DNA of 64,000 bases from positions 1 through 64,000 of the forward strand of contig JAFEAQ010000004.1 of assembly GCA_018266295.1 (NCBI GenBank), in the 5' to 3' direction. Shown piece after piece: positions 1 through 64,000 of this stretch. The notes beneath the pieces are model-generated. The model ran no database searches, was not told the DNA's origin, and was given only the letters and a program-made list of their open reading frames with translations. A program made the translations under genes and the position numbers. This DNA is from Bdellovibrionales bacterium. Its GTDB lineage: Bacteria; Bdellovibrionota; Bdellovibrionia; Bdellovibrionales; Bdellovibrionaceae. The stretch's first letter is position 1; every line of letters begins with the position of its first letter.

Positions 1-862
1 TCGTAATACCGCCGGCCGCTGCCGCAGACCAAACCATGCCGGTGCCGTTGTAAGTTAATACTTTACCGGTATCGCCTGTCGTCGGCGCAGTCACAGCAAC
101 GTTTTGAATCTTCGTCACAGTCACAGCCGGCAAAGTACCGCTGATATCTCCACCCAAAGTCGGAATAGCTTTTAAGTAGGTTGTTGAAGTACCAAGAATG
201 AGTTTCCAGAACTCATCGTACTGAGCTTGTGTCAAAGCGCCATTGGCGTATGTCGTTTTAACAACCGTCGGATCTACTTTCAAAAGATCGCCCGTGCCAT
301 AGCCATTGACTTTGTTTGCATTGAAAGCCTGGAATGCCGTAGGCACTGCAGTGATCGCTAAGTCTGGCAATGCTTGCGCGGTCTCCCCTTGCGGAGTGAA
401 CGACACTGTCATCAAGCGGCCTTCATCTGAAGTAGGATTGAATGTAGCACATTGCAAGCTACCATCAACGTCGCCGTTGGCGCGCGACTTCGTGTTGTTG
501 AAAAGATCAGAGATAGTTTGAATACCTGTTTGCGGAAAGCTCTGTGAACCAGGAACGATATTCGCATCACCGATTTCAAATGCGTAAGTACCACCTGAGC
601 CGGACATATCGATGTTGCGACGCTCGTAATAGAGAACGCAGTTGTCTTTTGTTTTTACCCACACATCAAAGCGGACAACGCCACTATCAAGTGGTTGATC
701 GCCTTTTAGAATGCGTCCTGTGTAAGTGATGCCAGAGGCAGCGGAAGCGTTTTGGTATGAGAAGCTGATGCCCGCGATGGCCAAAAATACTCCCCAAAAG
801 CGTTGGAAACGCTTTAATGGAGACTTGCCAACCTTGGAGGTAAACGTTCCACAACTGCTCAT
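1..862 (-). CDS. Tail-fibre-like surface protein, N-terminal part (truncated by window edge)
   Basis: An open reading frame starts at ATG 862 and runs off the left edge, so only about 287 N-terminal residues are visible. A basic stretch and hydrophobic segment ending in an Ala-Ser-Ala-type site (residues about 13-42) look like a secretion signal. Next comes a beta-rich domain beginning ITYTGRIL. Near residue 250 is a GDISGTLPAVTV motif, followed by TGKVLTYNGTGMVW. Such repeats are common in phage-tail-fibre-like proteins of Bdellovibrio, often called cell-wall-anchor or tail fibre domain proteins, some of which are host-recognition fibres with a C-terminal S74 chaperone. That the C-terminus follows this plan is inference, because it lies outside the window. 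Confidence 0.7.
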   Translation of the reverse strand, partial: MSSCGTFTSKVGKSPLKRFQRFWGVFLAIAGISFSYQNASAASGITYTGRILKGDQPLDSGVVRFDVWVKTKDNCVLYYERRNIDMSGSGGTYAFEIGDANIVPGSQSFPQTGIQTISDLFNNTKSRANGDVDGSLQCATFNPTSDEGRLMTVSFTPQGETAQALPDLAITAVPTAFQAFNANKVNGYGTGDLLKVDPTVVKTTYANGALTQAQYDEFWKLILGTSTTYLKAIPTLGGDISGTLPAVTVTKIQNVAVTAPTTGDTGKVLTYNGTGMVWSAAAAGGIT

Positions 863-1135
863 GAGTTAAAGATCGGTAAATTTTCGTCTTTTATTAAATA
901 CTTTGGACCAGAAAGTTCGAAATTCTGTCAAATTCTTGGGTACTTCGAACGCGGACAAACCTGCAACTATCCACATATATCAGATTGAGATTTTTTTCTC
1001 TTGTTTAGCCATTTTTGAGCCATTCCCACGGGACTTTCTCATGAATTTTTCTCGAGGAACACGACTCTAAATAAAAATAAGTGAACACGTTGAAGCACTT
1101 CGAAGGAGCATTCCCCTGAAGTAGGAACACTATTT
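863..1135. other. Intergenic region upstream of fibre-like gene
   Basis: This stretch holds no convincing gene. It should contain the promoter of the fibre-like gene on the minus strand. A TTGACA hexamer is readable on the minus strand near 930, but no well-spaced -10 box follows it, so no promoter is called. The right end borders the terminator of the next gene. Confidence 0.5.
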
Positions 1136-1168
1136 AAAAAAAACCACAACTAAGAATAGTTGCGGTTT
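1136..1168 (-). terminator. Rho-independent terminator of the 1207-1611 gene
   Basis: On the minus strand a 12-bp stem (arms 1157-1168 and 1141-1152, one G-U pair, 4-nt loop) is followed by a run of about eight T. It lies about 40 bases past the stop codon of the small secreted protein gene. Confidence 0.8.
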
Positions 1169-1206
1169 CAAAGAATAAAACAAGGGATTGTTAAACTTTT
1201 CTAGAA

Positions 1207-1611
1207 TTACAGACGGCGCATGTGCTGTTGGCAATGCATTCTTACGATCACTTCAGTGGCCTTTTTTAATTTCAAAGTAGCAACTCTGTAGCCTTCGCTG
1301 TCAGTTTGAGAGCTGATAGCCAAAGCGATTTTATCGCCAGCGTATTCGACCAGGCCTTGTTGTTTTTGCGGCTGTTGACGAACGAAGTAGTTCTCTGTGC
1401 GAGGACCCGCAAATGTTGAGGTCGAAAGTTGAATGCGAGTCATGCCAGTGATGCCACCATTGATTACTTCCAAGGAGATCGTGTTATCAGGGATTGCAGG
1501 AGTTTGGGTGCAAGAAAAAACAGAGTACTCACGGTCCGCGCCGGCGCCTCTGAAAGCAGAAGCACTCACAGCTGTTAAGCTCAAAAGAGCGATGATAATT
1601 GCATTTTTCAT
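1207..1611 (-). CDS. Small secreted protein, unknown function
   Basis: The 134-residue product begins with a classic signal peptide (about residues 1-19, ending AVSASA). The mature part has two cysteines, one near residue 34 (FSCTQTP) and one near the C-terminus (MHCQQH), which could form a disulfide. The middle is predicted beta-rich. I recognise no domain. A purine-rich AGGAAATC precedes the ATG, and a good terminator follows, so it is probably a single-gene unit. A periplasmic or exported location is inferred from the signal peptide only. Confidence 0.75.
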   Translation of the reverse strand: MKNAIIIALLSLTAVSASAFRGAGADREYSVFSCTQTPAIPDNTISLEVINGGITGMTRIQLSTSTFAGPRTENYFVRQQPQKQQGLVEYAGDKIALAISSQTDSEGYRVATLKLKKATEVIVRMHCQQHMRRL

Positions 1612-1764
1612 GGGATGATTTCCTTTTTATAGTTTTGATTTTCTAATCTGACGTCCAACTAAAAGCAATCGCCGTACCAATGTGTATAAGCAATTAACTG
1701 CTGCCAAATGTTCCAAAACGCCTGACGATCAGTTTCACTTTGGCTTTCGATTGAAGAAGTTTCA

Positions 1765-2421
1765 CTACGTGAGTTTGATTGCGACAGTCATACCCTCTGA
1801 AGTCGGCATAATGACACTGTCATAGAGAGATGGATCAGCAAGTCGCCTATTGAATGCTTGCAAAACAGCTATCTGCTTTTCACTGAACTTCTGGACGGTC
1901 ATGGACCCCCAAACAGCGCCGCTCAAGAAGACATTGTCGGCAACGATAAGACCGCCGCGACGAACATTCTTCTCGGCCCAAGCAAGGTAGTCCCCATAAG
2001 CCGCTTTGTTTCCGTCAATAAAAACTCCATCAAAGGGGCCCTCGGCCACAAGCGCTTCCAAAGTCACACGCGCATCGCCCACGACGACCCTTGCACGGGC
2101 CCCTGCAGGATGCATCGCCAATGCTTCTTTTGCTTTCTCGGCATGGGCTTCGGTTTTTTCCAAAGTCCAAAGTTGCCCATCCGCCGGCATACCTTCCAAA
2201 ATGTACTGCGCAGAAAGACCGGTCAGAGTGCCAATCTCGACAAACTTGCGACAACCTTGCTGGCGAACCATGAACGATAGCAACCGTCCTTCAGAGGGCG
2301 ATAAGCTAATGCGTCCAAGCCCGAGCTCTTCCGCGGACGTGCGCGACTGAAGCTTGCTGGCAGACTCTGCCGGGATCAGAGACTCGATATAAGTTTGGAT
2401 TTCAGGAGTTTCAATACGCAT
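1765..2421 (-). CDS. SAM-dependent O-methyltransferase (caffeoyl-CoA/catechol OMT-like family)
   Basis: The 218-residue protein has the usual length of the bacterial family 3 O-methyltransferases. SAM motif I is FVEIGTLTGLSAQY (residues 60-73). A second acidic motif, VVVGDA, lies at 112-117. The metal-linked signature FIDGNKAAY (134-142) and LIVADNV (158-164) supply the acidic residues expected for divalent cation binding. These enzymes transfer a methyl group from SAM to a hydroxyl of small phenolic or other substrates in the cytoplasm. The substrate cannot be told from sequence. Neighbours on both sides are secreted proteins of unknown function, so the context gives no pathway. Confidence 0.88.
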   Translation of the reverse strand: MRIETPEIQTYIESLIPAESASKLQSRTSAEELGLGRISLSPSEGRLLSFMVRQQGCRKFVEIGTLTGLSAQYILEGMPADGQLWTLEKTEAHAEKAKEALAMHPAGARARVVVGDARVTLEALVAEGPFDGVFIDGNKAAYGDYLAWAEKNVRRGGLIVADNVFLSGAVWGSMTVQKFSEKQIAVLQAFNRRLADPSLYDSVIMPTSEGMTVAIKLT

Positions 2422-2592
2422 GGGCCTTTAAATACACAGGTTTTCGGCCTGTGACAACCAACGCCCCCTTCAAAGCCTTTAGACAGTAAGAATTCCTCAG
2501 TTCGATTTTAAGGGACCTTGAGGCTGGTACGGGACTCGCTAGAAACACTGTCGGATTAAACCCCTATTGGAAACCTATTTTAAGGAGTACGT

Positions 2593-3396
2593 ATGAAAAC
2601 GAAGGCCCTTTCCCTGACTTTAGCTGGCTTGATGTCTATCCAAAGCGTTGGTTTTGCTCAACAAGCAGACCGCACTGCGGGTATAGGCGATCAGGCTATT
2701 TCAACAGCTCAAAATAATCTGCAGGCTTTGAACAAAGAAGTTCTTCTTTTGGATCAAGCACTGGCGAACGCTGCTGAGTCTATCACTCTCCGTGACAGCA
2801 AAGGTGGCATCACAAACGGCGTGGCCGTTGTGGGTGCTGGTATCGGTCTTGGTCTTTCAGCAATGTCTTACCTTTCTTTCCATAAGGGAGTTGAAGGTTC
2901 TGGTATTGGCGGCATGATCCTCGCTGCAGGTTCTATCGGCGCTTCAGCTTTGTCGCTGATCAACGGCGGTGTAAGCCAGCTCCGCAAAACAAAAGTAGAA
3001 ACAACTCAACTCGAGCAACAATTGATCGAAGCTCAAAAAAATCTTGAAGTTTCTCTAGCACAAAACACCGACAAAGCTTCTACAGCGGCTTTGACTCAAA
3101 TGGGCCTTGCGATCAAGAACACGCAATCAGCTTTGGCTTCTTACAAAGACCAAGAATCTGAAATGACAACAAACCGCCTTGTTTCTCAAGCGGCTCAGTT
3201 GGTTGGTACAGCGATGCTTGCTTACGGCGTGACTCAAAGAAATTCGAATTTGCCAATGTTCGGTTTGATGATCATGAACGTGGGTAACCTCGGTGCGCTT
3301 CTTTCTGGCGTTCAAAAATCTGAAGCTCAAGACCTCTTGAAAGAGATCCAGCATACTCGTGACTCTCTCAAAGTGGCTTCTGCGGCTTTACAATAA
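2593..3396 (+). CDS. Secreted or inner-membrane protein with coiled coil, unknown function
   Basis: The 267-residue product has a signal peptide (1-22, ending SVGFAQ). A helical, Gln/Asn/Leu-rich region at about 25-65 is followed by a Gly-rich hydrophobic segment (GVAVVGAGIGLGLSAM, about 78-93) and a second one near 105-125. A coiled-coil-like stretch covers about 128-190. A further hydrophobic pair lies near 200-245, followed by a charged C-terminal helix. RBS AAGGAG sits nine bases upstream. The next gene starts 12 bases after the stop and also encodes an exported helical protein, so the two are probably co-transcribed and may act together. No family was recognised. Confidence 0.75.
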   Translation: MKTKALSLTLAGLMSIQSVGFAQQADRTAGIGDQAISTAQNNLQALNKEVLLLDQALANAAESITLRDSKGGITNGVAVVGAGIGLGLSAMSYLSFHKGVEGSGIGGMILAAGSIGASALSLINGGVSQLRKTKVETTQLEQQLIEAQKNLEVSLAQNTDKASTAALTQMGLAIKNTQSALASYKDQESEMTTNRLVSQAAQLVGTAMLAYGVTQRNSNLPMFGLMIMNVGNLGALLSGVQKSEAQDLLKEIQHTRDSLKVASAALQ

Positions 3397-3408
3397 TCAA
3401 GGACTCCG

Positions 3409-4377
3409 ATGTCTCTTCGTCTTCGCAGCCTTTTTCTAGCAATTACGTTTAGCCTCGGTGCGGTTTTCCCCGCCGAGGCTAAAACTATTCGCTGCGATGC
3501 TCTTTTTCAGCCGACGGTGGGCGACGTCCTTGAACAGGTCAACCGCAACAACGCTGAATTTCTTTTCCAAGGTGAAAGTTTTAGAGAATATACTGAAAGC
3601 CTATCTTGGATGCGTAAAAGAAAAATCCGTAAGCTCGTCCGCGAACTTGAAGTTCGCAGCTTCCCCTCTGAAAAGTCTTTGGAGCGTTATACAATAGAAC
3701 TCGGTGCGAGCCTCTTCGGAACACATACCGGCCTTCTCCAGTGGGCAACGAAATCCTCTGAGCAGCGCTTGGATGATTCAGCAATTCTCCTCATCAAAGA
3801 GCAGCTCCTCCAAGAGGGTATGCTCAAGACTTGGGGCAATGTTAATGACCCACAGCAAATCAGCTTCTTAAAACGTACCATGGACCAAATTCAAACATTC
3901 CAACGCTCACGTCTCGTTGAAGTGATGCGTATGCCATTCGTACTGCCTTCAATTAAAAACAAAACTCTCTCTGAGGACTTGGTTTCAAAAGTCATCCGTG
4001 ATGGTTTCAATGCCCATGCCGAAGAGGTCCGCGTCGCTCTCCGAGTTCAAACTAAGATCGACGCTTACAATACTTTCCGTAAAGTCTATGCGCCGGTCTT
4101 TTTCGGTGTGATGTTGTTTATCCAAGCTCAGAACGCTTACCAGCAACTGCAGGACGCCATAGAACAACAAGTAAAACACACCATCGAGAACCTGCGCAAT
4201 CAGCGCAAGCAAATCGAAGAATCCATCCCCAAACTCAAACAGGAAGAATTCGATCGCGCTTATGCCGCTTGTCTCGAAGAGTTTAAGAATAAATGGGGCG
4301 AGCCTCCAACTGCTGAAGAGGCCGCCATCCTGCGAGCAAAGGTACAACAGGCTCTCCATATGCCCGTCACCAAATAA
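3409..4377 (+). CDS. Secreted helical protein, unknown function
   Basis: The 322-residue protein starts with a signal peptide (1-25, ending FPAEA). The mature part is mainly charged helix. One hydrophobic stretch, PVFFGVMLFIQA (about 224-235), is followed by a coiled-coil-like region rich in Gln, Lys and Glu (about 238-300). Two cysteines occur in the mature protein, near residues 29 and 287. It follows the previous secreted-protein gene after 12 bases and is likely in the same operon. I recognise no domain. Confidence 0.72.
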   Translation: MSLRLRSLFLAITFSLGAVFPAEAKTIRCDALFQPTVGDVLEQVNRNNAEFLFQGESFREYTESLSWMRKRKIRKLVRELEVRSFPSEKSLERYTIELGASLFGTHTGLLQWATKSSEQRLDDSAILLIKEQLLQEGMLKTWGNVNDPQQISFLKRTMDQIQTFQRSRLVEVMRMPFVLPSIKNKTLSEDLVSKVIRDGFNAHAEEVRVALRVQTKIDAYNTFRKVYAPVFFGVMLFIQAQNAYQQLQDAIEQQVKHTIENLRNQRKQIEESIPKLKQEEFDRAYAACLEEFKNKWGEPPTAEEAAILRAKVQQALHMPVTK

Positions 4378-4447
4378 ACCAAGGCATCCCTACCGACCGC
4401 TCCAAAGCACTGTTTGAAAATCCCACGAAGATGCTCTAGAGTGGCTC

Positions 4448-5113
4448 ATGATCTGGCCACTTTTAATTTTCGACTTAGATGGAACTCTGATTGATTCAGC
4501 CGAAGATATCTCGACGGCACTCAACAAAACTTTGCTCTACTACGATAAACCAACACTTCCTCACGAAGTCATCGTTGCTCATATCGGTGAAGGTTTGAAA
4601 AAGCTTCTCGCGGATTTTTTTCCAGAGCATAAAAACAGCCCGCCGGAAAAGTACAAGCACATCGAAGACCGGTTCCTGCAGACTTACGAAGAAGAAATGT
4701 ACAACACCACAAAACCGTTCCCGGGTGTGGTTGAGTTTTTGAATAATTATCCAGGTCCCAAAGGAATCGTGACCAACAAAAACGAAGACCCGGCGAAAAA
4801 GATCGTACGCCACTTGGGCCTGGATGCGATCCCTTGGGTGGGCGTGTTTGGCGCCGACACCCTGACTGAACGCAAACCGCATCCCCTGCCTTTGCAGGAA
4901 ATGATGAAGCGTGCGGGTCGTTCTGCCACCACAACCTTCATGATTGGCGACGGCCTTCCTGATGTGAAAGCCGCCCAAGCGGCGGGCGTGGGAGCCATTG
5001 CCGTGGAGTTCGGCTATACCAAACTAGAAATTTTGCAAAAATACGATCCTGTGGCGACCCTGCAAGACTATGCTGGGCTCCATAATCTCGTCCTCGAACT
5101 GATTAATCGTTGA
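4448..5113 (+). CDS. gph: HAD-family phosphatase, phosphoglycolate phosphatase-like
   Basis: The 221-residue protein carries HAD motif [12 protein letters not shown] (residues 7-17), with nucleophile Asp9 and acid/base Asp11. Motif II is IVTNK (about 107-111). A Lys in ERKPHPLP (about 141-148) corresponds to motif III, and [12 protein letters not shown] (about 164-175) to motif IV. The alpha-helical cap between motifs I and II is typical of subclass I enzymes such as Gph, which removes 2-phosphoglycolate formed by DNA repair or oxygenation side reactions. Other small phosphate esters are possible substrates. The gene stands alone ahead of two transporter ATPases. Confidence 0.82.
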
Positions 5114-5135
5114 TACAGGGCTTCATGCCCTGTAT
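5113..5135 (+). other. Perfect hairpin after gph stop codon
   Basis: A 9-bp perfect inverted repeat (5113-5121 and 5127-5135) with a 5-nt loop starts at the last base of the gph stop codon. No T-run follows, so it is a weak terminator at best. It may instead protect or separate the gph transcript from the downstream ATPase genes. Confidence 0.5.
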
Positions 5136-5180
5136 AAGAAGTGGGCTTTAATCAGGCTAATTAGGTGGAGAAATCAGACA

Positions 5181-6170
5181 GTGAGCGAAACCCTTTTAGA
5201 AGTTAAAAATCTGAAAACGAAGTTCAATACCGACGACGGCAGTTTCTTCGCCGTTGACGACGTGAGCTTTTCCGTTAAAAAAGGTCAAACTCTTGGAATC
5301 GTTGGCGAATCCGGTTGCGGCAAATCCGTAACTTCGCTTTCCATTATGAAGCTGATCCAAGCTCCAGGCCGCATTGAAGCCGGCCAAATCGTTTACCGCG
5401 GCAAGGATCTTTTGAAGACCAGCGACGATGAAATGCGCAGCATCCGTGGTAATGAGATCGCAATGATTTTCCAGGAGCCTATGACTTCCCTCAATCCGGT
5501 TTACACTTGCGGTAACCAGATTGCCGAAGCGATCGCTCTTCACTACCCGAAATTGACAAAAGCTGAGGTGAAAGCCCGTGCGATCGAAATGCTTCGCAAG
5601 GTGGGCATCCCGGCTCCAGAAAAACGCTTCGACGAATATCCGCACCAACTTTCGGGCGGTATGCGCCAACGTGTGATGATCGCTATGGCGATTAGCTGTA
5701 ATCCACAACTGCTTATCGCCGATGAACCGACAACAGCGTTGGACGTGACGATCCAGGCTCAGATCTTGGATCTGATGCGCAATCTGCAAAAGGATTTTGG
5801 CGCCGGCATGATCCTCATCACACATGACCTCGGTGTTGTCGCAGAAATGTGCCAAGATGTTGTTGTGATGTACGCGGGTAAAGTTGTTGAGTATGGCACT
5901 GTTGAAGACATCTTCTACCGTCCAAAGCATCCGTACACTCGCGGCTTGCTCGATTCTATCCCGCACTTTGAAACGGGCCACAAACTTGAAGAACTCAAAA
6001 CGATCAAGGGCATGGTTCCAAGCTTGTTGAATCTTCCACAAGGCTGCCGCTTCCAAGAGCGCTGCCCGAATGTTCAAGCGGACTGCCGTCAAACGGAACC
6101 AAAGCTTGAAAGCAAAGGCGGAACTCAGTTAGCAGCCTGCTACCATCCTGTTGCGGAGGCGAAAGCATGA
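5181..6170 (+). CDS. Peptide ABC transporter ATPase, OppD/DppD type
   Basis: The 329-residue protein is a full-length peptide/nickel-type ABC ATPase: Walker A GESGCGKS (residues 42-49), signature LSGGMRQR, Walker [13 protein letters not shown], and the H-loop ITHDLG. The C-terminal oligopeptide extension contains the [11 protein letters not shown] Cys cluster. It energises uptake of peptides across the inner membrane together with the next gene product. The start is a GTG at 5181 with AGGTGGAG about ten bases upstream. The stop overlaps the next start by four bases. No permease gene is adjacent. The nearest permeases are the yejB/yejE-like genes at 30105-32152, which lack their own ATPase. 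Confidence 0.93.
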
Positions 6171-7135
6171 GCCAATACCTTCTCGAAGTAGATAATCTGT
6201 TTAAAACTTTCCCTATCCACGGTGGCCTTCTCAATCGTGAAATTGCCAGTGTAAAAGCTGTCTCCGGCGTGAGCTTCAAACTGAAAAAAGGCGAAACGCT
6301 CGGTCTTGTGGGCGAATCCGGTTGCGGTAAATCCACTCTCGGTCGCTGCTTGATCCGTTTGCTGGATCCAACTTCAGGTACTGTGAAATTCAACGGCAAA
6401 GACATCACGACGATCGAAGGTGATGAGCTTCGCGAGATTCGCAAGAAAATGCAGATCATTTTCCAAGATCCTTACGCGAGTTTGAACCCGCGCATGACGA
6501 TCGGGGCGATCCTCGAAGAGCCTCTCATCATTCACAACCTCTTCCCTGATGATAATGCCCGCAAGGCCCGCGTGTTGGAGCTTGCGAACCTCGTAGGTCT
6601 TCGTCCTGAAGCTTTAAATCGCTACCCGCATGAGTTCTCAGGCGGTCAACGTCAGCGTGTGGGTATCGCCCGCGCCTTGGCCGTGAACCCTGAAATCATC
6701 GTCTGCGACGAGCCTGTGTCCGCTCTCGATGTGTCTATCCAAGCTCAGGTTTTGAATCTCTTGATGGAACTGCAAAAGAAGCTAGGTTTGACTTACGTTT
6801 TCATCGCCCATGACTTGAAAGTCGTTGAGCATGTATCTACTCAAGTGGCAGTGATGTACTTGGGTAAAATCGTTGAGCAGTCCGAGGCCGAAGAGCTTTA
6901 TAAAAATCCAAAGCACCCTTACACTCGTGCGCTTTTGTCTGCGATTCCAATCCCAGACCCACGCCGCAAGGAAGATCGTATCATCTTGACTGGCGACGTT
7001 CCGAGCCCGATCAACCCTCCTGCAGGCTGCCACTTTCACCCTCGCTGCCCTATGGCCATTGAGGACTGTAAGAAGGTGGTTCCGCCTCTCGAGATTAAGC
7101 GTCCTGAGCACGTTGCTGCCTGCATTCGTGTCTAA
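6167..7135 (+). CDS. Peptide ABC transporter ATPase, OppF/DppF type
   Basis: The 322-residue protein has Walker [10 protein letters not shown] (residues 49-57), signature FSGGQRQR, Walker [14 protein letters not shown]-loop IAHDLK and the C-terminal [11 protein letters not shown] cluster typical of the second ATPase of oligopeptide importers. It would form a heterodimer with the product of the upstream gene, to which it is coupled by an ATGA overlap. A strong terminator follows at 7183-7218. The pair equals the two halves of a YejF-type fused ATPase, which fits pairing with the YejB/YejE-like permeases elsewhere in the window (inference). Confidence 0.93.
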
Positions 7136-7182
7136 AAGTTTGTCAGTATAAATATATTTTCTTAAGCCTCTAAATAACATGT

Positions 7183-7218
7183 AAACCCAGACCGATAAGA
7201 TCAAGGTCTGGGTTTTTT
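7183..7218 (+). terminator. Terminator of the peptide-ABC ATPase pair
   Basis: An 11-bp perfect stem (7183-7193 and 7205-7215) is followed by six T. It ends the two ATPase genes and sits just before the PilZ gene. Confidence 0.9.
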
Positions 7219-7234
7219 GTTATCCGAGGGGAAT

Positions 7235-8050
7235 ATGAAATCAGAAGGCAAAATCTGGGTTATCTTTGATGCTTCTAATGATAAGAAAACGAAACCGATG
7301 TCGCTTGTTCAAGCGCAAATGATGATTCTTTCATTCAAGGTTCGTAATCTGCACAACTATCACATTTGGACGCCCGGCTGGTCTGAGTGGCAACCCCTCG
7401 CTCAATATCTTTCCAGCGGCCAAAAGTACTTCGTCCAAGCTCAACCGCCAGAGCCACTCCTGCAAAAAGAAAAACAAAAAGCCGCTGCGGCCCGCGCTCC
7501 AGAGCAGAAGGCCAAGCCCTCTGAAGATGAAAAATCTAATCCGTTTTATACAAGCGTCGTTCCACCTGAAGATCTTCGTCAGATCGACTATGGATATTAC
7601 TATAATGAAGTGAATGGCGACGACCTCACTCTGTCGGGTGTTCCTGATAAGCCGACGGTCGAGATCCTTGTCAGCCGTGCAGGCTTGGGCTCTCCGAAGG
7701 ATCGCCGTATGTCTCCTCGCCACGATTTTAAAATCGAGGCTGTGTTAGTAACCAAGAAGGGTTCCTCCTTCCGCACTTACTCTAAGAATATTTCTCTGAC
7801 GGGCACTCTGTTAGAGGATGAAATTCCAAAAGACTTTATTCATCGTCAGTTCGAAATGATTTTAGTGAACAAGTTTGAAAAAGACCCGCGCAAGAGCCGC
7901 GTGCATCTCACCGGCAAAATCATCGGCGACATTGCAGATCCGCGACGTTTGATTTTCCTCGAGCAGGATGATGAAACCGCGAAAAAGCTGACAAAACTCA
8001 TCGACGACTATACGACACAGCAGGCTCGCCTGAAAAAAAGCGCCGGTTGA
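7235..8050 (+). CDS. GYF-like domain plus PilZ c-di-GMP-binding protein
   Basis: The start is taken as ATG 7235 with GAGGGG five bases upstream; an upstream in-frame TTG lies inside the terminator and is rejected. The 271-residue product begins with a GYF-like module (about 5-55; IWVIFD... GWSEWQPL). A Lys/Ala/Pro-rich linker (about 65-105) comes next, then a PilZ domain from about 150. The PilZ part has RMSPR, matching RxxxR, and NISLTG, matching [D/N]xSxxG, the two c-di-GMP contacts. It is probably a cytoplasmic c-di-GMP effector. GYF-like modules often bind proline-rich peptides, but the partner is unknown. Confidence 0.82.
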   Translation: MKSEGKIWVIFDASNDKKTKPMSLVQAQMMILSFKVRNLHNYHIWTPGWSEWQPLAQYLSSGQKYFVQAQPPEPLLQKEKQKAAAARAPEQKAKPSEDEKSNPFYTSVVPPEDLRQIDYGYYYNEVNGDDLTLSGVPDKPTVEILVSRAGLGSPKDRRMSPRHDFKIEAVLVTKKGSSFRTYSKNISLTGTLLEDEIPKDFIHRQFEMILVNKFEKDPRKSRVHLTGKIIGDIADPRRLIFLEQDDETAKKLTKLIDDYTTQQARLKKSAG

Positions 8051-8065
8051 TCTCGCGTTCAACCG
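8044..8065 (+). terminator. Weak terminator-like hairpin at the end of the PilZ gene
   Basis: A 7-bp perfect inverted repeat (8044-8050 and 8059-8065) overlaps the stop codon. No proper T-run follows, so function as a terminator is uncertain. Confidence 0.4.
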
Positions 8066-8085
8066 TGAAAACAATTCCTGTTTAT

Positions 8086-8104
8086 GTAAATGATAATTAT
8101 TTAA
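8086..8104. promoter_or_regulatory. Possible Fur-like box
   Basis: The 19-bp stretch has 13 matches to the classic Fur consensus, including the central ATGATAAT core. It lies 65 bases before the 8169 gene in an AT-rich gap. A chance match in AT-rich DNA is possible. Confidence 0.3.
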
Positions 8105-8168
8105 TACCATAGTTTAAATCAAGCTGTGGTAGAACCCTTCGCACATTTAAAAACGAAAGGTTCTATCT

Positions 8169-8945
8169 ATGAAGGCTTTTGCTGCCCTCGCTTTGATTTT
8201 TATTTCTAGCTATAGCTTCGCTCAAAATTCACTTGAGGGTCACTCCTACGGAGGATGCGTTGTGTATCATCCATTGGGTCACAAGATCACTCGTGGCTCG
8301 TGGGTTGGAGACTGCGGAACTGGCTCAGCACAAGGGTATGGTTGGTTTACCTATTACTTCGCTGACAATAGCGCTCACTCTGACTACATGGAATATAAAG
8401 ATGGAAAACCTGTTAATCCATATGTTTTCAATTCTGATCCAGTAAATGGAAACCGTATTCTAAAGACTCATTCTGACTTTTCGAGAACTGTTGTAAAAGA
8501 CTGTGGGCAAAAACCTGAGACTGCATGCGCCGCAATCGTAATGAGTGCATATGAAGAACTCGGTGATTGGGGTCGCATTAACCAAAAAATAAAAGGGTCT
8601 TATAACGGCCCTCAGACATTCCCTGGTATCAAAAGAAACTTCACTAGCAGCGGTGGAATCACGCCACCTAATGCAAACTTCTTAATTGGTTCTGAAGGCA
8701 CTAAAGTATCTTGCGATACCAAAACTTTGACTGACATTATTAATGCAGGAAGTAAGCGTTTTAAGATTAATTCAAGTGATCCTTGCGAACAGCAAATTGA
8801 AATTGGCAGATCCAATTACAATTATCTCACCACTCTCGAACTTAGCTGCCCTGCAAGCAATGTCAGCTTCAGAATCGCTAGAAACAATTGCCATACAAAA
8901 ATCAACAATGCTGTGGCCGCTGCTAAAAAAGCCTGCAGTAAGTAA
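8169..8945 (+). CDS. Cys-rich secreted protein, unknown function
   Basis: The 258-residue product has a signal peptide (1-18, ending SYSFA). At least ten cysteines are spread through the mature part, suggesting several disulfides. The N-terminal third has Gly/Trp/Tyr-rich repeats (GSWVGDCG, GYGWFTYYF) that loosely recall MORN-type or other beta-hairpin repeats, but the match is too weak to name a family. Codon use is more AT-rich than in most neighbours. AAAGG lies a short distance before the ATG. The stop codon directly abuts the stop of the convergent gene, with no terminator between them. A Fur-like box is upstream. Confidence 0.7.
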   Translation: MKAFAALALIFISSYSFAQNSLEGHSYGGCVVYHPLGHKITRGSWVGDCGTGSAQGYGWFTYYFADNSAHSDYMEYKDGKPVNPYVFNSDPVNGNRILKTHSDFSRTVVKDCGQKPETACAAIVMSAYEELGDWGRINQKIKGSYNGPQTFPGIKRNFTSSGGITPPNANFLIGSEGTKVSCDTKTLTDIINAGSKRFKINSSDPCEQQIEIGRSNYNYLTTLELSCPASNVSFRIARNNCHTKINNAVAAAKKACSK

Positions 8946-9587
8946 TTACCAGCCATAGCCCAAATGAATCGCGAGCCCGCTCAAGTCAAAACTACTTTGA
9001 CCGGCGAGGCTTGCAGTTTCGACCCGATAAGTGATTTCACCGGTAAGAACATTTCGCTTACCAACGCCTTTTGAAACCGTCCACTCGACACCCATTCCCG
9101 CGGCGTAGCCAAAACCTAAAGACGAATCGCTTCGCTTCAAACTTGTCAGTGTCGTCGAATCCAATGTCAGCCAGTTATAACTCACATCACCACCGGCAGA
9201 AATATAAAGTGCCAGCCCTGTATCGCGTGCTGGAATCGGAAACAGTGCAAACCCAGTTTCGAACTGCCCCTGATAATAGGTGTAACTCAAAGTAGACGCT
9301 GTCGTTCCATCGAGGAATGCTTGGCGGCCCGAAGCTTGTACGGCTCGTGCCTTGGTATAGAGCCTGCCCCAGGGGCGCCCCCAATCACCATAGGCCTCGA
9401 CACCATAACCGGAGCCACCCTCCGCAAAGGATTTTTCTTTTTCACCGGAGTAATTGATTTGGAAAACCTGGAGTCGCGTTGACTTAAAAGCGGCGGCATT
9501 GGCGCTGCTTTCTGCGTGCGCACAGCCCGGGAGTGAGGCAACACTCACAAAAATAAGTCCTGCGATAATCCAAATAACTAGTTTCAA
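8946..9587 (-). CDS. Small outer-membrane beta-barrel-like protein
   Basis: The 213-residue protein has an export signal ending near AHA (about residue 25). An LPGC sequence within it could be a lipobox, but proline at that place is unusual. The rest alternates polar and hydrophobic residues with many Gly, Tyr and Trp, and ends in LGYGW, an aromatic C-terminus usual for outer-membrane barrels. It is therefore likely a small 8- to 10-stranded barrel of unknown role. It abuts the convergent gene at 8945 without any gap. Confidence 0.68.
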   Translation of the reverse strand: MKLVIWIIAGLIFVSVASLPGCAHAESSANAAAFKSTRLQVFQINYSGEKEKSFAEGGSGYGVEAYGDWGRPWGRLYTKARAVQASGRQAFLDGTTASTLSYTYYQGQFETGFALFPIPARDTGLALYISAGGDVSYNWLTLDSTTLTSLKRSDSSLGFGYAAGMGVEWTVSKGVGKRNVLTGEITYRVETASLAGQSSFDLSGLAIHLGYGW

Positions 9588-9778
9588 GCTGCGATCCCCG
9601 GTTGGATACTTGTAAAGATTTCTTTACCACTTTCGGAGATTACGTCTCAAAGCTTAACAATTGAAGTCTCGTTCTGGATGAAGGTCCGAATTTCTTCTCG
9701 ACTTGAGACAAAAACTGCTCCCCACGTAAAGATTTTTTAACGAGCACCGATCTATTTAGTTATATAGCGGAGGCACCC

Positions 9779-10843
9779 ATGAAGGGGAACATGCTCACAT
9801 TCTTAGTGCTACTCGTAACTCTGGTTTGTACCTTTGGTGTTGGCTGCCAACCTAAGAAGATCACCGATGATTCTTCCACAGCTAGTGACCGATACCTCTA
9901 CATTCAAAGTGGTGGCTGCTACGCTCCGACGGGATTAACTGCCTCAACGGCTTCTAAAACAGTTTCGCGCATAAACCTCACGACAGGTGTAGTGGATAGA
10001 ACGGTTGCAGATTACACATCAGCGTTGACAGATACTCCGGTGGCGATTGCTCCTTATGATGACGACAACCTTTATGTGCTTGTTGAAAATACCGGCGGCC
10101 GCCGCATCGAAATCTTAAATAAGAAGACATCTCTCTCCACTAACTTCTTAATCAACACAACAGCTCTGAGTGGTGTTGTGAGAACCTTGACTCTGGGATC
10201 CGACGGAAGCTTCTTAATCAGCAGATCCGCAGCGGTTGAGCGCTTTGCCTCGAATAAAGCTCGCTTGCCAAACTCGACGACGGCATTTTTAAGTGCTCCA
10301 GCCGGAACCTGCGCAACGACGACAAATGCGATTACAGCTACGGCATTCACCAGCGCTGGAGACATCCTTTACGCTCACTCTTTTACAGGCGCTTCGACAA
10401 ACAACCGTATCGGCATGACAACAGGTTCAACATCTGCGGCTTCGACTTGCTATAACGGGGTGGCCGCACCCACGACGGCTTCTTATCCAACAGCGATGAT
10501 CTATCTTCCAGATTTGAAACATCTCTTGGTGGCTTACTCAAGCTCCACGGCCGCGAACAATCAAGTCTGGCAATACACCGTGGATGAGTCTGCCCACACG
10601 ATTACTGCGGCAGGTGCTGCGGCTTACACAAATACTGCAGTCATCAACGGCCCGACGGCAATGGCTTATGATAGCACAACGGGATATGTGTATATCGCGA
10701 ATGGCACCACGGCGTTTGCCAATTCGATTGAGAAGTTCACTTACGATTCAACGGCGAAAACACTGACACGTGTTGGAACCGTGGCCTTCTCTTCACCGAC
10801 CATCAATCACAACTGTATCAATTCAATGTTTGTAGGAAAGTAA
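9779..10843 (+). CDS. Lipoprotein with beta-propeller-like repeats
   Basis: The 354-residue product has a lipoprotein signal with lipobox GVGC (Cys at about residue 23). The mature part has recurring units such as YDDDNLYVLVENTG, LGSDGSFLI and YDSTTGYVYIANGT, spaced roughly 40-60 residues, like NHL/YncE-type propellers. It is rich in Thr, Ser and Ala. GGAGG sits seven bases before the ATG. The protein is anchored in the envelope. A binding role is plausible for a propeller, but no ligand is indicated. Confidence 0.7.
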   Translation: MKGNMLTFLVLLVTLVCTFGVGCQPKKITDDSSTASDRYLYIQSGGCYAPTGLTASTASKTVSRINLTTGVVDRTVADYTSALTDTPVAIAPYDDDNLYVLVENTGGRRIEILNKKTSLSTNFLINTTALSGVVRTLTLGSDGSFLISRSAAVERFASNKARLPNSTTAFLSAPAGTCATTTNAITATAFTSAGDILYAHSFTGASTNNRIGMTTGSTSAASTCYNGVAAPTTASYPTAMIYLPDLKHLLVAYSSSTAANNQVWQYTVDESAHTITAAGAAAYTNTAVINGPTAMAYDSTTGYVYIANGTTAFANSIEKFTYDSTAKTLTRVGTVAFSSPTINHNCINSMFVGK

Positions 10844-10849
10844 TCTAGA

Positions 10850-11347
10850 TTACTCGTTCAATTTCAAAAGAGTGCGCACTGTCTTACGCAGCTTTTCGAC
10901 GTCGAAAGGCTTGCGGATATAATCATCGGCGCCGATTTCAAAAGCCCTCTTCATGTCATCATCGCTGGCTTTACCAGAGACAAACACGAGTGGAATGCCT
11001 TTTAAATCTTTGTTTTCTTTAAGGAGCTGAGCCAATTCAAAACCGTTCACCCAAGGAAGACCGACGTCCATCAAGATCAAATCGATCGGAGTGTCGTCGA
11101 GAACTTCTGAAAGTGCGGTGGCATCAGCGGCGAGTTTAGTGACATAGCCCTCAGCCTCAAATATTCGCTTGAGGGCCATGCGCATTGTTTCATCATCTTC
11201 AATAACCAAGATCACACGAGGCTCTTCTTTTTTAGCAGCATCTCTGAAGTCTGCTAAAGACACCACAGGTTGACTCGCAATGCGAGCCTTGGTGACTTTT
11301 TCGATTTTATTAACGAGGTCTTTCGTGTTGATCTTTTTGTTTGCCAT
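10850..11347 (-). CDS. Single-domain response regulator (CheY-like receiver)
   Basis: The 165-residue protein has a 43-residue N-terminal extension, then a receiver domain. The acidic pair is in VIEDDE (49-54). The phosphoacceptor is Asp94 in LMDVGLP, the switch Ser is in VFVSGKA, and the Lys is in IRKPF. There is no output domain, so it probably signals by protein contact, like CheY or Spo0F. No histidine kinase is adjacent. It follows trxB on the same strand after nine bases and may share its transcript. Confidence 0.88.
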   Translation of the reverse strand: MANKKINTKDLVNKIEKVTKARIASQPVVSLADFRDAAKKEEPRVILVIEDDETMRMALKRIFEAEGYVTKLAADATALSEVLDDTPIDLILMDVGLPWVNGFELAQLLKENKDLKGIPLVFVSGKASDDDMKRAFEIGADDYIRKPFDVEKLRKTVRTLLKLNE

Positions 11348-11356
11348 AATCCCAGT

Positions 11357-12295
11357 CTATCCGTGAGCTTGTGACTCCAACCATCTTTCACAGTCGATGG
11401 CTGCCATACATCCGGTTCCTGCTGCAGTAATAGCTTGGCGATAGACGTGATCTTGCACGTCTCCGGCAGCAAAGACACCTTCAATATTTGTATACGTTGA
11501 ACCGGGTTTGGTCACCAAGTACCCTGTTTCATTCATATCCAATAGACCTTTGAATAGGCCCGTCGTCGGTTTATGTCCGATAGCAATGAAAAGACCTTGC
11601 ATTGCCAAGTCTTTAGTCGAGCCATTCTCCGTATTTTTCAAGCGAACGCCGGTGACGTTTTTGCCATCACCCAAAACTTCGTCGACAGCTGAGTTCCAAA
11701 GAACTTCGATTTTTGGATTGTTGATAGTTCTTTCAGCCATGATTTTTGAAGCGCGGAAATGATCGCGACGATGAATCACGTAAACCTTGTTCGCGAAACG
11801 AGTTAGGAATTGCGCTTCTTCCATCGCCGTATCACCACCACCAACAACGCCGACATCCATGTTACGGAAGAAAGCACCATCACAAGTCGCGCACGCAGAA
11901 ACTCCGCGACTCATGTATTGTTTTTCTGAAGGCAAACCGAGGAACTGCGCACTTGCACCGGTAGAAACGATGATAGATTTTGCCAAGTAAAGTTTTTCAC
12001 CAACCCAAACCTTGAATGGGCGCTGAGAGAAATCCACTTTCGTTACATTGCGAGTAATGAAGCGAGTGCCGAAGCGCTCTGCTTGTTTTCTCATAACAGC
12101 AATCAATTCCGGTCCTGTGATTCCGTGTTCGAAGCCAGGATAGTTTTCTACTTCTGTTGTGATCATCAACTGGCCGCCAGCCTCTTCACCTTCGATCATC
12201 AACGGCTCCAAGCGCGCACGCGCACTGTAAATCGCCGAAGTGAGTCCCGCTGGGCCTGATCCGATAATGATTAAATTTTCAACTTTTTGATCCAT
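11357..12295 (-). CDS. trxB: Thioredoxin reductase
   Basis: The 312-residue protein has the FAD-binding GSGPAG (12-17), the redox-active CATC (Cys135, Cys138), the NADPH-binding GGGDTA and the C-terminal FAAGDVQD motif. The length and motif order match bacterial low-molecular-weight thioredoxin reductase, which uses NADPH to reduce thioredoxin in the cytoplasm. The nearby peroxiredoxin (41399) and sulfide genes are possible clients of the thioredoxin system. The downstream response-regulator gene follows after nine bases. Confidence 0.95.
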   Translation of the reverse strand: MDQKVENLIIIGSGPAGLTSAIYSARARLEPLMIEGEEAGGQLMITTEVENYPGFEHGITGPELIAVMRKQAERFGTRFITRNVTKVDFSQRPFKVWVGEKLYLAKSIIVSTGASAQFLGLPSEKQYMSRGVSACATCDGAFFRNMDVGVVGGGDTAMEEAQFLTRFANKVYVIHRRDHFRASKIMAERTINNPKIEVLWNSAVDEVLGDGKNVTGVRLKNTENGSTKDLAMQGLFIAIGHKPTTGLFKGLLDMNETGYLVTKPGSTYTNIEGVFAAGDVQDHVYRQAITAAGTGCMAAIDCERWLESQAHG

Positions 12296-12446
12296 AGAAG
12301 TACCTCATAAAACTGCGTAAATTCCGACGGAAGCCGGAGGGTCCTCAAGCTAACAATTTCACCGAGCAATGACACTATTATTCCGGTCTGAAACGGCGCT
12401 TAAACCACTACAATGCACTGCTTCGTTCATAGGGTCTAATTGGTTT

Positions 12447-12466
12447 TATCTATTTAGGTATAGATA
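12447..12466. promoter_or_regulatory. 20-bp perfect palindrome upstream of 12571 gene
   Basis: Arms 12447-12453 and 12460-12466 are perfect inverted repeats around a 6-bp spacer. It lies in the divergent gap between trxB and the 12571 gene, where an operator for either gene would be expected. No regulator is identified. Confidence 0.35.
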
Positions 12467-12570
12467 GAAGCTGTCGAATCTGTAGACAAGCCTGTGGAAA
12501 ATTCCTGTTCCCTCGGATTATCTCACTCCTCTGCTCTAAGAAATGGCTCCGGGTTTGCATTTTAGAGCGC

Positions 12571-13272
12571 ATGAGAAAAATCCAGGCAGCTCTTACTTCA
12601 CTTCTTCTTTTTGCGGGGCTCTTTGCGTCCGCAGAGGCGCCTAAACAGGCTTTTCCTCAGCTCCTAGCGGCTTTTGAGGCCGAATACGCACAGCAAGTCC
12701 GTGTCGACTACCACATTATCCTGGATATCAGCCAGGACAGCGAAAACCCGCTCTATTTCGGCGGCGGCAGCCTTGAAGGACACACCTACAGCATCTCTGT
12801 GGGCCGTGATATCTTATCGCTCTCATCAATGACGGTGGATGCGCAGGCATTCCTGCTTTGCCACGAAGTGGGACATCTTATCGGCGGTGAGCCTCGCAAA
12901 AACGCGTGGGCTTCGACAGAAGGACAGAGCGACTTCTTCGCGGCGAGCGATTGTCTGCGCCGGATTTTCCCACGCCTTTCTTCACCATCACAGAAACCAG
13001 CGCATCCAGTTCTCGCTCAAGCTTGCGCGGAAAAATTCCAAGAAAACACTTCTGCGGCACGCGCATGCGAACGCATCGGCAATGCCGGCGAAAGCCTGAT
13101 CTTTGCAATTTATGATTTTATGGGTGTGCCACAAATGAAAAAGCCGGATTTCTCAACTCCGGCTCCGGTAAAATCTCCGCAAGAAAAAATGAACTATCCA
13201 ACTTTACAATGCCGCTTAGACACCGTTCTCGCAGGTGCTCTTCAAGAAGCGCGTCCCGCGTGCTGGTTTTAA
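12571..13272 (+). CDS. Secreted zinc metallopeptidase-like protein (HExxH)
   Basis: The 233-residue product has a signal peptide (1-22, ending FASAEA). The centre has HEVGHLIGG (about residues 97-105), a zinc-binding HExxH helix followed by the double glycine seen in many gluzincin-like peptidases. About 15 residues later EGQSDFFAASDC supplies a plausible third acidic metal ligand. Six or so cysteines follow. It is likely a periplasmic or exported metallopeptidase. The substrate is unknown. It converges with the dbpA-like gene with no gap between stop codons. Confidence 0.75.
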   Translation: MRKIQAALTSLLLFAGLFASAEAPKQAFPQLLAAFEAEYAQQVRVDYHIILDISQDSENPLYFGGGSLEGHTYSISVGRDILSLSSMTVDAQAFLLCHEVGHLIGGEPRKNAWASTEGQSDFFAASDCLRRIFPRLSSPSQKPAHPVLAQACAEKFQENTSAARACERIGNAGESLIFAIYDFMGVPQMKKPDFSTPAPVKSPQEKMNYPTLQCRLDTVLAGALQEARPACWF

Positions 13273-14664
13273 TTAAGCAAAGTAGCTCTTAAATTTTTTG
13301 CCTTTGATTTTTGAGTTTCGCAATTTCTCAAGAGCTTTGTCTGCAACCTGGGTCGTAATTGCAACGAGACTAAAGCGCTCGTGAATTTCAATTTTTCCAA
13401 TATCAGCAGCGATCAGCGCGCCCGGCTGAGCCGTCAAAGCCCCCAAGATATCCCCAGGGCGCAGCTTATCGAGCTTTCCACCTGCGATTTGGATTGTCTT
13501 CGTCGATGTCTTTTGAAATTCAGCCCCTAAACCATGTTGGTTCTCAAAACCCAAGTTTTGACGAATCATTTTTACACCTGTGGCCTTTTCAATTTCAACA
13601 ATCTTCAGAGCTTCAAAGGCTGTGGCAATAGAAACCGCGGTTCCTTCACGCCCTGCCCGGCCCGTGCGACCGATGCGATGAATGTAAACCTCAGAATTAA
13701 TCGGCAAATCGACATTCACCACGAGTTCAAGCTTTTCAATATCAAGTCCACGAGCGGCGACATCGGTAGCGACAAGAATTCGCGCACTGCCATTACGGAA
13801 AAGTGACGTAGCCCGATCGCGCTCTGGCTGAGTCAGATCCCCGTGCAAAACTTGGCTGCTCACTTTCATCTTCTCGAGCTTCTCGCCGATCTCATCCACG
13901 GTGGCTTTTGTACGGCAAAATACGATCGTGCAATTCGAAGGATGGCGCTGCAAAATTCGAATCAAAGTATCAGTCTTTTCAGGATTCTCGGCTTGGTAGA
14001 CATATTGTTTAATCTGTGGAGATGCCTGTGTCGATTTATCAATCGTCACGCGCACAGCATCTTTCTGATACTTGCGGCTCAGGGCTTCGATCGACTCGGG
14101 AAATGTCGCAGAGAAAAAGATCGTTTGTTTCTTCTCAGGCAATTCGTCAATGATGGCCGTCATCTCATCAGCAAAACCTTCATCCAACATGCGATCTGCT
14201 TCATCCAAAACCAAAGTTTTTAATTTACCAACTTGAAGCTGATTTTTTCTGAGATGCTCTAACGTACGCCCCGGAGTCCCGACAATCACATGCACGCCGT
14301 TATTCAAAGCCTGAGTCTGCGGAGGATAAGGCTGACCGCCAATGAGTGCGACAGTTTGCAATCCTGGAAAGGCTTTTGCAAACTTACGGCATTCTTTCAA
14401 CACCTGATCACATAGTTCACGCGTGGGACAAAGGATCAATGCCTGAGGTTCACGCGTTTCAATCTGGATTTTCTGCAAGATCGGAATGATAAAAGCCGCC
14501 GTCTTACCACTGCCCGTGTGGGACTGACCAATTAGGTCTTTACCTTGAAGCAAAGCCGGAATGCTTCCTGCCTGAATGGGCGTCATTTCAGTGAAACCCA
14601 TGCCTTCAATCACCTGTAAAAGAGCCGGAGATAAATTAAGAGAGCGAAAATCATTCGTTGGCAT
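13273..14664 (-). CDS. dbpA: DEAD-box RNA helicase, DbpA-like
   Basis: The 463-residue form starts at ATG 14664, preceded by GAGGAG; a longer frame to 14724 would run into the ferredoxin gene and is rejected. Motifs appear in order: Q motif (FTEMTPIQ), GQSHTGSGKT (I), PTRELC (Ia), VLDEADRML (II, DEAD), FSAT (III), ARGLD (V) and HRIGRTGRAG (VI). The C-terminal 75 residues (PGDILGAL...) resemble the DbpA RNA-binding domain, which targets hairpin 92 of 23S rRNA during 50S assembly. It probably shares a transcript with the upstream ferredoxin gene, eight bases away. Confidence 0.88.
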   Translation of the reverse strand: MPTNDFRSLNLSPALLQVIEGMGFTEMTPIQAGSIPALLQGKDLIGQSHTGSGKTAAFIIPILQKIQIETREPQALILCPTRELCDQVLKECRKFAKAFPGLQTVALIGGQPYPPQTQALNNGVHVIVGTPGRTLEHLRKNQLQVGKLKTLVLDEADRMLDEGFADEMTAIIDELPEKKQTIFFSATFPESIEALSRKYQKDAVRVTIDKSTQASPQIKQYVYQAENPEKTDTLIRILQRHPSNCTIVFCRTKATVDEIGEKLEKMKVSSQVLHGDLTQPERDRATSLFRNGSARILVATDVAARGLDIEKLELVVNVDLPINSEVYIHRIGRTGRAGREGTAVSIATAFEALKIVEIEKATGVKMIRQNLGFENQHGLGAEFQKTSTKTIQIAGGKLDKLRPGDILGALTAQPGALIAADIGKIEIHERFSLVAITTQVADKALEKLRNSKIKGKKFKSYFA

Positions 14665-14672
14665 AAACTCCT

Positions 14673-14960
14673 CTACCAATAACCGGCATCGACGGTGACA
14701 TCGCCTAAAACCTGTGTCTGACAACTGATTCGAAACCCAGCGCGGATGTTGTTCTTTTCTTTGAGAAAGAGCTCCGTCGCGTTGGGTTCTGACAAGTTTT
14801 CCATGCCCTCAACAATGCGGATTCCGCATTTCGCACAAACCCCATCGGAATTGCACGACGACGCCACCGGCAATCCCGCATCCAATAGGGAGCGCATCAA
14901 CACCGCTCCTACTGGAACTTCAATGGGCGGTCGGTTTTTCTTGAAACGAATTGTCGGCAT
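14673..14960 (-). CDS. 2Fe-2S ferredoxin
   Basis: The 95-residue protein has the plant-type/adrenodoxin-fold spacing Cys36-x5-Cys42-x2-Cys45 and a final Cys80 for a [2Fe-2S] cluster (SCNSDGVCAKCG). It is a small cytoplasmic electron carrier. Its partner is unknown. The P450 at 50148 needs such electron donors, but the genes are far apart, so any pairing is speculation. It is transcribed with the helicase gene downstream. Confidence 0.87.
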   Translation of the reverse strand: MPTIRFKKNRPPIEVPVGAVLMRSLLDAGLPVASSCNSDGVCAKCGIRIVEGMENLSEPNATELFLKEKNNIRAGFRISCQTQVLGDVTVDAGYW

Positions 14961-14991
14961 ATATTCGCTATACTAATACAAAGGGGGATTT

Positions 14992-15264
14992 ATGAAAAAG
15001 CTTTTAATCCTTGCCCTGGTCCTTTCACCGCTTTTCTCTTTAGCTCAAGAATACTCTACAGAAGGTTCCGATAACCCCGCTCGTCTTCAATCCTATCCTC
15101 CGGCTTACTCCAATTTCTGTGGCAGCTTCAGCGATCCTGAATGTTGGGGACAACCTATTGGCGGCTTCTGTACAAAGTACTCCGGTGAATATACACAAAA
15201 CGGCACTTGCTTCCCTAGTGGCTTCAGAGACGGTCTTGGCGAATACAGCTGCAGATGTTTCTAA
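14992..15264 (+). CDS. Small Cys-rich secreted protein
   Basis: The 90-residue product has a signal peptide (1-18, ending LFSLA). The mature region of about 70 residues has six cysteines (FCGSF, PECW, FCTKY, TCFP, SCRCF), enough for three disulfides. GGGGG precedes the ATG closely. The function is unknown; small knotted envelope proteins of this kind can be inhibitors or binding factors. The stop overlaps the stop of the convergent TauE/SafE gene by four bases. Confidence 0.68.
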   Translation: MKKLLILALVLSPLFSLAQEYSTEGSDNPARLQSYPPAYSNFCGSFSDPECWGQPIGGFCTKYSGEYTQNGTCFPSGFRDGLGEYSCRCF

Positions 15265-16058
15265 GAGATCATTCGTACAACTTGATCCGCCAGAATGAAT
15301 GAGCCGATCAAAAGTACAAAGATGCCAAAAGACTTCTTCAACTGAGCCTCTGAAAAGCTCCCTTGAAAGCGTTTTCCCAAAAACATTCCTGCTATGGCCA
15401 ACAGGGTGACAGGCAGAAGAATACTCCAGCGCAATCCTTCAATCTCTTCCATGGTTACCAAAAACCCTATCAGGGAATTACCAGCGATAATTAGTAAAGA
15501 GGTCCCTATGGCTTCTTGCATTCTGAAACCTAAAACAAAGACAAGTGCCGGTACAATGAGAAAGCCCCCACCGGCACCGATAAACCCGGTTACCAATCCA
15601 ACAAACAAACCTTGGGACACTAACTGAAAAACATTTAAATCCTGCCCACGCTCCTGAGTTGCTCCAGGCGCCCGAAGCATCTTCAGAGAGGCAATCAGCA
15701 TCAAGGCTGCGAACAAAATCATCAGAAGAATATCTTTACTCAGCACTACATCATCGAAAAGAAAGATTCTCTGAGGTATTAGGGGAAAAATTATCTTTCG
15801 AGCTCCTAAAACTCCGACAATACTCGGCACCGCAAATAACAAGCTTTCTTTAACTCTGACCGTACCGGCCTTGATGAAACTCATCGCACCTGCAAATGCT
15901 GTGGATCCGACAACAAAGAGCGAACTGCCCGTGGCCAAAGTGGGAGTTTGCGCAAAAAGATATACTAGGATCGGAACCGTTAATATAGAACCGCCGCCGC
16001 CAATCAGGCCAAGCACCATTCCCATAAGAACGCTGCTAACATATCCAAGGAACTCCAT
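15261..16058 (-). CDS. TauE/SafE-family membrane transporter
   Basis: The 265-residue protein has about eight membrane segments arranged as two similar halves, each with a Gly-rich start (LGLIGGGGSILTVPIL near residue 18, and GFIGAGGGFLIVPAL in the second half). This is the hallmark of the sulfite exporter TauE/SafE family. It would export sulfite, sulfoacetate or another sulfur anion. It is the last gene of the operon led by the ArsR-type sensor, downstream of a persulfide dioxygenase whose product is sulfite, so sulfite export fits well (inference). Confidence 0.87.
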   Translation of the reverse strand: MEFLGYVSSVLMGMVLGLIGGGGSILTVPILVYLFAQTPTLATGSSLFVVGSTAFAGAMSFIKAGTVRVKESLLFAVPSIVGVLGARKIIFPLIPQRIFLFDDVVLSKDILLMILFAALMLIASLKMLRAPGATQERGQDLNVFQLVSQGLFVGLVTGFIGAGGGFLIVPALVFVLGFRMQEAIGTSLLIIAGNSLIGFLVTMEEIEGLRWSILLPVTLLAIAGMFLGKRFQGSFSEAQLKKSFGIFVLLIGSFILADQVVRMIS

Positions 16059-16066
16059 AAGAACTC

Positions 16067-16492
16067 CTATTTTAATCGACCAAGAAATTTCTCAGAAAAA
16101 TGATAAGCAAACATTCCAATAAGCATCATGGCTACGAAGACAAACGCCGCCGCTTGGCCCGAGGCCATTGAAACAACCGCAGGGCCAGGACAATAACCGC
16201 CGAGGCCCCAACCAATACCAAAAATCAAAGAACCTAAAATTAAGTGTCTGCTGATATGCCGACTTTCCGGAACATGAAACTGACTATCCAGCAAAGGTGA
16301 TTTTCTTCGGCGTACCAACGGATAAAGCAAACTGTGCACGCCCACAGCTCCGACCATGACGAATAAGAGCGATGGATCCCATGCGGTCACATCCAGAAAG
16401 CTGATGATCTTCTGAGGCTGTGTCATGCCACCTAAACCCAAACCAAGAGCGAAAATTACACCTACAATAAAAGCAACAATAGATCGACTCAT
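16067..16492 (-). CDS. YeeE/YedE half-transporter, second half (DUF6691 type)
   Basis: The 141-residue membrane protein has four predicted helices and the conserved motifs FALGLGLGGMTQP, WDPSLLFVM and GGYCPGPAVVS. The Cys in GYCPGP is characteristic of YeeE/TsuA-type thiosulfate or sulfur-compound channels. It pairs with the following half, encoded just upstream at 16502-16915. Such PmpA/PmpB-like pairs occur in bigR operons. A closely similar copy is at 18784-19209. Confidence 0.86.
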   Translation of the reverse strand: MSRSIVAFIVGVIFALGLGLGGMTQPQKIISFLDVTAWDPSLLFVMVGAVGVHSLLYPLVRRRKSPLLDSQFHVPESRHISRHLILGSLIFGIGWGLGGYCPGPAVVSMASGQAAAFVFVAMMLIGMFAYHFSEKFLGRLK

Positions 16493-16501
16493 AAGAACCT
16501 C

Positions 16502-16915
16502 TTAGAGAAACCACTTTACTAAAGTTACCGTTAAAAGACCGCCCGCGATAAATGTGACCGTCGCTAAAATGGAACGTATCGAGAAGCGACTAACCCCACA
16601 AACTCCATGACCACTTGTACATCCGCTTCCCATGACAGTGCCGAAACCCACAAGAATGCCCGCAACTGCAGTTTGAAAAAGACTGTGGCCGGTCGTATTT
16701 GAAAATACTTCTGTATTTGTCATCGCCAAAATAATTCCACCAAGAACTAAGCCGGCGATAAAGGACCATCTCCATCCCGAATCTTTTTGCGGTTTTACCA
16801 GAGCGCTATTGATGATGCCGCTAATACCAGTCACCCGGCCATTAAACAGCAGCATCAAAGTCACGGCCCCGCCAATGAGCGCCCCTCCTAAAAGGGGCTT
16901 CCAAACTGCATCCAT
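16502..16915 (-). CDS. YeeE/YedE half-transporter, first half
   Basis: The 137-residue membrane protein has four predicted helices and the motifs LLGGALIGGAV, NGRVTGISG and GSGCTSGHGVCGVSR. The two Cys in that last motif are hallmarks of the YeeE/YedE family. It should combine with the 16067-16492 product to make one full channel. GGAGG precedes the ATG. A paralogue lies at 19206-19601 with the same motifs. Confidence 0.86.
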   Translation of the reverse strand: MDAVWKPLLGGALIGGAVTLMLLFNGRVTGISGIINSALVKPQKDSGWRWSFIAGLVLGGIILAMTNTEVFSNTTGHSLFQTAVAGILVGFGTVMGSGCTSGHGVCGVSRFSIRSILATVTFIAGGLLTVTLVKWFL

Positions 16916-16927
16916 AATGCCTCCTTT

Positions 16928-17977
16928 TTAAAAACGCACCGTCGGTAGCTTTTGCTCATTCCAAGCGAGCATTCCGCCTTTCATATTCATCGTATTTTTA
17001 AAGCCCAATTGCTGACTCAATCGCGTGGCCTCTCCGGAGCGCCCGCCGCTACGGCAGACAAAAACTAGGTCAGCATTTCTATCAATAGTTCCCAAAAAAT
17101 TTTCTAAATCTTTACCCAGAGTCACGAGTTTTGCCCCCTGGATGTGACCAAGCTCTCCGGTGAACTCTTCGGACCTACGCACATCGATGACTTCTACTTT
17201 TTGGAGATGTTCAAGGACCTGCGCCGGCAAAACCTCAGGAATTCCATCGACAATATTTGGCTGCAAATGGTCAGAAGGCTTCAAAATGCCACAACTAAGA
17301 TTTGCAGGAACCGCCTCATGAATCTTTTTTGGCTGAGCTAGCTTTAATTCCGACATAATTTGCACGAACTGCTCTTTAGTTTTTCCACCGCCAATACGCG
17401 GATTGTATTTCTTCTCCATTTCAATACTCGAGGTCGTTTGCCCTCTGTAATCATGTCCTGGATAAACCACCGTATCATCAGGCAAAGCAAAAAGTTTTCC
17501 GGTGATACTGTCATAGAGTTTGGCAGAAGATCCCTGCTGAAAATCAGTACGGCCAGTACCGCGAATAAGAAGGGCATCTCCTGTAAAGATTTTTCCATCA
17601 ATGTAGTAGCTCATGCAGCTATCAGTATGGCCGGGAGTTTCAAGAGCTTTTAAGGTATAACGTCCAAAATGCAACTCCTGCCCGTCAGTGATTTTTATAT
17701 CGACACAATCTACATGGGCCTTCTCAGAAACAACGGACTGGGCTCCGGTGCGTTTGCGAATTTCCCCGGCTCCGGTAATATGATCTGCATGAATATGAGT
17801 GTCTAAGACGTACTTGAGACGGTATCCATACTCTTGAACGAGAGTAAGATCTCGCTCAACTTTCTCGAGCACGGGATCAATGAGCACGGCCTCTTTCGTT
17901 TCTGGATCTGCTAATAAATAGGTATAAGTACCTGTTTCACTTTCGTAGAGTTGATGAAAGGTCATTGGTTTAGACAT
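16928..17977 (-). CDS. blh: Persulfide dioxygenase-rhodanese fusion (Blh/ETHE1-like)
   Basis: The 349-residue protein is a fusion. Residues 1-230 form a metallo-beta-lactamase fold with HIHADH (His61, His63, Asp65, His66), GHTDSC and TGDALLIRGTGRTDF, the ETHE1-type mononuclear iron site. Residues 255-349 are a rhodanese domain with active-site loop VCRSGGRS (Cys308). Such enzymes oxidise glutathione persulfide to sulfite, with the rhodanese exchanging sulfur with thiosulfate. It is 14 bases downstream of the sensor gene and is followed by transporter genes, as in bigR operons of Xylella and Agrobacterium. Confidence 0.9.
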   Translation of the reverse strand: MSKPMTFHQLYESETGTYTYLLADPETKEAVLIDPVLEKVERDLTLVQEYGYRLKYVLDTHIHADHITGAGEIRKRTGAQSVVSEKAHVDCVDIKITDGQELHFGRYTLKALETPGHTDSCMSYYIDGKIFTGDALLIRGTGRTDFQQGSSAKLYDSITGKLFALPDDTVVYPGHDYRGQTTSSIEMEKKYNPRIGGGKTKEQFVQIMSELKLAQPKKIHEAVPANLSCGILKPSDHLQPNIVDGIPEVLPAQVLEHLQKVEVIDVRRSEEFTGELGHIQGAKLVTLGKDLENFLGTIDRNADLVFVCRSGGRSGEATRLSQQLGFKNTMNMKGGMLAWNEQKLPTVRF

Positions 17978-17991
17978 ATCTTTCCCCTTTA

Positions 17992-18294
17992 CTATTCACA
18001 AAAAATTTTACTTAAAGAATTAATAACTTTCGCTACTCGATCATCTTCAATTCGGTAGGTCACAAACTTGCCATCCTTTTGTGACGAGATCAGACCTTCT
18101 GCTTTCATTTTTGCTAAGAACTGCGAAGTCAGTGATTGCGACATTCCACAAAGCTCTTGCAAGTCACCGACCGTTTTCGGCGAGTCGGCAATTTGACATA
18201 ACAATATAAGGCGTTGGGGATGCGAAAGGTATTTTAGCAACCCGGCTACTTCATCACATTTCTCGGTAAGGATCTGATTTTTGTCTTTCTTCAT
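17992..18294 (-). CDS. bigR: ArsR-family persulfide-responsive repressor (BigR/SqrR-like)
   Basis: The 100-residue winged-helix protein has LSHPQRLILLC and a recognition region SQSLTSQFLAKMKAEG. Cys33 in LLC and Cys99 in the C-terminal FCE sit where BigR and SqrR carry the two thiols that join through sulfur when persulfides appear. Cys13 and Cys49 are extra. It is probably a repressor released by sulfide stress, controlling its own operon (persulfide dioxygenase, YeeE pair, TauE). No Shine-Dalgarno precedes the ATG, and a palindrome with a -10 box lies directly upstream, so the mRNA may be leaderless. Confidence 0.85.
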   Translation of the reverse strand: MKKDKNQILTEKCDEVAGLLKYLSHPQRLILLCQIADSPKTVGDLQELCGMSQSLTSQFLAKMKAEGLISSQKDGKFVTYRIEDDRVAKVINSLSKIFCE

Positions 18295-18295
18295 A

Positions 18296-18325
18296 TTATT
18301 ATATTATAATTTATTAATATAATAA
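18296..18325 (-). promoter_or_regulatory. Palindromic operator with embedded -10 box (bigR-like promoter)
   Basis: Perfect 11-bp arms (18296-18306 and 18315-18325) flank an 8-bp spacer. On the minus strand a consensus TATAAT lies at 18303-18308, eight bases before the start codon at 18294. A bound repressor would cover the promoter. AT-rich inverted repeats are known BigR-type targets. Confidence 0.75.
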
Positions 18326-18476
18326 GCAAGGGAATTCGTACAAGACATAAATAGATGTGCAATTTCAATATGTTAGATACCAAGACAAGCCGGCCTCTTC
18401 TACGATTTTTCTTATTTTTAGGATTTAAATGGCTCGGGACGCGAGCTTAAACTAGGGCTATAAAAACGGAGGGCTT

Positions 18477-18764
18477 ATGAAAGCTATCATCACTATTATT
18501 ATTTCTCTCTCTGGATATTCTGTGTTCGCGGCTCCCCCTGCCGGGGACATCACTCCCGAGCAGCGCAAGCAAATGGCCGAAATGCATACCAAGGCAGCGG
18601 AATGCCTGAACTCGAATAAGCCAATGCAAGAGTGCCGGGATGAAATGAGAAAGAGTATGCCTCACATGGGAATGGGCAAAGGCATGGGAGAACAATGGGG
18701 TTGTCCAATGATGGGCAGTGCCGATCAGCCACAAACTGATACAAAAACAAAAACTAAGAAGTAG
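18477..18764 (+). CDS. Small secreted Met/Cys/His-rich protein
   Basis: The 95-residue product has a signal peptide (1-18, ending SVFA). The mature part has Cys in AAECLN and QECRDE, then a Met-rich tract MPHMGMGKGMGEQWGCPMMG with a His and a third Cys, and a Lys/Thr-rich tail. Such motifs bind Cu(I) or related soft metals in periplasmic carriers, so metal or sulfide handling is a reasonable inference. GGAGG precedes the start. It is divergent from the bigR-like gene across 182 bases that hold its palindromic operator, and it converges with a second YeeE pair. Membership in the sulfide response is plausible. Confidence 0.7.
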   Translation: MKAIITIIISLSGYSVFAAPPAGDITPEQRKQMAEMHTKAAECLNSNKPMQECRDEMRKSMPHMGMGKGMGEQWGCPMMGSADQPQTDTKTKTKK

Positions 18765-18783
18765 TGTCGCTTAAAAGTTAGTC

Positions 18784-19209
18784 TCACTTTTCATGCGGGA
18801 AAAGTTTGGCGAAGCCATAGTAGACAGTCATTCCCAGTAGCATCATCGCAACAAAGATGAAAGCTGATGATTGACCGGAAGCCAATGACACAATCGCGGG
18901 GCCTGGACAAAATCCCCCGATCGCCCAGCCGACACCAAAAATAAAGGCCCCGGCGACAAGCGCCGCGGTCACAGACTTGTTTTCAGGAATATAGAACTTA
19001 TCGTCCAATACAGGTTTGTTGCGTTTTATAATGAGTGGGTAAAACAAAGCATGAATGCCGACGGCGCCGATCATGACAAAAATCAAAGACGGATCCCACG
19101 CATCCATGTCCAAAAAGCCGATCACCTTTTGCGGCTGGGTCATTCCGGAGATCCCAAGGCCCAGCGCAAATAACAATCCAACAACAAATGCTGCTAGGAC
19201 GTTTTTCAT
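18784..19209 (-). CDS. YeeE/YedE half-transporter, second half (second copy)
   Basis: The start is ATG 19209, overlapping the previous gene's stop as ATGA; a longer frame to 19281 would run deep into that gene. The 141-residue membrane protein has FALGLGISGMTQP, WDPSLIFVM and GGFCPGPAIVS, closely matching the 16067-16492 product, including the family Cys. Together with the upstream half it would form a second sulfur-compound channel. Confidence 0.86.
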   Translation of the reverse strand: MKNVLAAFVVGLLFALGLGISGMTQPQKVIGFLDMDAWDPSLIFVMIGAVGIHALFYPLIIKRNKPVLDDKFYIPENKSVTAALVAGAFIFGVGWAIGGFCPGPAIVSLASGQSSAFIFVAMMLLGMTVYYGFAKLFPHEK

Positions 19210-19601
19210 AACACCACGCTCGCGACAAACATGCCTGCCGCTATAAAAACGACCGTTGCTACCAAAGAACGAGTGGACCACCTACTAACACCACAAACTC
19301 CATGCCCACTTGTACAACCACTACCAAGCAAAGTTCCGAAGCCGACTAAAAAACCGGCCAAACCCACTTGCCACAAACTACGATCACTGTGGTTTACAAA
19401 AAAGAAAGGATTCAAAAGATATAAAACAATGCCACCGGCTAAGAGCCCCGCCAGGAAGGCCAATCGCCAGGATTTACCGGCGACTTTGCGAGACAAAAGC
19501 CCGTCGATAATGCCGCTAATACCCGTCACGCGGCCGTTCAGCCACAACATTAGCGTCACTGCCGATCCGATAAGTACTCCGCCAAACAATGCATTAACCA
19601 T
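19206..19601 (-). CDS. YeeE/YedE half-transporter, first half (second copy)
   Basis: The 131-residue form starts at ATG 19601, which aligns with the paralogue at 16502-16915; a TTG at 19628 is an alternative, and neither has a strong ribosome-binding site. It has four predicted helices with NGRVTGISG and GSGCTSGHGVCGVSR. It is translationally coupled to the next half by an ATGA overlap. It follows trmB after 40 bases that contain a hairpin. Duplication of the whole pair within 3 kb suggests dosage or two different sulfur substrates. Confidence 0.83.
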   Translation of the reverse strand: MVNALFGGVLIGSAVTLMLWLNGRVTGISGIIDGLLSRKVAGKSWRLAFLAGLLAGGIVLYLLNPFFFVNHSDRSLWQVGLAGFLVGFGTLLGSGCTSGHGVCGVSRWSTRSLVATVVFIAAGMFVASVVL

Positions 19602-19628
19602 GGGTGAATTTAGGCATGTTCCTGCCAA

Positions 19629-19649
19629 AAAGAATAGCGATTATTCTTT
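19629..19649 (-). terminator. Hairpin at end of trmB (weak terminator or attenuator)
   Basis: An 8-bp perfect inverted repeat (19629-19636 and 19642-19649) with a 5-nt loop spans the trmB stop codon. On the minus strand it leads into a short T-run. It may reduce read-through into the second YeeE pair. Confidence 0.5.
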
Positions 19650-20345
19650 GAGTAAACGAATGTAATTAATTTCAATGCCCTGCTTAACAAAGATCTTTTC
19701 AAAACCAGTCATAAAGTTCTGAGCTTTGTATTCTGAATCCGTCGCATGCAAATTCAAGGTCTCATAAACGACTTTGTACTTGCTCTGTTTGATTTCTTCG
19801 AGCGCCCATAAGAAATATACGCGTGAATCTGTTTTGAACTCGATGAAAGAGCCCGGTCTTTGCATCTTGTAAAGCCAATCCAAAATACGCACATTGACCA
19901 CGCGGTTTTTCGGTTTTTTCGGGCTTGTCCAAGGATCTGGGAAATGAATAAAGACGTTATTGATTTCGCCTTCAGTAAATAACTCGTCGATATTAAAAGC
20001 ATGATAGCGGGCAATCGCCGCATTCTTCGCGCCGCCAACGACAGCACGGCGGATCGATTGAATCAAAGGCTTGTATTTGAGTTCCAGCCCTACAACCAAA
20101 CGATGCGGGTTTTTGTGGCTGTAATGTGCAAAGTGGTGACCAGCGCCTGTTCCAATCTCAAGGTCCATCGGTATGCTCTCATCAGCTTTAAACACGTCAC
20201 TGCGCCACTTGCCTTTGTTCAAAGGCGCGCGCTCTTCGTTAAAAGCAATATGGGAGTACTCTCCGTCCAAAGCCGTTGTATAGGCATTTGGAACGGGCAA
20301 AGTGCGAGTGAGATTGATTTTAGGACGATGGAAAGTTTCAGACAT
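19641..20345 (-). CDS. trmB: tRNA (guanine-N7)-methyltransferase
   Basis: The 234-residue protein has the SAM site LEIGTGAGHHFAHYS, the conserved GLELKYKP, and the TrmB signature NNVFIHFPDPWTSPKKPKNR, which carries the catalytic and tRNA-contact residues. It methylates G46 in the variable loop of tRNAs. The first 40 residues are an N-terminal extension common in the family. The CDF gene lies 12 bases upstream on the same strand, so the two are probably co-transcribed. Confidence 0.92.
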   Translation of the reverse strand: MSETFHRPKINLTRTLPVPNAYTTALDGEYSHIAFNEERAPLNKGKWRSDVFKADESIPMDLEIGTGAGHHFAHYSHKNPHRLVVGLELKYKPLIQSIRRAVVGGAKNAAIARYHAFNIDELFTEGEINNVFIHFPDPWTSPKKPKNRVVNVRILDWLYKMQRPGSFIEFKTDSRVYFLWALEEIKQSKYKVVYETLNLHATDSEYKAQNFMTGFEKIFVKQGIEINYIRLLKE

Positions 20346-20357
20346 AATGAACAGGCC

Positions 20358-21368
20358 TTATTTGATATTCGGACTACCTGTTAATGACTCCACTGTAAAT
20401 GGATTTCTGCTCTCAAATGGGGTTTGGCGGATGGGGCAGGCTTCGACCGTGCACATTTTGCAGTAGGCCCGTTTACACGGATCCAGGTGGAAGGCGATCT
20501 CACCATCAAAGGCATAATCGCGCACCACTTCGGCTTCAAAATCATCACAAACATTATGCGCTTGAGAGATATTCCAGTACTCCGGAATCACCAAATGGGC
20601 ATCGACGTGATGAAAGCGGCCCGAGCGAATGGTACGCAATTGATGGATGTCAATAATTCCCGAGTTACGGTTTTTCTCGAGTGCCACCGCCAGATCTTTC
20701 AACACCTCTAGATCCACTTCATCAACAAGGTTTCCACCGGATTTGCGCGCGATTTTATATCCTTCATAAGCCAGATTCAAACCGACTAGGATCGCGATCG
20801 CCGCATCCAACCACTGCCATCCTGTCGCAATCAAAAGCGCTAACCCCGCCAGAACACCGACCGTCGTCCACACATCGGAAATGACATGCGCGCCGCTAGC
20901 TTTCAAAGCATCGGATTGTTCTTTTTCACCCGTCCGTTTGAGATAAATTCCAAGCACGAGATTAAAAATCGCAGCAAGACCCATAATCAAGAAACCCGAT
21001 TCCAGATGACGGGCCTCGGAGCCAAAAAACAAAGTCTGCAATGACTCACGAATGATCATCAAAGCTGCGAAGAAAATCAAACCACCCTCAAAGGCCGCCG
21101 AGAAATACTCGAGCTTGCCATGACCATATGGGTGATCTTCATCGGCTGGGCGTGCGGCAATACGCACAACAATCAAAGCAACTAAAGACGCCACGACATT
21201 CACCGTGCTCTCAAGTGCGTCTGACAAAACCGCCGCTGAATTCGTGTAATAGTAAGCGCCCACTTTCATTCCGAAAATGAAAACGCTCGCTATAAACGAA
21301 ATCCAGGCCGCTTTGTTTCGGGCACGGTCACTAGTCAGGCCACTTTGAGAATTGGACGTGAATGTCAT
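20358..21368 (-). CDS. Cation diffusion facilitator (Zn/Fe/Mn exporter)
   Basis: The 336-residue protein has six predicted membrane helices. The second contains ALSDALESTVNVVAS, bearing the DxxE-type metal site, and the fifth has HVISDVWTTVG, the HxxxD site. A cytoplasmic domain follows. The C-terminal tail holds a four-Cys cluster, Cys-x4-Cys-x2-Cys-x4-Cys, ending in CPIRQTPF, a likely extra metal-binding site. CDF proteins export divalent metals in exchange for protons. The metal cannot be fixed from sequence. Confidence 0.88.
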   Translation of the reverse strand: MTFTSNSQSGLTSDRARNKAAWISFIASVFIFGMKVGAYYYTNSAAVLSDALESTVNVVASLVALIVVRIAARPADEDHPYGHGKLEYFSAAFEGGLIFFAALMIIRESLQTLFFGSEARHLESGFLIMGLAAIFNLVLGIYLKRTGEKEQSDALKASGAHVISDVWTTVGVLAGLALLIATGWQWLDAAIAILVGLNLAYEGYKIARKSGGNLVDEVDLEVLKDLAVALEKNRNSGIIDIHQLRTIRSGRFHHVDAHLVIPEYWNISQAHNVCDDFEAEVVRDYAFDGEIAFHLDPCKRAYCKMCTVEACPIRQTPFESRNPFTVESLTGSPNIK

Positions 21369-21410
21369 AAGAGCTTTGTCTTAAATTCAAAGCCCTCAGT
21401 CAATGAAGAT

Positions 21411-22415
21411 TTATCCGCCGGATGCCTTTTTACGAGGCATGGTTGGCTTCGGACGAAGCTCCCGCACTTTGTCGGTCTCAGGAGTGTAAAAACGTGTTTG
21501 GTTACGGCCTGCGTGCTTGGCTTCATAAAGCGCATGGTCAGCACGACGAACAAGCTCTCGTGCCGTAATGTTTTCCCCAGGAACTGTAATCGCGAAGCCC
21601 AAAGACAGTGTCAGCTGAATTTTGTCGTCACCGCTGGCAAAGGTTCTGCCTTCGACAGCTTTACGCAAGCGTTCACAGAAAAGCATCGCCCCTCTGTGGT
21701 CGACTTCCATCAAAACAACCAAAAATTCGTCGCCACCGTAGCGCGCCGGAATATCGATATTTCGAGTGTTGATTTTAATAATCTTGCCCACTTCGGAAAG
21801 AACATAACTTCCAAACAAGTGGTCATGGCCGTCATTGACGGTTTTAAAATAGTCCATGTCCATCATGACAACGCACACGTCACGGCCGAAACGCTTGCCG
21901 CGCTCCAACTCGAAATCAAGGCGTTGATACAACGAACGCATGTTGTAGAGACCGGTCAGATCGTCAGTATCAACGAGTTCTTTAAGGCGTTCATTGGCAA
22001 AAAGCAGTTGCGAGTGAAGATCGCGGATACGGAAATGTGTACGGATCCGCGCCAAGAGCTCGAGCGGCACAAACGGTTTGATGATGTAATCATCGGAACC
22101 TGAATCCAGGGCCTCGATGATTGATTCTGTGCTCGAATTTCCAGAGATAAAAATACAAGATACGTGAGGGTGTTGCGACCTCACCGTTTGCAAAATTTGA
22201 AGACCCGACATCCCCGGGATCATCCAATCCAGAATGATAATATTCGGGACCCACGTTTCCATGAGCTTCAAAGCTTCTTGTCCCGAAGCGACGCCGCGGG
22301 CATCGTAATGTTCCCAACGCAATGGCTCGAGAATGATTTCCCGGCTGTCGGTATCATCATCAATAACAAGAATTTTTCGCTCTCTAGGATCCTTCGTTGC
22401 GCTCTCACGTACCAT
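21411..22415 (-). CDS. Response regulator diguanylate cyclase (REC-GGDEF)
   Basis: The start is taken at ATG 22415, giving 334 residues; the longer frame upstream has no signal or domain. The receiver domain is at 14-130, with VIDDD and phosphoacceptor Asp63 in ILDWMIPG. A short helix leads to the GGDEF domain (150-310), with an intact GGDEF at 227-231 and an inhibitory-site RxxD (RNID, 218-221) exactly five residues before it. It should make c-di-GMP when phosphorylated and be inhibited by its product. The GYF-PilZ protein at 7235 is a possible reader. The C-terminus is basic and Pro-rich. Confidence 0.9.
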   Translation of the reverse strand: MVRESATKDPRERKILVIDDDTDSREIILEPLRWEHYDARGVASGQEALKLMETWVPNIIILDWMIPGMSGLQILQTVRSQHPHVSCIFISGNSSTESIIEALDSGSDDYIIKPFVPLELLARIRTHFRIRDLHSQLLFANERLKELVDTDDLTGLYNMRSLYQRLDFELERGKRFGRDVCVVMMDMDYFKTVNDGHDHLFGSYVLSEVGKIIKINTRNIDIPARYGGDEFLVVLMEVDHRGAMLFCERLRKAVEGRTFASGDDKIQLTLSLGFAITVPGENITARELVRRADHALYEAKHAGRNQTRFYTPETDKVRELRPKPTMPRKKASGG

Positions 22416-22609
22416 ATACGTCCATTTTAGCGCGCCCCATTGAAGTTTCCGAACAGAAGCTTGTTGTTCGTGACGAATCTCATCGGAAGTCCAGACTAGT
22501 CCTAGGTCGAAAATCCAGGCAAATTTTGCCGCTATTTTGCTTCCCATTTTCATTGAAAGATCCGATATTCTTAGCTATTCATTTTTGACTATTTTTCAGC
22601 GAGGAACTC

Positions 22610-25024
22610 ATGGCTTTGAATCACACGGAATACGAGAAAAAGTGGCAAAAAAAATGGGAAGACCAAGGCGCTTTCCGCGCCGTTAACGGTTCTACTAAAC
22701 CAAAATATTACGCCCTCGGAATGTTTCCTTATCCGTCTGGTTCAGGCCTGCACTTGGGTCACATTGCCTCTTACACACCCACTGATATCATGGCTCGCTA
22801 CAAGCGCACCGTGGGTTTCAACGTTTTGAACCCAATGGGCTACGATGCTTTCGGTTTGCCAGCAGAGCAATATGCGATTCAAACCGGCATTCACCCGGCC
22901 ATCACCACTGAGAAAGCGATTGCGAGCTTCCGCAATACTTTACAATCTTTCGGATTCAGCTTCGACTGGAGCCGCGAAATTTCTACAGCGGATCCAAAGT
23001 ATTACAAATGGACTCAGTTCATTTTCTTGAAATTGATGGAGCGCGGGCTTGCTTATCAAAAAGAAGTTCCCGTGAACTGGTGCCCGGCTTTGAAAACCGT
23101 TTTGGCGAACGATGAAATCATCGACGGCAAATCAGAACGCGGCGGTCACCCTGTGATTCGCGTGCCGATGAAGCAGTGGATGTTGAAAATCACTGACTAC
23201 GCTGAGCGCTTGCTCGAAGGTCTCGACACGATCGACTGGCCAGAGCGCACCAAAGAGGGCCAGCGCAATTGGATCGGTAAAAGCGAAGGCGCGCGCGTCA
23301 CTTTCAAAGTCGACGGCGAAAATGAAACTTTCGAAGTTTTTACCACTCGTCCCGACACTTTGTTCGGCGTGACCTTTATGGTGCTTGCGCCAGAAAATCC
23401 ACTCGTCGCCAAGATCACAGCGATGGCTCACAAGCCCGCAGTTGACGACTATGTTGCCGCTTCAGCTCGTAAATCTGAAGTCGACCGCAAAGCCAGCACG
23501 GACAAGACCGGCGTATTCACCGGTGCTTATGCACTGAACCCATTGAATGGTCACAAAATCCCTATCTGGATTGCCGACTACGTTCTGATGGATTATGGAA
23601 CCGGCGCAATCATGGCAGTTCCAGGTCATGACGCTCGCGACTTTGAATTCGCAGAAAAATTCAATTTGCCAATCGTGCGTGTTTTAGAAGGCGGCGACAA
23701 ATTGCCATTCGAAGGCGAAGGCACTCTGGTAAATTCTGATTTCTTAAACGGCATGACGAAAGCTGCAGCCATCAAAAAGATGACTGAAACTCTCGAAGCT
23801 AAAAAAATTGGCCAAAAAGAAATTCAATACAAACTCCGTGACTGGCTCTTTAGCCGCCAACGCTACTGGGGCGAACCGTTCCCGGTCGTGCACTTCCCGA
23901 AAGCCGGTATGAAAGGCGTTCCTGTCAACGAGTTGCCGGTTCTCTTGCCGGAAGTTGCTGACTATGAACCGTCTGACAAAGGCGAAGCCCCATTGGCGCG
24001 CAATAAAGAATGGGTTCAGTACCCAGGCACGGCGGCGATCGGTGCTCCTGGCGAAATGGGTCAGCGTGAAACCGACACAATGCCGGGTTCTGCGGGCTCT
24101 TCTTGGTACTTCTTGCGTTACATCGATCCACAAAACGACGCGGCTCCATTCTCGCCCGAGGCTGAGAAATACTGGATGCCGGTGGATTTGTATGTGGGCG
24201 GCCCTGAACACACCGTGGGACATTTGCTCTACTCGCGCTTCTGGATGAAGGTTCTTTTCGATGCAGGCCTTGTCACCCACGACGAGCCATTCAAAAAATT
24301 GGCCCACCAAGGGATGATTCTCGGCGAAGACCACCAAAAGATGTCTAAATCCAAAGGCAACGGGATCGCGGCGGATGAAGTGAGCTTGAAATACGGCGCG
24401 GACTCTCTCCGTACCTTCGTTTGCTTTATGGGACCTCTTGAAAGCGAAAAACCTTGGTCGACAACCGGCATTGAGGGCGTGAAACGCTTCTTGGACCGTG
24501 TCAGCCGCCTGATCGTTAACGACGACGGCCAAATTGTTGCCAGCGACGAGGCAGCGCCCGCTGAGATCGAAAAGCTCCTTCATAAAACCATCAAGAAGGT
24601 GACCGAAGACATCGAAAAGATGAGCTTCAATACAGCCATCAGCGCCATGATGATCCTCGTGAACGAGCTCTACAGAGCCAATGTTAAACCAAAGAGTGTT
24701 TTAAAACCCCTCTCTCAGCTCCTGATGCCATTTGCACCTTACTTGGCCGAAGAGCTCTGGGAAAAAATGGGAGGCGAGGGATTTGTTTCTTTGGCTCCAT
24801 GGCCTAAGTATGATAACAAACTCGTCGCTGACGACACGGTCACTATTGGCGTTCAAGTGAACGGCAAAATGCGCGGAACGATTGAGACCGCAGTAGATGC
24901 TTCCGAGGCGGATGCCTTGGCAGCGGCCTACAAGGTCGAGACCGTGGCGGCGGTTCTAGCTGGTAAAACTCCTGACAAGGTGATTTACAAAGCGGGTAAG
25001 ATTTTAAACTTGATTGTGAAATAG
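22610..25024 (+). CDS. leuS: Leucyl-tRNA synthetase
   Basis: The 804-residue class I synthetase has the HIGH-type motif HLGH (48-51) and KMSKS (577-581). The editing domain lies between, with TTRPDTLFG (about 245-253), and the leucine-specific tRNA-binding C-terminus is present. The length matches bacterial LeuRS. GAGG precedes the ATG. The arginine decarboxylase gene follows and may share the transcript. Confidence 0.97.
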   Translation: MALNHTEYEKKWQKKWEDQGAFRAVNGSTKPKYYALGMFPYPSGSGLHLGHIASYTPTDIMARYKRTVGFNVLNPMGYDAFGLPAEQYAIQTGIHPAITTEKAIASFRNTLQSFGFSFDWSREISTADPKYYKWTQFIFLKLMERGLAYQKEVPVNWCPALKTVLANDEIIDGKSERGGHPVIRVPMKQWMLKITDYAERLLEGLDTIDWPERTKEGQRNWIGKSEGARVTFKVDGENETFEVFTTRPDTLFGVTFMVLAPENPLVAKITAMAHKPAVDDYVAASARKSEVDRKASTDKTGVFTGAYALNPLNGHKIPIWIADYVLMDYGTGAIMAVPGHDARDFEFAEKFNLPIVRVLEGGDKLPFEGEGTLVNSDFLNGMTKAAAIKKMTETLEAKKIGQKEIQYKLRDWLFSRQRYWGEPFPVVHFPKAGMKGVPVNELPVLLPEVADYEPSDKGEAPLARNKEWVQYPGTAAIGAPGEMGQRETDTMPGSAGSSWYFLRYIDPQNDAAPFSPEAEKYWMPVDLYVGGPEHTVGHLLYSRFWMKVLFDAGLVTHDEPFKKLAHQGMILGEDHQKMSKSKGNGIAADEVSLKYGADSLRTFVCFMGPLESEKPWSTTGIEGVKRFLDRVSRLIVNDDGQIVASDEAAPAEIEKLLHKTIKKVTEDIEKMSFNTAISAMMILVNELYRANVKPKSVLKPLSQLLMPFAPYLAEELWEKMGGEGFVSLAPWPKYDNKLVADDTVTIGVQVNGKMRGTIETAVDASEADALAAAYKVETVAAVLAGKTPDKVIYKAGKILNLIVK

Positions 25025-25127
25025 AACAGTGAAGTAAATGGAACAAACACTGAACGAAAATTTGTCAAAGAAACCAGGCTCAGAAACTGAGCCCCAAAAC
25101 GGATTAACCTTAGGAGGAAACGCTTCG

Positions 25128-27035
25128 ATGTCAAATCAATGGAGTCCCGAAAAGAGTGCGACCCTTTATGGAATTAACAACTGGGGTAACGGATACTTCC
25201 GCGTAAACCAGACTGGCAATGTGACGATCACTCCGATGGGAGCGACTGGTCCTTCTGTAGACCTCTATGATTTGACTCAAGACCTCTTGGACCGCGGTAT
25301 CCGCGTTCCAATCATGATCCGTTTCCCTGACATCATCAAAGCGCGCGTTCAGCAGCTCAACACTTGCTTCCAAAAAGCGTTCGCCGATCATAGCTACAAG
25401 GGTAACTACTGCGGCGTTTACCCAATCAAGGTGAACCAGCAGCGCCACCTCGTTCAAGAGCTCGTTAAGCACGGTAAAAACCATGCCATGGGTCTTGAGT
25501 GCGGTTCTAAGCCTGAGCTTCTTGTGGTTCTTGCTTTGATGAGCACTGAAAACGCTCTCATCATCTGTAACGGCTTCAAAGACGCCGAATACATCGAGAC
25601 AGCGCTCTTGTCGCAAAAGCTCGGCCGCAACACCATCATCGTTGTCGACCGTAAAGAAGAATTGAAAATGATCGTGGACGCGGCAAAGAAATTCAACGCC
25701 CGTCCAAAAATCGGTTTCCGCGCAAAATTGAACACTCAAGGCGCCGGCAAATGGGTTGATTCTTCGGGGGCTCGTTCTAAGTTCGGCCTAACAGCGATGG
25801 AAATCGTTGAAGGCGTTGAGTTCCTCAAAAAAGAGGGCATGCTCGATTGCCTCGAGCTCCTTCACTACCACATCGGCTCACAAGTTCCGTCTATCCAAAG
25901 CATTAAGTCTTCCCTTAAGGAAGGCGCGCGTTTCTACACAGAATTGCATGCTATGGGCGCGGGTCTTAAGTACATCGACGTAGGCGGCGGCTTGGGCGTT
26001 GACTACGACGGTACCGGCTCTTCAGACAGCTCAGTGAATTACAGCGAACAAGAATACGCCAACGACATCGTGTCTGTGCTTCAAGCTCTTTGCGATGAAA
26101 AAGGCGTTCCTCATCCAAACATCGTGACTGAGTCTGGCCGCTTCTTGGTGGCGCATCACTCGGTTTTGATTTTCAACGTCTTGGGCGTTAACGATCTTCA
26201 TCGCATGGAACCACCTCGTCCAGCGACAAAAAAAGATCCAACGATCATGCAAGACATGCAGTACATCTTTGAGAAAGTGAACAAAGACAATCTCAACGAG
26301 TGCTTCAATGACTTGACTCAAGCTAAGCAAGAGACATTGCAACTCTTCACATACGGCGTTTTGACTCTTGAGCAACGTGCATGGTGCGAAACGATGTATT
26401 TCGCGATCGCTACAAAAATGGTGATCATGGCTCGCACAACTCCAGACACTGAAGACATCCAAGCAGCTTTGGGTAAAGAGCTTTGCGATACTTACTTCGC
26501 AAACTTCTCTGTCTTCCAGTCCATTCCGGATTCTTGGGCCGTAGGACAGTTGTTCCCAATCATGCCAATCCACCGTTTGGGCGAAGAGCCAACTCGCAGC
26601 GCAACTTTGGCGGATTTGACATGTGACTCTGACGGCGTGATCGAAAAATTCATCGACACTGAGTCTGGCGAACCTAAAGAAACCGTGCGCGTGCACGATT
26701 ACACTGAAGGCCAGCAATACTACATGGGCATCTTCCTGACAGGCGCCTACCAAGAGATCTTGGGCGACTTGCATAACTTGTTCGGTGATACCGATGCAGT
26801 TCACATCTCGTTGAGCGAAGTGGGTTACACCATCGACCACTATGTTCCGGGCGATACAGTGACTGAAGTTCTCAGCTACGTTCAGTACGGCCGTTCTGAA
26901 ATGGTCGACAACGTTCGCCAAGCAACGGAAGAAAGCATCCAGCGCGGTACGATCACCAAGCAAGAAGCGAAGTTGCTGATTAAGCACTATGAAGAAGGTC
27001 TCTCAGGTTACACATACCTCGAAGAAGCAGAGTAA
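25128..27035 (+). CDS. speA: Biosynthetic arginine decarboxylase
   Basis: The start is chosen at ATG 25128 because TAGGAGG lies ten bases upstream; this gives 635 residues. An in-frame ATG at 25038 would add 30 polar residues and cannot be fully excluded. The protein is a PLP-dependent fold-type III decarboxylase: YPIKVNQQRH carries the PLP Lys, and EGARFYTELHAMG and YIDVGGGLGVDYDG match SpeA. It converts arginine to agmatine, the substrate of the agmatinase at 33994. It ends in a shared bidirectional terminator. Confidence 0.94.
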   Translation: MSNQWSPEKSATLYGINNWGNGYFRVNQTGNVTITPMGATGPSVDLYDLTQDLLDRGIRVPIMIRFPDIIKARVQQLNTCFQKAFADHSYKGNYCGVYPIKVNQQRHLVQELVKHGKNHAMGLECGSKPELLVVLALMSTENALIICNGFKDAEYIETALLSQKLGRNTIIVVDRKEELKMIVDAAKKFNARPKIGFRAKLNTQGAGKWVDSSGARSKFGLTAMEIVEGVEFLKKEGMLDCLELLHYHIGSQVPSIQSIKSSLKEGARFYTELHAMGAGLKYIDVGGGLGVDYDGTGSSDSSVNYSEQEYANDIVSVLQALCDEKGVPHPNIVTESGRFLVAHHSVLIFNVLGVNDLHRMEPPRPATKKDPTIMQDMQYIFEKVNKDNLNECFNDLTQAKQETLQLFTYGVLTLEQRAWCETMYFAIATKMVIMARTTPDTEDIQAALGKELCDTYFANFSVFQSIPDSWAVGQLFPIMPIHRLGEEPTRSATLADLTCDSDGVIEKFIDTESGEPKETVRVHDYTEGQQYYMGIFLTGAYQEILGDLHNLFGDTDAVHISLSEVGYTIDHYVPGDTVTEVLSYVQYGRSEMVDNVRQATEESIQRGTITKQEAKLLIKHYEEGLSGYTYLEEAE

Positions 27036-27043
27036 TCAGATAT

Positions 27044-27072
27044 AAAAAAGGGAGGTACAGGCTCCCTTTTTT
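27044..27072. terminator. Bidirectional terminator between speA and the 27071 gene
   Basis: An 11-bp stem (27044-27054 and 27062-27072) has A-runs on one side and T-runs on the other, so it works for both converging genes. Confidence 0.9.
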
Positions 27073-27631
27073 ATTTAGAAGCTTTTAGCTCATCACCAAA
27101 GGTGTACGGAATTTGCTCATTTTTATTATCAGACGTAGGAAGTCGATTTCCGACATCATACATAGCAATGGCTTCAACACTCTTGCCATCCGAATTAAGC
27201 TTAATAGTGATTCCCGATTTATTATCGACATAACTCACGACCTCTAAAATCATATGAGGATTTTTGCCGAAAACACGACGCTCTTCAAAATGGCTATTCC
27301 TAAAGGATTGCTTCACGTCTTCCAATGAGGTCTCTTTTTCACCTTGCTTTGGCAGCCATACGAATCCGGAGAGTTTATGTGTTTCAGATGCGAAATTCAA
27401 AGTAACACGCTGAAACGCAGTTTTTGAATCGATATATGTAAAGGTGTAGTATCCTTGCTTTTCTTCCATACTCGTTGGCGAGCCAAACAACCCAATCACA
27501 TCTTGCTCGGTGGTTATACCAATATTCAATTTTGACAAGTGCTCAAATTGAAAAGAATCACCGCGCGAATTACCAGAAAACGATGCACATGATAAAACGA
27601 TAAAGCTTGATAGCATTAAAAAATATCTCAT
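27071..27631 (-). CDS. Lipoprotein with BamE/SmpA-like domain
   Basis: The 186-residue product has a lipoprotein signal with lipobox LSC (Cys at about residue 15). The segment LNIGITTEQDVIGLFGSP (about 35-52) is typical of the BamE/SmpA-type fold, followed by beta-strands (YYTFTYID, VTLNFA). Such folds serve in envelope assembly or as general binding modules. The DNA is more AT-rich than most of the window. The start overlaps the stop of the upstream gene by four bases, so the two form an operon. Confidence 0.68.
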   Translation of the reverse strand: MRYFLMLSSFIVLSCASFSGNSRGDSFQFEHLSKLNIGITTEQDVIGLFGSPTSMEEKQGYYTFTYIDSKTAFQRVTLNFASETHKLSGFVWLPKQGEKETSLEDVKQSFRNSHFEERRVFGKNPHMILEVVSYVDNKSGITIKLNSDGKSVEAIAMYDVGNRLPTSDNKNEQIPYTFGDELKASK

Positions 27632-28218
27632 TTTTTACTCCCCTTAAGCTTAAAATCGCTACCGAAATGCTTTTTAATCCAGTCATAAGCATTAAGTGTT
27701 ACCTTTTTAAGGTTATCAGGATCGTAAAGAAAATGTTCAACATTATTTGCGTAATCTTCTTCATGTGAAAGTTTTCCATCTTCTTCAATATATCCACTTT
27801 TACGACCTTCCCAGTATATTTCTCCATTCGGAGCCAATTCCATCGGAAAATCTTTAGAGCGCTTAAATCGATAAATTCCAGATAGGCTATCAACAAAGAG
27901 ATTTTCAGGCAGTCCTTCTAAAGCCTCAATAACACGTTCTTTATCTTCCTCCGACCAAGAACGTGGACTCTCACCTTTATGCGGCCAATTTAAAGAAGTT
28001 CCATCTTTAAATTTATCTATTGCATATTCATAGCCTCTGGAGCGGCTTCGACAATGGGTTTTTACATTGGTAGCTTTAACAAAGGTGCCATCTGATCGAA
28101 CGTAGCCCTTTCTATGATGGCCAAGAACTAGGTATTCCCCTGAAGAGCACGTCAAAGCAAAAGCAAAGTTCGCTGAAATTGCGACTATACTAAAAACAAG
28201 AAATTGAAACATAAACAA
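27628..28218 (-). CDS. Secreted protein with degenerate zincin-like C-terminus, unknown function
   Basis: The 196-residue product has a signal peptide (1-21, ending NFAFA). The middle has ALEGLPENLFVDSLSGIYR and, near the C-terminus, EEDYANNVEHFLYDP. Both resemble segments that flank the active site in anthrax-lethal-factor-like zincins, but no HExxH motif is present. It may be an inactive relative or an unrelated protein; I would not assign a function. The gene is markedly AT-rich and is coupled to the downstream lipoprotein gene by an ATGA overlap. Confidence 0.6.
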   Translation of the reverse strand: MFMFQFLVFSIVAISANFAFALTCSSGEYLVLGHHRKGYVRSDGTFVKATNVKTHCRSRSRGYEYAIDKFKDGTSLNWPHKGESPRSWSEEDKERVIEALEGLPENLFVDSLSGIYRFKRSKDFPMELAPNGEIYWEGRKSGYIEEDGKLSHEEDYANNVEHFLYDPDNLKKVTLNAYDWIKKHFGSDFKLKGSKK

Positions 28219-28328
28219 TACTGTATGATCAGAAATTAAATTTATAACTAATTTTGTTTATAGAACTGAGTTAGCTTGAAAGACTTATATTAAATTTTTC
28301 TAGTACAAATTGGAAATCGTGCGATTTT

Positions 28329-29072
28329 CTACTTCAAAATCGGTGTGCCATATTTATCAAAGATCTCTTGTAACTTGCCCGAAGACCTTAGCTTCGCGAT
28401 AGCTTTGTTGAGTTCCTCCACCGTCACCCGGCCCTTCTTACTCAATGCGCAGGACACAGGATACTCGCGAAGCAATAGCCGCTCGCGGCCTTTTTCGATG
28501 TCAGGATTGTCCTTCTTATAGTAATTGAGGAAAACCTCATCCACGATCAGATACTCGAGGTGGTGATTACGAAGTTTTACTAGATTCGCTTCTTCTGATG
28601 GGCCATCTTCGCGATGCAAAGATCCGTCTTTGAGCATCTTCTCAAGATCTGGATAGAAGTATCCCAACATCGTCCCGATGGTTTTGCCCTTGAGGCCTTT
28701 AATCTCTTTCGGCATCGGCGCTGGCCCTAGAATCCATTCGCGCTTAGTAAAGAGTGTATCGGACCAATTGTAGGTGTCTCTCTCGTCTGCCCAGGCATAG
28801 CTTGCGTAGCACAAAAAATCTGCGGACCCTTGACGGAAGTATTTGAGGATCCGATTGCGCGGAAGCAAACTCACCGATCCTTTATGTCCCAAGAACTCAA
28901 TCAAAGCCCGCGTGTATTCAGGAACGATCCCTGTCAGCTCCTCTCCTTTTTCAAAAAGCAACGGCGGCGGCAGTCCCGCTGGCACCGCGGCCCGCACCGG
29001 TAAGCCAGAATCAGCCTTCACGTTGGCCATAAATAGAAAAGCAGTAAAAAACATCAACAACGCCATCACCAT
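28329..29072 (-). CDS. Periplasmic solute-binding protein, family 3-like (copy A)
   Basis: The 247-residue protein has a signal peptide (1-20, ending NVKA) and a type II periplasmic binding fold of the SBP_bac_3 class. Landmarks are ELTGIVPEYTRALIEFLG near the N-terminus, FLCYASYAW, LKGKTIGTMLG at the hinge and LNKAIAKLRSSGKLQEI at the C-terminus. It could bind an amino acid or act as a stand-alone envelope sensor. No permease or ATPase is adjacent. It is a close duplicate of the upstream neighbour at 29226-29963, with most residues identical by eye. Confidence 0.83.
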   Translation of the reverse strand: MVMALLMFFTAFLFMANVKADSGLPVRAAVPAGLPPPLLFEKGEELTGIVPEYTRALIEFLGHKGSVSLLPRNRILKYFRQGSADFLCYASYAWADERDTYNWSDTLFTKREWILGPAPMPKEIKGLKGKTIGTMLGYFYPDLEKMLKDGSLHREDGPSEEANLVKLRNHHLEYLIVDEVFLNYYKKDNPDIEKGRERLLLREYPVSCALSKKGRVTVEELNKAIAKLRSSGKLQEIFDKYGTPILK

Positions 29073-29163
29073 AGTTTTACTGGAAGAGGCTTGATCTAAT
29101 CAAGCCTTCCACGAAACATCCCCAGAAAGTAAAAAGGACCGATCGTCGACAACAAAGAAATAG

Positions 29164-29197
29164 AAAAAAACCGCGTTCGAAACAATGCGGATTTTTA
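29164..29197 (-). terminator. Terminator of solute-binding protein copy B
   Basis: On the minus strand a short GC stem (29187-29190 with 29171-29174, extended by A-T pairs) leads into seven T. It separates the two tandem copies. Confidence 0.65.
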
Positions 29198-29225
29198 TTG
29201 AACTCAACCTAGCGACAGCGGGATT

Positions 29226-29963
29226 TTATCTGAAAACTGGAGTGCCATATTTATCGAAGATCTCTTGCAGCTTGCCCGAGGATTTTAATTTAGCGATGGC
29301 CTTATTGAGTTCCTTCACCGTAACACGGCCCTTTTTGCTCAATGAACAAGACACAGGGTATTCGCCTAACGAAAGACGCTCACGTCCCTTTTCGATCTCT
29401 GGATTATTCTTTTTATAATAATTTAGAAAAACCTCATCCACGATCAGGTACTCGATATGATTTTGGCGAAGCTTCACAAGATTGGCTTCTTCTGTCGGGC
29501 CATCTTCACGAATCAAACTGCCATCCTTAAACATCTTATCGAGTTTTGGATAAAAATAAGCCAGCATCGTTCCGATAGTTTTTCCTTTAAGACCGCTGAA
29601 GTCTTTCGGCATCGGCGCAGGTCCCAGGATGAATTCCCGCTTCATAAACAGCGTGTCGGCCCAATTGTAAGTGTCTTTTTCATCAGCCCACGCATAGCTC
29701 GTGTAGCAAAGGAAATCGATGGACCCCTTATGCAGATATTTAATCAGACGATTGCGTGGTAAAAGGCTCAGCGTTCCTTTGCGCCCTAAAATATCTACCA
29801 GCGCTCGCGTGTATTCCGGCACGATTCCCGTGAGCTCCTCTTCTTTTTCAAATAGCAGCGGAGGAGGCAAACCCGCCGGGACCGCCGCACGCACAGGCAA
29901 CTGCGCAGCCTGCACATCGGTCATAAATAGAAAAGCTATGAGAATCGTCATCAACATCATCAT
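29226..29963 (-). CDS. Periplasmic solute-binding protein, family 3-like (copy B)
   Basis: The 245-residue protein matches copy A over its whole length, with the shared segment VRAAVPAGLPPPLLFEK after the signal peptide (about 1-19) and the same C-terminal helix. The duplication covers only the coding region; the flanks differ and each copy has its own leader. Ligand and partner are unknown. The tandem arrangement points to a recent local duplication with possible divergence in ligand or expression. Confidence 0.83.
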   Translation of the reverse strand: MMMLMTILIAFLFMTDVQAAQLPVRAAVPAGLPPPLLFEKEEELTGIVPEYTRALVDILGRKGTLSLLPRNRLIKYLHKGSIDFLCYTSYAWADEKDTYNWADTLFMKREFILGPAPMPKDFSGLKGKTIGTMLAYFYPKLDKMFKDGSLIREDGPTEEANLVKLRQNHIEYLIVDEVFLNYYKKNNPEIEKGRERLSLGEYPVSCSLSKKGRVTVKELNKAIAKLKSSGKLQEIFDKYGTPVFR

Positions 29964-30032
29964 TCACACTCAATATTATTAGAAGGGACTCATCGTGATC
30001 AAGCCAACGGCCCCGATTGCCTTCGGAAAATA

Positions 30033-30062
30033 AAAAAGGGCTGATCTGATTCAGCCCTTTTC
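30033..30062 (-). terminator. Terminator of the peptide importer operon
   Basis: An 11-bp perfect stem (30034-30044 and 30051-30061) with a 6-nt loop is followed on the minus strand by a T-run. It lies about 45 bases past the last permease gene. Confidence 0.88.
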
Positions 30063-30104
30063 GTATTTTCAGCATCTTAAAACTATCCCTAACTTTGTTT
30101 TAAA

Positions 30105-31133
30105 CTAGCCGACAGCTGATTTCGCGTCGAACGCATCGCGAACCGCAAGGTTGATATTGATCAACAAGCTCATGGTAAGAACCAACGCCAGTGTCGGATA
30201 CCATACGAGCCACTCTGCAGTTGTGAAATAGCTTTGACCTTGGCTCAGCAACTCACCCCAGCTTGGAGTTGGTGCCGGCAATCCAAGGCCCAAGTAATCC
30301 ATCGTCGAAAGCAAAGAAATGTTTCCGGCGATTTCAAACGGAGTCAAAGTCACGATCGGAGTCAAAGCATTCGGAAGGATGTGCTTAAACACGATCCGCT
30401 TGTGAGTCGAACCGATCGCTTTTGCCGCCTCAACGTACTCGCGCTTTCTCAAGCTCAGGAACTGACCACGCATGTAGTGAGAAATCCCCGTCCAACTAAA
30501 GAACACGCTGAACACGACGAGCATGAACAAATTCGGCTTAAAGATCGAAATCAAAGTAATCAAAATCAAGAAGGCCGGAATACTCTCGTAAACTTCAATC
30601 AGGCGCATTCCCACCAAGTCGACCTTACCGCCCATGTAACCCATCGCCGCGCCCACAGCACAACCGATGAGGTAGGAAAGGAACCAAACACCCACTGCAT
30701 ATACGAAGGTGTAACGGAAACCATAGACCAAGCGTGTGAGAACATCACGGCCACGGTCATCGGTCCCCATCAAGTTATAGCGAGAAGGAGCTGCCGGATA
30801 CGAATCTACGAAAGAGTTGCTCTCATAGGCATCCCATTGAACGAGAGGCCAGATTTCCCAGTCACCTTCACCCATTTGCAATGCGCGATAGTCCATGACC
30901 TGAATATCATCGCGTCCAAACAAAGACGGGTGATAGTCTTTCACGAGTGGGAAATACAGTTCGCCATGATATTTCATCACGTGCGGTTTGCTATTAAACC
31001 ACAACTCCGCCGTGAAGCTCACGAAGATCATGAACAAGAAAATATAAACGGAAATAACCGCAGAACGATTGCGTTTAAAGCGACGATAGCGCTTCAGGGT
31101 CAACTCATTGGTAATCAGCTTGTTCTCGATCAT
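30105..31133 (-). CDS. yejE: Peptide ABC transporter permease, YejE-like
   Basis: The 342-residue inner-membrane protein has an N-terminal helix, a long periplasmic loop (LYFPLVKDYHPSLFG and NLMGTDDRGRDVLTRLVYG) and five further helices. The ABC coupling motif is EAAKAIGSTHKRIVFKHILP. The length and the large loop fit YejE better than the shorter OppC/DppC. It forms the permease dimer with the YejB-like product upstream, to which it is coupled by an ATGA overlap. No ATPase gene is in this operon. Confidence 0.88.
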   Translation of the reverse strand: MIENKLITNELTLKRYRRFKRNRSAVISVYIFLFMIFVSFTAELWFNSKPHVMKYHGELYFPLVKDYHPSLFGRDDIQVMDYRALQMGEGDWEIWPLVQWDAYESNSFVDSYPAAPSRYNLMGTDDRGRDVLTRLVYGFRYTFVYAVGVWFLSYLIGCAVGAAMGYMGGKVDLVGMRLIEVYESIPAFLILITLISIFKPNLFMLVVFSVFFSWTGISHYMRGQFLSLRKREYVEAAKAIGSTHKRIVFKHILPNALTPIVTLTPFEIAGNISLLSTMDYLGLGLPAPTPSWGELLSQGQSYFTTAEWLVWYPTLALVLTMSLLININLAVRDAFDAKSAVG

Positions 31134-32152
31134 TTGAAGTCAATCCTTGGGTCAATGAGAACATAAACGATATCGCTGAAGACACGGCCGAACACCAATA
31201 CCAGAGACGAAATGAATGTAATACCCATGATCACGTTATAATCGCGCACGAGCAAAGACTGGTAACTGAGAAGGCCCATGCCATCGAGGTTGAAAATACG
31301 CTCAATGATCAAAGAACCCGCCAAGAACACACCAAAGAAGCTGGCGATCCCTGGAACCAAGGCGATCAAAGCGTTTCTCAAAGCATGCTTATAAAGAACC
31401 ACTTTTTCAGAAACACCTTTGGCGCGTGCCGTACGAACGTAGTCGGACTTCACAACTTCAAGCATGGAGTTTCTCATCAAGTAAGACAGCTGAGTAAAGC
31501 CACCGATCATGTAACAGATCAAAGGAAGAATAAAGTGATGAACGCGATCTAAGATCTGACCCCACGTTGAGAGTTCATCATAATTGTCGGACTTCAAGCT
31601 GCCGATCGGGAACCAATCGAGCTTACCTGCAAAGATCGTGATCAAGAAAATACCTAAAACTAGCGGCGGAAGCGCATAGGTGAAGTTCAGGGCCAAGCCC
31701 GTCGCGCGGTCGAAATTCGTGCCCGCCTTCATCGCCATCTTCACGCCTAAAGGAATACACACAAGATATGTCAGGAACAGAGAGGTCAAACCAAACTGCA
31801 TAGACACTGGGAACTTACTGAAGATCACATCCGTCACAGGCTCTTGGTAAGTAAAACTCTCACCAAAATCGAGCTTCGTGAGGTTCTTCAACCAGATTAT
31901 ATAGCGAACATGGATTGGTTTATCGAAACCGTATTGCTTCTTAAGAGCGTCAATCACTTCCTGATTCACGCCCGTTTCGTTGGAGCGACCATTGCCGCTG
32001 CCACCGCCCATGCTTGAGCCGAAGCGAATTGCTTGCAACTTCTGCTCAATAGGGCTGCCCGGAGCCAAGTTGATCACAACAAAGGTCAACAAGGTAATTC
32101 CGAAGAACGTCGGAATCATCAACAATAAACGGCGAATCAGATATACCAGCAA
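31130..32152 (-). CDS. yejB: Peptide ABC transporter permease, YejB-like
   Basis: The 340-residue inner-membrane protein starts with VYLIRRLLLMIPTFFGITL. It has the YejB-type insertion after the first helix (Gly/Ser/Asn-rich, about residues 45-60), then QYGFDKPIHVRY and LDFGESFTY. The segment KSDNYDELSTWGQILDRVHH is highly characteristic of YejB. The coupling motif TARAKGVSEKVVLYKHALRN follows. It imports peptides together with the YejE-like partner. The gene lies 30 bases after the binding-protein gene. Confidence 0.89.
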   Translation of the reverse strand: MLVYLIRRLLLMIPTFFGITLLTFVVINLAPGSPIEQKLQAIRFGSSMGGGSGNGRSNETGVNQEVIDALKKQYGFDKPIHVRYIIWLKNLTKLDFGESFTYQEPVTDVIFSKFPVSMQFGLTSLFLTYLVCIPLGVKMAMKAGTNFDRATGLALNFTYALPPLVLGIFLITIFAGKLDWFPIGSLKSDNYDELSTWGQILDRVHHFILPLICYMIGGFTQLSYLMRNSMLEVVKSDYVRTARAKGVSEKVVLYKHALRNALIALVPGIASFFGVFLAGSLIIERIFNLDGMGLLSYQSLLVRDYNVIMGITFISSLVLVFGRVFSDIVYVLIDPRIDFK

Positions 32153-32182
32153 GTTCGCTACTCCCTAACCGACCCTCGTCGA

Positions 32183-33811
32183 TTATTTGCCCATCCACCA
32201 GAAGTCTACACCAACGCCATACTTGAATGTCTCAGCAGGCATTTGGATGCGTGACGCTGTCGCGTACAGGTCATATTTATCATTGAACATGAACACGTAA
32301 GGGGCATCTGCCGCAATCTTTTCGTACACTTGTTGCAAGAGTTTCACGCGTTTTTTCTCATCTAGGGACTGGCGAGCTTCGTCGATCAACTTATCAACCT
32401 CAGGGTTTTTGTAACCGATGAAGTTAGAACCGCCTGGAACCGCACTTGAAGAGTGCCAGATTTGTTTAGGATCCCAAGTGATGTCACCACCACCCCAGCC
32501 CAAGGCTACGGCGTCGAAGTTACCTTCGTCCATCAACTTCAAGAATGAGTTCCACTCGAGATATTTGATTTCCATGTCAATGCCGGCCTTTTTGAGGTCT
32601 TCTTTGTACATAGTCCAATATTTCTCGTTGTCTTTATTTGGGTGGATCAAAGTGAATTTGAAAGACACTTTTTTACCGTTAACAACTTTATCAAGAGTTC
32701 CATCTTTGTCTGTGTCAGTCCAACCCGCTTTTGCCAAAAGCTCCGTCGCTGCTTTCGGGTCAAAGAGGAATGGTTTTACAGTTTTCGGAGCGTAGTCACT
32801 CTTTACGTATGTAGGACCGGTTGCCAAGTCAGCCATACCGAAACGGAATTTCTTATTCATTTCTTCACGGTTCATCAAGTGAGCCAAAGCCACGCGCACG
32901 TTCTTATCTTGGAAAAGATCGCGACGGAGATTCCAGCCTACGAAACCGTAAGATTTCGGCGCAGAGTTCTCAACTTTGTGCTTGATGATTGTTTTACCCC
33001 AAGGAGCGCCTTCCGTTTTCTTAACGTAAGCTTCCGGGCGAAGATCGATGTAATCCAAGTCGCCTTTTTTAGCGCGCTCAAGGTACACAGTTTCCTCTTT
33101 GTAGAAACGCATGTTGATCGTTGCGAAGTTGTACATGCCTTTCCACTCTTTGTCTTCGTTGCCGTACCACTTGTCGAAACGCTTCAAAGTGATGATTTGG
33201 CCACGCTCGAACTTGTCCAAAGCGTAAGGACCACAACCGATCAAAGTACGAACCATTTTTTTAGATTTTTCTACGTCACCGTAGATGTGCTTAGGAATAA
33301 CCGCCATACCGCCGGCGATCACGTCGAAATTTTTGAAGTAAGTGTCTTTTGCCGTCACTTTAACAGTGAGAGGATCCACAACTTCTACTTTTGCGATGCC
33401 TTCGTAGTAAGGACGCAAGTGAGCTGCTTGGTATGCAGGTTCAAAGATAGCATCGAAAGAGAATTTTACGTCTTCTGCAGTGACAGGTTTACCGTCATGG
33501 AAGACCGCGTTCTTACGGAGGTGGAAAGTGAAGACTTTGTTGTCTTTAGAGATTTCCCATTTTTCAGCAACACGTGGTTTCCACGCGTACGTCTCAAGGT
33601 CACGAGTCAGCAAAGTGTCCAAAACGTAGTTTTGTACGCCTTGTGCGTAAGTGTCCGTGCTGGCGATTGGATGCAAAGTTGGTGGTTCGCCTTGAAGATT
33701 CAAGTTGAAAACACCGCCTTGTGGAGCGTTCTCGTTAGGTTTCGCCGCAAGAGCCGCAGAACTGAGGCCAGCAACTACAACAAGGGCCAAGATTTGTCCC
33801 ATTACTTTCAT
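32183..33811 (-). CDS. Extracellular peptide-binding protein, family 5 (OppA/YejA-like)
   Basis: The start is ATG 33811 with GGAGG upstream; five extra residues from 33826 are unlikely. The 542-residue protein has a signal peptide (1-23, ending SSAALA) and the family 5 solute-binding fold: EPPTLHPIAS near the N-terminus, EDVKFSFDAI, and the C-terminal KIAADAPYVFMFN. It delivers peptides in the periplasm to the YejB/YejE-like permeases encoded directly downstream. Codon use looks well optimised, suggesting high expression. Confidence 0.92.
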   Translation of the reverse strand: MKVMGQILALVVVAGLSSAALAAKPNENAPQGGVFNLNLQGEPPTLHPIASTDTYAQGVQNYVLDTLLTRDLETYAWKPRVAEKWEISKDNKVFTFHLRKNAVFHDGKPVTAEDVKFSFDAIFEPAYQAAHLRPYYEGIAKVEVVDPLTVKVTAKDTYFKNFDVIAGGMAVIPKHIYGDVEKSKKMVRTLIGCGPYALDKFERGQIITLKRFDKWYGNEDKEWKGMYNFATINMRFYKEETVYLERAKKGDLDYIDLRPEAYVKKTEGAPWGKTIIKHKVENSAPKSYGFVGWNLRRDLFQDKNVRVALAHLMNREEMNKKFRFGMADLATGPTYVKSDYAPKTVKPFLFDPKAATELLAKAGWTDTDKDGTLDKVVNGKKVSFKFTLIHPNKDNEKYWTMYKEDLKKAGIDMEIKYLEWNSFLKLMDEGNFDAVALGWGGGDITWDPKQIWHSSSAVPGGSNFIGYKNPEVDKLIDEARQSLDEKKRVKLLQQVYEKIAADAPYVFMFNDKYDLYATASRIQMPAETFKYGVGVDFWWMGK

Positions 33812-33993
33812 CGTACATTCCTCCAAAGTATGGTTAGGGGCTGTGCGTCCCTAAAGTGGACCTAAAATCAGGGAAAGCGCTGAAATAATCAAGCCATTGC
33901 TCAATTAATGCGCCGCAAAAGGATGAGCTTGAAATGTTTTCTTTTTGCTAAAATCGGACCATAAAGCTGACTCACTCACTGAAGGAGTTTTCC

Positions 33994-35046
33994 ATGGATA
34001 AATCGACACCAAAATTCGATCCAACGACCACCATTTCTTCCGAATTCGGTATCTTTGGGATCCCAATGACCGAGGCCGAGTCCCGAGTCACTTTGGTACC
34101 AGTGCCATGGGAAGTAACCACCTCTTACGGCCGCGGCGCTTCGGATGGTCCACGCATCATCCGCGAAGCCAGCGAACAGATCGACCTCTTCGACTTCGAG
34201 ACTGGTAAGGCTTACGAAGAAGGCTTCTTCATGCGCGAATTCCCAAACGAGTTGAAAGAGATGAACGATAAGTACAAAGCGGTCGCTCAAGAACTCATTC
34301 AAATGCGCACAAGCCAGAGTGAAGACACGGCTCGCATGGATAAACTCGCAGCGGACGTGAACGCAGCTTGCGCGAAAATGACTGATTGGGTTTACAACCA
34401 ATGCAAATCCGTTCTGAAAAACAAAAAGCTATTGGGACTTGTCGGCGGCGATCACTCGACTCCGTGGGGTGCGATCCAAGCTGTCGCTGAAGAACACAAG
34501 GGCGACTTCGGTGTTTTGCACATCGATGCGCACGCTGATCTTCGTAAAGCTTATCAAGGCTTCACTCAGTCCCATGCTTCCATCATGTACAACGTGATGA
34601 CAGGTGATAAGCGTCCTTCGAAGCTGGTACAGATCGGTATCCGTGATTTCTGCGAGGAAGAATTCGACTTTATTCAAAGCCGCAAAGACATCCGCACGTT
34701 CTTTGATATGGAATTAAAACGCCGCCTGCTCGGTGGCGAAAGCTGGGCTCAGATCTGCCAGGATATTCTGAAAGAATTGCCGAAAAAAGTTTACATCTCT
34801 TTCGATATCGATGGTTTGGATCCTGCGTTCTGCCCAAGCACAGGGACTCCGGTTCCAGGTGGCTTGAGCATCGATCAGGTATTTTACCTCTTTAACGAGA
34901 TCCATAAAAGCGGCCGCCAAGTCGTTGCTTTCGACTTGAACGAAGTTTCTACCGGCGGCGAAGAGGAAGCTGAGTGGGACGGCAACGTCGGCGCACGCGT
35001 TCTTTACAAAATGTGCGGCTGGCTTGTGAAAACCAACCAAGGATAA
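33994..35046 (+). CDS. speB: Agmatinase/arginase-family ureohydrolase
   Basis: The 350-residue protein has all manganese-binding motifs of the ureohydrolase family: GGDHST (first His), HIDAHADLR (Asp-x-His-x-Asp), and SFDIDGLDPAFCP (Asp-x-Asp). An insertion of about 60 residues near 70-130 makes it longer than E. coli SpeB (306). With SpeA in the same window, agmatinase (agmatine to putrescine and urea) is the best guess; arginase or formimidoylglutamase is possible. The stop overlaps the next start by one base (TAATG). Confidence 0.85.
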   Translation: MDKSTPKFDPTTTISSEFGIFGIPMTEAESRVTLVPVPWEVTTSYGRGASDGPRIIREASEQIDLFDFETGKAYEEGFFMREFPNELKEMNDKYKAVAQELIQMRTSQSEDTARMDKLAADVNAACAKMTDWVYNQCKSVLKNKKLLGLVGGDHSTPWGAIQAVAEEHKGDFGVLHIDAHADLRKAYQGFTQSHASIMYNVMTGDKRPSKLVQIGIRDFCEEEFDFIQSRKDIRTFFDMELKRRLLGGESWAQICQDILKELPKKVYISFDIDGLDPAFCPSTGTPVPGGLSIDQVFYLFNEIHKSGRQVVAFDLNEVSTGGEEEAEWDGNVGARVLYKMCGWLVKTNQG

Positions 35047-35909
35047 TGTCCTTTTCCGCAATTGCTTTACTTTTAGTGGCGATGCTCTCGATTCAATCGG
35101 GAGCCGCTATCGCCAAGCAGCTCTTTCCCCTCGTTGGCTCTATGGGGGTGACCTTGCTGCGCACCTCTTTGGCCGCGGCCCTGTTGCTCGGGCTTTGGCG
35201 ACCTTGGTCCCTTTTGAAATCCCCTCAGCACTTGAAGCGTCTTGCTTTGTATGGATCAGCTCTGGGGTTGATGAATCTCCTCTTTTATCTCGCTCTTGAA
35301 CGTATTCCTCTCGGAGTGGCTGTTGCACTCGAATTCACGGGGCCGCTGGCGGTGGCGCTTTTTTCTTCGCGCAAGCTTTTGGACTTCGTTTGGGCAATTC
35401 TTGCAGGTATTGGGATTGTGCTAATTTTACCTCTGACTGAAGTGTCGGCGGAGCTTGATTTACTGGGAGCTTTGTATGCATTCGCGGCCGGTGGATTTTG
35501 GGCTCTATATATAGTGTTTGGTAAAAAAGCCGGCGAAGGTTCCCATGGTGGACAAACCGCCGCCGTCGGTATGTTCTTCGCGGCGCTGGTGACTTTTCCA
35601 TTTGGTGTGGCCGATGCTGGAACAAAGCTTCTGCAGTGGCAAGCGCTGCCGCTCGGCCTTGCCGTCGCCATTTTTTCAAGTGCTCTTCCCTATTCGCTCG
35701 AGATGGTTTCACTAAAACGCATTCCCATCAAAACTTTTGGAATTTTAATGAGCCTTGAACCGGTTGTCGCCGCCCTTGCCGGCGCCATTTTCTTGAAGGA
35801 AATGCTAACGACCACGCAACTCATCTCTGTTGCCAGCATCGTCGTGGCTTCACTTGGCAGCGCTTTGACAGCGCGCACGCCAACGACGCAGCCAAATCCA
35901 GAAATTTAA
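35046..35909 (+). CDS. EamA-family exporter (RhtA-like)
   Basis: The start is ATG 35046, coupled to the agmatinase stop; the longer frame from 34974 lies inside that gene. The 287-residue protein has ten predicted membrane helices in two EamA repeats, with the motifs LLFYLALERIPLGVAVALEFTGPLAVALF and PYSLEMVSLKRIPIKTFGILMSLEPVVAAL split here across the two halves. This resembles RhtA, an exporter of threonine, homoserine and related amino acids. Coupling to agmatinase hints at polyamine or amino acid export (inference). Confidence 0.86.
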   Translation: MSFSAIALLLVAMLSIQSGAAIAKQLFPLVGSMGVTLLRTSLAAALLLGLWRPWSLLKSPQHLKRLALYGSALGLMNLLFYLALERIPLGVAVALEFTGPLAVALFSSRKLLDFVWAILAGIGIVLILPLTEVSAELDLLGALYAFAAGGFWALYIVFGKKAGEGSHGGQTAAVGMFFAALVTFPFGVADAGTKLLQWQALPLGLAVAIFSSALPYSLEMVSLKRIPIKTFGILMSLEPVVAALAGAIFLKEMLTTTQLISVASIVVASLGSALTARTPTTQPNPEI

Positions 35910-36000
35910 CTGACTGTTGGCAAAAATATTCCTGGTGGTCATGAAGTTCTGGCCGCCATCCCCAAGCTCCGATAGAACCTGATCCAAATCAGGAGGACCT

Positions 36001-36384
36001 ATGAAATCGATTTCTTTGCTAACAGCCACGGCGGTTTTTACGCCCTTTATGAGCTCGGCGGCGACTCACTGCCAAGGCGTCTCTTACAAACACAGCTTTA
36101 CAGTTTCACAAAAGCAAAATGACGTTGAGGTCACCCTTGCCGATGAAAAACCGGTGAAGTACTCCGATCTGCAAGACCCTCAAGAAGGCACTCTGAAAAT
36201 TTCAGGCCACACGATCACTTCTATCATCGTGGAAAACACAACAGTCGATGAGTTCTTGAAAAAGAAGGCTTCATCTCGCCGCTTGGCAGTTTCAATGATT
36301 GCCGGACGCGCCGAGTACGATGGTGATCAAGATATGTGGTACAGCTACGCGAGTGATCTGTACGCATCTTTGAAATGCCAATAA
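36001..36384 (+). CDS. Small secreted protein, unknown function
   Basis: The 127-residue product has a signal peptide (1-20, ending MSSAA). Two cysteines, at CQG near the N-terminus of the mature part and at the very C-terminus (LKCQ), could form a single disulfide tying the ends. The protein is predicted beta-rich in the centre. AGGAGG lies a few bases before the ATG, and a strong terminator follows at once, so it is a single-gene unit. No family was recognised. Confidence 0.72.
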   Translation: MKSISLLTATAVFTPFMSSAATHCQGVSYKHSFTVSQKQNDVEVTLADEKPVKYSDLQDPQEGTLKISGHTITSIIVENTTVDEFLKKKASSRRLAVSMIAGRAEYDGDQDMWYSYASDLYASLKCQ

Positions 36385-36415
36385 AAAAACCGCGTGTATC
36401 CCACGCGGTTTTTTT
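36383..36415. terminator. Bidirectional terminator after the 36001 gene
   Basis: A 14-bp stem (36383-36396 and 36402-36415) with a GC core and A/T tails works for both this gene and the converging DksA-like gene. Confidence 0.9.
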
Positions 36416-36466
36416 AAAGCTCTATATTAAACTTGGTCCGGAAAAGCGACCTGGTACCTTTTGTGA

Positions 36467-36844
36467 CTAACGAGCGTAACGCTTGTTCATGGATTCGCGG
36501 ATTTCAGCACCTTCGATGCTTAAGCGAGTCCAAGGAATTGCGCGAAGTCTCTCAGGCTCAATCGCCTCTTCTGTCTCTTCACACAAGCCGAAGCTGCCGT
36601 TTTCAATGCGGCCAAGTGCACTGTCGATTTCGAAGAGCTGACTACGAAGTCGTTCATGCATGTTAAGAAATTCAGCCTCTGCTAGGACGCGGACAGTTTG
36701 ATCGGCCTCATCGCCACCTTTGTCGTCGTTATCCAGATTCAAGCGGGCTTCTTTCACGCGGTTCAGGATGTCCGCTTTTGCTTGAACCAATTTTTGTCTG
36801 CACTCGCTTACCAATTCTTCTGAAATGTGCGATGTCTGTGCCAT
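36467..36844 (-). CDS. DksA/TraR-like protein lacking the zinc finger cysteines
   Basis: The start is ATG 36844 with GAGGGGG six bases upstream; a longer frame to 36907 is not supported. The 125-residue protein has the DksA layout: two-helix coiled coil (about 5-85), with DNDDKGGDEADQ near the tip, then a globular C-terminal part. The finger should carry four Cys but keeps only one (FGLCEETEEAI); the others are Thr, Ser and Glu. It could bind the RNA polymerase secondary channel without zinc, as some DksA2-type proteins do. ppGpp response cannot be predicted. Confidence 0.83.
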   Translation of the reverse strand: MAQTSHISEELVSECRQKLVQAKADILNRVKEARLNLDNDDKGGDEADQTVRVLAEAEFLNMHERLRSQLFEIDSALGRIENGSFGLCEETEEAIEPERLRAIPWTRLSIEGAEIRESMNKRYAR

Positions 36845-37128
36845 CTTTACCCCCTCGATTATTCCCTCAACGTCGAAGTGCCAATTTGGAACTGACCTAT
36901 TAATCACTGGCCGTGAATTTTTTGCAAGAGAAAATCTTAAATTAACTTAAAATTAAATAACTCGCTGATTCCAAAGACGAAAAACTGACACTTCGAAAAT
37001 AACGCTGCATTGGCGGTTTTCACTCTTAAATTCTAATGAAGACTTCTTAAATTTTAATGGAGTCCAAAACGGAATTCCTTAAAAATTCGCATTGCGTTAT
37101 AAAGCTGGACTTAAGTTGAAGAAAGACA
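36845..37128. other. AT-rich intergenic region upstream of DksA-like gene
   Basis: No gene is seen. The stretch contains the presumed promoter of the DksA-like gene and a tandem imperfect 21-bp repeat at 37025-37066. A short frame on the minus strand at 37097-37288 has no protein-like features and overlaps RNA-like folds. Confidence 0.5.
37025..37066. repeat. Tandem imperfect 21-bp repeat
   Basis: Two units (37025-37045 and 37046-37066) match at 16 of 21 positions, each starting CTTAAATT and containing TAATG. A further CTTAAATTAA copy of the core lies near 36938. These could be protein-binding sites in the promoter region of the DksA-like gene. Confidence 0.45.
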
Positions 37129-37173
37129 GCAAAAGACCTCTCAGAATCTCATTTTGAGACGAGGTGCTTTTGC
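37129..37173. ncRNA. Strong RNA-type hairpin I (candidate structured RNA)
   Basis: A 7-bp stem (37129-37135 with 37167-37173) continues, after one bulged base, as a 5-bp stem (37136-37140 with 37161-37165). Inside it is a third 5-bp stem (37147-37151 with 37155-37159). It lies in a gene-free stretch and does not resemble a simple terminator on either strand. Confidence 0.4.
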
Positions 37174-37211
37174 ACAGTGAATCCATGTTTTCATGATTTG
37201 AAGAAAAAGAC

Positions 37212-37272
37212 TCTCCTGGCGGCGATATGAGAAAGTGTCGGAGGTCACCCCAATGACCCCGGCCGCCGGAGA
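37212..37272. ncRNA. Strong RNA-type hairpin II (candidate structured RNA or 3' UTR terminator)
   Basis: An 11-bp outer stem (37212-37223 with one bulged base, paired to 37262-37272) encloses an 8-bp GC-rich hairpin (37239-37247 with one bulge, paired to 37254-37261). On the minus strand it is followed by GTCTTTTTCTT, so it could end the 37305-37679 transcript or be part of a small RNA. Confidence 0.5.
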
Positions 37273-37304
37273 ACGAACGTCGCCCCATGCAGACGCTGGG
37301 CTTA

Positions 37305-37679
37305 CTACTTTTTGGACTTAATGCACTCGATGGCTTTTGCGATCACCTGATCTGAAGCCTGATTCAATTTGGTATTGAGTTTCTGAGCGTTTTGTCCGCG
37401 AAGACGGAAAGCTTTCGCGCTGTCATTCATATTGTGTACTGCTTCTTTAGTCACCGGCTGGCCAAGGCTCGCACTGGTGTTGAGAGTATCTGAGTACTCT
37501 TCAAGGATCGAAGCAAAGCTCTCGTGGTTGCTGATCAAGCTGCTTGAGATGCTTTGATTCGCCTTTTGCATTGCTTTGAGATCATCTATGACTTCTGCAC
37601 AATTGGTTCCTGCGAACGCGATATTCGCCGTCATCATCATCCCTGTGATTGCAATTGTGGTCCCCAAAAACTTTGTCAT
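37305..37679 (-). CDS. Small secreted helical protein
   Basis: The start is ATG 37679 with GAGGAG about nine bases upstream. The 124-residue product has a signal peptide (1-23, ending NIAFAG), two cysteines (NCAEV and near the end IECIKSKK) that may bridge the termini, and an all-helical, Ser/Asn/Gln-rich body. It may be periplasmic. No family was recognised. A strong fold lies 33 bases past the stop. Confidence 0.7.
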   Translation of the reverse strand: MTKFLGTTIAITGMMMTANIAFAGTNCAEVIDDLKAMQKANQSISSSLISNHESFASILEEYSDTLNTSASLGQPVTKEAVHNMNDSAKAFRLRGQNAQKLNTKLNQASDQVIAKAIECIKSKK

Positions 37680-37793
37680 AGCTGAAACTCCTCTAAGATG
37701 CCCCCATGGCATGTGAGGAACTAAAGCAAGGGCCTTGCCACAAAGTAAAAGGGCTCAGATCGATTTTAAGTGGGTTTCGAGGGACGTTTTTCG

Positions 37794-38402
37794 CTAAGCT
37801 TTGAGAAATTTTTCAAACTCGTCTTTGGATTCGCCAGAGGTGTATGGCAACAAAAGACGCGAAACGTGGCGCTTACCACGCTCAATACTGCGCTTACCTG
37901 GGGTCTTCTCAGCACTCTCGAAGAACTGCAAGAAAGTGGTCGACATCGCAAGGAGTGACTCAGAGATATACTCCATCTCACTCTTGTCTTTGATTTGTGC
38001 CATTTTACCTTCGCGAACCCAACGACGGTAAAGCACGTCCATGAGTTTCATCATTTTCTGTAAGTGCACACGCCACATTTTTGCAAGATCGGCATCTTTG
38101 CGGCGAAGAGAGTACATTTCGCGATGGAAGAAACGATACTTCCAATAGAGCTCGAAGTTTTCATCGATAAATTGCAGAGGATTTTTTCCGCTACCACGGC
38201 GGAATCTCCACAATTGGTAGGTCTCTTTACACATGCGTTTAAAGAGCTCGATGATGATTTCTTCCTTATTATCATAGTGGAAATAAAGATTTCCAGGGCT
38301 GATTTCCATAGCTTTCGCGATGTGATTTGTCGTAACAGCGACAACACCGCTACGATTAAAAAGATCAATGGAGGTGAGAAGAATACGCTCTTTAGTTTTC
38401 AT
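37794..38402 (-). CDS. TetR-family transcriptional regulator
   Basis: The 202-residue protein has the N-terminal TetR helix-turn-helix (about residues 5-50: ILLTSIDLFNRSGVVAVT, HIAKAMEISPGNLYFHY). The C-terminal part (about 60-195) is a larger ligand or dimerisation domain rich in Arg, Lys and aromatics. It resembles regulators of lipid or stress genes, but the effector is unknown. Neighbours do not form an obvious regulon; the divergent transpeptidase gene at 38562 is the nearest candidate target. Confidence 0.88.
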   Translation of the reverse strand: MKTKERILLTSIDLFNRSGVVAVTTNHIAKAMEISPGNLYFHYDNKEEIIIELFKRMCKETYQLWRFRRGSGKNPLQFIDENFELYWKYRFFHREMYSLRRKDADLAKMWRVHLQKMMKLMDVLYRRWVREGKMAQIKDKSEMEYISESLLAMSTTFLQFFESAEKTPGKRSIERGKRHVSRLLLPYTSGESKDEFEKFLKA

Positions 38403-38561
38403 CGCTAATTCTGATATTATTTTTTTTATCGAGTGTCACTTTCTTTCGAAACCGCACAGGGATTGATTTTAAAAGCCCCTGGACCTAGACCTGATGTCAT
38501 ATTAAGGCAGAATTGGCTCCAGACCTTGTTTGTACGGGAATTCTGGTGTTAGACTGAATAA

Positions 38562-39842
38562 ATGCGAGTAAAAACACAATCTAATCAGCGCTCTAAGTCC
38601 TTAAAATTCTTGCTAATTCCGATAGCATTAACGCTGCCTGCATTTCTCTTTTTTAGGACTCCCGCTGAAGACACAGTTCACGAAGACAAAGTTAAAAGCC
38701 AGCTTGAGCACCGCACTGAAATCGCGAAAACGATCGGCGATACCGTTCGACACGGTAAATTTCCATCGAATATCGACATGCAATGGGATGGAAAGCCTAT
38801 AAAAGCTCAAGTGCATTTAGGCATTGATCCTGAAATGCAAAAAGAAGCTGAAAGACTCTTGAAGACTTATAAGCCTGATTACGCAGCCATCTTTATGATG
38901 GATGCGATGACTGGCCGTGTTCTCGCAATGACGAGCTTCCAAAAAGACGATCCCAATGCTGAGAATTGGACTCTGAAATCAAATTTCCCCGCAGCTTCTG
39001 TCTTTAAAGTAGTTACAGCCACTGCAGCGGTGGATAAAGCCGGCGTCTCTCCTCAACATAAGATCAACTTCAATGGTGGTAATTACACTCTCTATCGTAA
39101 AAACGTTATGTCTGACAAAGTTACGAAGTGGACTCGTGCGATTACTCTAAAAGAGGCCTTCGCGCGCTCCATCAACACGGCCTTCGGTCGTTTGAGCCTC
39201 GAGACTCTGCACCCAGTTGATATTAATGATTACGCAACTCGCTTCATGTTCAACCAAGAGATCCCTTCGGACTTCCCGGTTGAAATGGGTGTTGCCTATG
39301 TTCCACCAGAAAAGAGCTTCGAACTTACTGAAGTTGCTTCTGGTTATAATAAGACGAACCGTATGAGCCCTGTTCAAGGGGCCATGATCGCAGCAGCCGT
39401 TGCGAATGACGGCAAAATGGTGATTCCTTATCTCGTGCAAAATATCACTGATGAGCAAGGCCAAGATCTTTATAAAGCAGAGACTTTGGATAATGGTCAC
39501 ATCATGACTCCAGAGTCTGCATTGAAAGTTCGCGAACTCATGGGTGAAACAGTGACGGCGGGAACTTCTCGTAAATCTTTCCGTAAGCTTGTTCGCAATA
39601 AGAAATTCAAAACCATCGAGATGGGCGGCAAGACCGGTCACTTGACGGCTGAAAATCCTAAAGGCCGTGTCGATTGGTTTGTGGGATACGCGATGGATGA
39701 AACTAATAGAATCGCGATCGCGGCGGTTTCTGTGAATAAAGAAAAATGGACTGTGAAGTCTGCAGAGCTTGGCCAGAATATGTTTAAGAAATATTACGGC
39801 CCGATCATCCAAGACCGCATGATCTCTTCATCTGGTCAGTAA
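38562..39842 (+). CDS. Membrane-anchored penicillin-binding transpeptidase
   Basis: The 426-residue protein has a single N-terminal membrane helix (about 15-31). Its transpeptidase domain (about 105-415) has the three active-site motifs SVFK (Ser146, Lys149), SIN (Ser203, Asn205) and KTG (357-359). It lacks the large N-terminal pedestal of PBP2 and FtsI, so it is much shorter than those and may act as a monofunctional DD-transpeptidase or peptidoglycan-editing enzyme in the periplasm. It ends in a bidirectional terminator. Confidence 0.88.
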   Translation: MRVKTQSNQRSKSLKFLLIPIALTLPAFLFFRTPAEDTVHEDKVKSQLEHRTEIAKTIGDTVRHGKFPSNIDMQWDGKPIKAQVHLGIDPEMQKEAERLLKTYKPDYAAIFMMDAMTGRVLAMTSFQKDDPNAENWTLKSNFPAASVFKVVTATAAVDKAGVSPQHKINFNGGNYTLYRKNVMSDKVTKWTRAITLKEAFARSINTAFGRLSLETLHPVDINDYATRFMFNQEIPSDFPVEMGVAYVPPEKSFELTEVASGYNKTNRMSPVQGAMIAAAVANDGKMVIPYLVQNITDEQGQDLYKAETLDNGHIMTPESALKVRELMGETVTAGTSRKSFRKLVRNKKFKTIEMGGKTGHLTAENPKGRVDWFVGYAMDETNRIAIAAVSVNKEKWTVKSAELGQNMFKKYYGPIIQDRMISSSGQ

Positions 39843-39861
39843 AGGTTTAAAACATAGAAAT

Positions 39862-39892
39862 AAAAAAGGCTGATGATGAATCAGCCTTTTTT
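39862..39892. terminator. Bidirectional terminator between PBP and fxsA-like genes
   Basis: A 12-bp perfect stem (39862-39873 and 39881-39892) with A- and T-run flanks serves both converging genes. Confidence 0.9.
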
Positions 39893-39901
39893 ATTTTCAG
39901 C

Positions 39902-40489
39902 CTATTTTGGCTTATTGGGATCTTCTGAATTCGAACCGTCGTCTGTGATTTTTGTATGAGTGATTTCTATAGGTGTGATATCAACCGCATCGACATCGCG
40001 TTCTTGCCGAGGCTCCTCTTCAAATGGAAAAGGTCCTTGGTAACGCTGATAGCGCGGACCCTGCTGAAAACCACCGCCACCGAATCCACCTGTAGCGCCG
40101 GGGAATCCTCCGAACTGAACAAATGAGAACGGCGAATTCTTCAGACGTTTAAAAATAAAATTCTTAAAAATGTAAATCGAGATGTGCCTGAAGATCGGTA
40201 GGATGAGGAATATTGCAAGCACACGGCTTAAGAACATGGGAATAATTAACATGATGCTGCCAAGAAGAAGCGCGCCCTTGTGTAGTACTCGATCCGCCGG
40301 CAGCTGTCCTTGCGTCATCCCACCTTGCAAAGCCATCATCATACTTCTGCCCGTCAGTGAAAACAGCACAGCACCTAAAAAACTCGGAGCGAGATATGCA
40401 AAGAACACATCCCAGAAATTAAAAAAGTGCACGAAGGTTGTGAACACCAGGATTTCAATCAGCACAATCGGCAAAGGAATAAAGAACAT
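39902..40489 (-). CDS. fxsA: FxsA-family membrane protein
   Basis: The 195-residue protein has an FxsA-like N-terminus with membrane helices at about 2-20, 25-45 and 70-100, including IPLPIVLIEILVFTTF and the ALLLGSIMLIIPMFLS segment. The C-terminal 70 residues are a Gly/Phe/Gln-rich and acidic cytoplasmic tail. FxsA (suppressor of F exclusion of phage T7) has an unclear housekeeping role in the inner membrane. The exonuclease III gene starts upstream on the same strand, 12 bases away. Confidence 0.82.
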   Translation of the reverse strand: MFFIPLPIVLIEILVFTTFVHFFNFWDVFFAYLAPSFLGAVLFSLTGRSMMMALQGGMTQGQLPADRVLHKGALLLGSIMLIIPMFLSRVLAIFLILPIFRHISIYIFKNFIFKRLKNSPFSFVQFGGFPGATGGFGGGGFQQGPRYQRYQGPFPFEEEPRQERDVDAVDITPIEITHTKITDDGSNSEDPNKPK

Positions 40490-40501
40490 GACGAGCCTCC
40501 T

Positions 40502-41269
40502 TTAAAGAGAGAGCGTTGCCACAACCGGGCAGTGATCCGATCCTTCGACAGAATCAAGAATGTCAGCAGATACTACGCTGCTTTCAAGGCCTTTTGAAAC
40601 GCAGATGTAGTCAATTCTCCAGCCGCGATTCGAAATGCGTGCGAGCTCACGATAAGACCACCAAGTATAGCGATCTTTTTCTGTCGGATGAAACTTACGG
40701 AAGGTGTCCACGAAGCCAAGATCCAAGAAAGAATCAAACCACGCGCGCTCTTCTGGTAAGAAACCACTTTCAGTCGACAAACGAACCGGATCAAACACGT
40801 CGATTTCTTTACGAGCAACGTTGTAATCCCCAACCACGATGATCTCGCGGCCTGATTTTAATTTTTCTTGTAGATGCACATTGAGGTCTTTGAGAAATTG
40901 CTGTTTGAAATTGTGTCGTTCATCACCAGAGCCGCCGTTCGGAAAATAAATATTGTAGAGGTCGAACTTGCCGTGATCAGTCATCACGATTCGACCTTCG
41001 GAAGAGTACTCGGCCTGTCCCCAGCCAATGTTCATTTGCTTCGGCTCTGCGTTTGTGAAGGTTGCGACTCCAGAATAGCCTTTACGAACTGCTGATGACC
41101 AATAGAAGTGTTTATAACCCAAATGCTTGGCTTCATCTTCAACTTGATCGATGTGCGCTTTGGTTTCTTGGACGCAGAAAATATCTGGCTTTTCTTTCTT
41201 TACGAAGTTCATCAAGCCCTTCTTATGACAGGCACGAATTCCATTCAGATTCCAAGAGATGATTTTCAT
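40502..41269 (-). CDS. xth: Exodeoxyribonuclease III
   Basis: The start is ATG 41269, which gives the usual N-terminus MKIISWNLNGIRA and 255 residues. The fold shows the EEP nuclease motifs: Glu in CVQETKA, DLYNIYFPNG, GDYNVARKEIDV with catalytic Asp/Asn, and SDHCPV with the terminal His. It is an AP endonuclease and 3'-5' exonuclease in base excision repair. It probably shares a transcript with fxsA. The longer frame to 41347 has no domain content. Confidence 0.93.
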   Translation of the reverse strand: MKIISWNLNGIRACHKKGLMNFVKKEKPDIFCVQETKAHIDQVEDEAKHLGYKHFYWSSAVRKGYSGVATFTNAEPKQMNIGWGQAEYSSEGRIVMTDHGKFDLYNIYFPNGGSGDERHNFKQQFLKDLNVHLQEKLKSGREIIVVGDYNVARKEIDVFDPVRLSTESGFLPEERAWFDSFLDLGFVDTFRKFHPTEKDRYTWWSYRELARISNRGWRIDYICVSKGLESSVVSADILDSVEGSDHCPVVATLSL

Positions 41270-41398
41270 ATTGACCCCAAGTCCGCATTGCTGCAAAAAA
41301 GTTGAAGCAACAATAGAGTTTCGAACAGCAAGAACAAGCGTTAACATCGAGCATTAAACATTTGAATCGCTGAAGAATCTACAACTAGGAGAACCACC

Positions 41399-41926
41399 AT
41401 GCAAATGATCGACCAACCAGCACCTCAGTTTACAGCTCAAGCCGTGTTTGACGGTGGTGAAATCAAAAATATCACGCTTTCAGACTATAAAGGGAAATGG
41501 GTTGTCTTGTTCTTCTATCCTCTCGATTTTACCTTTGTCTGCCCAACGGAATTGACACAATTTCGCGAGCATCTTCCTGATTTTGCAAAAACCAATTCTG
41601 TTTTGATCGGCGCGAGTGTTGACTCTGTTCATTCTCATAAAAGATGGCTGCGTGATGATCTTGGTAACCTCGGCTATCCACTGATTGCCGATCTCACAAA
41701 ACGCATTGCGCGTGATTACGGTATCTTGCTCGAAGAACGTGGCATCGCAACCCGCGCCACATTCATCATCGATCCAGATCAAAAAATTCAATATATGGGA
41801 ATTCATAATACGTCTGTCGGCCGTGATGCGAAAGAAGTTCTACGCGTTCTTCATGGTTTGCAAACTGGCGAGCTTTGCGGCGCCGGCTGGAAACAAGGCG
41901 AACAACACGTCGTTACTTTGAAATAA
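41399..41926 (+). CDS. Typical 2-Cys peroxiredoxin (AhpC/TSA family)
   Basis: The 175-residue protein has peroxidatic Cys48 in FTFVCPTE and a resolving Cys160 in GELCGAGW, so it is a typical 2-Cys peroxiredoxin. It reduces hydrogen peroxide and organic peroxides and is recharged by thioredoxin or AhpF; trxB lies in the same window. GGAG lies close to the ATG. The ATP-grasp gene starts two bases after its stop, so the two are almost certainly one operon. Confidence 0.92.
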   Translation: MQMIDQPAPQFTAQAVFDGGEIKNITLSDYKGKWVVLFFYPLDFTFVCPTELTQFREHLPDFAKTNSVLIGASVDSVHSHKRWLRDDLGNLGYPLIADLTKRIARDYGILLEERGIATRATFIIDPDQKIQYMGIHNTSVGRDAKEVLRVLHGLQTGELCGAGWKQGEQHVVTLK

Positions 41927-41927
41927 A

Positions 41928-43088
41928 ATGCCGACAAAAACCGCGTTTATTCAGCATCTCAGATCAACATTCAAGGGCCTGGAAAACCAGCCCCTTGAAA
42001 CTTTAATTTCTGAAAATCTGATTTCGCCGTTTACGATTGGTCTGCCTAAATCTATTCTCAAAGAAGCTCAGGATGGTATTGCTGAACTCTTTAGGCTGCG
42101 TGAATCCAAAAAATATCAAGAATCCTATGCAGAAGAACTCGCTGCTTTAGGTATTAAAGATCCCGGCAATAAAGCAATCTGCATGAGCTATGATTTTCAC
42201 GTCGATAGCGAAAATCACCTCAAGCTCATTGAAGTAAATACGAACGCTTCATTTCTAGCTCTCGGTTATCTGATGTATCAATCCAAGCGCGTGCCGTTGC
42301 CGGTTCCTGATTTTGCTTTCAATGAATTTAAAAAAGACATCGAAACCGAGCTTGAACTTTTCGGCAAGAGTGGCTCTCCGAAGAGCATCGCCATCATTGA
42401 TGAGGCCCCCGAGCAGCAAAGACTTTATGCTGAGTTCCTTGTGTATCGCGAGCTCTTTGCGGGCTGGGGATGGAATCCTCAAGTTTTGGATTACCGCCAG
42501 ATTGATCCTGCGAAATTTGACTTCATCTACAATCGCTATACCGATTTCTTTTTAAACAATCCTGAAAGTGCGGCTTTGAAGACGGCCTTTCTGGCGAAGG
42601 AATCTTGCTTTTCTCCGAACCCGCACGAGTATGTGCTACTGGCTGATAAGCAACGCATGATTGACTGGTCACTGCCCACAAACCTCGAGAAGTGGGATGT
42701 TTGCCCTGAGGGCAGTGCCATTATCAACTCGATCGTGCCTCCGAGTTTGACTCTAGATCTCGCCAATAAGGATGAGATCTGGGCTCAGCGTAAGAACTAC
42801 TTCTTTAAACCAAAACGTGCCTATGGCTCAAAGCAGTCGTATAAAGGGGCTTCGGTCAGCCGGAAGGTCTTTGAAGAGATCGCAGGCCAAGACTTCATCG
42901 CACAAACGTACGTCGCCCCGTCGGAGCAGGTCTTCACGACACCAGACGGAGATCAAAGCTTTAAATTCGATTTAAGATGTTATGCATATCAAGGACGCCT
43001 GCAACTGATCGTCGCAAGGCTGTACCAGGGGCAGGTTACGAACCTAAGAACTCCCCTGGGTGGATTTGGCTGCGTAGAGTTCTATTAG
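41928..43088 (+). CDS. ATP-grasp-like protein
   Basis: The 386-residue protein shows ATP-grasp landmarks: KLIEVNTNAS (about 104-113), FIYNRYTDFF, a YFFKPKRAYGSKQSYKG loop (about 285-301) like the Gly-rich nucleotide lid, DFIAQTYV, and FDLRCYAYQG near the end. It likely joins a carboxylate to an amine or thiol with ATP in the cytoplasm. The arrangement recalls glutathionylspermidine-synthase-like and related relatives, but the substrate is unknown. It is co-transcribed with the peroxiredoxin, which suggests a redox link, perhaps a small thiol or peptide. It overlaps the convergent gene by four bases. Confidence 0.7.
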   Translation: MPTKTAFIQHLRSTFKGLENQPLETLISENLISPFTIGLPKSILKEAQDGIAELFRLRESKKYQESYAEELAALGIKDPGNKAICMSYDFHVDSENHLKLIEVNTNASFLALGYLMYQSKRVPLPVPDFAFNEFKKDIETELELFGKSGSPKSIAIIDEAPEQQRLYAEFLVYRELFAGWGWNPQVLDYRQIDPAKFDFIYNRYTDFFLNNPESAALKTAFLAKESCFSPNPHEYVLLADKQRMIDWSLPTNLEKWDVCPEGSAIINSIVPPSLTLDLANKDEIWAQRKNYFFKPKRAYGSKQSYKGASVSRKVFEEIAGQDFIAQTYVAPSEQVFTTPDGDQSFKFDLRCYAYQGRLQLIVARLYQGQVTNLRTPLGGFGCVEFY

Positions 43089-43480
43089 AACGGCAATGAG
43101 ATCGGTGCGCGCTCTGTGTACTTGGTCATCAAAATATTGCAATAGTATTTATCGCCATCTTTCATAACCAACGGGAAAGTCGTCGCTGAAGAATCGCCCG
43201 GACCGAAGTTAAACTCAGTCACAACGTCATTGTTACTTGCTGTGATGATCAAACGCTTATCTTCACCCACATGTTGTGGCCAGAATTTATAATCAAGCAT
43301 CTCGACAGAAGGGGCGACGCCATCCTTAGACTCATTGATTGTGCGCGCGTAAGTTACGTTCGCATCTTGGGCAGACACGCAACGGATATTGGTTCTTACA
43401 TAGTCTACTTTCACGCCAAAGATTGAGGCCTGAGATTGACTAGTCACTAATAAAGCCATCGCAAGTAAAAGCTTTTTCAT
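43085..43480 (-). CDS. Small secreted protein, unknown function
   Basis: The 131-residue product has a signal peptide (1-18, ending SQSQA). Two cysteines occur, in IRCVSA and YYCNIL. The rest is beta-rich with a DYKFWP segment. Its start, size and composition recall the 1207-1611 product, which also combines a signal peptide, N-terminal Cys and C-terminal Cys. AGGATCC precedes the ATG. The function is unknown. Confidence 0.7.
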   Translation of the reverse strand: MKKLLLAMALLVTSQSQASIFGVKVDYVRTNIRCVSAQDANVTYARTINESKDGVAPSVEMLDYKFWPQHVGEDKRLIITASNNDVVTEFNFGPGDSSATTFPLVMKDGDKYYCNILMTKYTERAPISLPF

Positions 43481-43626
43481 AGAGGATCCTTCTTAAATTA
43501 TTTATAACCAAGAAGACCTAAAGCAAAAGCCATGCTCGCTGTTGTTCTGCGTGGCAACGGTTTTATCCGGGCCCTATAGAAAAGGCCCTGACAAAGTTTT
43601 GGACAGGGGTTTGTAAGAGATTCCTA

Positions 43627-44262
43627 CTACAAAGATTTAACGGCGTCGTACTTGATAGAAAGGTACTGGGTCGCTCCCTCAGTATCTTTGGATACGACCA
43701 CTTCATATTGGTCATGGCTCAGTTGATAGATGCGATAATTTCCACCGAACTTCATCAGAGCTTTTTCGAGATTCTCACCGTCGTTGAAAGCAAGGCTGCG
43801 CTGGTTCCATACAGAAAAACCTTCTTTATCTGACAACACTTGGAATTGCCATAAGCTCTGACCGACTTTCTGAGTCTTTGTTGTATCGATCAAAGTCGGC
43901 GCAAAGAGAGCATAGCGAAGATTCTCGGTGCTCTTCGTGTTGCCGCAGATAATTTTAGATTTTTCTTTCTCGCTCCCCGTCGTGAAAGACTGGTAAGAGT
44001 GAACTTTGAAGTTCGCATCGCTATTCTTGGTCTCAACATAGTACTCAGCCTCGTGAGCCACGAGAACGAGCTGTGGGAGCTTTTCAAAGCCGCCAATGAT
44101 CTCAGGGCGAACTTCGGTAATGAACTCAGGACGGCCTTCGCAGTTCGGTGCCATCGTGAAATTAAGCTTCGTCAGACCTGAGAAGCTGTCTTTTCTTTCT
44201 GCTTGAGTGATAGTCGCAAACAAAACCGTTGTACCAAAAATAAGCGTCAGAAACGATTTCAC
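43627..44262 (-). CDS. Secreted beta-rich protein, unknown function
   Basis: The 211-residue product has a signal peptide (1-21, ending ITQA). Two cysteines (PNCEGR and IICGNT) may pair. Repeated Tyr/Val/Ser strands suggest a beta-sandwich. AGGAG precedes the ATG. It is divergent from the SelO-like operon across 275 bases of AT-rich DNA. No family was recognised. Confidence 0.7.
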   Translation of the reverse strand: MKSFLTLIFGTTVLFATITQAERKDSFSGLTKLNFTMAPNCEGRPEFITEVRPEIIGGFEKLPQLVLVAHEAEYYVETKNSDANFKVHSYQSFTTGSEKEKSKIICGNTKSTENLRYALFAPTLIDTTKTQKVGQSLWQFQVLSDKEGFSVWNQRSLAFNDGENLEKALMKFGGNYRIYQLSHDQYEVVVSKDTEGATQYLSIKYDAVKSL

Positions 44263-44537
44263 GGTGGTTCTCCTTCGACAGATACTTATCGTGCAATTCG
44301 AAGGCCGACTAAAGATGAGAAGAACACGTATAAAATGAAAAATAAGTTATAGATTTTTTTATTTAATGCGTAAAATGTAATCATGCAGATTATCTGGACG
44401 TTATTTTCTAAAATCTACTGCTGTCATAGACTCTGGTCTAGATTGTCTTCGTCTCATTTAAGTACATCGCTAATCGTCCGATATAGGTATCGAACCAGGT
44501 TTCGACCAAAGGTTCATCACAAAGGATTGATTTAGCG

Positions 44538-46400
44538 ATGCGGTTGAAAACGTCACCTACCAAAAAAATTCAGGAATCTGAGAATTTTTATACAGCTTTT
44601 GGTAAGTTGGACGGCCAACATCCCTGGATGGAACAAGTTCCTGAAGGCTTTGTCGCCTATCGCGTGCGCCGCCTCAATACCGGCAAAGTCGCCTACTTCA
44701 ATTTCGTCCTCGCAAAAGAAATGGGTCTCATCGATGCCAACCACCCTCACGAAATGACCGAGGAGCTGGAACAAAAGCTCGTTGAAACTTTCTCGATCCA
44801 AATCATCAATGAATACGATGAACTCACTAAAAAAAGAATTCCGCCTGAAAGCATTCTGCCACATAAATTCATGGCGACTCGCTACTTGCAGCTTCAACAT
44901 AGCAACAAGCAAGGTAAAACTTCCGGTGACGGTCGCGGCATTTGGAATGGAACTGTTCAACACCGCGGAATGACTTGGGACGTTTCGAGTCGTGGTACTG
45001 GCGTTACCTGCCTTGCACCAGGAGCTGTTGAAGCCAATCGTCCTTTGAAAACTGGCGGCACTGAATTTGGTTATGGGTGCGGGCTTGCCGAGATCGATGA
45101 GCTCCTCGGAGCTGCGATCCTTGCTGAGATCATGCATCTTCAAGGTATTAATACTGAGCGCGTGCTGTGCACTATCGACCTTGGTCGTGGCTACGGGATC
45201 GGCGTGCGTGCCGCTCCGAACTTGATCCGTCCTGCGCATTTATTTTTATATTTAAAACAAGAGCGTCATCCAGAACTGAAAGCGGCGACGGACTATTTTA
45301 TTCAGCGTCAGGTTGCTAACAAAAAATGGACGATGAAATCAAAGCTCGGCACTCAAGCGGCTTACGATGAAATGACCGAGATCGTTGCGGACTCTTTTGC
45401 TAACTTCACGGCAAAATTGGATATCGATTACGTTTTTGCATGGTTGGACTGGGACGGTGATAACGTCTTGGCTGACGCCGGTATTATTGACTACGGCAGT
45501 GTCCGTCAATTTGGTATCCGCCACGATCGTTATCGCTACGATGACGTTGAAAGATTCTCGACGAACCTGAATGAGCAACGCAAGAAAGCCCGGTTGATCG
45601 TTCAAGTGTTCTTGCAACTCTCAGATTTCTTGAAAACTCAAAAAAAGAAGTCATTGCGTTCGTTTGCTAACCATCCGGTAGCATTGAAGTTTGATAAAAT
45701 GTTTATCAAACACCGTGCGGAGCGCCTGCTTTTCCGCATGGGCTTCAATCAAATCCAACGCGATAACATCTTAAAAAGCAAAACAGATACTTTCACACAG
45801 TTTGAAAAAGTCTTTAGTTTCCTTGAAAGAGCTAAAGTCAGTGGTGCTCAAATCAAAGTAGCCGACGGCGTGAATCACCCTGCGTTGTTTAATATGCGCA
45901 ATATCCTCGGCACTTTGCCGCAGTACTATTTGCAAGGTAAAGACTTCTCGAACGCTCACATGGGCGAAGAAGAGTTCTTTAAATCCATCCTCTCAGTCTT
46001 TGGTAAATCCAAAAACGCGAAGCTGGGTCAAAAGCAGCGTTTCCATATTCAAAAGTTCCAGGCTCTTTATAAAGACCTTGTTGTTTTGGCAGCTGGCAAA
46101 GGCCGCTCAGAACACATCCTTCGCGGGATTTCTCGTCGTGCGCAGGTTCTGAATTCAGAAAAACGCATCACGGGCAATGCCTTGATTGAAATCGTTGAGG
46201 CAGTCTTGACCGAAAAGAAACGCGGCCTTTCTCACGATCAGATCCAGAAGGTTGTCGATCGCTTTATTCATGATCATTTAGATCTGCCAGAAGCTCCGAT
46301 CAGCCGTCACCACAAACACAAAACAGGTGTGCCAGCGGTGCGTCCGGATCTTTACTCCAAGTTACTGACTTTGGTTGCCGACCATCGCGACGATATCTAA
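44538..46400 (+). CDS. Divergent SelO/YdiU-like pseudokinase
   Basis: The 620-residue protein resembles SelO (YdiU), a kinase-fold enzyme that transfers AMP to proteins. Matching landmarks are SGDGRGIWNG (129-138), WDVSSRGTGVT (147-157), a helix with EIDELLGAAILAEIM (about 185-199), and WDGDNVLADAGIIDYG (305-320), where Asn309 and the DYG Asp318 keep the nine-residue spacing. Two features differ. The usual Lys of WDLQLKGAG is replaced by Arg152, and the C-terminal 300 residues are long and basic. It may be an adenylyltransferase, a pseudo-enzyme or something new. Two envelope genes follow in the same direction. Confidence 0.65.
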   Translation: MRLKTSPTKKIQESENFYTAFGKLDGQHPWMEQVPEGFVAYRVRRLNTGKVAYFNFVLAKEMGLIDANHPHEMTEELEQKLVETFSIQIINEYDELTKKRIPPESILPHKFMATRYLQLQHSNKQGKTSGDGRGIWNGTVQHRGMTWDVSSRGTGVTCLAPGAVEANRPLKTGGTEFGYGCGLAEIDELLGAAILAEIMHLQGINTERVLCTIDLGRGYGIGVRAAPNLIRPAHLFLYLKQERHPELKAATDYFIQRQVANKKWTMKSKLGTQAAYDEMTEIVADSFANFTAKLDIDYVFAWLDWDGDNVLADAGIIDYGSVRQFGIRHDRYRYDDVERFSTNLNEQRKKARLIVQVFLQLSDFLKTQKKKSLRSFANHPVALKFDKMFIKHRAERLLFRMGFNQIQRDNILKSKTDTFTQFEKVFSFLERAKVSGAQIKVADGVNHPALFNMRNILGTLPQYYLQGKDFSNAHMGEEEFFKSILSVFGKSKNAKLGQKQRFHIQKFQALYKDLVVLAAGKGRSEHILRGISRRAQVLNSEKRITGNALIEIVEAVLTEKKRGLSHDQIQKVVDRFIHDHLDLPEAPISRHHKHKTGVPAVRPDLYSKLLTLVADHRDDI

Positions 46401-46409
46401 GATACTCTG

Positions 46410-47264
46410 ATGAAGTATTTATTTTGCCTCGTTATGGCGATGGCACTGCCGGCGCTTTCTTTTGCAGAAGATGTCTCCCCGAATGTCGGAACCGAAGTTC
46501 CCGTGGCTGCGCCGGTAGAAGCTCCGGAAATCCCACAACCTGGTTCACAGAAATTTGTCGTCGGTTTGAAAACCGTCGATTTTAACTATAACGAGCCGGG
46601 GCTCATGTCCGATCGCGGGTGGCTCAGTGGCTTGAACGTTCAATATCGTCGCATGATGAGCGAAACGAATACCTTGATTGTTTCTGCAGACTATGTGCAG
46701 GGATCGACGATTTACAATGGAGCTCTTCAGACAAATACAGGTGATAAAACTCCGTATTCATCGACTGAACAATTTCGTGTCATGAGTCTCGAAGCGGCGT
46801 TTAGCGGACCTATTTTGAATTCAAATACCTGGGGCGCGGTTGCTGGTTTTGGCTATCGCAATACTTACGACAATAAAACCGGCCAGTATGATTATCGCCG
46901 CGACATCACCTACTACTACACAGTCCTTGGCTTAACCGCCCTGCTCTACAACCAGGGAAAAATCAAAGCCGTCGGAATCGGCGAGCTAAATACTCTTTTG
47001 GGTGGTGGAGCGAAGACTTACCTTTCTGACGTGTCTTCATCTTACAAAGATGTGAACTTCGCATTCAGAAATGGAGCGGCAGTCAAGCTTGGTATTGAGA
47101 CCTCTATCAAAGATTTTATCGGTAAAGAAATCCTCATTGATGTGTCCTACAAATACTGGACAGTGGCTGACTCCAATGTCGAATACGTCGGCAATAACAG
47201 CTATGGTCTCGAGCCCCACAATACGACGGGCCTGACCTCCATCTCGGTCGGTTACGTTTTCTAG
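46410..47264 (+). CDS. Outer-membrane beta-barrel-like protein
   Basis: The 284-residue product has a signal peptide (1-19, ending LSFA), a Pro/Val/Glu-rich linker (about 20-45), and alternating beta-strands with many Tyr and Gly. It ends in VGYVF, the aromatic C-terminal signature for outer-membrane insertion. It starts nine bases after the SelO-like gene, so they are likely co-transcribed. The role of the barrel is unknown. Confidence 0.75.
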   Translation: MKYLFCLVMAMALPALSFAEDVSPNVGTEVPVAAPVEAPEIPQPGSQKFVVGLKTVDFNYNEPGLMSDRGWLSGLNVQYRRMMSETNTLIVSADYVQGSTIYNGALQTNTGDKTPYSSTEQFRVMSLEAAFSGPILNSNTWGAVAGFGYRNTYDNKTGQYDYRRDITYYYTVLGLTALLYNQGKIKAVGIGELNTLLGGGAKTYLSDVSSSYKDVNFAFRNGAAVKLGIETSIKDFIGKEILIDVSYKYWTVADSNVEYVGNNSYGLEPHNTTGLTSISVGYVF

Positions 47265-47322
47265 AGCGCTTGAGGATTCACTTTTAGGCGTGGTCTGCCT
47301 CTTGCAACCATTCCTCGAAGCT

Positions 47323-48858
47323 ATGAATCAACGATGGGTTTTACCTACATTAGTGACCACTTTCTGCGTACTTACGCTCGGGATGCTTTACATGTCCCGA
47401 AAGCCGGTCTGTATTGATTCCAAAGTCGTTGAAAGAATTGACAGGGCGGGTGAATCCGTTTTCCGCTGTTCCCTGAATAAACACGTTCCTTTTAGCCCCT
47501 ACTACGACGAACATTTGCCGGCGATTGAAGCCCGAGTTCAGCAAGTGGAAAAGTTCGTGGATAGCATTGCACCTTATAAGAATTCCTACCGCCTGGTGAT
47601 CTTAAAGGACAAGCCGAACTACTTCCTCGTCACGAATAATATCATCTACATCGGTGAAACTTTGCTCGAAGCTCGGGGCCATATTGAAAAGGCCTTGCTC
47701 AAGGCTTGGTACCGTGAAAATGCTCAGCATCTTTTTGCTTATGAGAATCTCTTTGAAGAGGTTTACACCGACTTCATGCTTTACCTCGCTAAAGGCAGCC
47801 TCAAAATCGAAGATCCTTTCCGTGGTGCTCGCACTCGCGTCGGCGGATCACGTTGGCCTCAGGTGCTAAAATCAACTCAGTCGTATTGCCAATCGCCTTG
47901 GAAGAACTCCGAGCACTATCGCTTCTGCGCACAGATGCAGCTGCAGGATTCTCCGCTCAAAGACCAAGTCGTCGAGCTGAGCCTCCGCCCCTTACTCGTA
48001 TCGAGTTGGATCGAAGCCTATGACGGTCTCAGTTTTAGAGATCAGTACCGTCTTGTTCGTAATCTTAAAGAACTTATCTCTGGCGATCACAGCCCGGATC
48101 TTCCGCTTGTAAAGACCGGCGGCTTTATTCCCCAGAGCGCTCCCCTGCTCGAAGCCTCTGAAGCCGTGAAGAACATCAGCAATTTCTTGATGAGTTCAAA
48201 CTTAACGAAAACATCTGAATCGCAACGTGTGTTCGTGACTTTGGTGGCAAACAACCTCAGCCGCTATGGTTACAACGATGCTTTGGGTGGAATTAATTTC
48301 GACCTGCTGATTGTGAATGATACGAAGATCAACCCATCATCCGAGCAGTTCAAACACTTCTTGGCGCTATCCAAGCAGAACCCCCGCACGAAGATCGCCT
48401 TGAAAGATCCAGAGAATCTCTGGATGTTACCATCGGTCTATCCTATTCATTGGCGCTCAATTGACTCTTTGCATGCGAACCGCTTGGTTTACAACAAATG
48501 CGGTAGTTACGATTTTAACTTTGTATGGCAGTTCTCTCTGAACACAGAGAAGTTGCTCATCTTGAATGTCTGCAAAGATCAGAAGATCAACTTAGCCGGT
48601 TACATCAAAGAAGGCCCTGAAGCTTTCGGTGAACAGAATAAAGATATTCCTTTCATCCAATTCCATATCCCTTCTTTGATGATGCGTAAGAATCAACTCG
48701 CGGGCGTCCGCAGCGTTTATGATCTCGTCACTCGTCGTGAAATCGACAATCCTGTTTTTCAAAGCTTAGGCTGGCAAAAGCTCCAATGGAGCGAGCGAGC
48801 GCAAGCTTACCAACCGAAGTCCTTCATCGAAGGCATCGAGTGGTTCAAAGTTCAGTAG
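47323..48858 (+). CDS. Membrane-anchored protein, unknown function
   Basis: The start is taken at ATG 47323 (511 residues); a GTG at 47290 would add eleven residues before the membrane helix. A single N-terminal helix (about 7-25, LPTLVTTFCVLTLGMLYM) anchors a large, probably periplasmic domain. It has at least five Cys and paired strands, without a recognised fold. A segment YLAKGSLKIEDPF and a Trp-rich C-terminus are notable. It lies 58 bases after the barrel gene and may belong to the SelO-like operon. It overlaps the convergent GFA-like gene by 14 bases. Confidence 0.62.
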   Translation: MNQRWVLPTLVTTFCVLTLGMLYMSRKPVCIDSKVVERIDRAGESVFRCSLNKHVPFSPYYDEHLPAIEARVQQVEKFVDSIAPYKNSYRLVILKDKPNYFLVTNNIIYIGETLLEARGHIEKALLKAWYRENAQHLFAYENLFEEVYTDFMLYLAKGSLKIEDPFRGARTRVGGSRWPQVLKSTQSYCQSPWKNSEHYRFCAQMQLQDSPLKDQVVELSLRPLLVSSWIEAYDGLSFRDQYRLVRNLKELISGDHSPDLPLVKTGGFIPQSAPLLEASEAVKNISNFLMSSNLTKTSESQRVFVTLVANNLSRYGYNDALGGINFDLLIVNDTKINPSSEQFKHFLALSKQNPRTKIALKDPENLWMLPSVYPIHWRSIDSLHANRLVYNKCGSYDFNFVWQFSLNTEKLLILNVCKDQKINLAGYIKEGPEAFGEQNKDIPFIQFHIPSLMMRKNQLAGVRSVYDLVTRREIDNPVFQSLGWQKLQWSERAQAYQPKSFIEGIEWFKVQ

Positions 48859-49288
48859 TTTTCAGACCCAAGACCATCTCAAGAGGCGCGTTTTGCTCGA
48901 AAGCCGGCACGCCCGCAAGCAAAGTATGTTTTGCTCCCATATTCTCAGTCCAAACAAGATACTGTGGCGTGAAAATACTTAAATCACTCAGCGTCGCCAC
49001 TTTAACAGTTACAATTTCCGGAGCATCAGATATTTCCGCGTAGACATGGCTGCCACAGTCTTTGCAAAAATACCGCTTCACCGTGGATCCGCGCGCCGAT
49101 GTGGTCTCGTAAAAAGCCAGCTCTGTCGAGCATGAGAAAGACGATTTCGGAAGAACCATCATCGGACTACCAAGCGAGCCGCTGGCTCTTTGGCATTGCT
49201 GACAATAGCAAATCCCTTGGGAAAGCGGCGAAGAGGAAATCGTATACTGCACCTTTTCGCACAAACAGCTTCCGGAAATGGTTTTCAT
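48845..49288 (-). CDS. GFA/CENP-V-family zinc-binding protein
   Basis: The 147-residue protein has the GFA fold pattern: GSCLCEKVQY at residues 6-15, CYCQQCQRASGS (about 32-43), and YFCKDCGSHVYAE (about 73-85), each a Cys pair for zinc. The family is named for a glutathione-dependent formaldehyde-activating enzyme, but most members have no proven reaction. It overlaps the terpene synthase stop by four bases (ATGA), so it is the third gene of the P450-terpene synthase operon and may act on the product or an aldehyde intermediate (inference). Confidence 0.82.
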   Translation of the reverse strand: MKTISGSCLCEKVQYTISSSPLSQGICYCQQCQRASGSLGSPMMVLPKSSFSCSTELAFYETTSARGSTVKRYFCKDCGSHVYAEISDAPEIVTVKVATLSDLSIFTPQYLVWTENMGAKHTLLAGVPAFEQNAPLEMVLGLKTTEL

Positions 49289-50151
49289 ATCGTTCCTTGC
49301 ATCTTTTCGTGCAGCATTTGCACTTGATCGAGGCCTTCTACATAGGCCTTCACTGAAAACGTCTTGATTCTTGAATCATAGGTCAGAATTTTTTCACGCA
49401 GAGTACAGATCTCATGTCGCAGATTCTTTATGGCCTCAGCGGCATCATGTTCACTGGAACAGCTAGCGAGTTCTCCTGTGATGTCCCCGTCCATGATTTC
49501 TCTTTGGCGGGTGACAAGAACATTGAAAATACGTCCCATGCGTTGGCCCATCAGAAAAACTTCGCGCATGAGCCCTACTTCCGAAAGATCCAGCTTATCA
49601 CTGGCCATCAGGTCCATCATCGAAACTAAAACCATTCCCATATTGTGATGAGCATAGGCGCGGTTTTCTGCAGGGTTCCCAATGAACGGATTGGCAGTGA
49701 CAAGAGAGCTGTACCGATTTGCCGTGTAGAACTGCGATAGATCAAAGCAAAGGATTTGTTTGAGGTACTGATATTGAGGCAGTCGCTGTAAGACGGTTTC
49801 CATCTCTTTAAAGAGTGAGAGCGCAAAAATCAGAACGGGATGATGATCGTGCTTTAAACGTCCTAGGGATTTATTGCCGCCAAAATTTAACTGATAAAGA
49901 TCCTCCAAGAGTTCAGGATCACTCTGCGAAGGACGGTCGGCATAATCATCATAGAGAGTGATCAGAGTTCCCAAACACAGTTTCGCTCGCAATAGATCGG
50001 AAAAATCGTCCTGAGAAACAGAATTCAACGTAATCGCCGTATATCCCTGAACCAGAAACCTGTTATATAGTGCTGGCGCGCGATGCGGAGCAAACGCCAC
50101 CATATTTCGTTCAATCTGATGCAAGGTATTTTGAACTTTGAGCGCCATCAT
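49285..50151 (-). CDS. Class I terpene synthase-like protein
   Basis: The 288-residue, all-helical protein carries both Mg-binding motifs of class I terpene cyclases. The first is DDYAD (68-72, DDxxD). The second is NVLVTRQRE (210-218), which keeps the three metal ligands Asn210, Thr214 and Glu218 of the NSE triad and is followed by DGD. The 142-residue spacing between motifs is normal. It would ionise a prenyl diphosphate and cyclise it in the cytoplasm; chain length is unknown. It lies between a P450 and a GFA-fold gene, each overlapping by four bases. Two adjacent ATG codons at 50151 and 50148 are possible starts, both inside a hairpin. Confidence 0.75.
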   Translation of the reverse strand: MMALKVQNTLHQIERNMVAFAPHRAPALYNRFLVQGYTAITLNSVSQDDFSDLLRAKLCLGTLITLYDDYADRPSQSDPELLEDLYQLNFGGNKSLGRLKHDHHPVLIFALSLFKEMETVLQRLPQYQYLKQILCFDLSQFYTANRYSSLVTANPFIGNPAENRAYAHHNMGMVLVSMMDLMASDKLDLSEVGLMREVFLMGQRMGRIFNVLVTRQREIMDGDITGELASCSSEHDAAEAIKNLRHEICTLREKILTYDSRIKTFSVKAYVEGLDQVQMLHEKMQGTI

Positions 50152-50160
50152 AAATGGCGC
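50142..50160 (-). promoter_or_regulatory. Hairpin covering the terpene synthase start codon
   Basis: A 7-bp GC-rich perfect inverted repeat (50142-50148 and 50154-50160) with a 5-nt loop holds the P450 stop and both possible terpene synthase start codons. Ribosomes finishing the P450 would open it, which would couple translation of the two genes. Confidence 0.55.
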
Positions 50161-51449
50161 CTTTTGAAAAATACAGGAAGAGGCGATTTCGTGTGAGCAG
50201 TAATCAGTGCCTCAATTTCCGGAGGCGCCGAGTGTGCCGGTCGCATTTCGTAACGCTCGCAAAGCTTTTGCAGAACTAGCGTCGCCTCAAGTTTTGCCAA
50301 CGCCATACCAATACAGATTCTGGATCCACCACCAAACGGCAGGAACGAAAATGGATGCTTGAGGTCATTTAAGAATCGATCTGCAATAAACTCGTCTGGA
50401 CGATCAAAGTAGTCGGGATGACGCTGAATATGTCGCACACTCAAGAACACCTGCGAACCTTTAGGAATTTTTACGCCACCAAGGATATCATCTTGATTAG
50501 TTTCGCGAGGTAAAAAATAAGCCGAAGGATAAAGTCGCAACGCTTCTTTATAAGTCGATTGGACGAGGACGGACTTCTTAAGAGCTTCATAGTTCGTCTT
50601 GGTAAAGCGCGCGGCTTCTAACGCAATTTGATTCTGAACGGAGCCATGAGCGGCCACAAGGTAGGCCGAAAAGATCAGAGAAGACGCCGTTGTGTCATAG
50701 CCTGCAAACATAAAGGCTTTTAACTGATCACGAATAAATGACTTCTCTTCACCTCGAATCGTCATCGCTTTTAACAGAGAGAGTTCTTCATCTTTAAGTA
50801 CTTCCTCTGCGATTTGATCTAACTCAGAATGAATTGTATTTAATGAACGTCTTTTAGATGGAGAAAAGGGGCATTCAGCAATGCTTCTGAGGCTTTCACC
50901 CGCCTTACGATTTAAATCAACGAACGCAGCATTGAGCTTGTCTGATTCAGAAACTAGATCGTGATTTAATACAAAGACTCCCGCTGTTCGTAAAACAATG
51001 CGGGTGAGATGTGGCACTAAATCGACGGGTTCGTTGGCCTCAATAGATCTATCAATCACTGGAAAGATTTCCTTGATAAACCCGTCAACTTTTTCGACCA
51101 GACGATCCATGCCCGCATTATTCATAAGTGTGGCACTTGTCTGACGAACTCTTTGCGCCTCTTCACCTTGAAGCTGAATGAGCCCTTTGGGACCCGACAG
51201 AGCTTTGATTTTCTTTAGGACCAAAGAACTTTTGTCATACTTTTGTTTTTGATCCAGTAAGATGTGCTGGGCGTGATGAGGATCGTAAGAAAAAAAGAAC
51301 CGTCGGAATCCCAGGTTCAATTCGACGGGTTTGCTTGTATCCTCTGGCAAGTACCTATCGAAAAATCCGTAGGGATCATTCTGAAAGGCCATGAGTCGGC
51401 CGATGGGGTTCTGTTTGAGTAGTTTTGTGATTGGGCATTTCGATTCCAT
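50148..51449 (-). CDS. Cytochrome P450
   Basis: The 433-residue protein has the I-helix oxygen-binding AGYDTT (249-254), the K-helix ExxR (Glu302-Arg305, KEALR), and the heme-binding FGGGSRICIG with ligand Cys379. It has no N-terminal membrane anchor, so it is a soluble bacterial P450 that needs a ferredoxin and reductase. It heads an operon with a terpene synthase and a GFA-like protein. Oxidation of the terpene product is the natural inference. An inverted repeat upstream may control the operon. Confidence 0.93.
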   Translation of the reverse strand: MESKCPITKLLKQNPIGRLMAFQNDPYGFFDRYLPEDTSKPVELNLGFRRFFFSYDPHHAQHILLDQKQKYDKSSLVLKKIKALSGPKGLIQLQGEEAQRVRQTSATLMNNAGMDRLVEKVDGFIKEIFPVIDRSIEANEPVDLVPHLTRIVLRTAGVFVLNHDLVSESDKLNAAFVDLNRKAGESLRSIAECPFSPSKRRSLNTIHSELDQIAEEVLKDEELSLLKAMTIRGEEKSFIRDQLKAFMFAGYDTTASSLIFSAYLVAAHGSVQNQIALEAARFTKTNYEALKKSVLVQSTYKEALRLYPSAYFLPRETNQDDILGGVKIPKGSQVFLSVRHIQRHPDYFDRPDEFIADRFLNDLKHPFSFLPFGGGSRICIGMALAKLEATLVLQKLCERYEMRPAHSAPPEIEALITAHTKSPLPVFFKRRHL

Positions 51450-51484
51450 GCAGCCAATCTAGGACAGAACATAATTGCTTAAAA

Positions 51485-51525
51485 GTTCAATAAAGTTATA
51501 AACCAATAACCAATAGTTATTGAAC
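51485..51525. promoter_or_regulatory. Inverted repeat upstream of P450 operon
   Basis: Perfect 9-bp arms (51485-51493 and 51517-51525) are separated by 23 bases that contain a smaller inverted repeat (AATAAC/GTTATT). The site sits 36 bases before the P450 start and overlaps the mvaB stop. It may be an operator of the P450 operon or a weak terminator. Confidence 0.4.
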
Positions 51526-52440
51526 CTTGCCCAGGGGCTTCAAAAAGCCGACCTTGCCCACTTTCGTGGAAAGCGTGTGCTGGATTTTCTCTGTGAGCCA
51601 CGGATAGATGGCCACCATCTTTTCGATATCAAGACCGGTTTTCACTCCCATCCCATGGAACATGTATGCCACATCTTCAGTGGATACGTTGCCGGCAGCA
51701 CCGGGAGCATAAGGGCATCCACCCAAGCCACCCATGCTGGCATCAAACACGGTCACGCCCAACTCATACGCTTCTAGAATATTCGCAAGAGCGGTCCCAC
51801 GTGTATCGTGGAAGTGCGCTGCGAGCTTTTTCACGGGAATTGCTTTTTTGAGTTTCTTAAAGACGCTTTGTACTTGCGCCGGATTCGCAACACCAATGGT
51901 GTCACCGATAGAAATCTCGTAGCAGCCAAGCTGATGCAGACGTTTTGCAAGCTGCACCACTTTGGCTTCAGAAACTTTCCCTTCAAAAGGGCAACCAAAG
52001 CACGTGCTGAGGTAACCGCGGACTTTAATCTTATGCTTCTTCGCGAGTGCCATTACGGGCTTAAAACGCTCAAAGCTTTCATCGATCGTGCAGTTAATAT
52101 TTTTCTTAGAAAAAGACTCACTGGCAGCCGCAAAGATTGCGACTTCCTTTACGCCGGACTCGATTGCCATCAACATGCCTTTTTCATTCGGCACAAGTAC
52201 AGAGAACTCAGTTCCTTTTGGTGTCTTCATCTTCATGGCAGCAGTCGTGACTTCCATAGAACCCGCCATTTGCGGAACCCATTGTGGTGATACGAAGGCA
52301 CCCACCTCAATACGGCGAGAACCAATATCCAACAGGTGCTTCAGGATTTCCAAACGTGCGTCCGTTGGCAAAACGACTTTCTCGTTTTGCAATCCATCCC
52401 GCAGAGCCATTTCTACTATCGTCACTTTTTTCGCTGCCAT
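51517..52440 (-). CDS. mvaB: Hydroxymethylglutaryl-CoA lyase
   Basis: The 307-residue protein is a TIM-barrel lyase with EMALRDGLQNEK near the N-terminus (metal and catalytic residues), HFHDTRGTALAN with the metal-binding His-x-His region, and the Cys loop GGLGGCPYAPGAAGN. It splits HMG-CoA to acetoacetate and acetyl-CoA, the last step of leucine degradation. It is the last gene of the liu-type operon. The next gene downstream, the P450, starts 67 bases on. Confidence 0.92.
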   Translation of the reverse strand: MAAKKVTIVEMALRDGLQNEKVVLPTDARLEILKHLLDIGSRRIEVGAFVSPQWVPQMAGSMEVTTAAMKMKTPKGTEFSVLVPNEKGMLMAIESGVKEVAIFAAASESFSKKNINCTIDESFERFKPVMALAKKHKIKVRGYLSTCFGCPFEGKVSEAKVVQLAKRLHQLGCYEISIGDTIGVANPAQVQSVFKKLKKAIPVKKLAAHFHDTRGTALANILEAYELGVTVFDASMGGLGGCPYAPGAAGNVSTEDVAYMFHGMGVKTGLDIEKMVAIYPWLTEKIQHTLSTKVGKVGFLKPLGKVQ

Positions 52441-52447
52441 TTAAACC

Positions 52448-52825
52448 TTAAGCTTTTGCTGCTTCAATTTTCACAAGCAATTTACCGAGAACCACTTGGT
52501 CCCCGATCTGACACTCGATTTGACCGATTTTGCCGGCGATCTCCGCTTTTAAAGTATACTCCATTTTCATGGCTTCCATCACTAGCACTGCTTGGCCTTT
52601 TGTGATTTCCTGGCCTGGATTCACCAAGATTTTGGTTACTTTACCCGGCATTGGCGACATGACTTTATCAGAAGAAGCGCCGCCGCCCGCTTTGTTGCGT
52701 TTACGACCTGCTGGTTGCGCATCGACAGCAAATGTACGGCCGTTGAAGTGAACCCAGAGAGTGTCTTTGATCAACTGTGCTTCGGCTTTAAGATCTGCAC
52801 CGTTATGACGAACTTTGATTTCCAT
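52448..52825 (-). CDS. Biotin carboxyl carrier protein of acyl-CoA carboxylase
   Basis: The start is ATG 52825, overlapping the biotin carboxylase stop by one base (TAATG). The 125-residue product has a beta-rich N-terminus, a basic linker (GRKRNKAGGGASSDK) and a C-terminal biotinyl domain with VMEAMKMEY, where the central Lys carries biotin. In most methylcrotonyl-CoA carboxylases this domain is fused to the biotin carboxylase. Here it is a separate polypeptide. Confidence 0.88.
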   Translation of the reverse strand: MEIKVRHNGADLKAEAQLIKDTLWVHFNGRTFAVDAQPAGRKRNKAGGGASSDKVMSPMPGKVTKILVNPGQEITKGQAVLVMEAMKMEYTLKAEIAGKIGQIECQIGDQVVLGKLLVKIEAAKA

Positions 52826-54318
52826 TAGATACCTCTCCAGAAAGTCTGCCATGGCGATTCAACAGTCATAGCGTGAGCGTGGTGAGCATGAGCTACTCCA
52901 CCGCCACGAAGTTGCTGTAGAGCTTTTTCAACGATCTTCTTGTCAGCTTCAGAAAGTTCCGGCTGAGCAATTGGATCTTTAAAGTAAGTTTCAATAAATC
53001 GCGTCGTCATCGTTCCATTTACAAACTCTGTATGACTGAGGATCTCGATCAAGTACGGAATGTTGGTGTGAACACCAAACACAACGGACTCTTTCAAAAC
53101 ACGAATCATTTTTTGGATTGCGCGCGAGCGGTTTTCATCCCAAACAATCACTTTTGCAATCATCGGGTCATAGAACGGAGTGATCTCATCACCTTCCTCA
53201 AAGCCATATTCGTAACGACGGCCCGGACCCTCGGGCCACTCGACTTTACCGAGCTTGCCCGTACTCGGAACACCACCAAGATATGGGTTCTCGGCGTAAA
53301 TACGGCACTCAATCGAGTGACCGTGCGGAACGCGGATTTGTTGCGGATTGAAAACGAACTCCCCTTGGGCCGTCAGGATCTGAGCCTTCACCAAATCCAC
53401 ACCCATCACCATTTCAGTCACTGGATGCTCTACTTGCAAACGCGTGTTCACTTCAAGCAGATAGAACTTGCCGTCTTGAAGAAGGAACTCAACGGTTCCG
53501 GCGCCCTTATATTTCCCAAGCTCCGCAATGGCGCAAGCGGCTTCACCCATTTGACGACGAAGGTCGTCCGTGAGGGATGGCGACGTTGCTTCTTCAATAA
53601 TTTTTTGGTGACGGCGCTGAACAGAGCACTCGCGGTCGAAGTAGTGCATGACTTTACCAGTTGAGTCGCCAAAGATTTGGAATTCGATGTGCTTAGCGCG
53701 GTCCAAATATTTTTCAATGAAAACTTTCGCAGAGCCAAACGCTGACAAAGCTTCGCGCTGAGCGGATTCGATCTGTTCGCGGGCTTCTTGCATATTCGTG
53801 ATGAGCTTCATACCGCGGCCGCCGCCGCCGGCCGCTGCTTTCACGATCACAGGGAAGCCGATATTTTCTGCCTCTGCCATCAAACGAGAGATCTCTTGTT
53901 GCTCGCCTTCGTAACCCGGCACCAATGGAAGACCCGCTTTTTTCGCGAGCTCCTTACAGTGAACTTTATCGCCAAGCGCGCGAATCGCTTTTGCTGATGG
54001 ACCGATGAACACGATGCCCGCTTTATCACAAGCCTCGGCGAAATCGGCATTCTCAGATAAGAAACCAAAGCCCGGATGAACAGCCTCGGCCCCACCCGCA
54101 AGAGCACCTTCGATGTTGGCAGGAATGTTCAAATAACTTTTGGCAGTCTCCGCCGGACCGATGCAAACAGTCTTTGTCGCCATACGGAAAGCGCGCGTGC
54201 CGATGTCTGCTTCGGAATGCAAGAGAACTGTTTCGATTCCCATCTCTTCACAGGCTTTGATAATACGAACAGCCACTTCACCACGATTGGCGATGGCAAT
54301 GCGTTTAAACTTCTTCAT
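52825..54318 (-). CDS. liuD: Biotin carboxylase subunit (methylcrotonyl-CoA carboxylase alpha, short form)
   Basis: The 497-residue protein has the biotin carboxylase ATP-grasp domain: IANRGEVAVRI, the glycine-rich AAAGGGGRGMKL, and VNTRLQVEHPVTE. It lacks the C-terminal biotinyl domain of standard alpha subunits (650-700 residues), which is encoded by the next gene. A short His-rich tail (HAHHAHAM) follows residue 475. It carboxylates biotin with bicarbonate and ATP. With the beta subunit at 55102 it should carboxylate 3-methylcrotonyl-CoA. Confidence 0.88.
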   Translation of the reverse strand: MKKFKRIAIANRGEVAVRIIKACEEMGIETVLLHSEADIGTRAFRMATKTVCIGPAETAKSYLNIPANIEGALAGGAEAVHPGFGFLSENADFAEACDKAGIVFIGPSAKAIRALGDKVHCKELAKKAGLPLVPGYEGEQQEISRLMAEAENIGFPVIVKAAAGGGGRGMKLITNMQEAREQIESAQREALSAFGSAKVFIEKYLDRAKHIEFQIFGDSTGKVMHYFDRECSVQRRHQKIIEEATSPSLTDDLRRQMGEAACAIAELGKYKGAGTVEFLLQDGKFYLLEVNTRLQVEHPVTEMVMGVDLVKAQILTAQGEFVFNPQQIRVPHGHSIECRIYAENPYLGGVPSTGKLGKVEWPEGPGRRYEYGFEEGDEITPFYDPMIAKVIVWDENRSRAIQKMIRVLKESVVFGVHTNIPYLIEILSHTEFVNGTMTTRFIETYFKDPIAQPELSEADKKIVEKALQQLRGGGVAHAHHAHAMTVESPWQTFWRGI

Positions 54319-55098
54319 TTAACTATTTCTCCAACTAGGACTGCGTTTTTCGAGGAAACTCTTCAGACCTTCCTGCCCCTCAGCACTCACACGACGTTCA
54401 GCGATCAGCTGGCTCGTGCGTTTGCGTTGGTCGTCCCAAGAAAGGTTTGGAATATCATTCAATAATTTTTTAGTCTCGCGAACCGCTTCAGGTCCGCATT
54501 CTTTATAGGCCTTTAGCGCGTGCTCTAAGCGAGCTGCGAATTCCGTGCTTGAAGCCACTTCATTCACAAGGCCGGCATCTGCTGCTTGCTGAGAATTAAA
54601 CACGGCACCCGACATCATGAAGTGACGAACTTTGCCTGCCACCGCTTTACGATTGATGAAAGAGCTGATCACCGCAGGTGCGATACCAAGCTTCACTTCG
54701 CTAAAGCAGAATTGAGTTTGTGGATCAGCAATCACATAATCACAACACGCCACTAAACCCAAAGCACCGCCGAAAGCCGCCCCTTGAACAAGACCGATCA
54801 CCGGCAAACTGCATTTCGCGATCGCTTCAAACATCGCGAACAGCTTCAAAGAATCTTCTTTGTTTTGATCCAAAGTGTAGTTCACCATCTCGCGCATCCA
54901 GTTAAGATCCGCGCCAGCACAAAACACTTTACCTTCACCTTGCAAAACCACCGCACGAAGATCCGCGCGAGTGCTCAAGCTGGTGAAGGCTTTTGTGATA
55001 TCCGCGATCATACTTGGATCAAACGCATTACGGATATCAGGACGATTCAATTTTACGTAGGCTACTTGAGCCGTTTCTTTGACTTCAACAAAAGACAT
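54319..55098 (-). CDS. liuC: Enoyl-CoA hydratase/isomerase, probable methylglutaconyl-CoA hydratase
   Basis: The 259-residue crotonase-fold protein has the CoA- and oxyanion-hole motif GKVFCAGADLNWM (about 54-66) and GLVQGAAFGGALGLVACCDY (about 101-120). The catalytic Glu of crotonase is in FSEVKLGIAPAV. Its place between the carboxylase subunits and HMG-CoA lyase makes hydration of 3-methylglutaconyl-CoA to HMG-CoA the best assignment. The stop abuts the next gene's start. Confidence 0.9.
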   Translation of the reverse strand: MSFVEVKETAQVAYVKLNRPDIRNAFDPSMIADITKAFTSLSTRADLRAVVLQGEGKVFCAGADLNWMREMVNYTLDQNKEDSLKLFAMFEAIAKCSLPVIGLVQGAAFGGALGLVACCDYVIADPQTQFCFSEVKLGIAPAVISSFINRKAVAGKVRHFMMSGAVFNSQQAADAGLVNEVASSTEFAARLEHALKAYKECGPEAVRETKKLLNDIPNLSWDDQRKRTSQLIAERRVSAEGQEGLKSFLEKRSPSWRNS

Positions 55099-55101
55099 GC
55101 A

Positions 55102-56709
55102 TTACATCCTGAAGACGCCCTGAACTTGCGGGCCCCATTCTTTGTTCAAGCTCGCAGCAATACCGAGAGCCAAAACGCGGCGAGTATCCGCAGGATCGAT
55201 AATGCCATCATCCCAAATACGGGCTGAAGAATAATAAGCAGAGCTTTCGTGATCGTATTTTTCCAAAGTCGGACGTTTGAACTCAGCTTGCTGCTCTGGC
55301 GTCATTGTCTGACCCTTGGCCGCGATTTGATCCATCTTCACTGTGAGCAAAACATTCGAAGCCTGCTCACCGCCCATGACGCTAATACGAGCATTCGGCC
55401 ACATCCATAACTGGCGAGGCTGGAACGCGCGACCGCACATTCCGTAGTTACCGGCGCCATAAGAGCCACCGATCACAACCGTGAATTTCGGAACACGTGC
55501 ATTTGAAACGGCCATAACCATTTTCGCGCCGTGCTTCGCAATCCCTTCGTTTTCGTATTTCTGACCGACCATGAAGCCGGTGATGTTTTGCAAGAAGATC
55601 AAAGGCACTTCGCGCTGTTCGCACAACTCAATAAAATGAGCCGCCTTCAAAGAACTTTCGCTGAACAGTACGCCATTGTTGGCGATGATTCCCACTGGCA
55701 TCCCCCAAATGTGAGCAAAGCCAGTCACCAAAGTTTTTCCGTACAGAGGTTTAAACTCGTGGAACTTAGAACCATCCACGATACGCGCGATCACTTCACG
55801 CACGTCAAAAGGAATGCGTGAATCTTTTGGAATCACGCCATAGATTTCTTTGGCGTCATACAAAGGCTCAACCACTGGCAACGTTTTCATCGTCACCTTA
55901 CGGCGATGATTCAAGTGCGCCACGATCGAACGAGTGATTTCAATGGCATGCTGATCGTCCTCAGCAAAATGATCTGTGACGCCGCTGACTTCACAGTGAA
56001 CTTTCGCGCCACCCAAAGCCTGAGCATCCACTACTTCACCGGTAGCCGCCTTCACGAGTGGCGGGCCACCCAAGAAGATCGTGCCGTTGTCTTTGACGAT
56101 GACGTTCTCATCGCTCATCGCTGGAACGTAAGCGCCCCCCGCTGTGCAAGAACCCATGACCACAGAGATCTGCGGAATGTTCTGCGCACTCATGCGAGCT
56201 TGGTTATAAAAAATTCTGCCGAAATGATCGCGGTCTGGAAACACTTCTGCCTGAAGTGGCAAGAACGCGCCACCAGAATCAACGAGATAAATACAAGGCA
56301 AACCGTTTTCCATCGCAATCTCTTGCGCACGAAGATGCTTCTTTACTGTCATTGGGAAGTAAGTTCCACCCTTTACAGTCGCATCGTTAGCCACGATCAC
56401 ACACTCAGTGCCGTGAATCACACCAATCCCCGTGATCACACCCGCAGCCGGAGCCGAATTGTCGTACATCTCCCACGCCGCCAGAGTCGAGAACTCAAGA
56501 AACGCTGACGCTGGATCCAGCAATGCTTCGATACGCTCACGCGCTGTCAGCTTGCCACGGGATTTGTGTTTTTTCATTGCCTCTTCGCCACCGCCCAACT
56601 TCACTTGGTCGATGCGAGAGCGCCATTGGCCCACATGGCCCATCATAGCTTCGGTATTAGCCTTAAAATCGGCGGAGTTACTATCAACAAGGCTCTCAAT
56701 TACTTCCAC
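55102..56709 (-). CDS. liuB: Methylcrotonyl-CoA carboxylase beta subunit (carboxyltransferase)
   Basis: The 535-residue protein is full length for a carboxyltransferase beta subunit, with the crotonase-like [19 protein letters not shown], the oxyanion-type [30 protein letters not shown] and [20 protein letters not shown], highly typical of MCC beta and of propionyl/geranyl-CoA carboxylases. It transfers CO2 from biotin to 3-methylcrotonyl-CoA. It is first in the catabolic block after the thioesterase-like gene. The isovaleryl-CoA dehydrogenase gene usually found beside it is absent here. Confidence 0.92.
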
Positions 56710-56718
56710 GAAAACTCC

Positions 56719-57282
56719 TTAGGGTGCATTCAATCCGGGAATATGTTTCAACTGCAAAGTCATTGTGGCTTCAGCCACAGATTTTTCTTTTTCATCAAAG
56801 AAGTGCAAAGTTACTTCTGTCTCTGCTCTTTGGTGAGCGCGGATTTGCGCAAGCACGGTCTCACACTGAATCTCAGGCAGCTCCATGCGAACACGCACAT
56901 CGCCAGTGTAATCCTGCACAACATGAAACTGAGTGCGGGACATGTGCACATGGAATTCACCAAGCGGCGCATGGCGAAGCCACAGCAAGCGCGCCGCTTC
57001 GAGCGCTCCGGTCAACAAAGCCCCTTCATGAATCCGGCCTTCATCGTCTTGATTGCGTTTACGAGCTGGAACAACCAGCTCGACATGGCGGTCAGACAAG
57101 CGCGTAATACGGAAACCCATCCCGGCAGAGAACGGACGCAAGAAATCCAGCGCATAGCTCAAAGCCGTTCGTGTAGATTTCGGCGCAACACCTTCGACAA
57201 GTGCCGCCAAATCCGTCGGCCGTAAACTGAGCCCGCGGTCTTTGAGATTTTTCTCAAGATTTTTACGGAGTGTTGAAAGCAT
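56719..57282 (-). CDS. Hotdog-fold thioesterase-like protein (DUF4442 type)
   Basis: The start is taken at ATG 57282 with GGGGGA upstream; a GTG at 57300 is possible. The 187-residue product has a hotdog-type central segment GRIHEGALLTGALEAARLLW (about 82-101) and the strands FHVHMSRTQFHV and VRVRMELPEI. Such proteins act as acyl-CoA thioesterases or acyl-CoA binders. It lies ten bases upstream of liuB in the same direction, so it may hydrolyse a leucine-pathway CoA ester or be a co-transcribed housekeeping gene. Confidence 0.72.
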   Translation of the reverse strand: MLSTLRKNLEKNLKDRGLSLRPTDLAALVEGVAPKSTRTALSYALDFLRPFSAGMGFRITRLSDRHVELVVPARKRNQDDEGRIHEGALLTGALEAARLLWLRHAPLGEFHVHMSRTQFHVVQDYTGDVRVRMELPEIQCETVLAQIRAHQRAETEVTLHFFDEKEKSVAEATMTLQLKHIPGLNAP

Positions 57283-57369
57283 GAGTTCCCCCTTTCGCAC
57301 GCTATCTTTGTTGAAAAATACGGGATATCATGCTCCTATGTGGTTGTCTAAGAGAGGAACTGGGGATCT

Positions 57370-57837
57370 ATGAAAAAAATTGTGAGTTTGGTTATTTTCA
57401 CGGCCGCGTTGTTTTGGACTTGGAACGTTATTCACAGCTCGGCAGCTATCGGCTTCGAGACGCACTCCGGCATTCAGGAGAAGCTGGCTGTTTTGATTAA
57501 GCAAACAGTCATGACTAAAAAGCCAACGGCGAAAAACTTTAAAATCACCCGCCTCTGGACAGAATCTTTGAGCGAAAACAAAGTTCGCGCGGTATTTGCT
57601 TATTCTTTCAGCGACTCTATGGAAGCTGATAAAACTGAACAAACAGTTGAAGGTGAAGCGGTTCTTTTCCGTGAACCTGAAGACGAATCTGGTCAAGACA
57701 AGTGGACGTTGCAAAGCGTTCGCACCACCAACGATATCGTCACGTTCAGCGAAGGTTTGACTGTCACACCTGACGCTGGCCCAGAATCTTCTGAAGCCGC
57801 TCCAACTCCAACTCCTGCTGCTGAGCCTGCACACTAA
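57370..57837 (+). CDS. Secreted or membrane-anchored protein, unknown function
   Basis: The 155-residue product has a hydrophobic N-terminus (4-22), which could be a signal peptide or anchor. A soluble domain of about 100 residues with a VKLIKQTVMTKKPTAKNF-like basic region follows, then an acidic, Pro/Thr/Ala-rich tail (about 135-155). The order suggests a periplasmic domain with a flexible end. The next gene starts five bases after the stop, so they form an operon. No family was recognised. Confidence 0.68.
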   Translation: MKKIVSLVIFTAALFWTWNVIHSSAAIGFETHSGIQEKLAVLIKQTVMTKKPTAKNFKITRLWTESLSENKVRAVFAYSFSDSMEADKTEQTVEGEAVLFREPEDESGQDKWTLQSVRTTNDIVTFSEGLTVTPDAGPESSEAAPTPTPAAEPAH

Positions 57838-57842
57838 TCCGT

Positions 57843-58898
57843 ATGTCAGAAGTTGCGGAGCTTCCCAATCGTTTCATTCAAATCGACGAAGAGGGCTATG
57901 TCCTCTTAGGGGAACTCCGAACTCAAGACCCTGAAGTCGGCGGCGAAGTCTTTATGGAAATGGCTTTTGCTGACAACGGGGCTTTCATCAGCCGCTGTGG
58001 CGGCGTTCCTGTGACTGTTGAAGCCTTCGATGAGCCCTATGTGGCTGCGCAAGTTTCTTACGAAGGCGGCAAATGGGTGCTTTTACTTCCGTATCATGTC
58101 GATTTTGAATTCAAATTAGAATCTCTCAGCCTCGATGAGTGGGATCGCTTCCATGGCAAAGCCAGCAATGGCATTCCGTTCGTGATGTCCCGCAAAGCTC
58201 AAGCAACATTCTTCGGATTGCTTGAGGACTACGATGACGACTCCATCACTTTCGGCGGTGAAACCTATGACATTCCGTCTTACTTCCCGTCTGACAGAGA
58301 TGTGAACAAGTCAGATTATTGGACCAACATTTACCATGAAGAAAAAAATCCTGGCTGGAATTTGGGTGAGCCCGCAGAGGCCCTCAAAGACATGTTGCCA
58401 CGATTGAAGCTGCCAAAGTCTCGCGTGTTGGTTTTAGGCTGTGGCGAGGGACATGATGCGGCCCTCTTCGCGCAAGCGGGTCATGTCGTCACGGGCGTGG
58501 ACTTCTCAGAGGAAGCTGTTACCCGCGCAAGGAAAAATTACGGCGACATTCCAGGTTTGAAATTCGTCCAAGCAGACGCTTTCAAACTCGATCCGAGCTT
58601 TCAAAAATCTTTTGATATCGTCTTCGAACACACTTGCTACTGCGCGATTGATCCAAGTCGTCGCCAAGAACTTGTGAAGGTTTGGAAAAGCGTGCTCCAC
58701 GACCAGGGTCAGCTCATGGGTGTCTTCTTCACGATGTATAAAAAGCAAGGTCCACCGTATGGTGGTTCCGAATGGGAACTGCGCCAACGTCTGAAAGATT
58801 CCTTCCAGTTCGTATTCTGGGGCCGCTGGCAGAAGTCGCTCCCAAAAAGACAAGGCAAAGAGCTCTTTGTCTATGCTCAAAAGAAGTCGCTGAAATAG
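57843..58898 (+). CDS. TPMT-like methyltransferase with extra N-terminal domain
   Basis: The 351-residue protein has two parts. Residues 1-150 form a beta-rich domain (VLLGELRT, FMEMAFADNGAFISRCGGV) that I do not recognise. Residues 155-350 form a SAM-dependent methyltransferase: YWTNIYHEEKNPGWNLGEP, motif I VLVLGCGEGHD (about 198-208), GVDFS, and HTCYCAIDP, as in thiopurine S-methyltransferase-like enzymes that methylate thiols, selenium or halide ions. The N-terminal domain might bind the substrate or a partner. Confidence 0.82.
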   Translation: MSEVAELPNRFIQIDEEGYVLLGELRTQDPEVGGEVFMEMAFADNGAFISRCGGVPVTVEAFDEPYVAAQVSYEGGKWVLLLPYHVDFEFKLESLSLDEWDRFHGKASNGIPFVMSRKAQATFFGLLEDYDDDSITFGGETYDIPSYFPSDRDVNKSDYWTNIYHEEKNPGWNLGEPAEALKDMLPRLKLPKSRVLVLGCGEGHDAALFAQAGHVVTGVDFSEEAVTRARKNYGDIPGLKFVQADAFKLDPSFQKSFDIVFEHTCYCAIDPSRRQELVKVWKSVLHDQGQLMGVFFTMYKKQGPPYGGSEWELRQRLKDSFQFVFWGRWQKSLPKRQGKELFVYAQKKSLK

Positions 58899-58988
58899 TG
58901 TTATACAGTACGCGTATAATATGATTATTCATATGCATTTTAAATTCTTCATCAACTCCTTTATGTTGAAGACATGAGGAGAGCTCAA

Positions 58989-59513
58989 ATGAAATCACTA
59001 ATCTCTGTTGTCGTATTTGTTTCGACAGTTCTCGGCGGAAATGTTTACGCCGATGCCAAGGGCCCTGGCGCCGATGCTTTCTACAATTTGATTGAAAATT
59101 ACCGTCAAGCTTGCGCTAACGGCTGCACAGATCCTTTCAAAAATGAAGACGCTTTCAATGTAGAAAAGCCGGGGCAATCCCGCCTTGCAACCGATGTTGA
59201 AACAACATTGAAATACGTTGCTACCTCTCAAGCGCAAGTATGGGCCGATACAATTCTTGAAGGTGACTACTACGCTGAAGGCAATACTCGTTTGGATAGT
59301 GTTGTTGCGATCTACAAGAACAATGAATTCATCGGTTACAAAATCACTTACTCAGAGCGCGCATGGTTCACAGGCGAATGTGATTTCGATGGTGATGATG
59401 AGTCCGCGTTGACAAGTTGCCAAGAAGGCCGCATTCACGAATCCACTTTTGTTTCGCCTGATTTCAAAACATTCTTCCGTGATGAAGACGCTCTTGCGGA
59501 CTTCTCAGGCTAG
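58989..59513 (+). CDS. Small secreted protein, acidic, unknown function
   Basis: The start is ATG 58989, eight bases after AGGAG; a frame from 58974 would add five residues. The 174-residue product has a signal peptide (1-22, ending NVYADA). The mature part is acidic, has four cysteines (CANGC, ECDFD, SCQEG), and contains DFDGDDESAL, which resembles a calcium-binding loop. A good terminator follows. An exported role is inferred, but no family was found. Confidence 0.72.
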   Translation: MKSLISVVVFVSTVLGGNVYADAKGPGADAFYNLIENYRQACANGCTDPFKNEDAFNVEKPGQSRLATDVETTLKYVATSQAQVWADTILEGDYYAEGNTRLDSVVAIYKNNEFIGYKITYSERAWFTGECDFDGDDESALTSCQEGRIHESTFVSPDFKTFFRDEDALADFSG

Positions 59514-59545
59514 TTAAAAAAGCCTTTAAAAATATGTAAATTCTG

Positions 59546-59583
59546 CAAAGGGCTCGCGTTTTTTGGCGGGCCCTTTGTTTTTT
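59546..59583 (+). terminator. Terminator of the 58989 gene
   Basis: A 12-bp GC-rich stem (59546-59557 and 59566-59577, one mismatch) with a T-rich loop is followed by six T. Confidence 0.92.
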
Positions 59584-59635
59584 CACCAAGTCTGGTGCAT
59601 TTTCCTGCTGTTTTTAAACCTTAGGAGAATTTTCT

Positions 59636-60865
59636 ATGACTAAAATGCTTTCCTCCGTCGTTTTCGGTGCGCTCCTTTTCGGTGCAACCCTTTCTCAAGC
59701 AGCTGTATGGCAAGAGACTCAAACTTGGACTCCAGAATGGGAACAAAAATATTCTCAATGGGTTCAAAATGAGTTCAATGAAGATATCTACATGGCTGGT
59801 AACTACAAAGGCATCCCAACAGATTGTTCTGATGCTGTTTACTTGGGCCGTATCATTTTCTCTTACGAGAACAAACTTCCGTTCGTTATCAAAGACTCTA
59901 CGGGTGGCTCTAGCCGTGTATCAAACCAGATGTCTCGCTTCGACAGCACGGGTGATTCTCTTCAGCGCGTTCGCAAGTTCATGAACTACGTTGCAGACGT
60001 GACTAGCACAAAGACTTTGCCAGACGATACTTACCCAGTAGCTATCAACCGTACTTACATCCGCCCAGGCACCGTGTGGAGCCGTCCACGTATCACGAAG
60101 GACAACATCTGGCGCAGAATCATCGGCGGCAATGTGAAAGAAGATCCAGGCCACGCTGAAGTTGTTAAAGAAGTTACTGAGACTGGCGTTGTGAACTTGA
60201 TCGGCTCTACAGTTCCTAAAGACGTTCGTATGCTCAACACGACTTCAAGCCTCGTATTCATGCCAATCGAGACAAGCACTGGTTTCCGTAACTGGAAACA
60301 ACCTGCTTACTACTCTCAAGCTGTCGAAAGCCTTCCAGGTTATTCACTTGAACAGTTCAACGATCTTGGCAAAGGCACTGTGGGCCGTCGTAATTTGAAA
60401 GACTGGACATCAGACGTTAAAGATCGTTTGGCTTTGCGTGAAGAATCTAAAGACGAAGAAGTCACTCGCCAAGTTTCTAACGTATGCAACCTTGTGAACG
60501 CTCGCGTTGATATCATCAAAAAATCTGAGGCTCGTCGCGTGGCTCTCGGCGGTCAGTGCATGGATGCCGGTGACTACGATTCTTACTCTACACCTTCTCG
60601 TGACAAGCGTATTAAGACGACTTTGAAACAGATCATCGACACCGCTGGTGGCAACGGTCTGACTTCTGCTCAACGCGCGAAGAAATTGAAGCCCGCTTTG
60701 GACACTTGCCCAGATATCGAAATCACTCCGGGCCAGAAGATCTCTTTGTATGACTTCTCTATTGCTATGTTGAAGGGCGACGTTTCTTCAAATCCAAACG
60801 ACAGCTTTGCAGCTCGTTGGGGTTTAGAAGCATCTACAAACAACAAATGCCCAAAATATGAGTAA
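59636..60865 (+). CDS. Secreted NlpC/P60-like protein
   Basis: The 409-residue product has a signal peptide (1-22, ending TLSQAA). The segment TDCSDAVYLGRIIF (about 62-75) resembles the Cys-containing start of NlpC/P60 domains. About 110 residues later DPGHAEVVKEVTETGVV supplies a matching His and strand. A papain-like cysteine peptidase or amidase acting on cell-wall peptides is therefore possible. The C-terminal half (about 250-409) is helical with four Cys. Codon use looks biased to strong expression. The next gene overlaps its 3' end by eight bases. Confidence 0.55.
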   Translation: MTKMLSSVVFGALLFGATLSQAAVWQETQTWTPEWEQKYSQWVQNEFNEDIYMAGNYKGIPTDCSDAVYLGRIIFSYENKLPFVIKDSTGGSSRVSNQMSRFDSTGDSLQRVRKFMNYVADVTSTKTLPDDTYPVAINRTYIRPGTVWSRPRITKDNIWRRIIGGNVKEDPGHAEVVKEVTETGVVNLIGSTVPKDVRMLNTTSSLVFMPIETSTGFRNWKQPAYYSQAVESLPGYSLEQFNDLGKGTVGRRNLKDWTSDVKDRLALREESKDEEVTRQVSNVCNLVNARVDIIKKSEARRVALGGQCMDAGDYDSYSTPSRDKRIKTTLKQIIDTAGGNGLTSAQRAKKLKPALDTCPDIEITPGQKISLYDFSIAMLKGDVSSNPNDSFAARWGLEASTNNKCPKYE

Positions 60866-61586
60866 CAGACGAAATCTTTTCGTTGTTGTTTTAGGGGGAG
60901 CTGCCTTGATATGGGCGGCTCTTCACTTTTTTGGAGCTACGAAACCAGCTTCAGAAACTGAAACCCCGGTCGCAGCGGAAACTTTGCCGGCGGCAGGTGT
61001 TTCTCCGACTCCGGCTTTCAATGCGGCGGCACCAACTCCGCAGCCAACACCAAGCCCCGCAGGACCGCTTCCGCTTTTGGGTCCGCAATTACGTAAAATC
61101 GGCGACTGCCTGCAAATCCATAACAGTCTTGATGATAAGGCTGAGCTGAGTTTCCGCGCTCTGCAGGATTCTCTGCGTGGTGAACTGGGCGACCTCATTG
61201 CCAACGACATTGATTGGAAGAACGTGCATTTCACTTTGCCTAACGGTGAAAAACGCCGCTTACGCATTGAGATCGAAGGCACTGGCGAAGAAGGCTCTGC
61301 GCGCGTGCTCAAATTCTACGGCGTTGACAAAGAGGATTTGCCAATACCCATTCCGCTGACAGAGGCACAAAGCAAAAACCCTACGGACGAGTACATTGCT
61401 AGTATTGAAAACCAAGGCAAAGTGACTTTACGCGAAGAGGCTCGCCGCGGTGTTTTTAGCAAAGGTGCTGACTTATTTTATACAGAACGCAACGGTTCGC
61501 TTTCCGATTTGGAAATTTCTTACGAAGGTAAGAGCGTGAAGTGCCAGGATCTTCAAAGCAGTCACGGAAACTGCAACTGTTTTTGA
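60858..61586 (+). CDS. Membrane-anchored protein with Pro-rich linker
   Basis: The 242-residue protein has one N-terminal membrane helix (about 6-27), then a Pro/Ala/Thr-rich flexible linker (about 30-73), and a soluble domain (about 80-242) with three Cys near the C-terminus (KCQDL, NCNCF). The domain sits in the periplasm, reached by the linker. The start overlaps the stop of the NlpC/P60-like gene by eight bases, so the two proteins are probably made and act together. Confidence 0.68.
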   Translation: MSNRRNLFVVVLGGAALIWAALHFFGATKPASETETPVAAETLPAAGVSPTPAFNAAAPTPQPTPSPAGPLPLLGPQLRKIGDCLQIHNSLDDKAELSFRALQDSLRGELGDLIANDIDWKNVHFTLPNGEKRRLRIEIEGTGEEGSARVLKFYGVDKEDLPIPIPLTEAQSKNPTDEYIASIENQGKVTLREEARRGVFSKGADLFYTERNGSLSDLEISYEGKSVKCQDLQSSHGNCNCF

Positions 61587-61668
61587 AATTTCAGTCATTT
61601 GCCCTTTTACATAAAAACCGCCAGAGCCCTTGATATATGATCTTCCTAATATTTAAGGAGGGTTCTAT

Positions 61669-61842
61669 ATGTTACGCGCAGCTATTGCATTTTTCATCTT
61701 GGCGATTGTCGCATTCATCCTGGGCGCAGCAGGTATTGCCGGTGTGTCTATGGAGATCGGTAAGCTTCTTTTGACCGTCTTCCTCGTTCTCGCCGTCATT
61801 AGCTTCATTATCGACCTCGTCAGCCGCCGCGGAAGTCGTTGA
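61669..61842 (+). CDS. Small membrane protein, DUF1328 (YtjA) family
   Basis: This 57-residue gene is short but clear: AAGGAGGG lies ten bases before ATG 61669, and the product has two membrane helices (about 4-26 and 31-50) with a Gly-rich AGIAGVSMEIGK turn and a basic tail, SRRGSR. These features match the DUF1328/YtjA family of stress-linked small inner-membrane proteins. It is a single gene between two transcription units. Confidence 0.85.
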   Translation: MLRAAIAFFILAIVAFILGAAGIAGVSMEIGKLLLTVFLVLAVISFIIDLVSRRGSR

Positions 61843-61902
61843 CGTCCGCAGACTTTGACAAAGTAAAAGTCTAGATCGACAAATGCATTTACTAACTCGA
61901 CT

Positions 61903-61936
61903 CCCCTCTTGTAACTTAACAAAGTAACAAGAGGGG
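61903..61936 (+). promoter_or_regulatory. Hairpin hiding the ribosome-binding site of the 61941 gene
   Basis: A 10-bp perfect stem (61903-61912 and 61927-61936) is extended, after one A-A mismatch, by four more pairs (61914-61917 and 61922-61925). The right arm contains the Shine-Dalgarno GAGGGG, four bases before ATG 61941. No T-run follows, so a terminator role is unlikely. Confidence 0.65.
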
Positions 61937-61940
61937 AAAA

Positions 61941-62735
61941 ATGCGTTTAGTAGTATCTTTGATCGTTCTATTGTTGGCGACCGTTGCTCAGGCTCAAACT
62001 ATTGAAAAAGTAAATGGCGATCAGGTCACCGTGACCCTGCAAGGTTCCGAATCCTTGTCGGCAGGCGACAGAGTTTCTTTCCTTAATGACTCTCTTAATA
62101 CAACTGGCCAAGGCGAAGTGACCCGCGTCTCTGAAGGCGGTCGAAGAGCCACGATCAAAATCACCTCTGGCGATGCAAGACCGGGCATGACTCTCGAAAA
62201 AGCCGCTCGCGCAGCGATGCCAGCGCAAAAGTCGATGGATCGCAATGAAGAGGTCGAAATTGTGCCTCGGAATCAGCCGAACTCTCCAAACTCTCGTTAC
62301 TTTACTGACGACGATCGTCGCGTTCTTAATATCGGCGAAATCAGCAACACAGCCTATATCGCCGGCGGCTTGCTGAGTATTTATCCCGGTTTCGGTATTG
62401 GCCATGCGGTTCAAGGACGCTACACTGACAAAGGCTGGATCTTCACCGCCGGTGAACTTGGCTCGATCGGTTTGATGATTGCCGGTGCTGGTGATTGCTG
62501 GAATTCCAGCTCGTCTTCGAATGGTCAAACCTGCAATGGTGGTGGCGCCATCGTCTTTGGTGTTTTGGGCTTTGTTGGCTTTCGCGTGTGGGAAATCGTC
62601 GATGCCTGGGTTGCTCCCCCGCAAATCAACAATCACTACCGCAGTCTGCGTGCGCAGATGTACCAAAGCTCTCTCCAGCCGGTCTTTGCCCCCACAAAAG
62701 ACGGTGCTGTGGCGGGTTTCCGGGTGACGTTTTAG
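61941..62735 (+). CDS. Exported membrane protein with SH3-like N-terminus
   Basis: The 264-residue product has a signal peptide (1-18, ending VAQA). A small beta domain (about 20-75; VNGDQVTVTLQG, GEVTRVSEGGRRATIKI) follows, and after a polar linker there are two or three membrane helices (about 130-225; GGLLSIYPGFGIGHAVQGRY and GAIVFGVLGFVGFRVWEIV). The latter resembles small membrane domains of DUF5683 type. The function is unknown. Its ribosome-binding site is buried in a strong hairpin. Confidence 0.68.
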   Translation: MRLVVSLIVLLLATVAQAQTIEKVNGDQVTVTLQGSESLSAGDRVSFLNDSLNTTGQGEVTRVSEGGRRATIKITSGDARPGMTLEKAARAAMPAQKSMDRNEEVEIVPRNQPNSPNSRYFTDDDRRVLNIGEISNTAYIAGGLLSIYPGFGIGHAVQGRYTDKGWIFTAGELGSIGLMIAGAGDCWNSSSSSNGQTCNGGGAIVFGVLGFVGFRVWEIVDAWVAPPQINNHYRSLRAQMYQSSLQPVFAPTKDGAVAGFRVTF

Positions 62736-62842
62736 CCAAATCTCAAAATGAGACTTCTTTAGAAACTGCAAATCTCTTCTTCACTTGATTCTCAGAGCGA
62801 GAACCTCTCGGGGAACCTTGGAAATGCCCCTATACTAAGTGA

Positions 62843-63364
62843 ATGAAGACGTTTGTTGTGCTCGCGATAGTATGGTTTTTGTATTCTCTGACTGCCTGTT
62901 CTAGTGGTGACGCCGGCACAACCAACGGCGAACTGCAAATGGGCTCCTCAGCCACTTACGAACTCACTCCAGACTGCCTTGATTATGATATGGACGGCCC
63001 ATCTTGCGCGGCTTTTAAGGCGACAAATGTTCAACGTATCGCAAACGGCCTACCGGCTTTTAGTTACTGCAAGACTTGCACTGCGATGGCCGAAGAACAG
63101 AGCAAAGATATGAATGACCGTGGTTACTTTGATCACAATCGCCCTGATGGCGAAACTTTCGCTCAGCGCGCTGCCCGTTTTGGCCTCAGCAAAGGCGCCG
63201 GTGAAAACATCGCGTGGGGAAAGCTCGGTGATGAAGTGGTAGTTCTTTGGATGAACAGCCCTGGCCACCGCGCGAATATCCTCAATCCTAATTTCAAATC
63301 CATGGGTGTCGGGACTTACAACCTCTACACCTCTCAAGTGTTCTACGTCGGAACTGATAAATAG
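62843..63364 (+). CDS. CAP/SCP-domain lipoprotein
   Basis: The 173-residue product has a lipoprotein signal (TACSS, Cys at about residue 19). A CAP domain follows (about 50-173), with the conserved GYFDHNRPDG, GENIAWG and MNSPGHRANIL blocks, including the usual His and Glu residues of the CAP cavity. CAP proteins bind lipids, sterols or metal ions or act on partners outside the cell. Two extra Cys (CKTC) lie before the domain. The function in bacteria is mostly unknown. Confidence 0.88.
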   Translation: MKTFVVLAIVWFLYSLTACSSGDAGTTNGELQMGSSATYELTPDCLDYDMDGPSCAAFKATNVQRIANGLPAFSYCKTCTAMAEEQSKDMNDRGYFDHNRPDGETFAQRAARFGLSKGAGENIAWGKLGDEVVVLWMNSPGHRANILNPNFKSMGVGTYNLYTSQVFYVGTDK

Positions 63365-64000
63365 TTAGAAAATATTGATCGTCGTATTGAGTCCCACATT
63401 CGTACGCTCTGGGCTGAGATGCTCTGGCGCAAACTGGATATTGGGGTAAAGATACACGTCTCTAGTCACCGCAATACCAAGTCCCACCGATTGCGTGTAA
63501 AGCTCGCGGAAATAGGTGCTTGGATCGTCATAGCGGTAATGGTCAAAGGTCAGAAAGCGAAAGACCGTACGAAACGAATAACGCTCGTTAAACGCATATT
63601 CTGCATAGGGATAAAGAGCGATCGTGTAATCCGAGCGTCCCGATTCGGGATTGGTGAGTGTATCTGTCGGCTGCTTATCATCGTTAAAGAATGTGTAGTT
63701 GAAATCAATGTTGCCACCGACTTCCCACTCTGTATCTGTGATCTTGTATAAAGCAGTGTGGTTCACATCGAAGGTTCCCACGTAGTGGGCGTTGGTATAC
63801 GCCGACTGCGTGATCTGCGTGTAGGAAGTATCGAAAATATTCTGCCAGCCACCGAGCTTCATAGAGCGGGAATATTCTAAGTAAGGATTCGAGATATCGG
63901 TCTTGCGGCTGCCATTAGAATTGGTGACCTCTTCCCACGAGTTATGAAACGGAGTCAGAATCAAAACCCCCGTCCCTGCGCGCAAGCTATCATGTGCCGT
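63365..64000 (-). CDS. Outer-membrane beta-barrel protein, C-terminal part (truncated by window edge)
   Basis: The frame is open across the right edge; 211 C-terminal residues are visible and no start codon is needed inside the window. The sequence is full of alternating beta-strands rich in Tyr, Thr and Asn (SRKTDISNPYLEYSRSM, YPYAEYAFNERYSFRTVF). It ends in TTINIF, a Phe C-terminus typical of outer-membrane barrels. It converges with the CAP-domain gene, with no gap between stop codons. The role is unknown. Confidence 0.72.
   Translation of the reverse strand, partial: TAHDSLRAGTGVLILTPFHNSWEEVTNSNGSRKTDISNPYLEYSRSMKLGGWQNIFDTSYTQITQSAYTNAHYVGTFDVNHTALYKITDTEWEVGGNIDFNYTFFNDDKQPTDTLTNPESGRSDYTIALYPYAEYAFNERYSFRTVFRFLTFDHYRYDDPSTYFRELYTQSVGLGIAVTRDVYLYPNIQFAPEHLSPERTNVGLNTTINIF

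Follow-up and report, generated by a model that had tools for sequence, protein, structure and literature searches.

Known terpene synthase-P450 systems and the present locus

Bacterial synthase-P450 operons are known from epi-isozizaene synthase/CYP170A1 and pentalenene synthase/PtlI, and Streptomyces plasmids carry terpene synthase genes with a P450 gene alongside. Bacterial class I terpene synthases (PF19086/PF03936; for example pentalenene synthase, epi-isozizaene synthase and Sat1646) have in common a DDxxD motif and an N-x3-(S/T)-x3-E (NSE) motif about 140 residues apart. A C-terminal RY pair is common among these enzymes but not universal. Non-canonical terpene synthases of classes IB-IF have been described as lacking known active-site motifs, and PeuTPS (class ID) has no effector triad (PMC11234867).

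The window analysed here is a stretch of 64,000 nucleotides from a bacterium of Bdellovibrionota, the phylum of the predatory Bdellovibrio, and it contains an operon of three genes for a cytochrome P450, a terpene synthase-like protein and a GFA-fold protein. The operon resembles the known synthase-P450 operons in its adjacent genes, which often overlap in such systems. It differs from them in the clade of its synthase, in having the P450 gene first, and in the recurrence across its family of either GFA or an FAD-dependent enzyme with a GST (and sometimes a Rieske oxygenase), usually beside a divergent LysR gene. The middle protein shares with bacterial class I terpene synthases both metal-binding motifs at their distance, the helical fold of its model and a full-length profile alignment in register. 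In contrast to them, it is undetected by Pfam and NCBIfam models, is shorter and ends before the RY pair, and its family has no conserved sensor Arg or linker Asp and has invariant residues of its own. Like classes IB-IF, the family is hidden from sequence models and recognized by fold, and, with the effector triad not conserved across its members, it resembles PeuTPS; it is set apart from these classes by keeping DDxxD and NSE, a difference that follows from the description in PMC11234867 and not from a sequence comparison. Because both motifs are kept, the family is read here as a divergent lineage within class I. The operon is interpreted as a small pathway to an oxidized terpenoid, its synthase being a divergent class I enzyme, at a probability of about 0.82, the catalysis being predicted.

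Organization of the operon

The initial annotation described three minus-strand genes joined by two ATGA overlaps, and their coordinates, strand and overlaps were confirmed in the sequence (Table 1).

Table 1. Features of the operon and its upstream neighbourhood in the window
Feature	Position	Strand	Basis
Cytochrome P450, 433 aa, operon gene 1	50148..51449	-	Pfam p450 5e-53
Divergent class I terpene synthase-like protein, 288 aa, middle gene	49285..50151	-	Family and fold evidence
GFA-fold zinc protein, 147 aa, third gene	48845..49288	-	Pfam GFA 9.9e-30
ATGA overlap P450/synthase	50148..50151	-	P450 stop TGA 50150-50148, synthase ATG 50151-50149
ATGA overlap synthase/GFA	49285..49288	-	Synthase stop and GFA start, from sequence
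DDYAD codons, residues 68-72, first metal-binding motif	49936..49950	-	Sequence and family conservation
NVLVTRQRE codons, residues 210-218, NSE/DTE-type second metal-binding motif	49498..49524	-	Sequence; N, T, R and E invariant (23 homologues)
Leucine/isovalerate-degradation-type gene set	51517-56709	-	Ends 67 bases before the P450 gene

The operon is not a chance arrangement, since its metal-binding motifs recur in 23 homologues, which reach down to about 20% identity, and its P450-synthase order recurs in all 18 loci of the family. It contains neither a redox partner gene for the P450 nor a prenyl diphosphate synthase gene, and this was counted against the pathway reading. A promoter scan gave no site and was uninformative. 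A 522-aa open reading frame on the opposite strand (window 47290-48858, +) runs towards the GFA gene, and the last 14 bases of the two overlap; a Pfam search gave no match for this frame.

Sequence evidence for a terpene synthase

The window synthase searched alone against Pfam, NCBIfam and PDB sequences gave no significant match, a result that weighs against the synthase reading. The first identification had thus depended on two short motifs. EF-hand and LsrB matches (E 0.1) were rejected as chance, and the most Pfam-like relative, searched alone against the PDB, returned nothing but chance matches. Judged by its homologues, the middle protein is nevertheless a member of a real family, though it has no Pfam or NCBIfam match of its own. 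The motifs DD-x-(A/G/S)-(D/E) and N-x3-T-x2-RE are retained in 23/23 aligned homologues. They lie 138-143 residues apart in the 22 homologues measured and 139-143 apart in the three classical synthases measured; the 23rd homologue, which is haloarchaeal, reads DDLSE at the first motif. In the window protein, DDYAD at 68-72 forms the aspartate-rich DDxxD/E motif and N210/T214/E218 the (N,D)xxx(S,T)xxxE motif at normal spacing, both at the residues first reported for them.

Among the 23 homologues, PF19086 matches ten and PF03936 five at E<=0.1, with a best value of 4e-6. One homologue exceeds the curated cut-off of PF19086 and is the sole such match among the 192 genomes searched with this model. 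NCBIfam terpene-synthase models matched none of the 23. The profile search proposed in the initial annotation thus led to Pfam terpene-synthase families and to no unrelated family. A profile of the family was also aligned with 14 terpene synthases over 248 columns (P=7.5e-4), with both metal motifs in register, whereas the same full-family profile scored P=0.07-0.47 with each of five controls (P450, LysR, GST, FAD-enzyme and Rieske profiles). The hhalign probability was low (25%) and counts against the synthase reading, though the P-value is small and well separated from those of the controls. The 14 synthases came from plasmid records. They were fetched with a pentalenene synthase query, whose match at 90% identity carries a pentalenene synthase annotation, and only database sequences entered the comparison itself. 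Weak PDB matches, which include Sat1646, Terpenoid synthase 18 and cucumene synthase, were aligned at the NSE motif.

Predicted structure of the middle protein

The AlphaFold model of the middle protein is of moderate confidence (pLDDT 65.6, pTM 0.63) and was built on four sequences. Within that confidence it has the all-alpha fold of class I terpene synthases, as expected from the initial annotation. Its best structural alignments are with terpene synthases of classes I and IB (Z 15.3, rmsd 4.3, 257 residues), and terpene synthases make up almost all structural matches listed. This Z lies above the level of about 13, at which the tool warns of an arrangement common in helical bundles. Foldseek E-values reached only about 5e-3 and ranked prenyl diphosphate synthases first with poor superposition, which was counted against the synthase reading; structural realignment favours terpene synthases over these leading matches. 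Membership in the prenyl diphosphate synthases was set aside, as those enzymes have two DDxxD motifs and this protein combines a single DDxxD with an NSE motif. The first identification of the middle protein as a terpene synthase is therefore supported by both the Pfam matches of its homologues and the fold of its model.

Unusual features of the predicted active site

The effector triad (diphosphate-sensor Arg, linker Asp and effector Gly) is not conserved across the family, and this counts against a synthase. Arg164 lies 46 residues before N210, the same distance as the sensor Arg in the classical enzymes measured, and relatives carry Cys, Gln or Lys at this position. No linker Asp was recognized in the family, and Gly172 is retained solely in the 18 bacterial members. 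The RY pair could be placed in two classical enzymes, at +94/+95; in the window protein it is absent from the expected position because the chain stops 79 residues past N210, and its absence was likewise scored against the synthase. The residues invariant in the family are R24, K57, D137, N170, M171, D180, R196, Q203, R207, R217, D223 and G273.

The P450 and GFA-fold proteins

The Pfam assignments of the P450 and the GFA-fold protein are unambiguous. The heme Cys379 assigned earlier to the P450 is present in FLPFGGGSRICIG, within an FxxFGxGxxxCxG motif. ExxR is found at 302, and AGYDT at 249 forms the I-helix AGxxT motif. The operon P450 is the sole PF00067 match found in the host genome. Against NCBIfam, pentalenene oxygenase ranks first and albaflavenone monooxygenase third, both far under their cut-offs.

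The GFA-fold protein has cysteines at 8, 10, 27, 29, 32, 75 and 78. These form the CxC, CxCxxC and CxxC zinc-binding sets of the GFA/CENP-V family (PF04828) and, with the Pfam match, bear out the zinc-cysteine pattern first noticed in the sequence. The protein scored 35.2 bits against the S-(hydroxymethyl)glutathione synthase model TIGR02820, far from its cut-off of 234.55. By its sequence, it is a generic GFA-fold member and not the formaldehyde/glutathione equivalog. Within the GFA/CENP-V family it is set apart by this and by its location in a terpenoid-type cluster.

Conservation of the cassette in other genomes

Searching relatives and 369 genomes of the phylum for the family gave 18 loci in 18 genomes. 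The P450 gene lies directly upstream of the synthase gene in 18/18 loci, mostly overlapping it and otherwise a few bases apart, so the homologue survey confirmed the conserved gene order that had been proposed as a check. The third gene encodes GFA in nine loci, the window included. Eight other loci have genes for an FAD-dependent enzyme and a GST-like protein downstream, joined in four of them by a Rieske oxygenase, and one locus has neither arrangement. GFA as the third component was correctly recognized at the outset; the accompanying view that it is unusual in such clusters needs refining, as it is a usual third gene in half of the loci. A divergent gene for a LysR-type regulator precedes the P450 gene in 14/18 loci. 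The tailoring-type neighbours (FAD-enzyme, GST and Rieske oxygenase) and the LysR regulator were counted for the pathway reading.

Relatives of the P450 at E<=1e-40 were found in 16 of the 369 genomes; all 16 have the synthase, and each match adjoins it. In addition, P450 and synthase tree distances are correlated (r=0.89), a value equalled by 0/200 label shuffles. This paired inheritance points to one shared pathway.

The window cassette has no adjacent LysR gene. Apart from the cassette, on another contig of the host genome (contig C22 of G000, about 36440-37309; L088:6441-7310, -), a LysR-type gene adjoins an NAD(P)-epimerase-like gene and has 63-64% identity to the regulators beside two other cassette copies. 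The regulator on C22 might act in trans on the window cassette.

Precursor supply and upstream neighbourhood

The host genome has an HMG-CoA reductase and two polyprenyl synthetases, and DXP reductoisomerase was not found in it. Since the reductase is present and DXP reductoisomerase was undetected, isoprenoid precursors presumably come via mevalonate. A study of Myxococcus xanthus (PMC9548883) cites work according to which predatory bacteria use the mevalonate pathway.

The gene set upstream of the operon encodes HMG-CoA-lyase-like, biotin carrier, biotin carboxylase, enoyl-CoA hydratase and carboxyltransferase proteins. It is on the same strand, with the HMG-CoA-lyase-like gene adjoining the P450 gene, and co-transcription with the operon is possible. 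This adjacency was rejected as a general feature of the cassette, being absent at the other 17 loci. HMG-CoA is an intermediate of leucine degradation and also a precursor of mevalonate.

Proposed pathway and alternative explanations

The first interpretation of the operon as a compact terpenoid pathway is supported by the fold, the homologue families and the conserved gene order. In the proposed pathway, an isoprenyl diphosphate made by the mevalonate route would be the starting substrate. The middle protein would ionize it, with Mg2+ held by the DDxxD and N-x3-T-x3-E motifs, and release a terpene. The substrate is probably FPP (C15), GPP and GGPP also being possible. The P450 would then oxidize the terpene. 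The GFA-fold zinc protein may handle the oxidized product or a reactive by-product, perhaps via a thiol adduct; the catalysis, the order of steps and the GFA role are inferred. Since one arrangement has GFA and the other a GST-like protein, there are hints of thiol chemistry in both. For glutathione synthesis genes, the host genome gave only a partial GSH-S_ATP match.

An alternative is that the middle protein is a prenyltransferase with a class I fold, which joins a prenyl group to a small molecule before the P450 oxidizes the hybrid. Domoic acid biosynthesis, with DabA and its P450, provides the model for such a system. One of the structural matches is DabA itself, an N-prenyltransferase (6vkz, Z 13.6). 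With neither the effector triad nor the RY pair of cyclases conserved, the anatomy of the protein does not dictate the fate of the cation. However, no gene for an obvious acceptor pathway recurs in the clusters, and cyclases dominate the structural and Pfam matches; this explanation is considered unlikely.

The operon may also be considered catabolic or protective, with the P450 and GFA oxidizing and detoxifying foreign isoprenoids, in keeping with the leucine/isovalerate degradation genes upstream. The start of the P450 gene just past the HMG-CoA-lyase-like gene on the same strand speaks for this reading, but the other 17 loci show no such neighbourhood and usually have a divergent LysR gene beside the cassette, and a diphosphate-ionizing enzyme has no obvious place in catabolism of this sort; a catabolic role is very improbable. 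Least credible of all is an unrelated all-helical protein whose metal motifs are coincidental, for although its single sequence matches no synthase model or solved structure significantly and structural scores are inflated for helical bundles, both motifs are present in every homologue with classical spacing where measured, one homologue passes the Pfam cut-off, and the profile is in register with classical synthases while the controls are not.

For the oxidized-terpenoid pathway, a role in predation or signalling is speculation. In Myxococcus xanthus, geosmin genes are reported to be induced during predation (PMC9548883), and a comparable predation role is only a suggestion, made by analogy.

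Probable horizontal spread and significance

The window P450 is 85% identical to that of G047, 81% to that of G347 and 76% to that of G302, whereas the carboxyltransferase subunit encoded among the neighbouring leucine-degradation genes, taken as a core enzyme, shows only 75%, 65% and 64% identity, respectively. Against the near relative G024, identity is 87% for the core enzyme and just 37% for the P450. Because P450 identity exceeds that of the core enzyme in distant genomes and not in the near one, and presence is patchy (18/369), the cassette has probably moved horizontally. Base composition gave no separate sign of horizontal movement or foreign origin (GC content of the operon 0.44-0.47, surroundings 0.44-0.52).

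In the open-access library searched, no paper was found that describes such a terpenoid pathway in Bdellovibrionota, or such a terpene synthase in Bdellovibrionota or haloarchaea. Standard family models miss the synthase, so cluster mining based on such models would overlook these pathways in the phylum. The cassette is small enough to be expressed whole, and tailoring enzymes can be compared between its two naturally occurring downstream variants. The altered residues around the diphosphate pocket would test the limits of class I active site variation.

Distant homologues in haloarchaea

Distant homologues annotated as hypothetical proteins are found on haloarchaeal plasmids (L027-L031), with 20-24% identity. 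They carry DD-x-(A/G/S)-E and N-x3-T-x2-RE, and no P450 is annotated alongside them. Haloarchaeal pathways are perhaps overlooked likewise by model-based mining. A wider proposal, put forward tentatively and open to considerable doubt, is that Bdellovibrionota and haloarchaea have in common a separate class I lineage that is largely invisible to models. In this lineage, diphosphate sensing would have been rebuilt around N170-M171, K57, R207 and D223, which would stand in for a conserved sensor Arg and linker Asp. In bacteria, it would be part of a mobile LysR-linked cassette whose P450-oxidized terpenoids serve the predatory lifestyle after a last step of glutathione-type chemistry by GFA or GST.

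In Halobellus limi, a gene for a prenyltransferase/squalene-oxidase-repeat protein lies about 1.2 kb from the synthase homologue. Plasmids of Actinarchaeum and Halocatena (L081 and L082) carry a terpene-synthase-like gene of more classical type with a polyprenyl synthetase gene after it, and the genes of these two loci are annotated as hypothetical and SRPBCC proteins.
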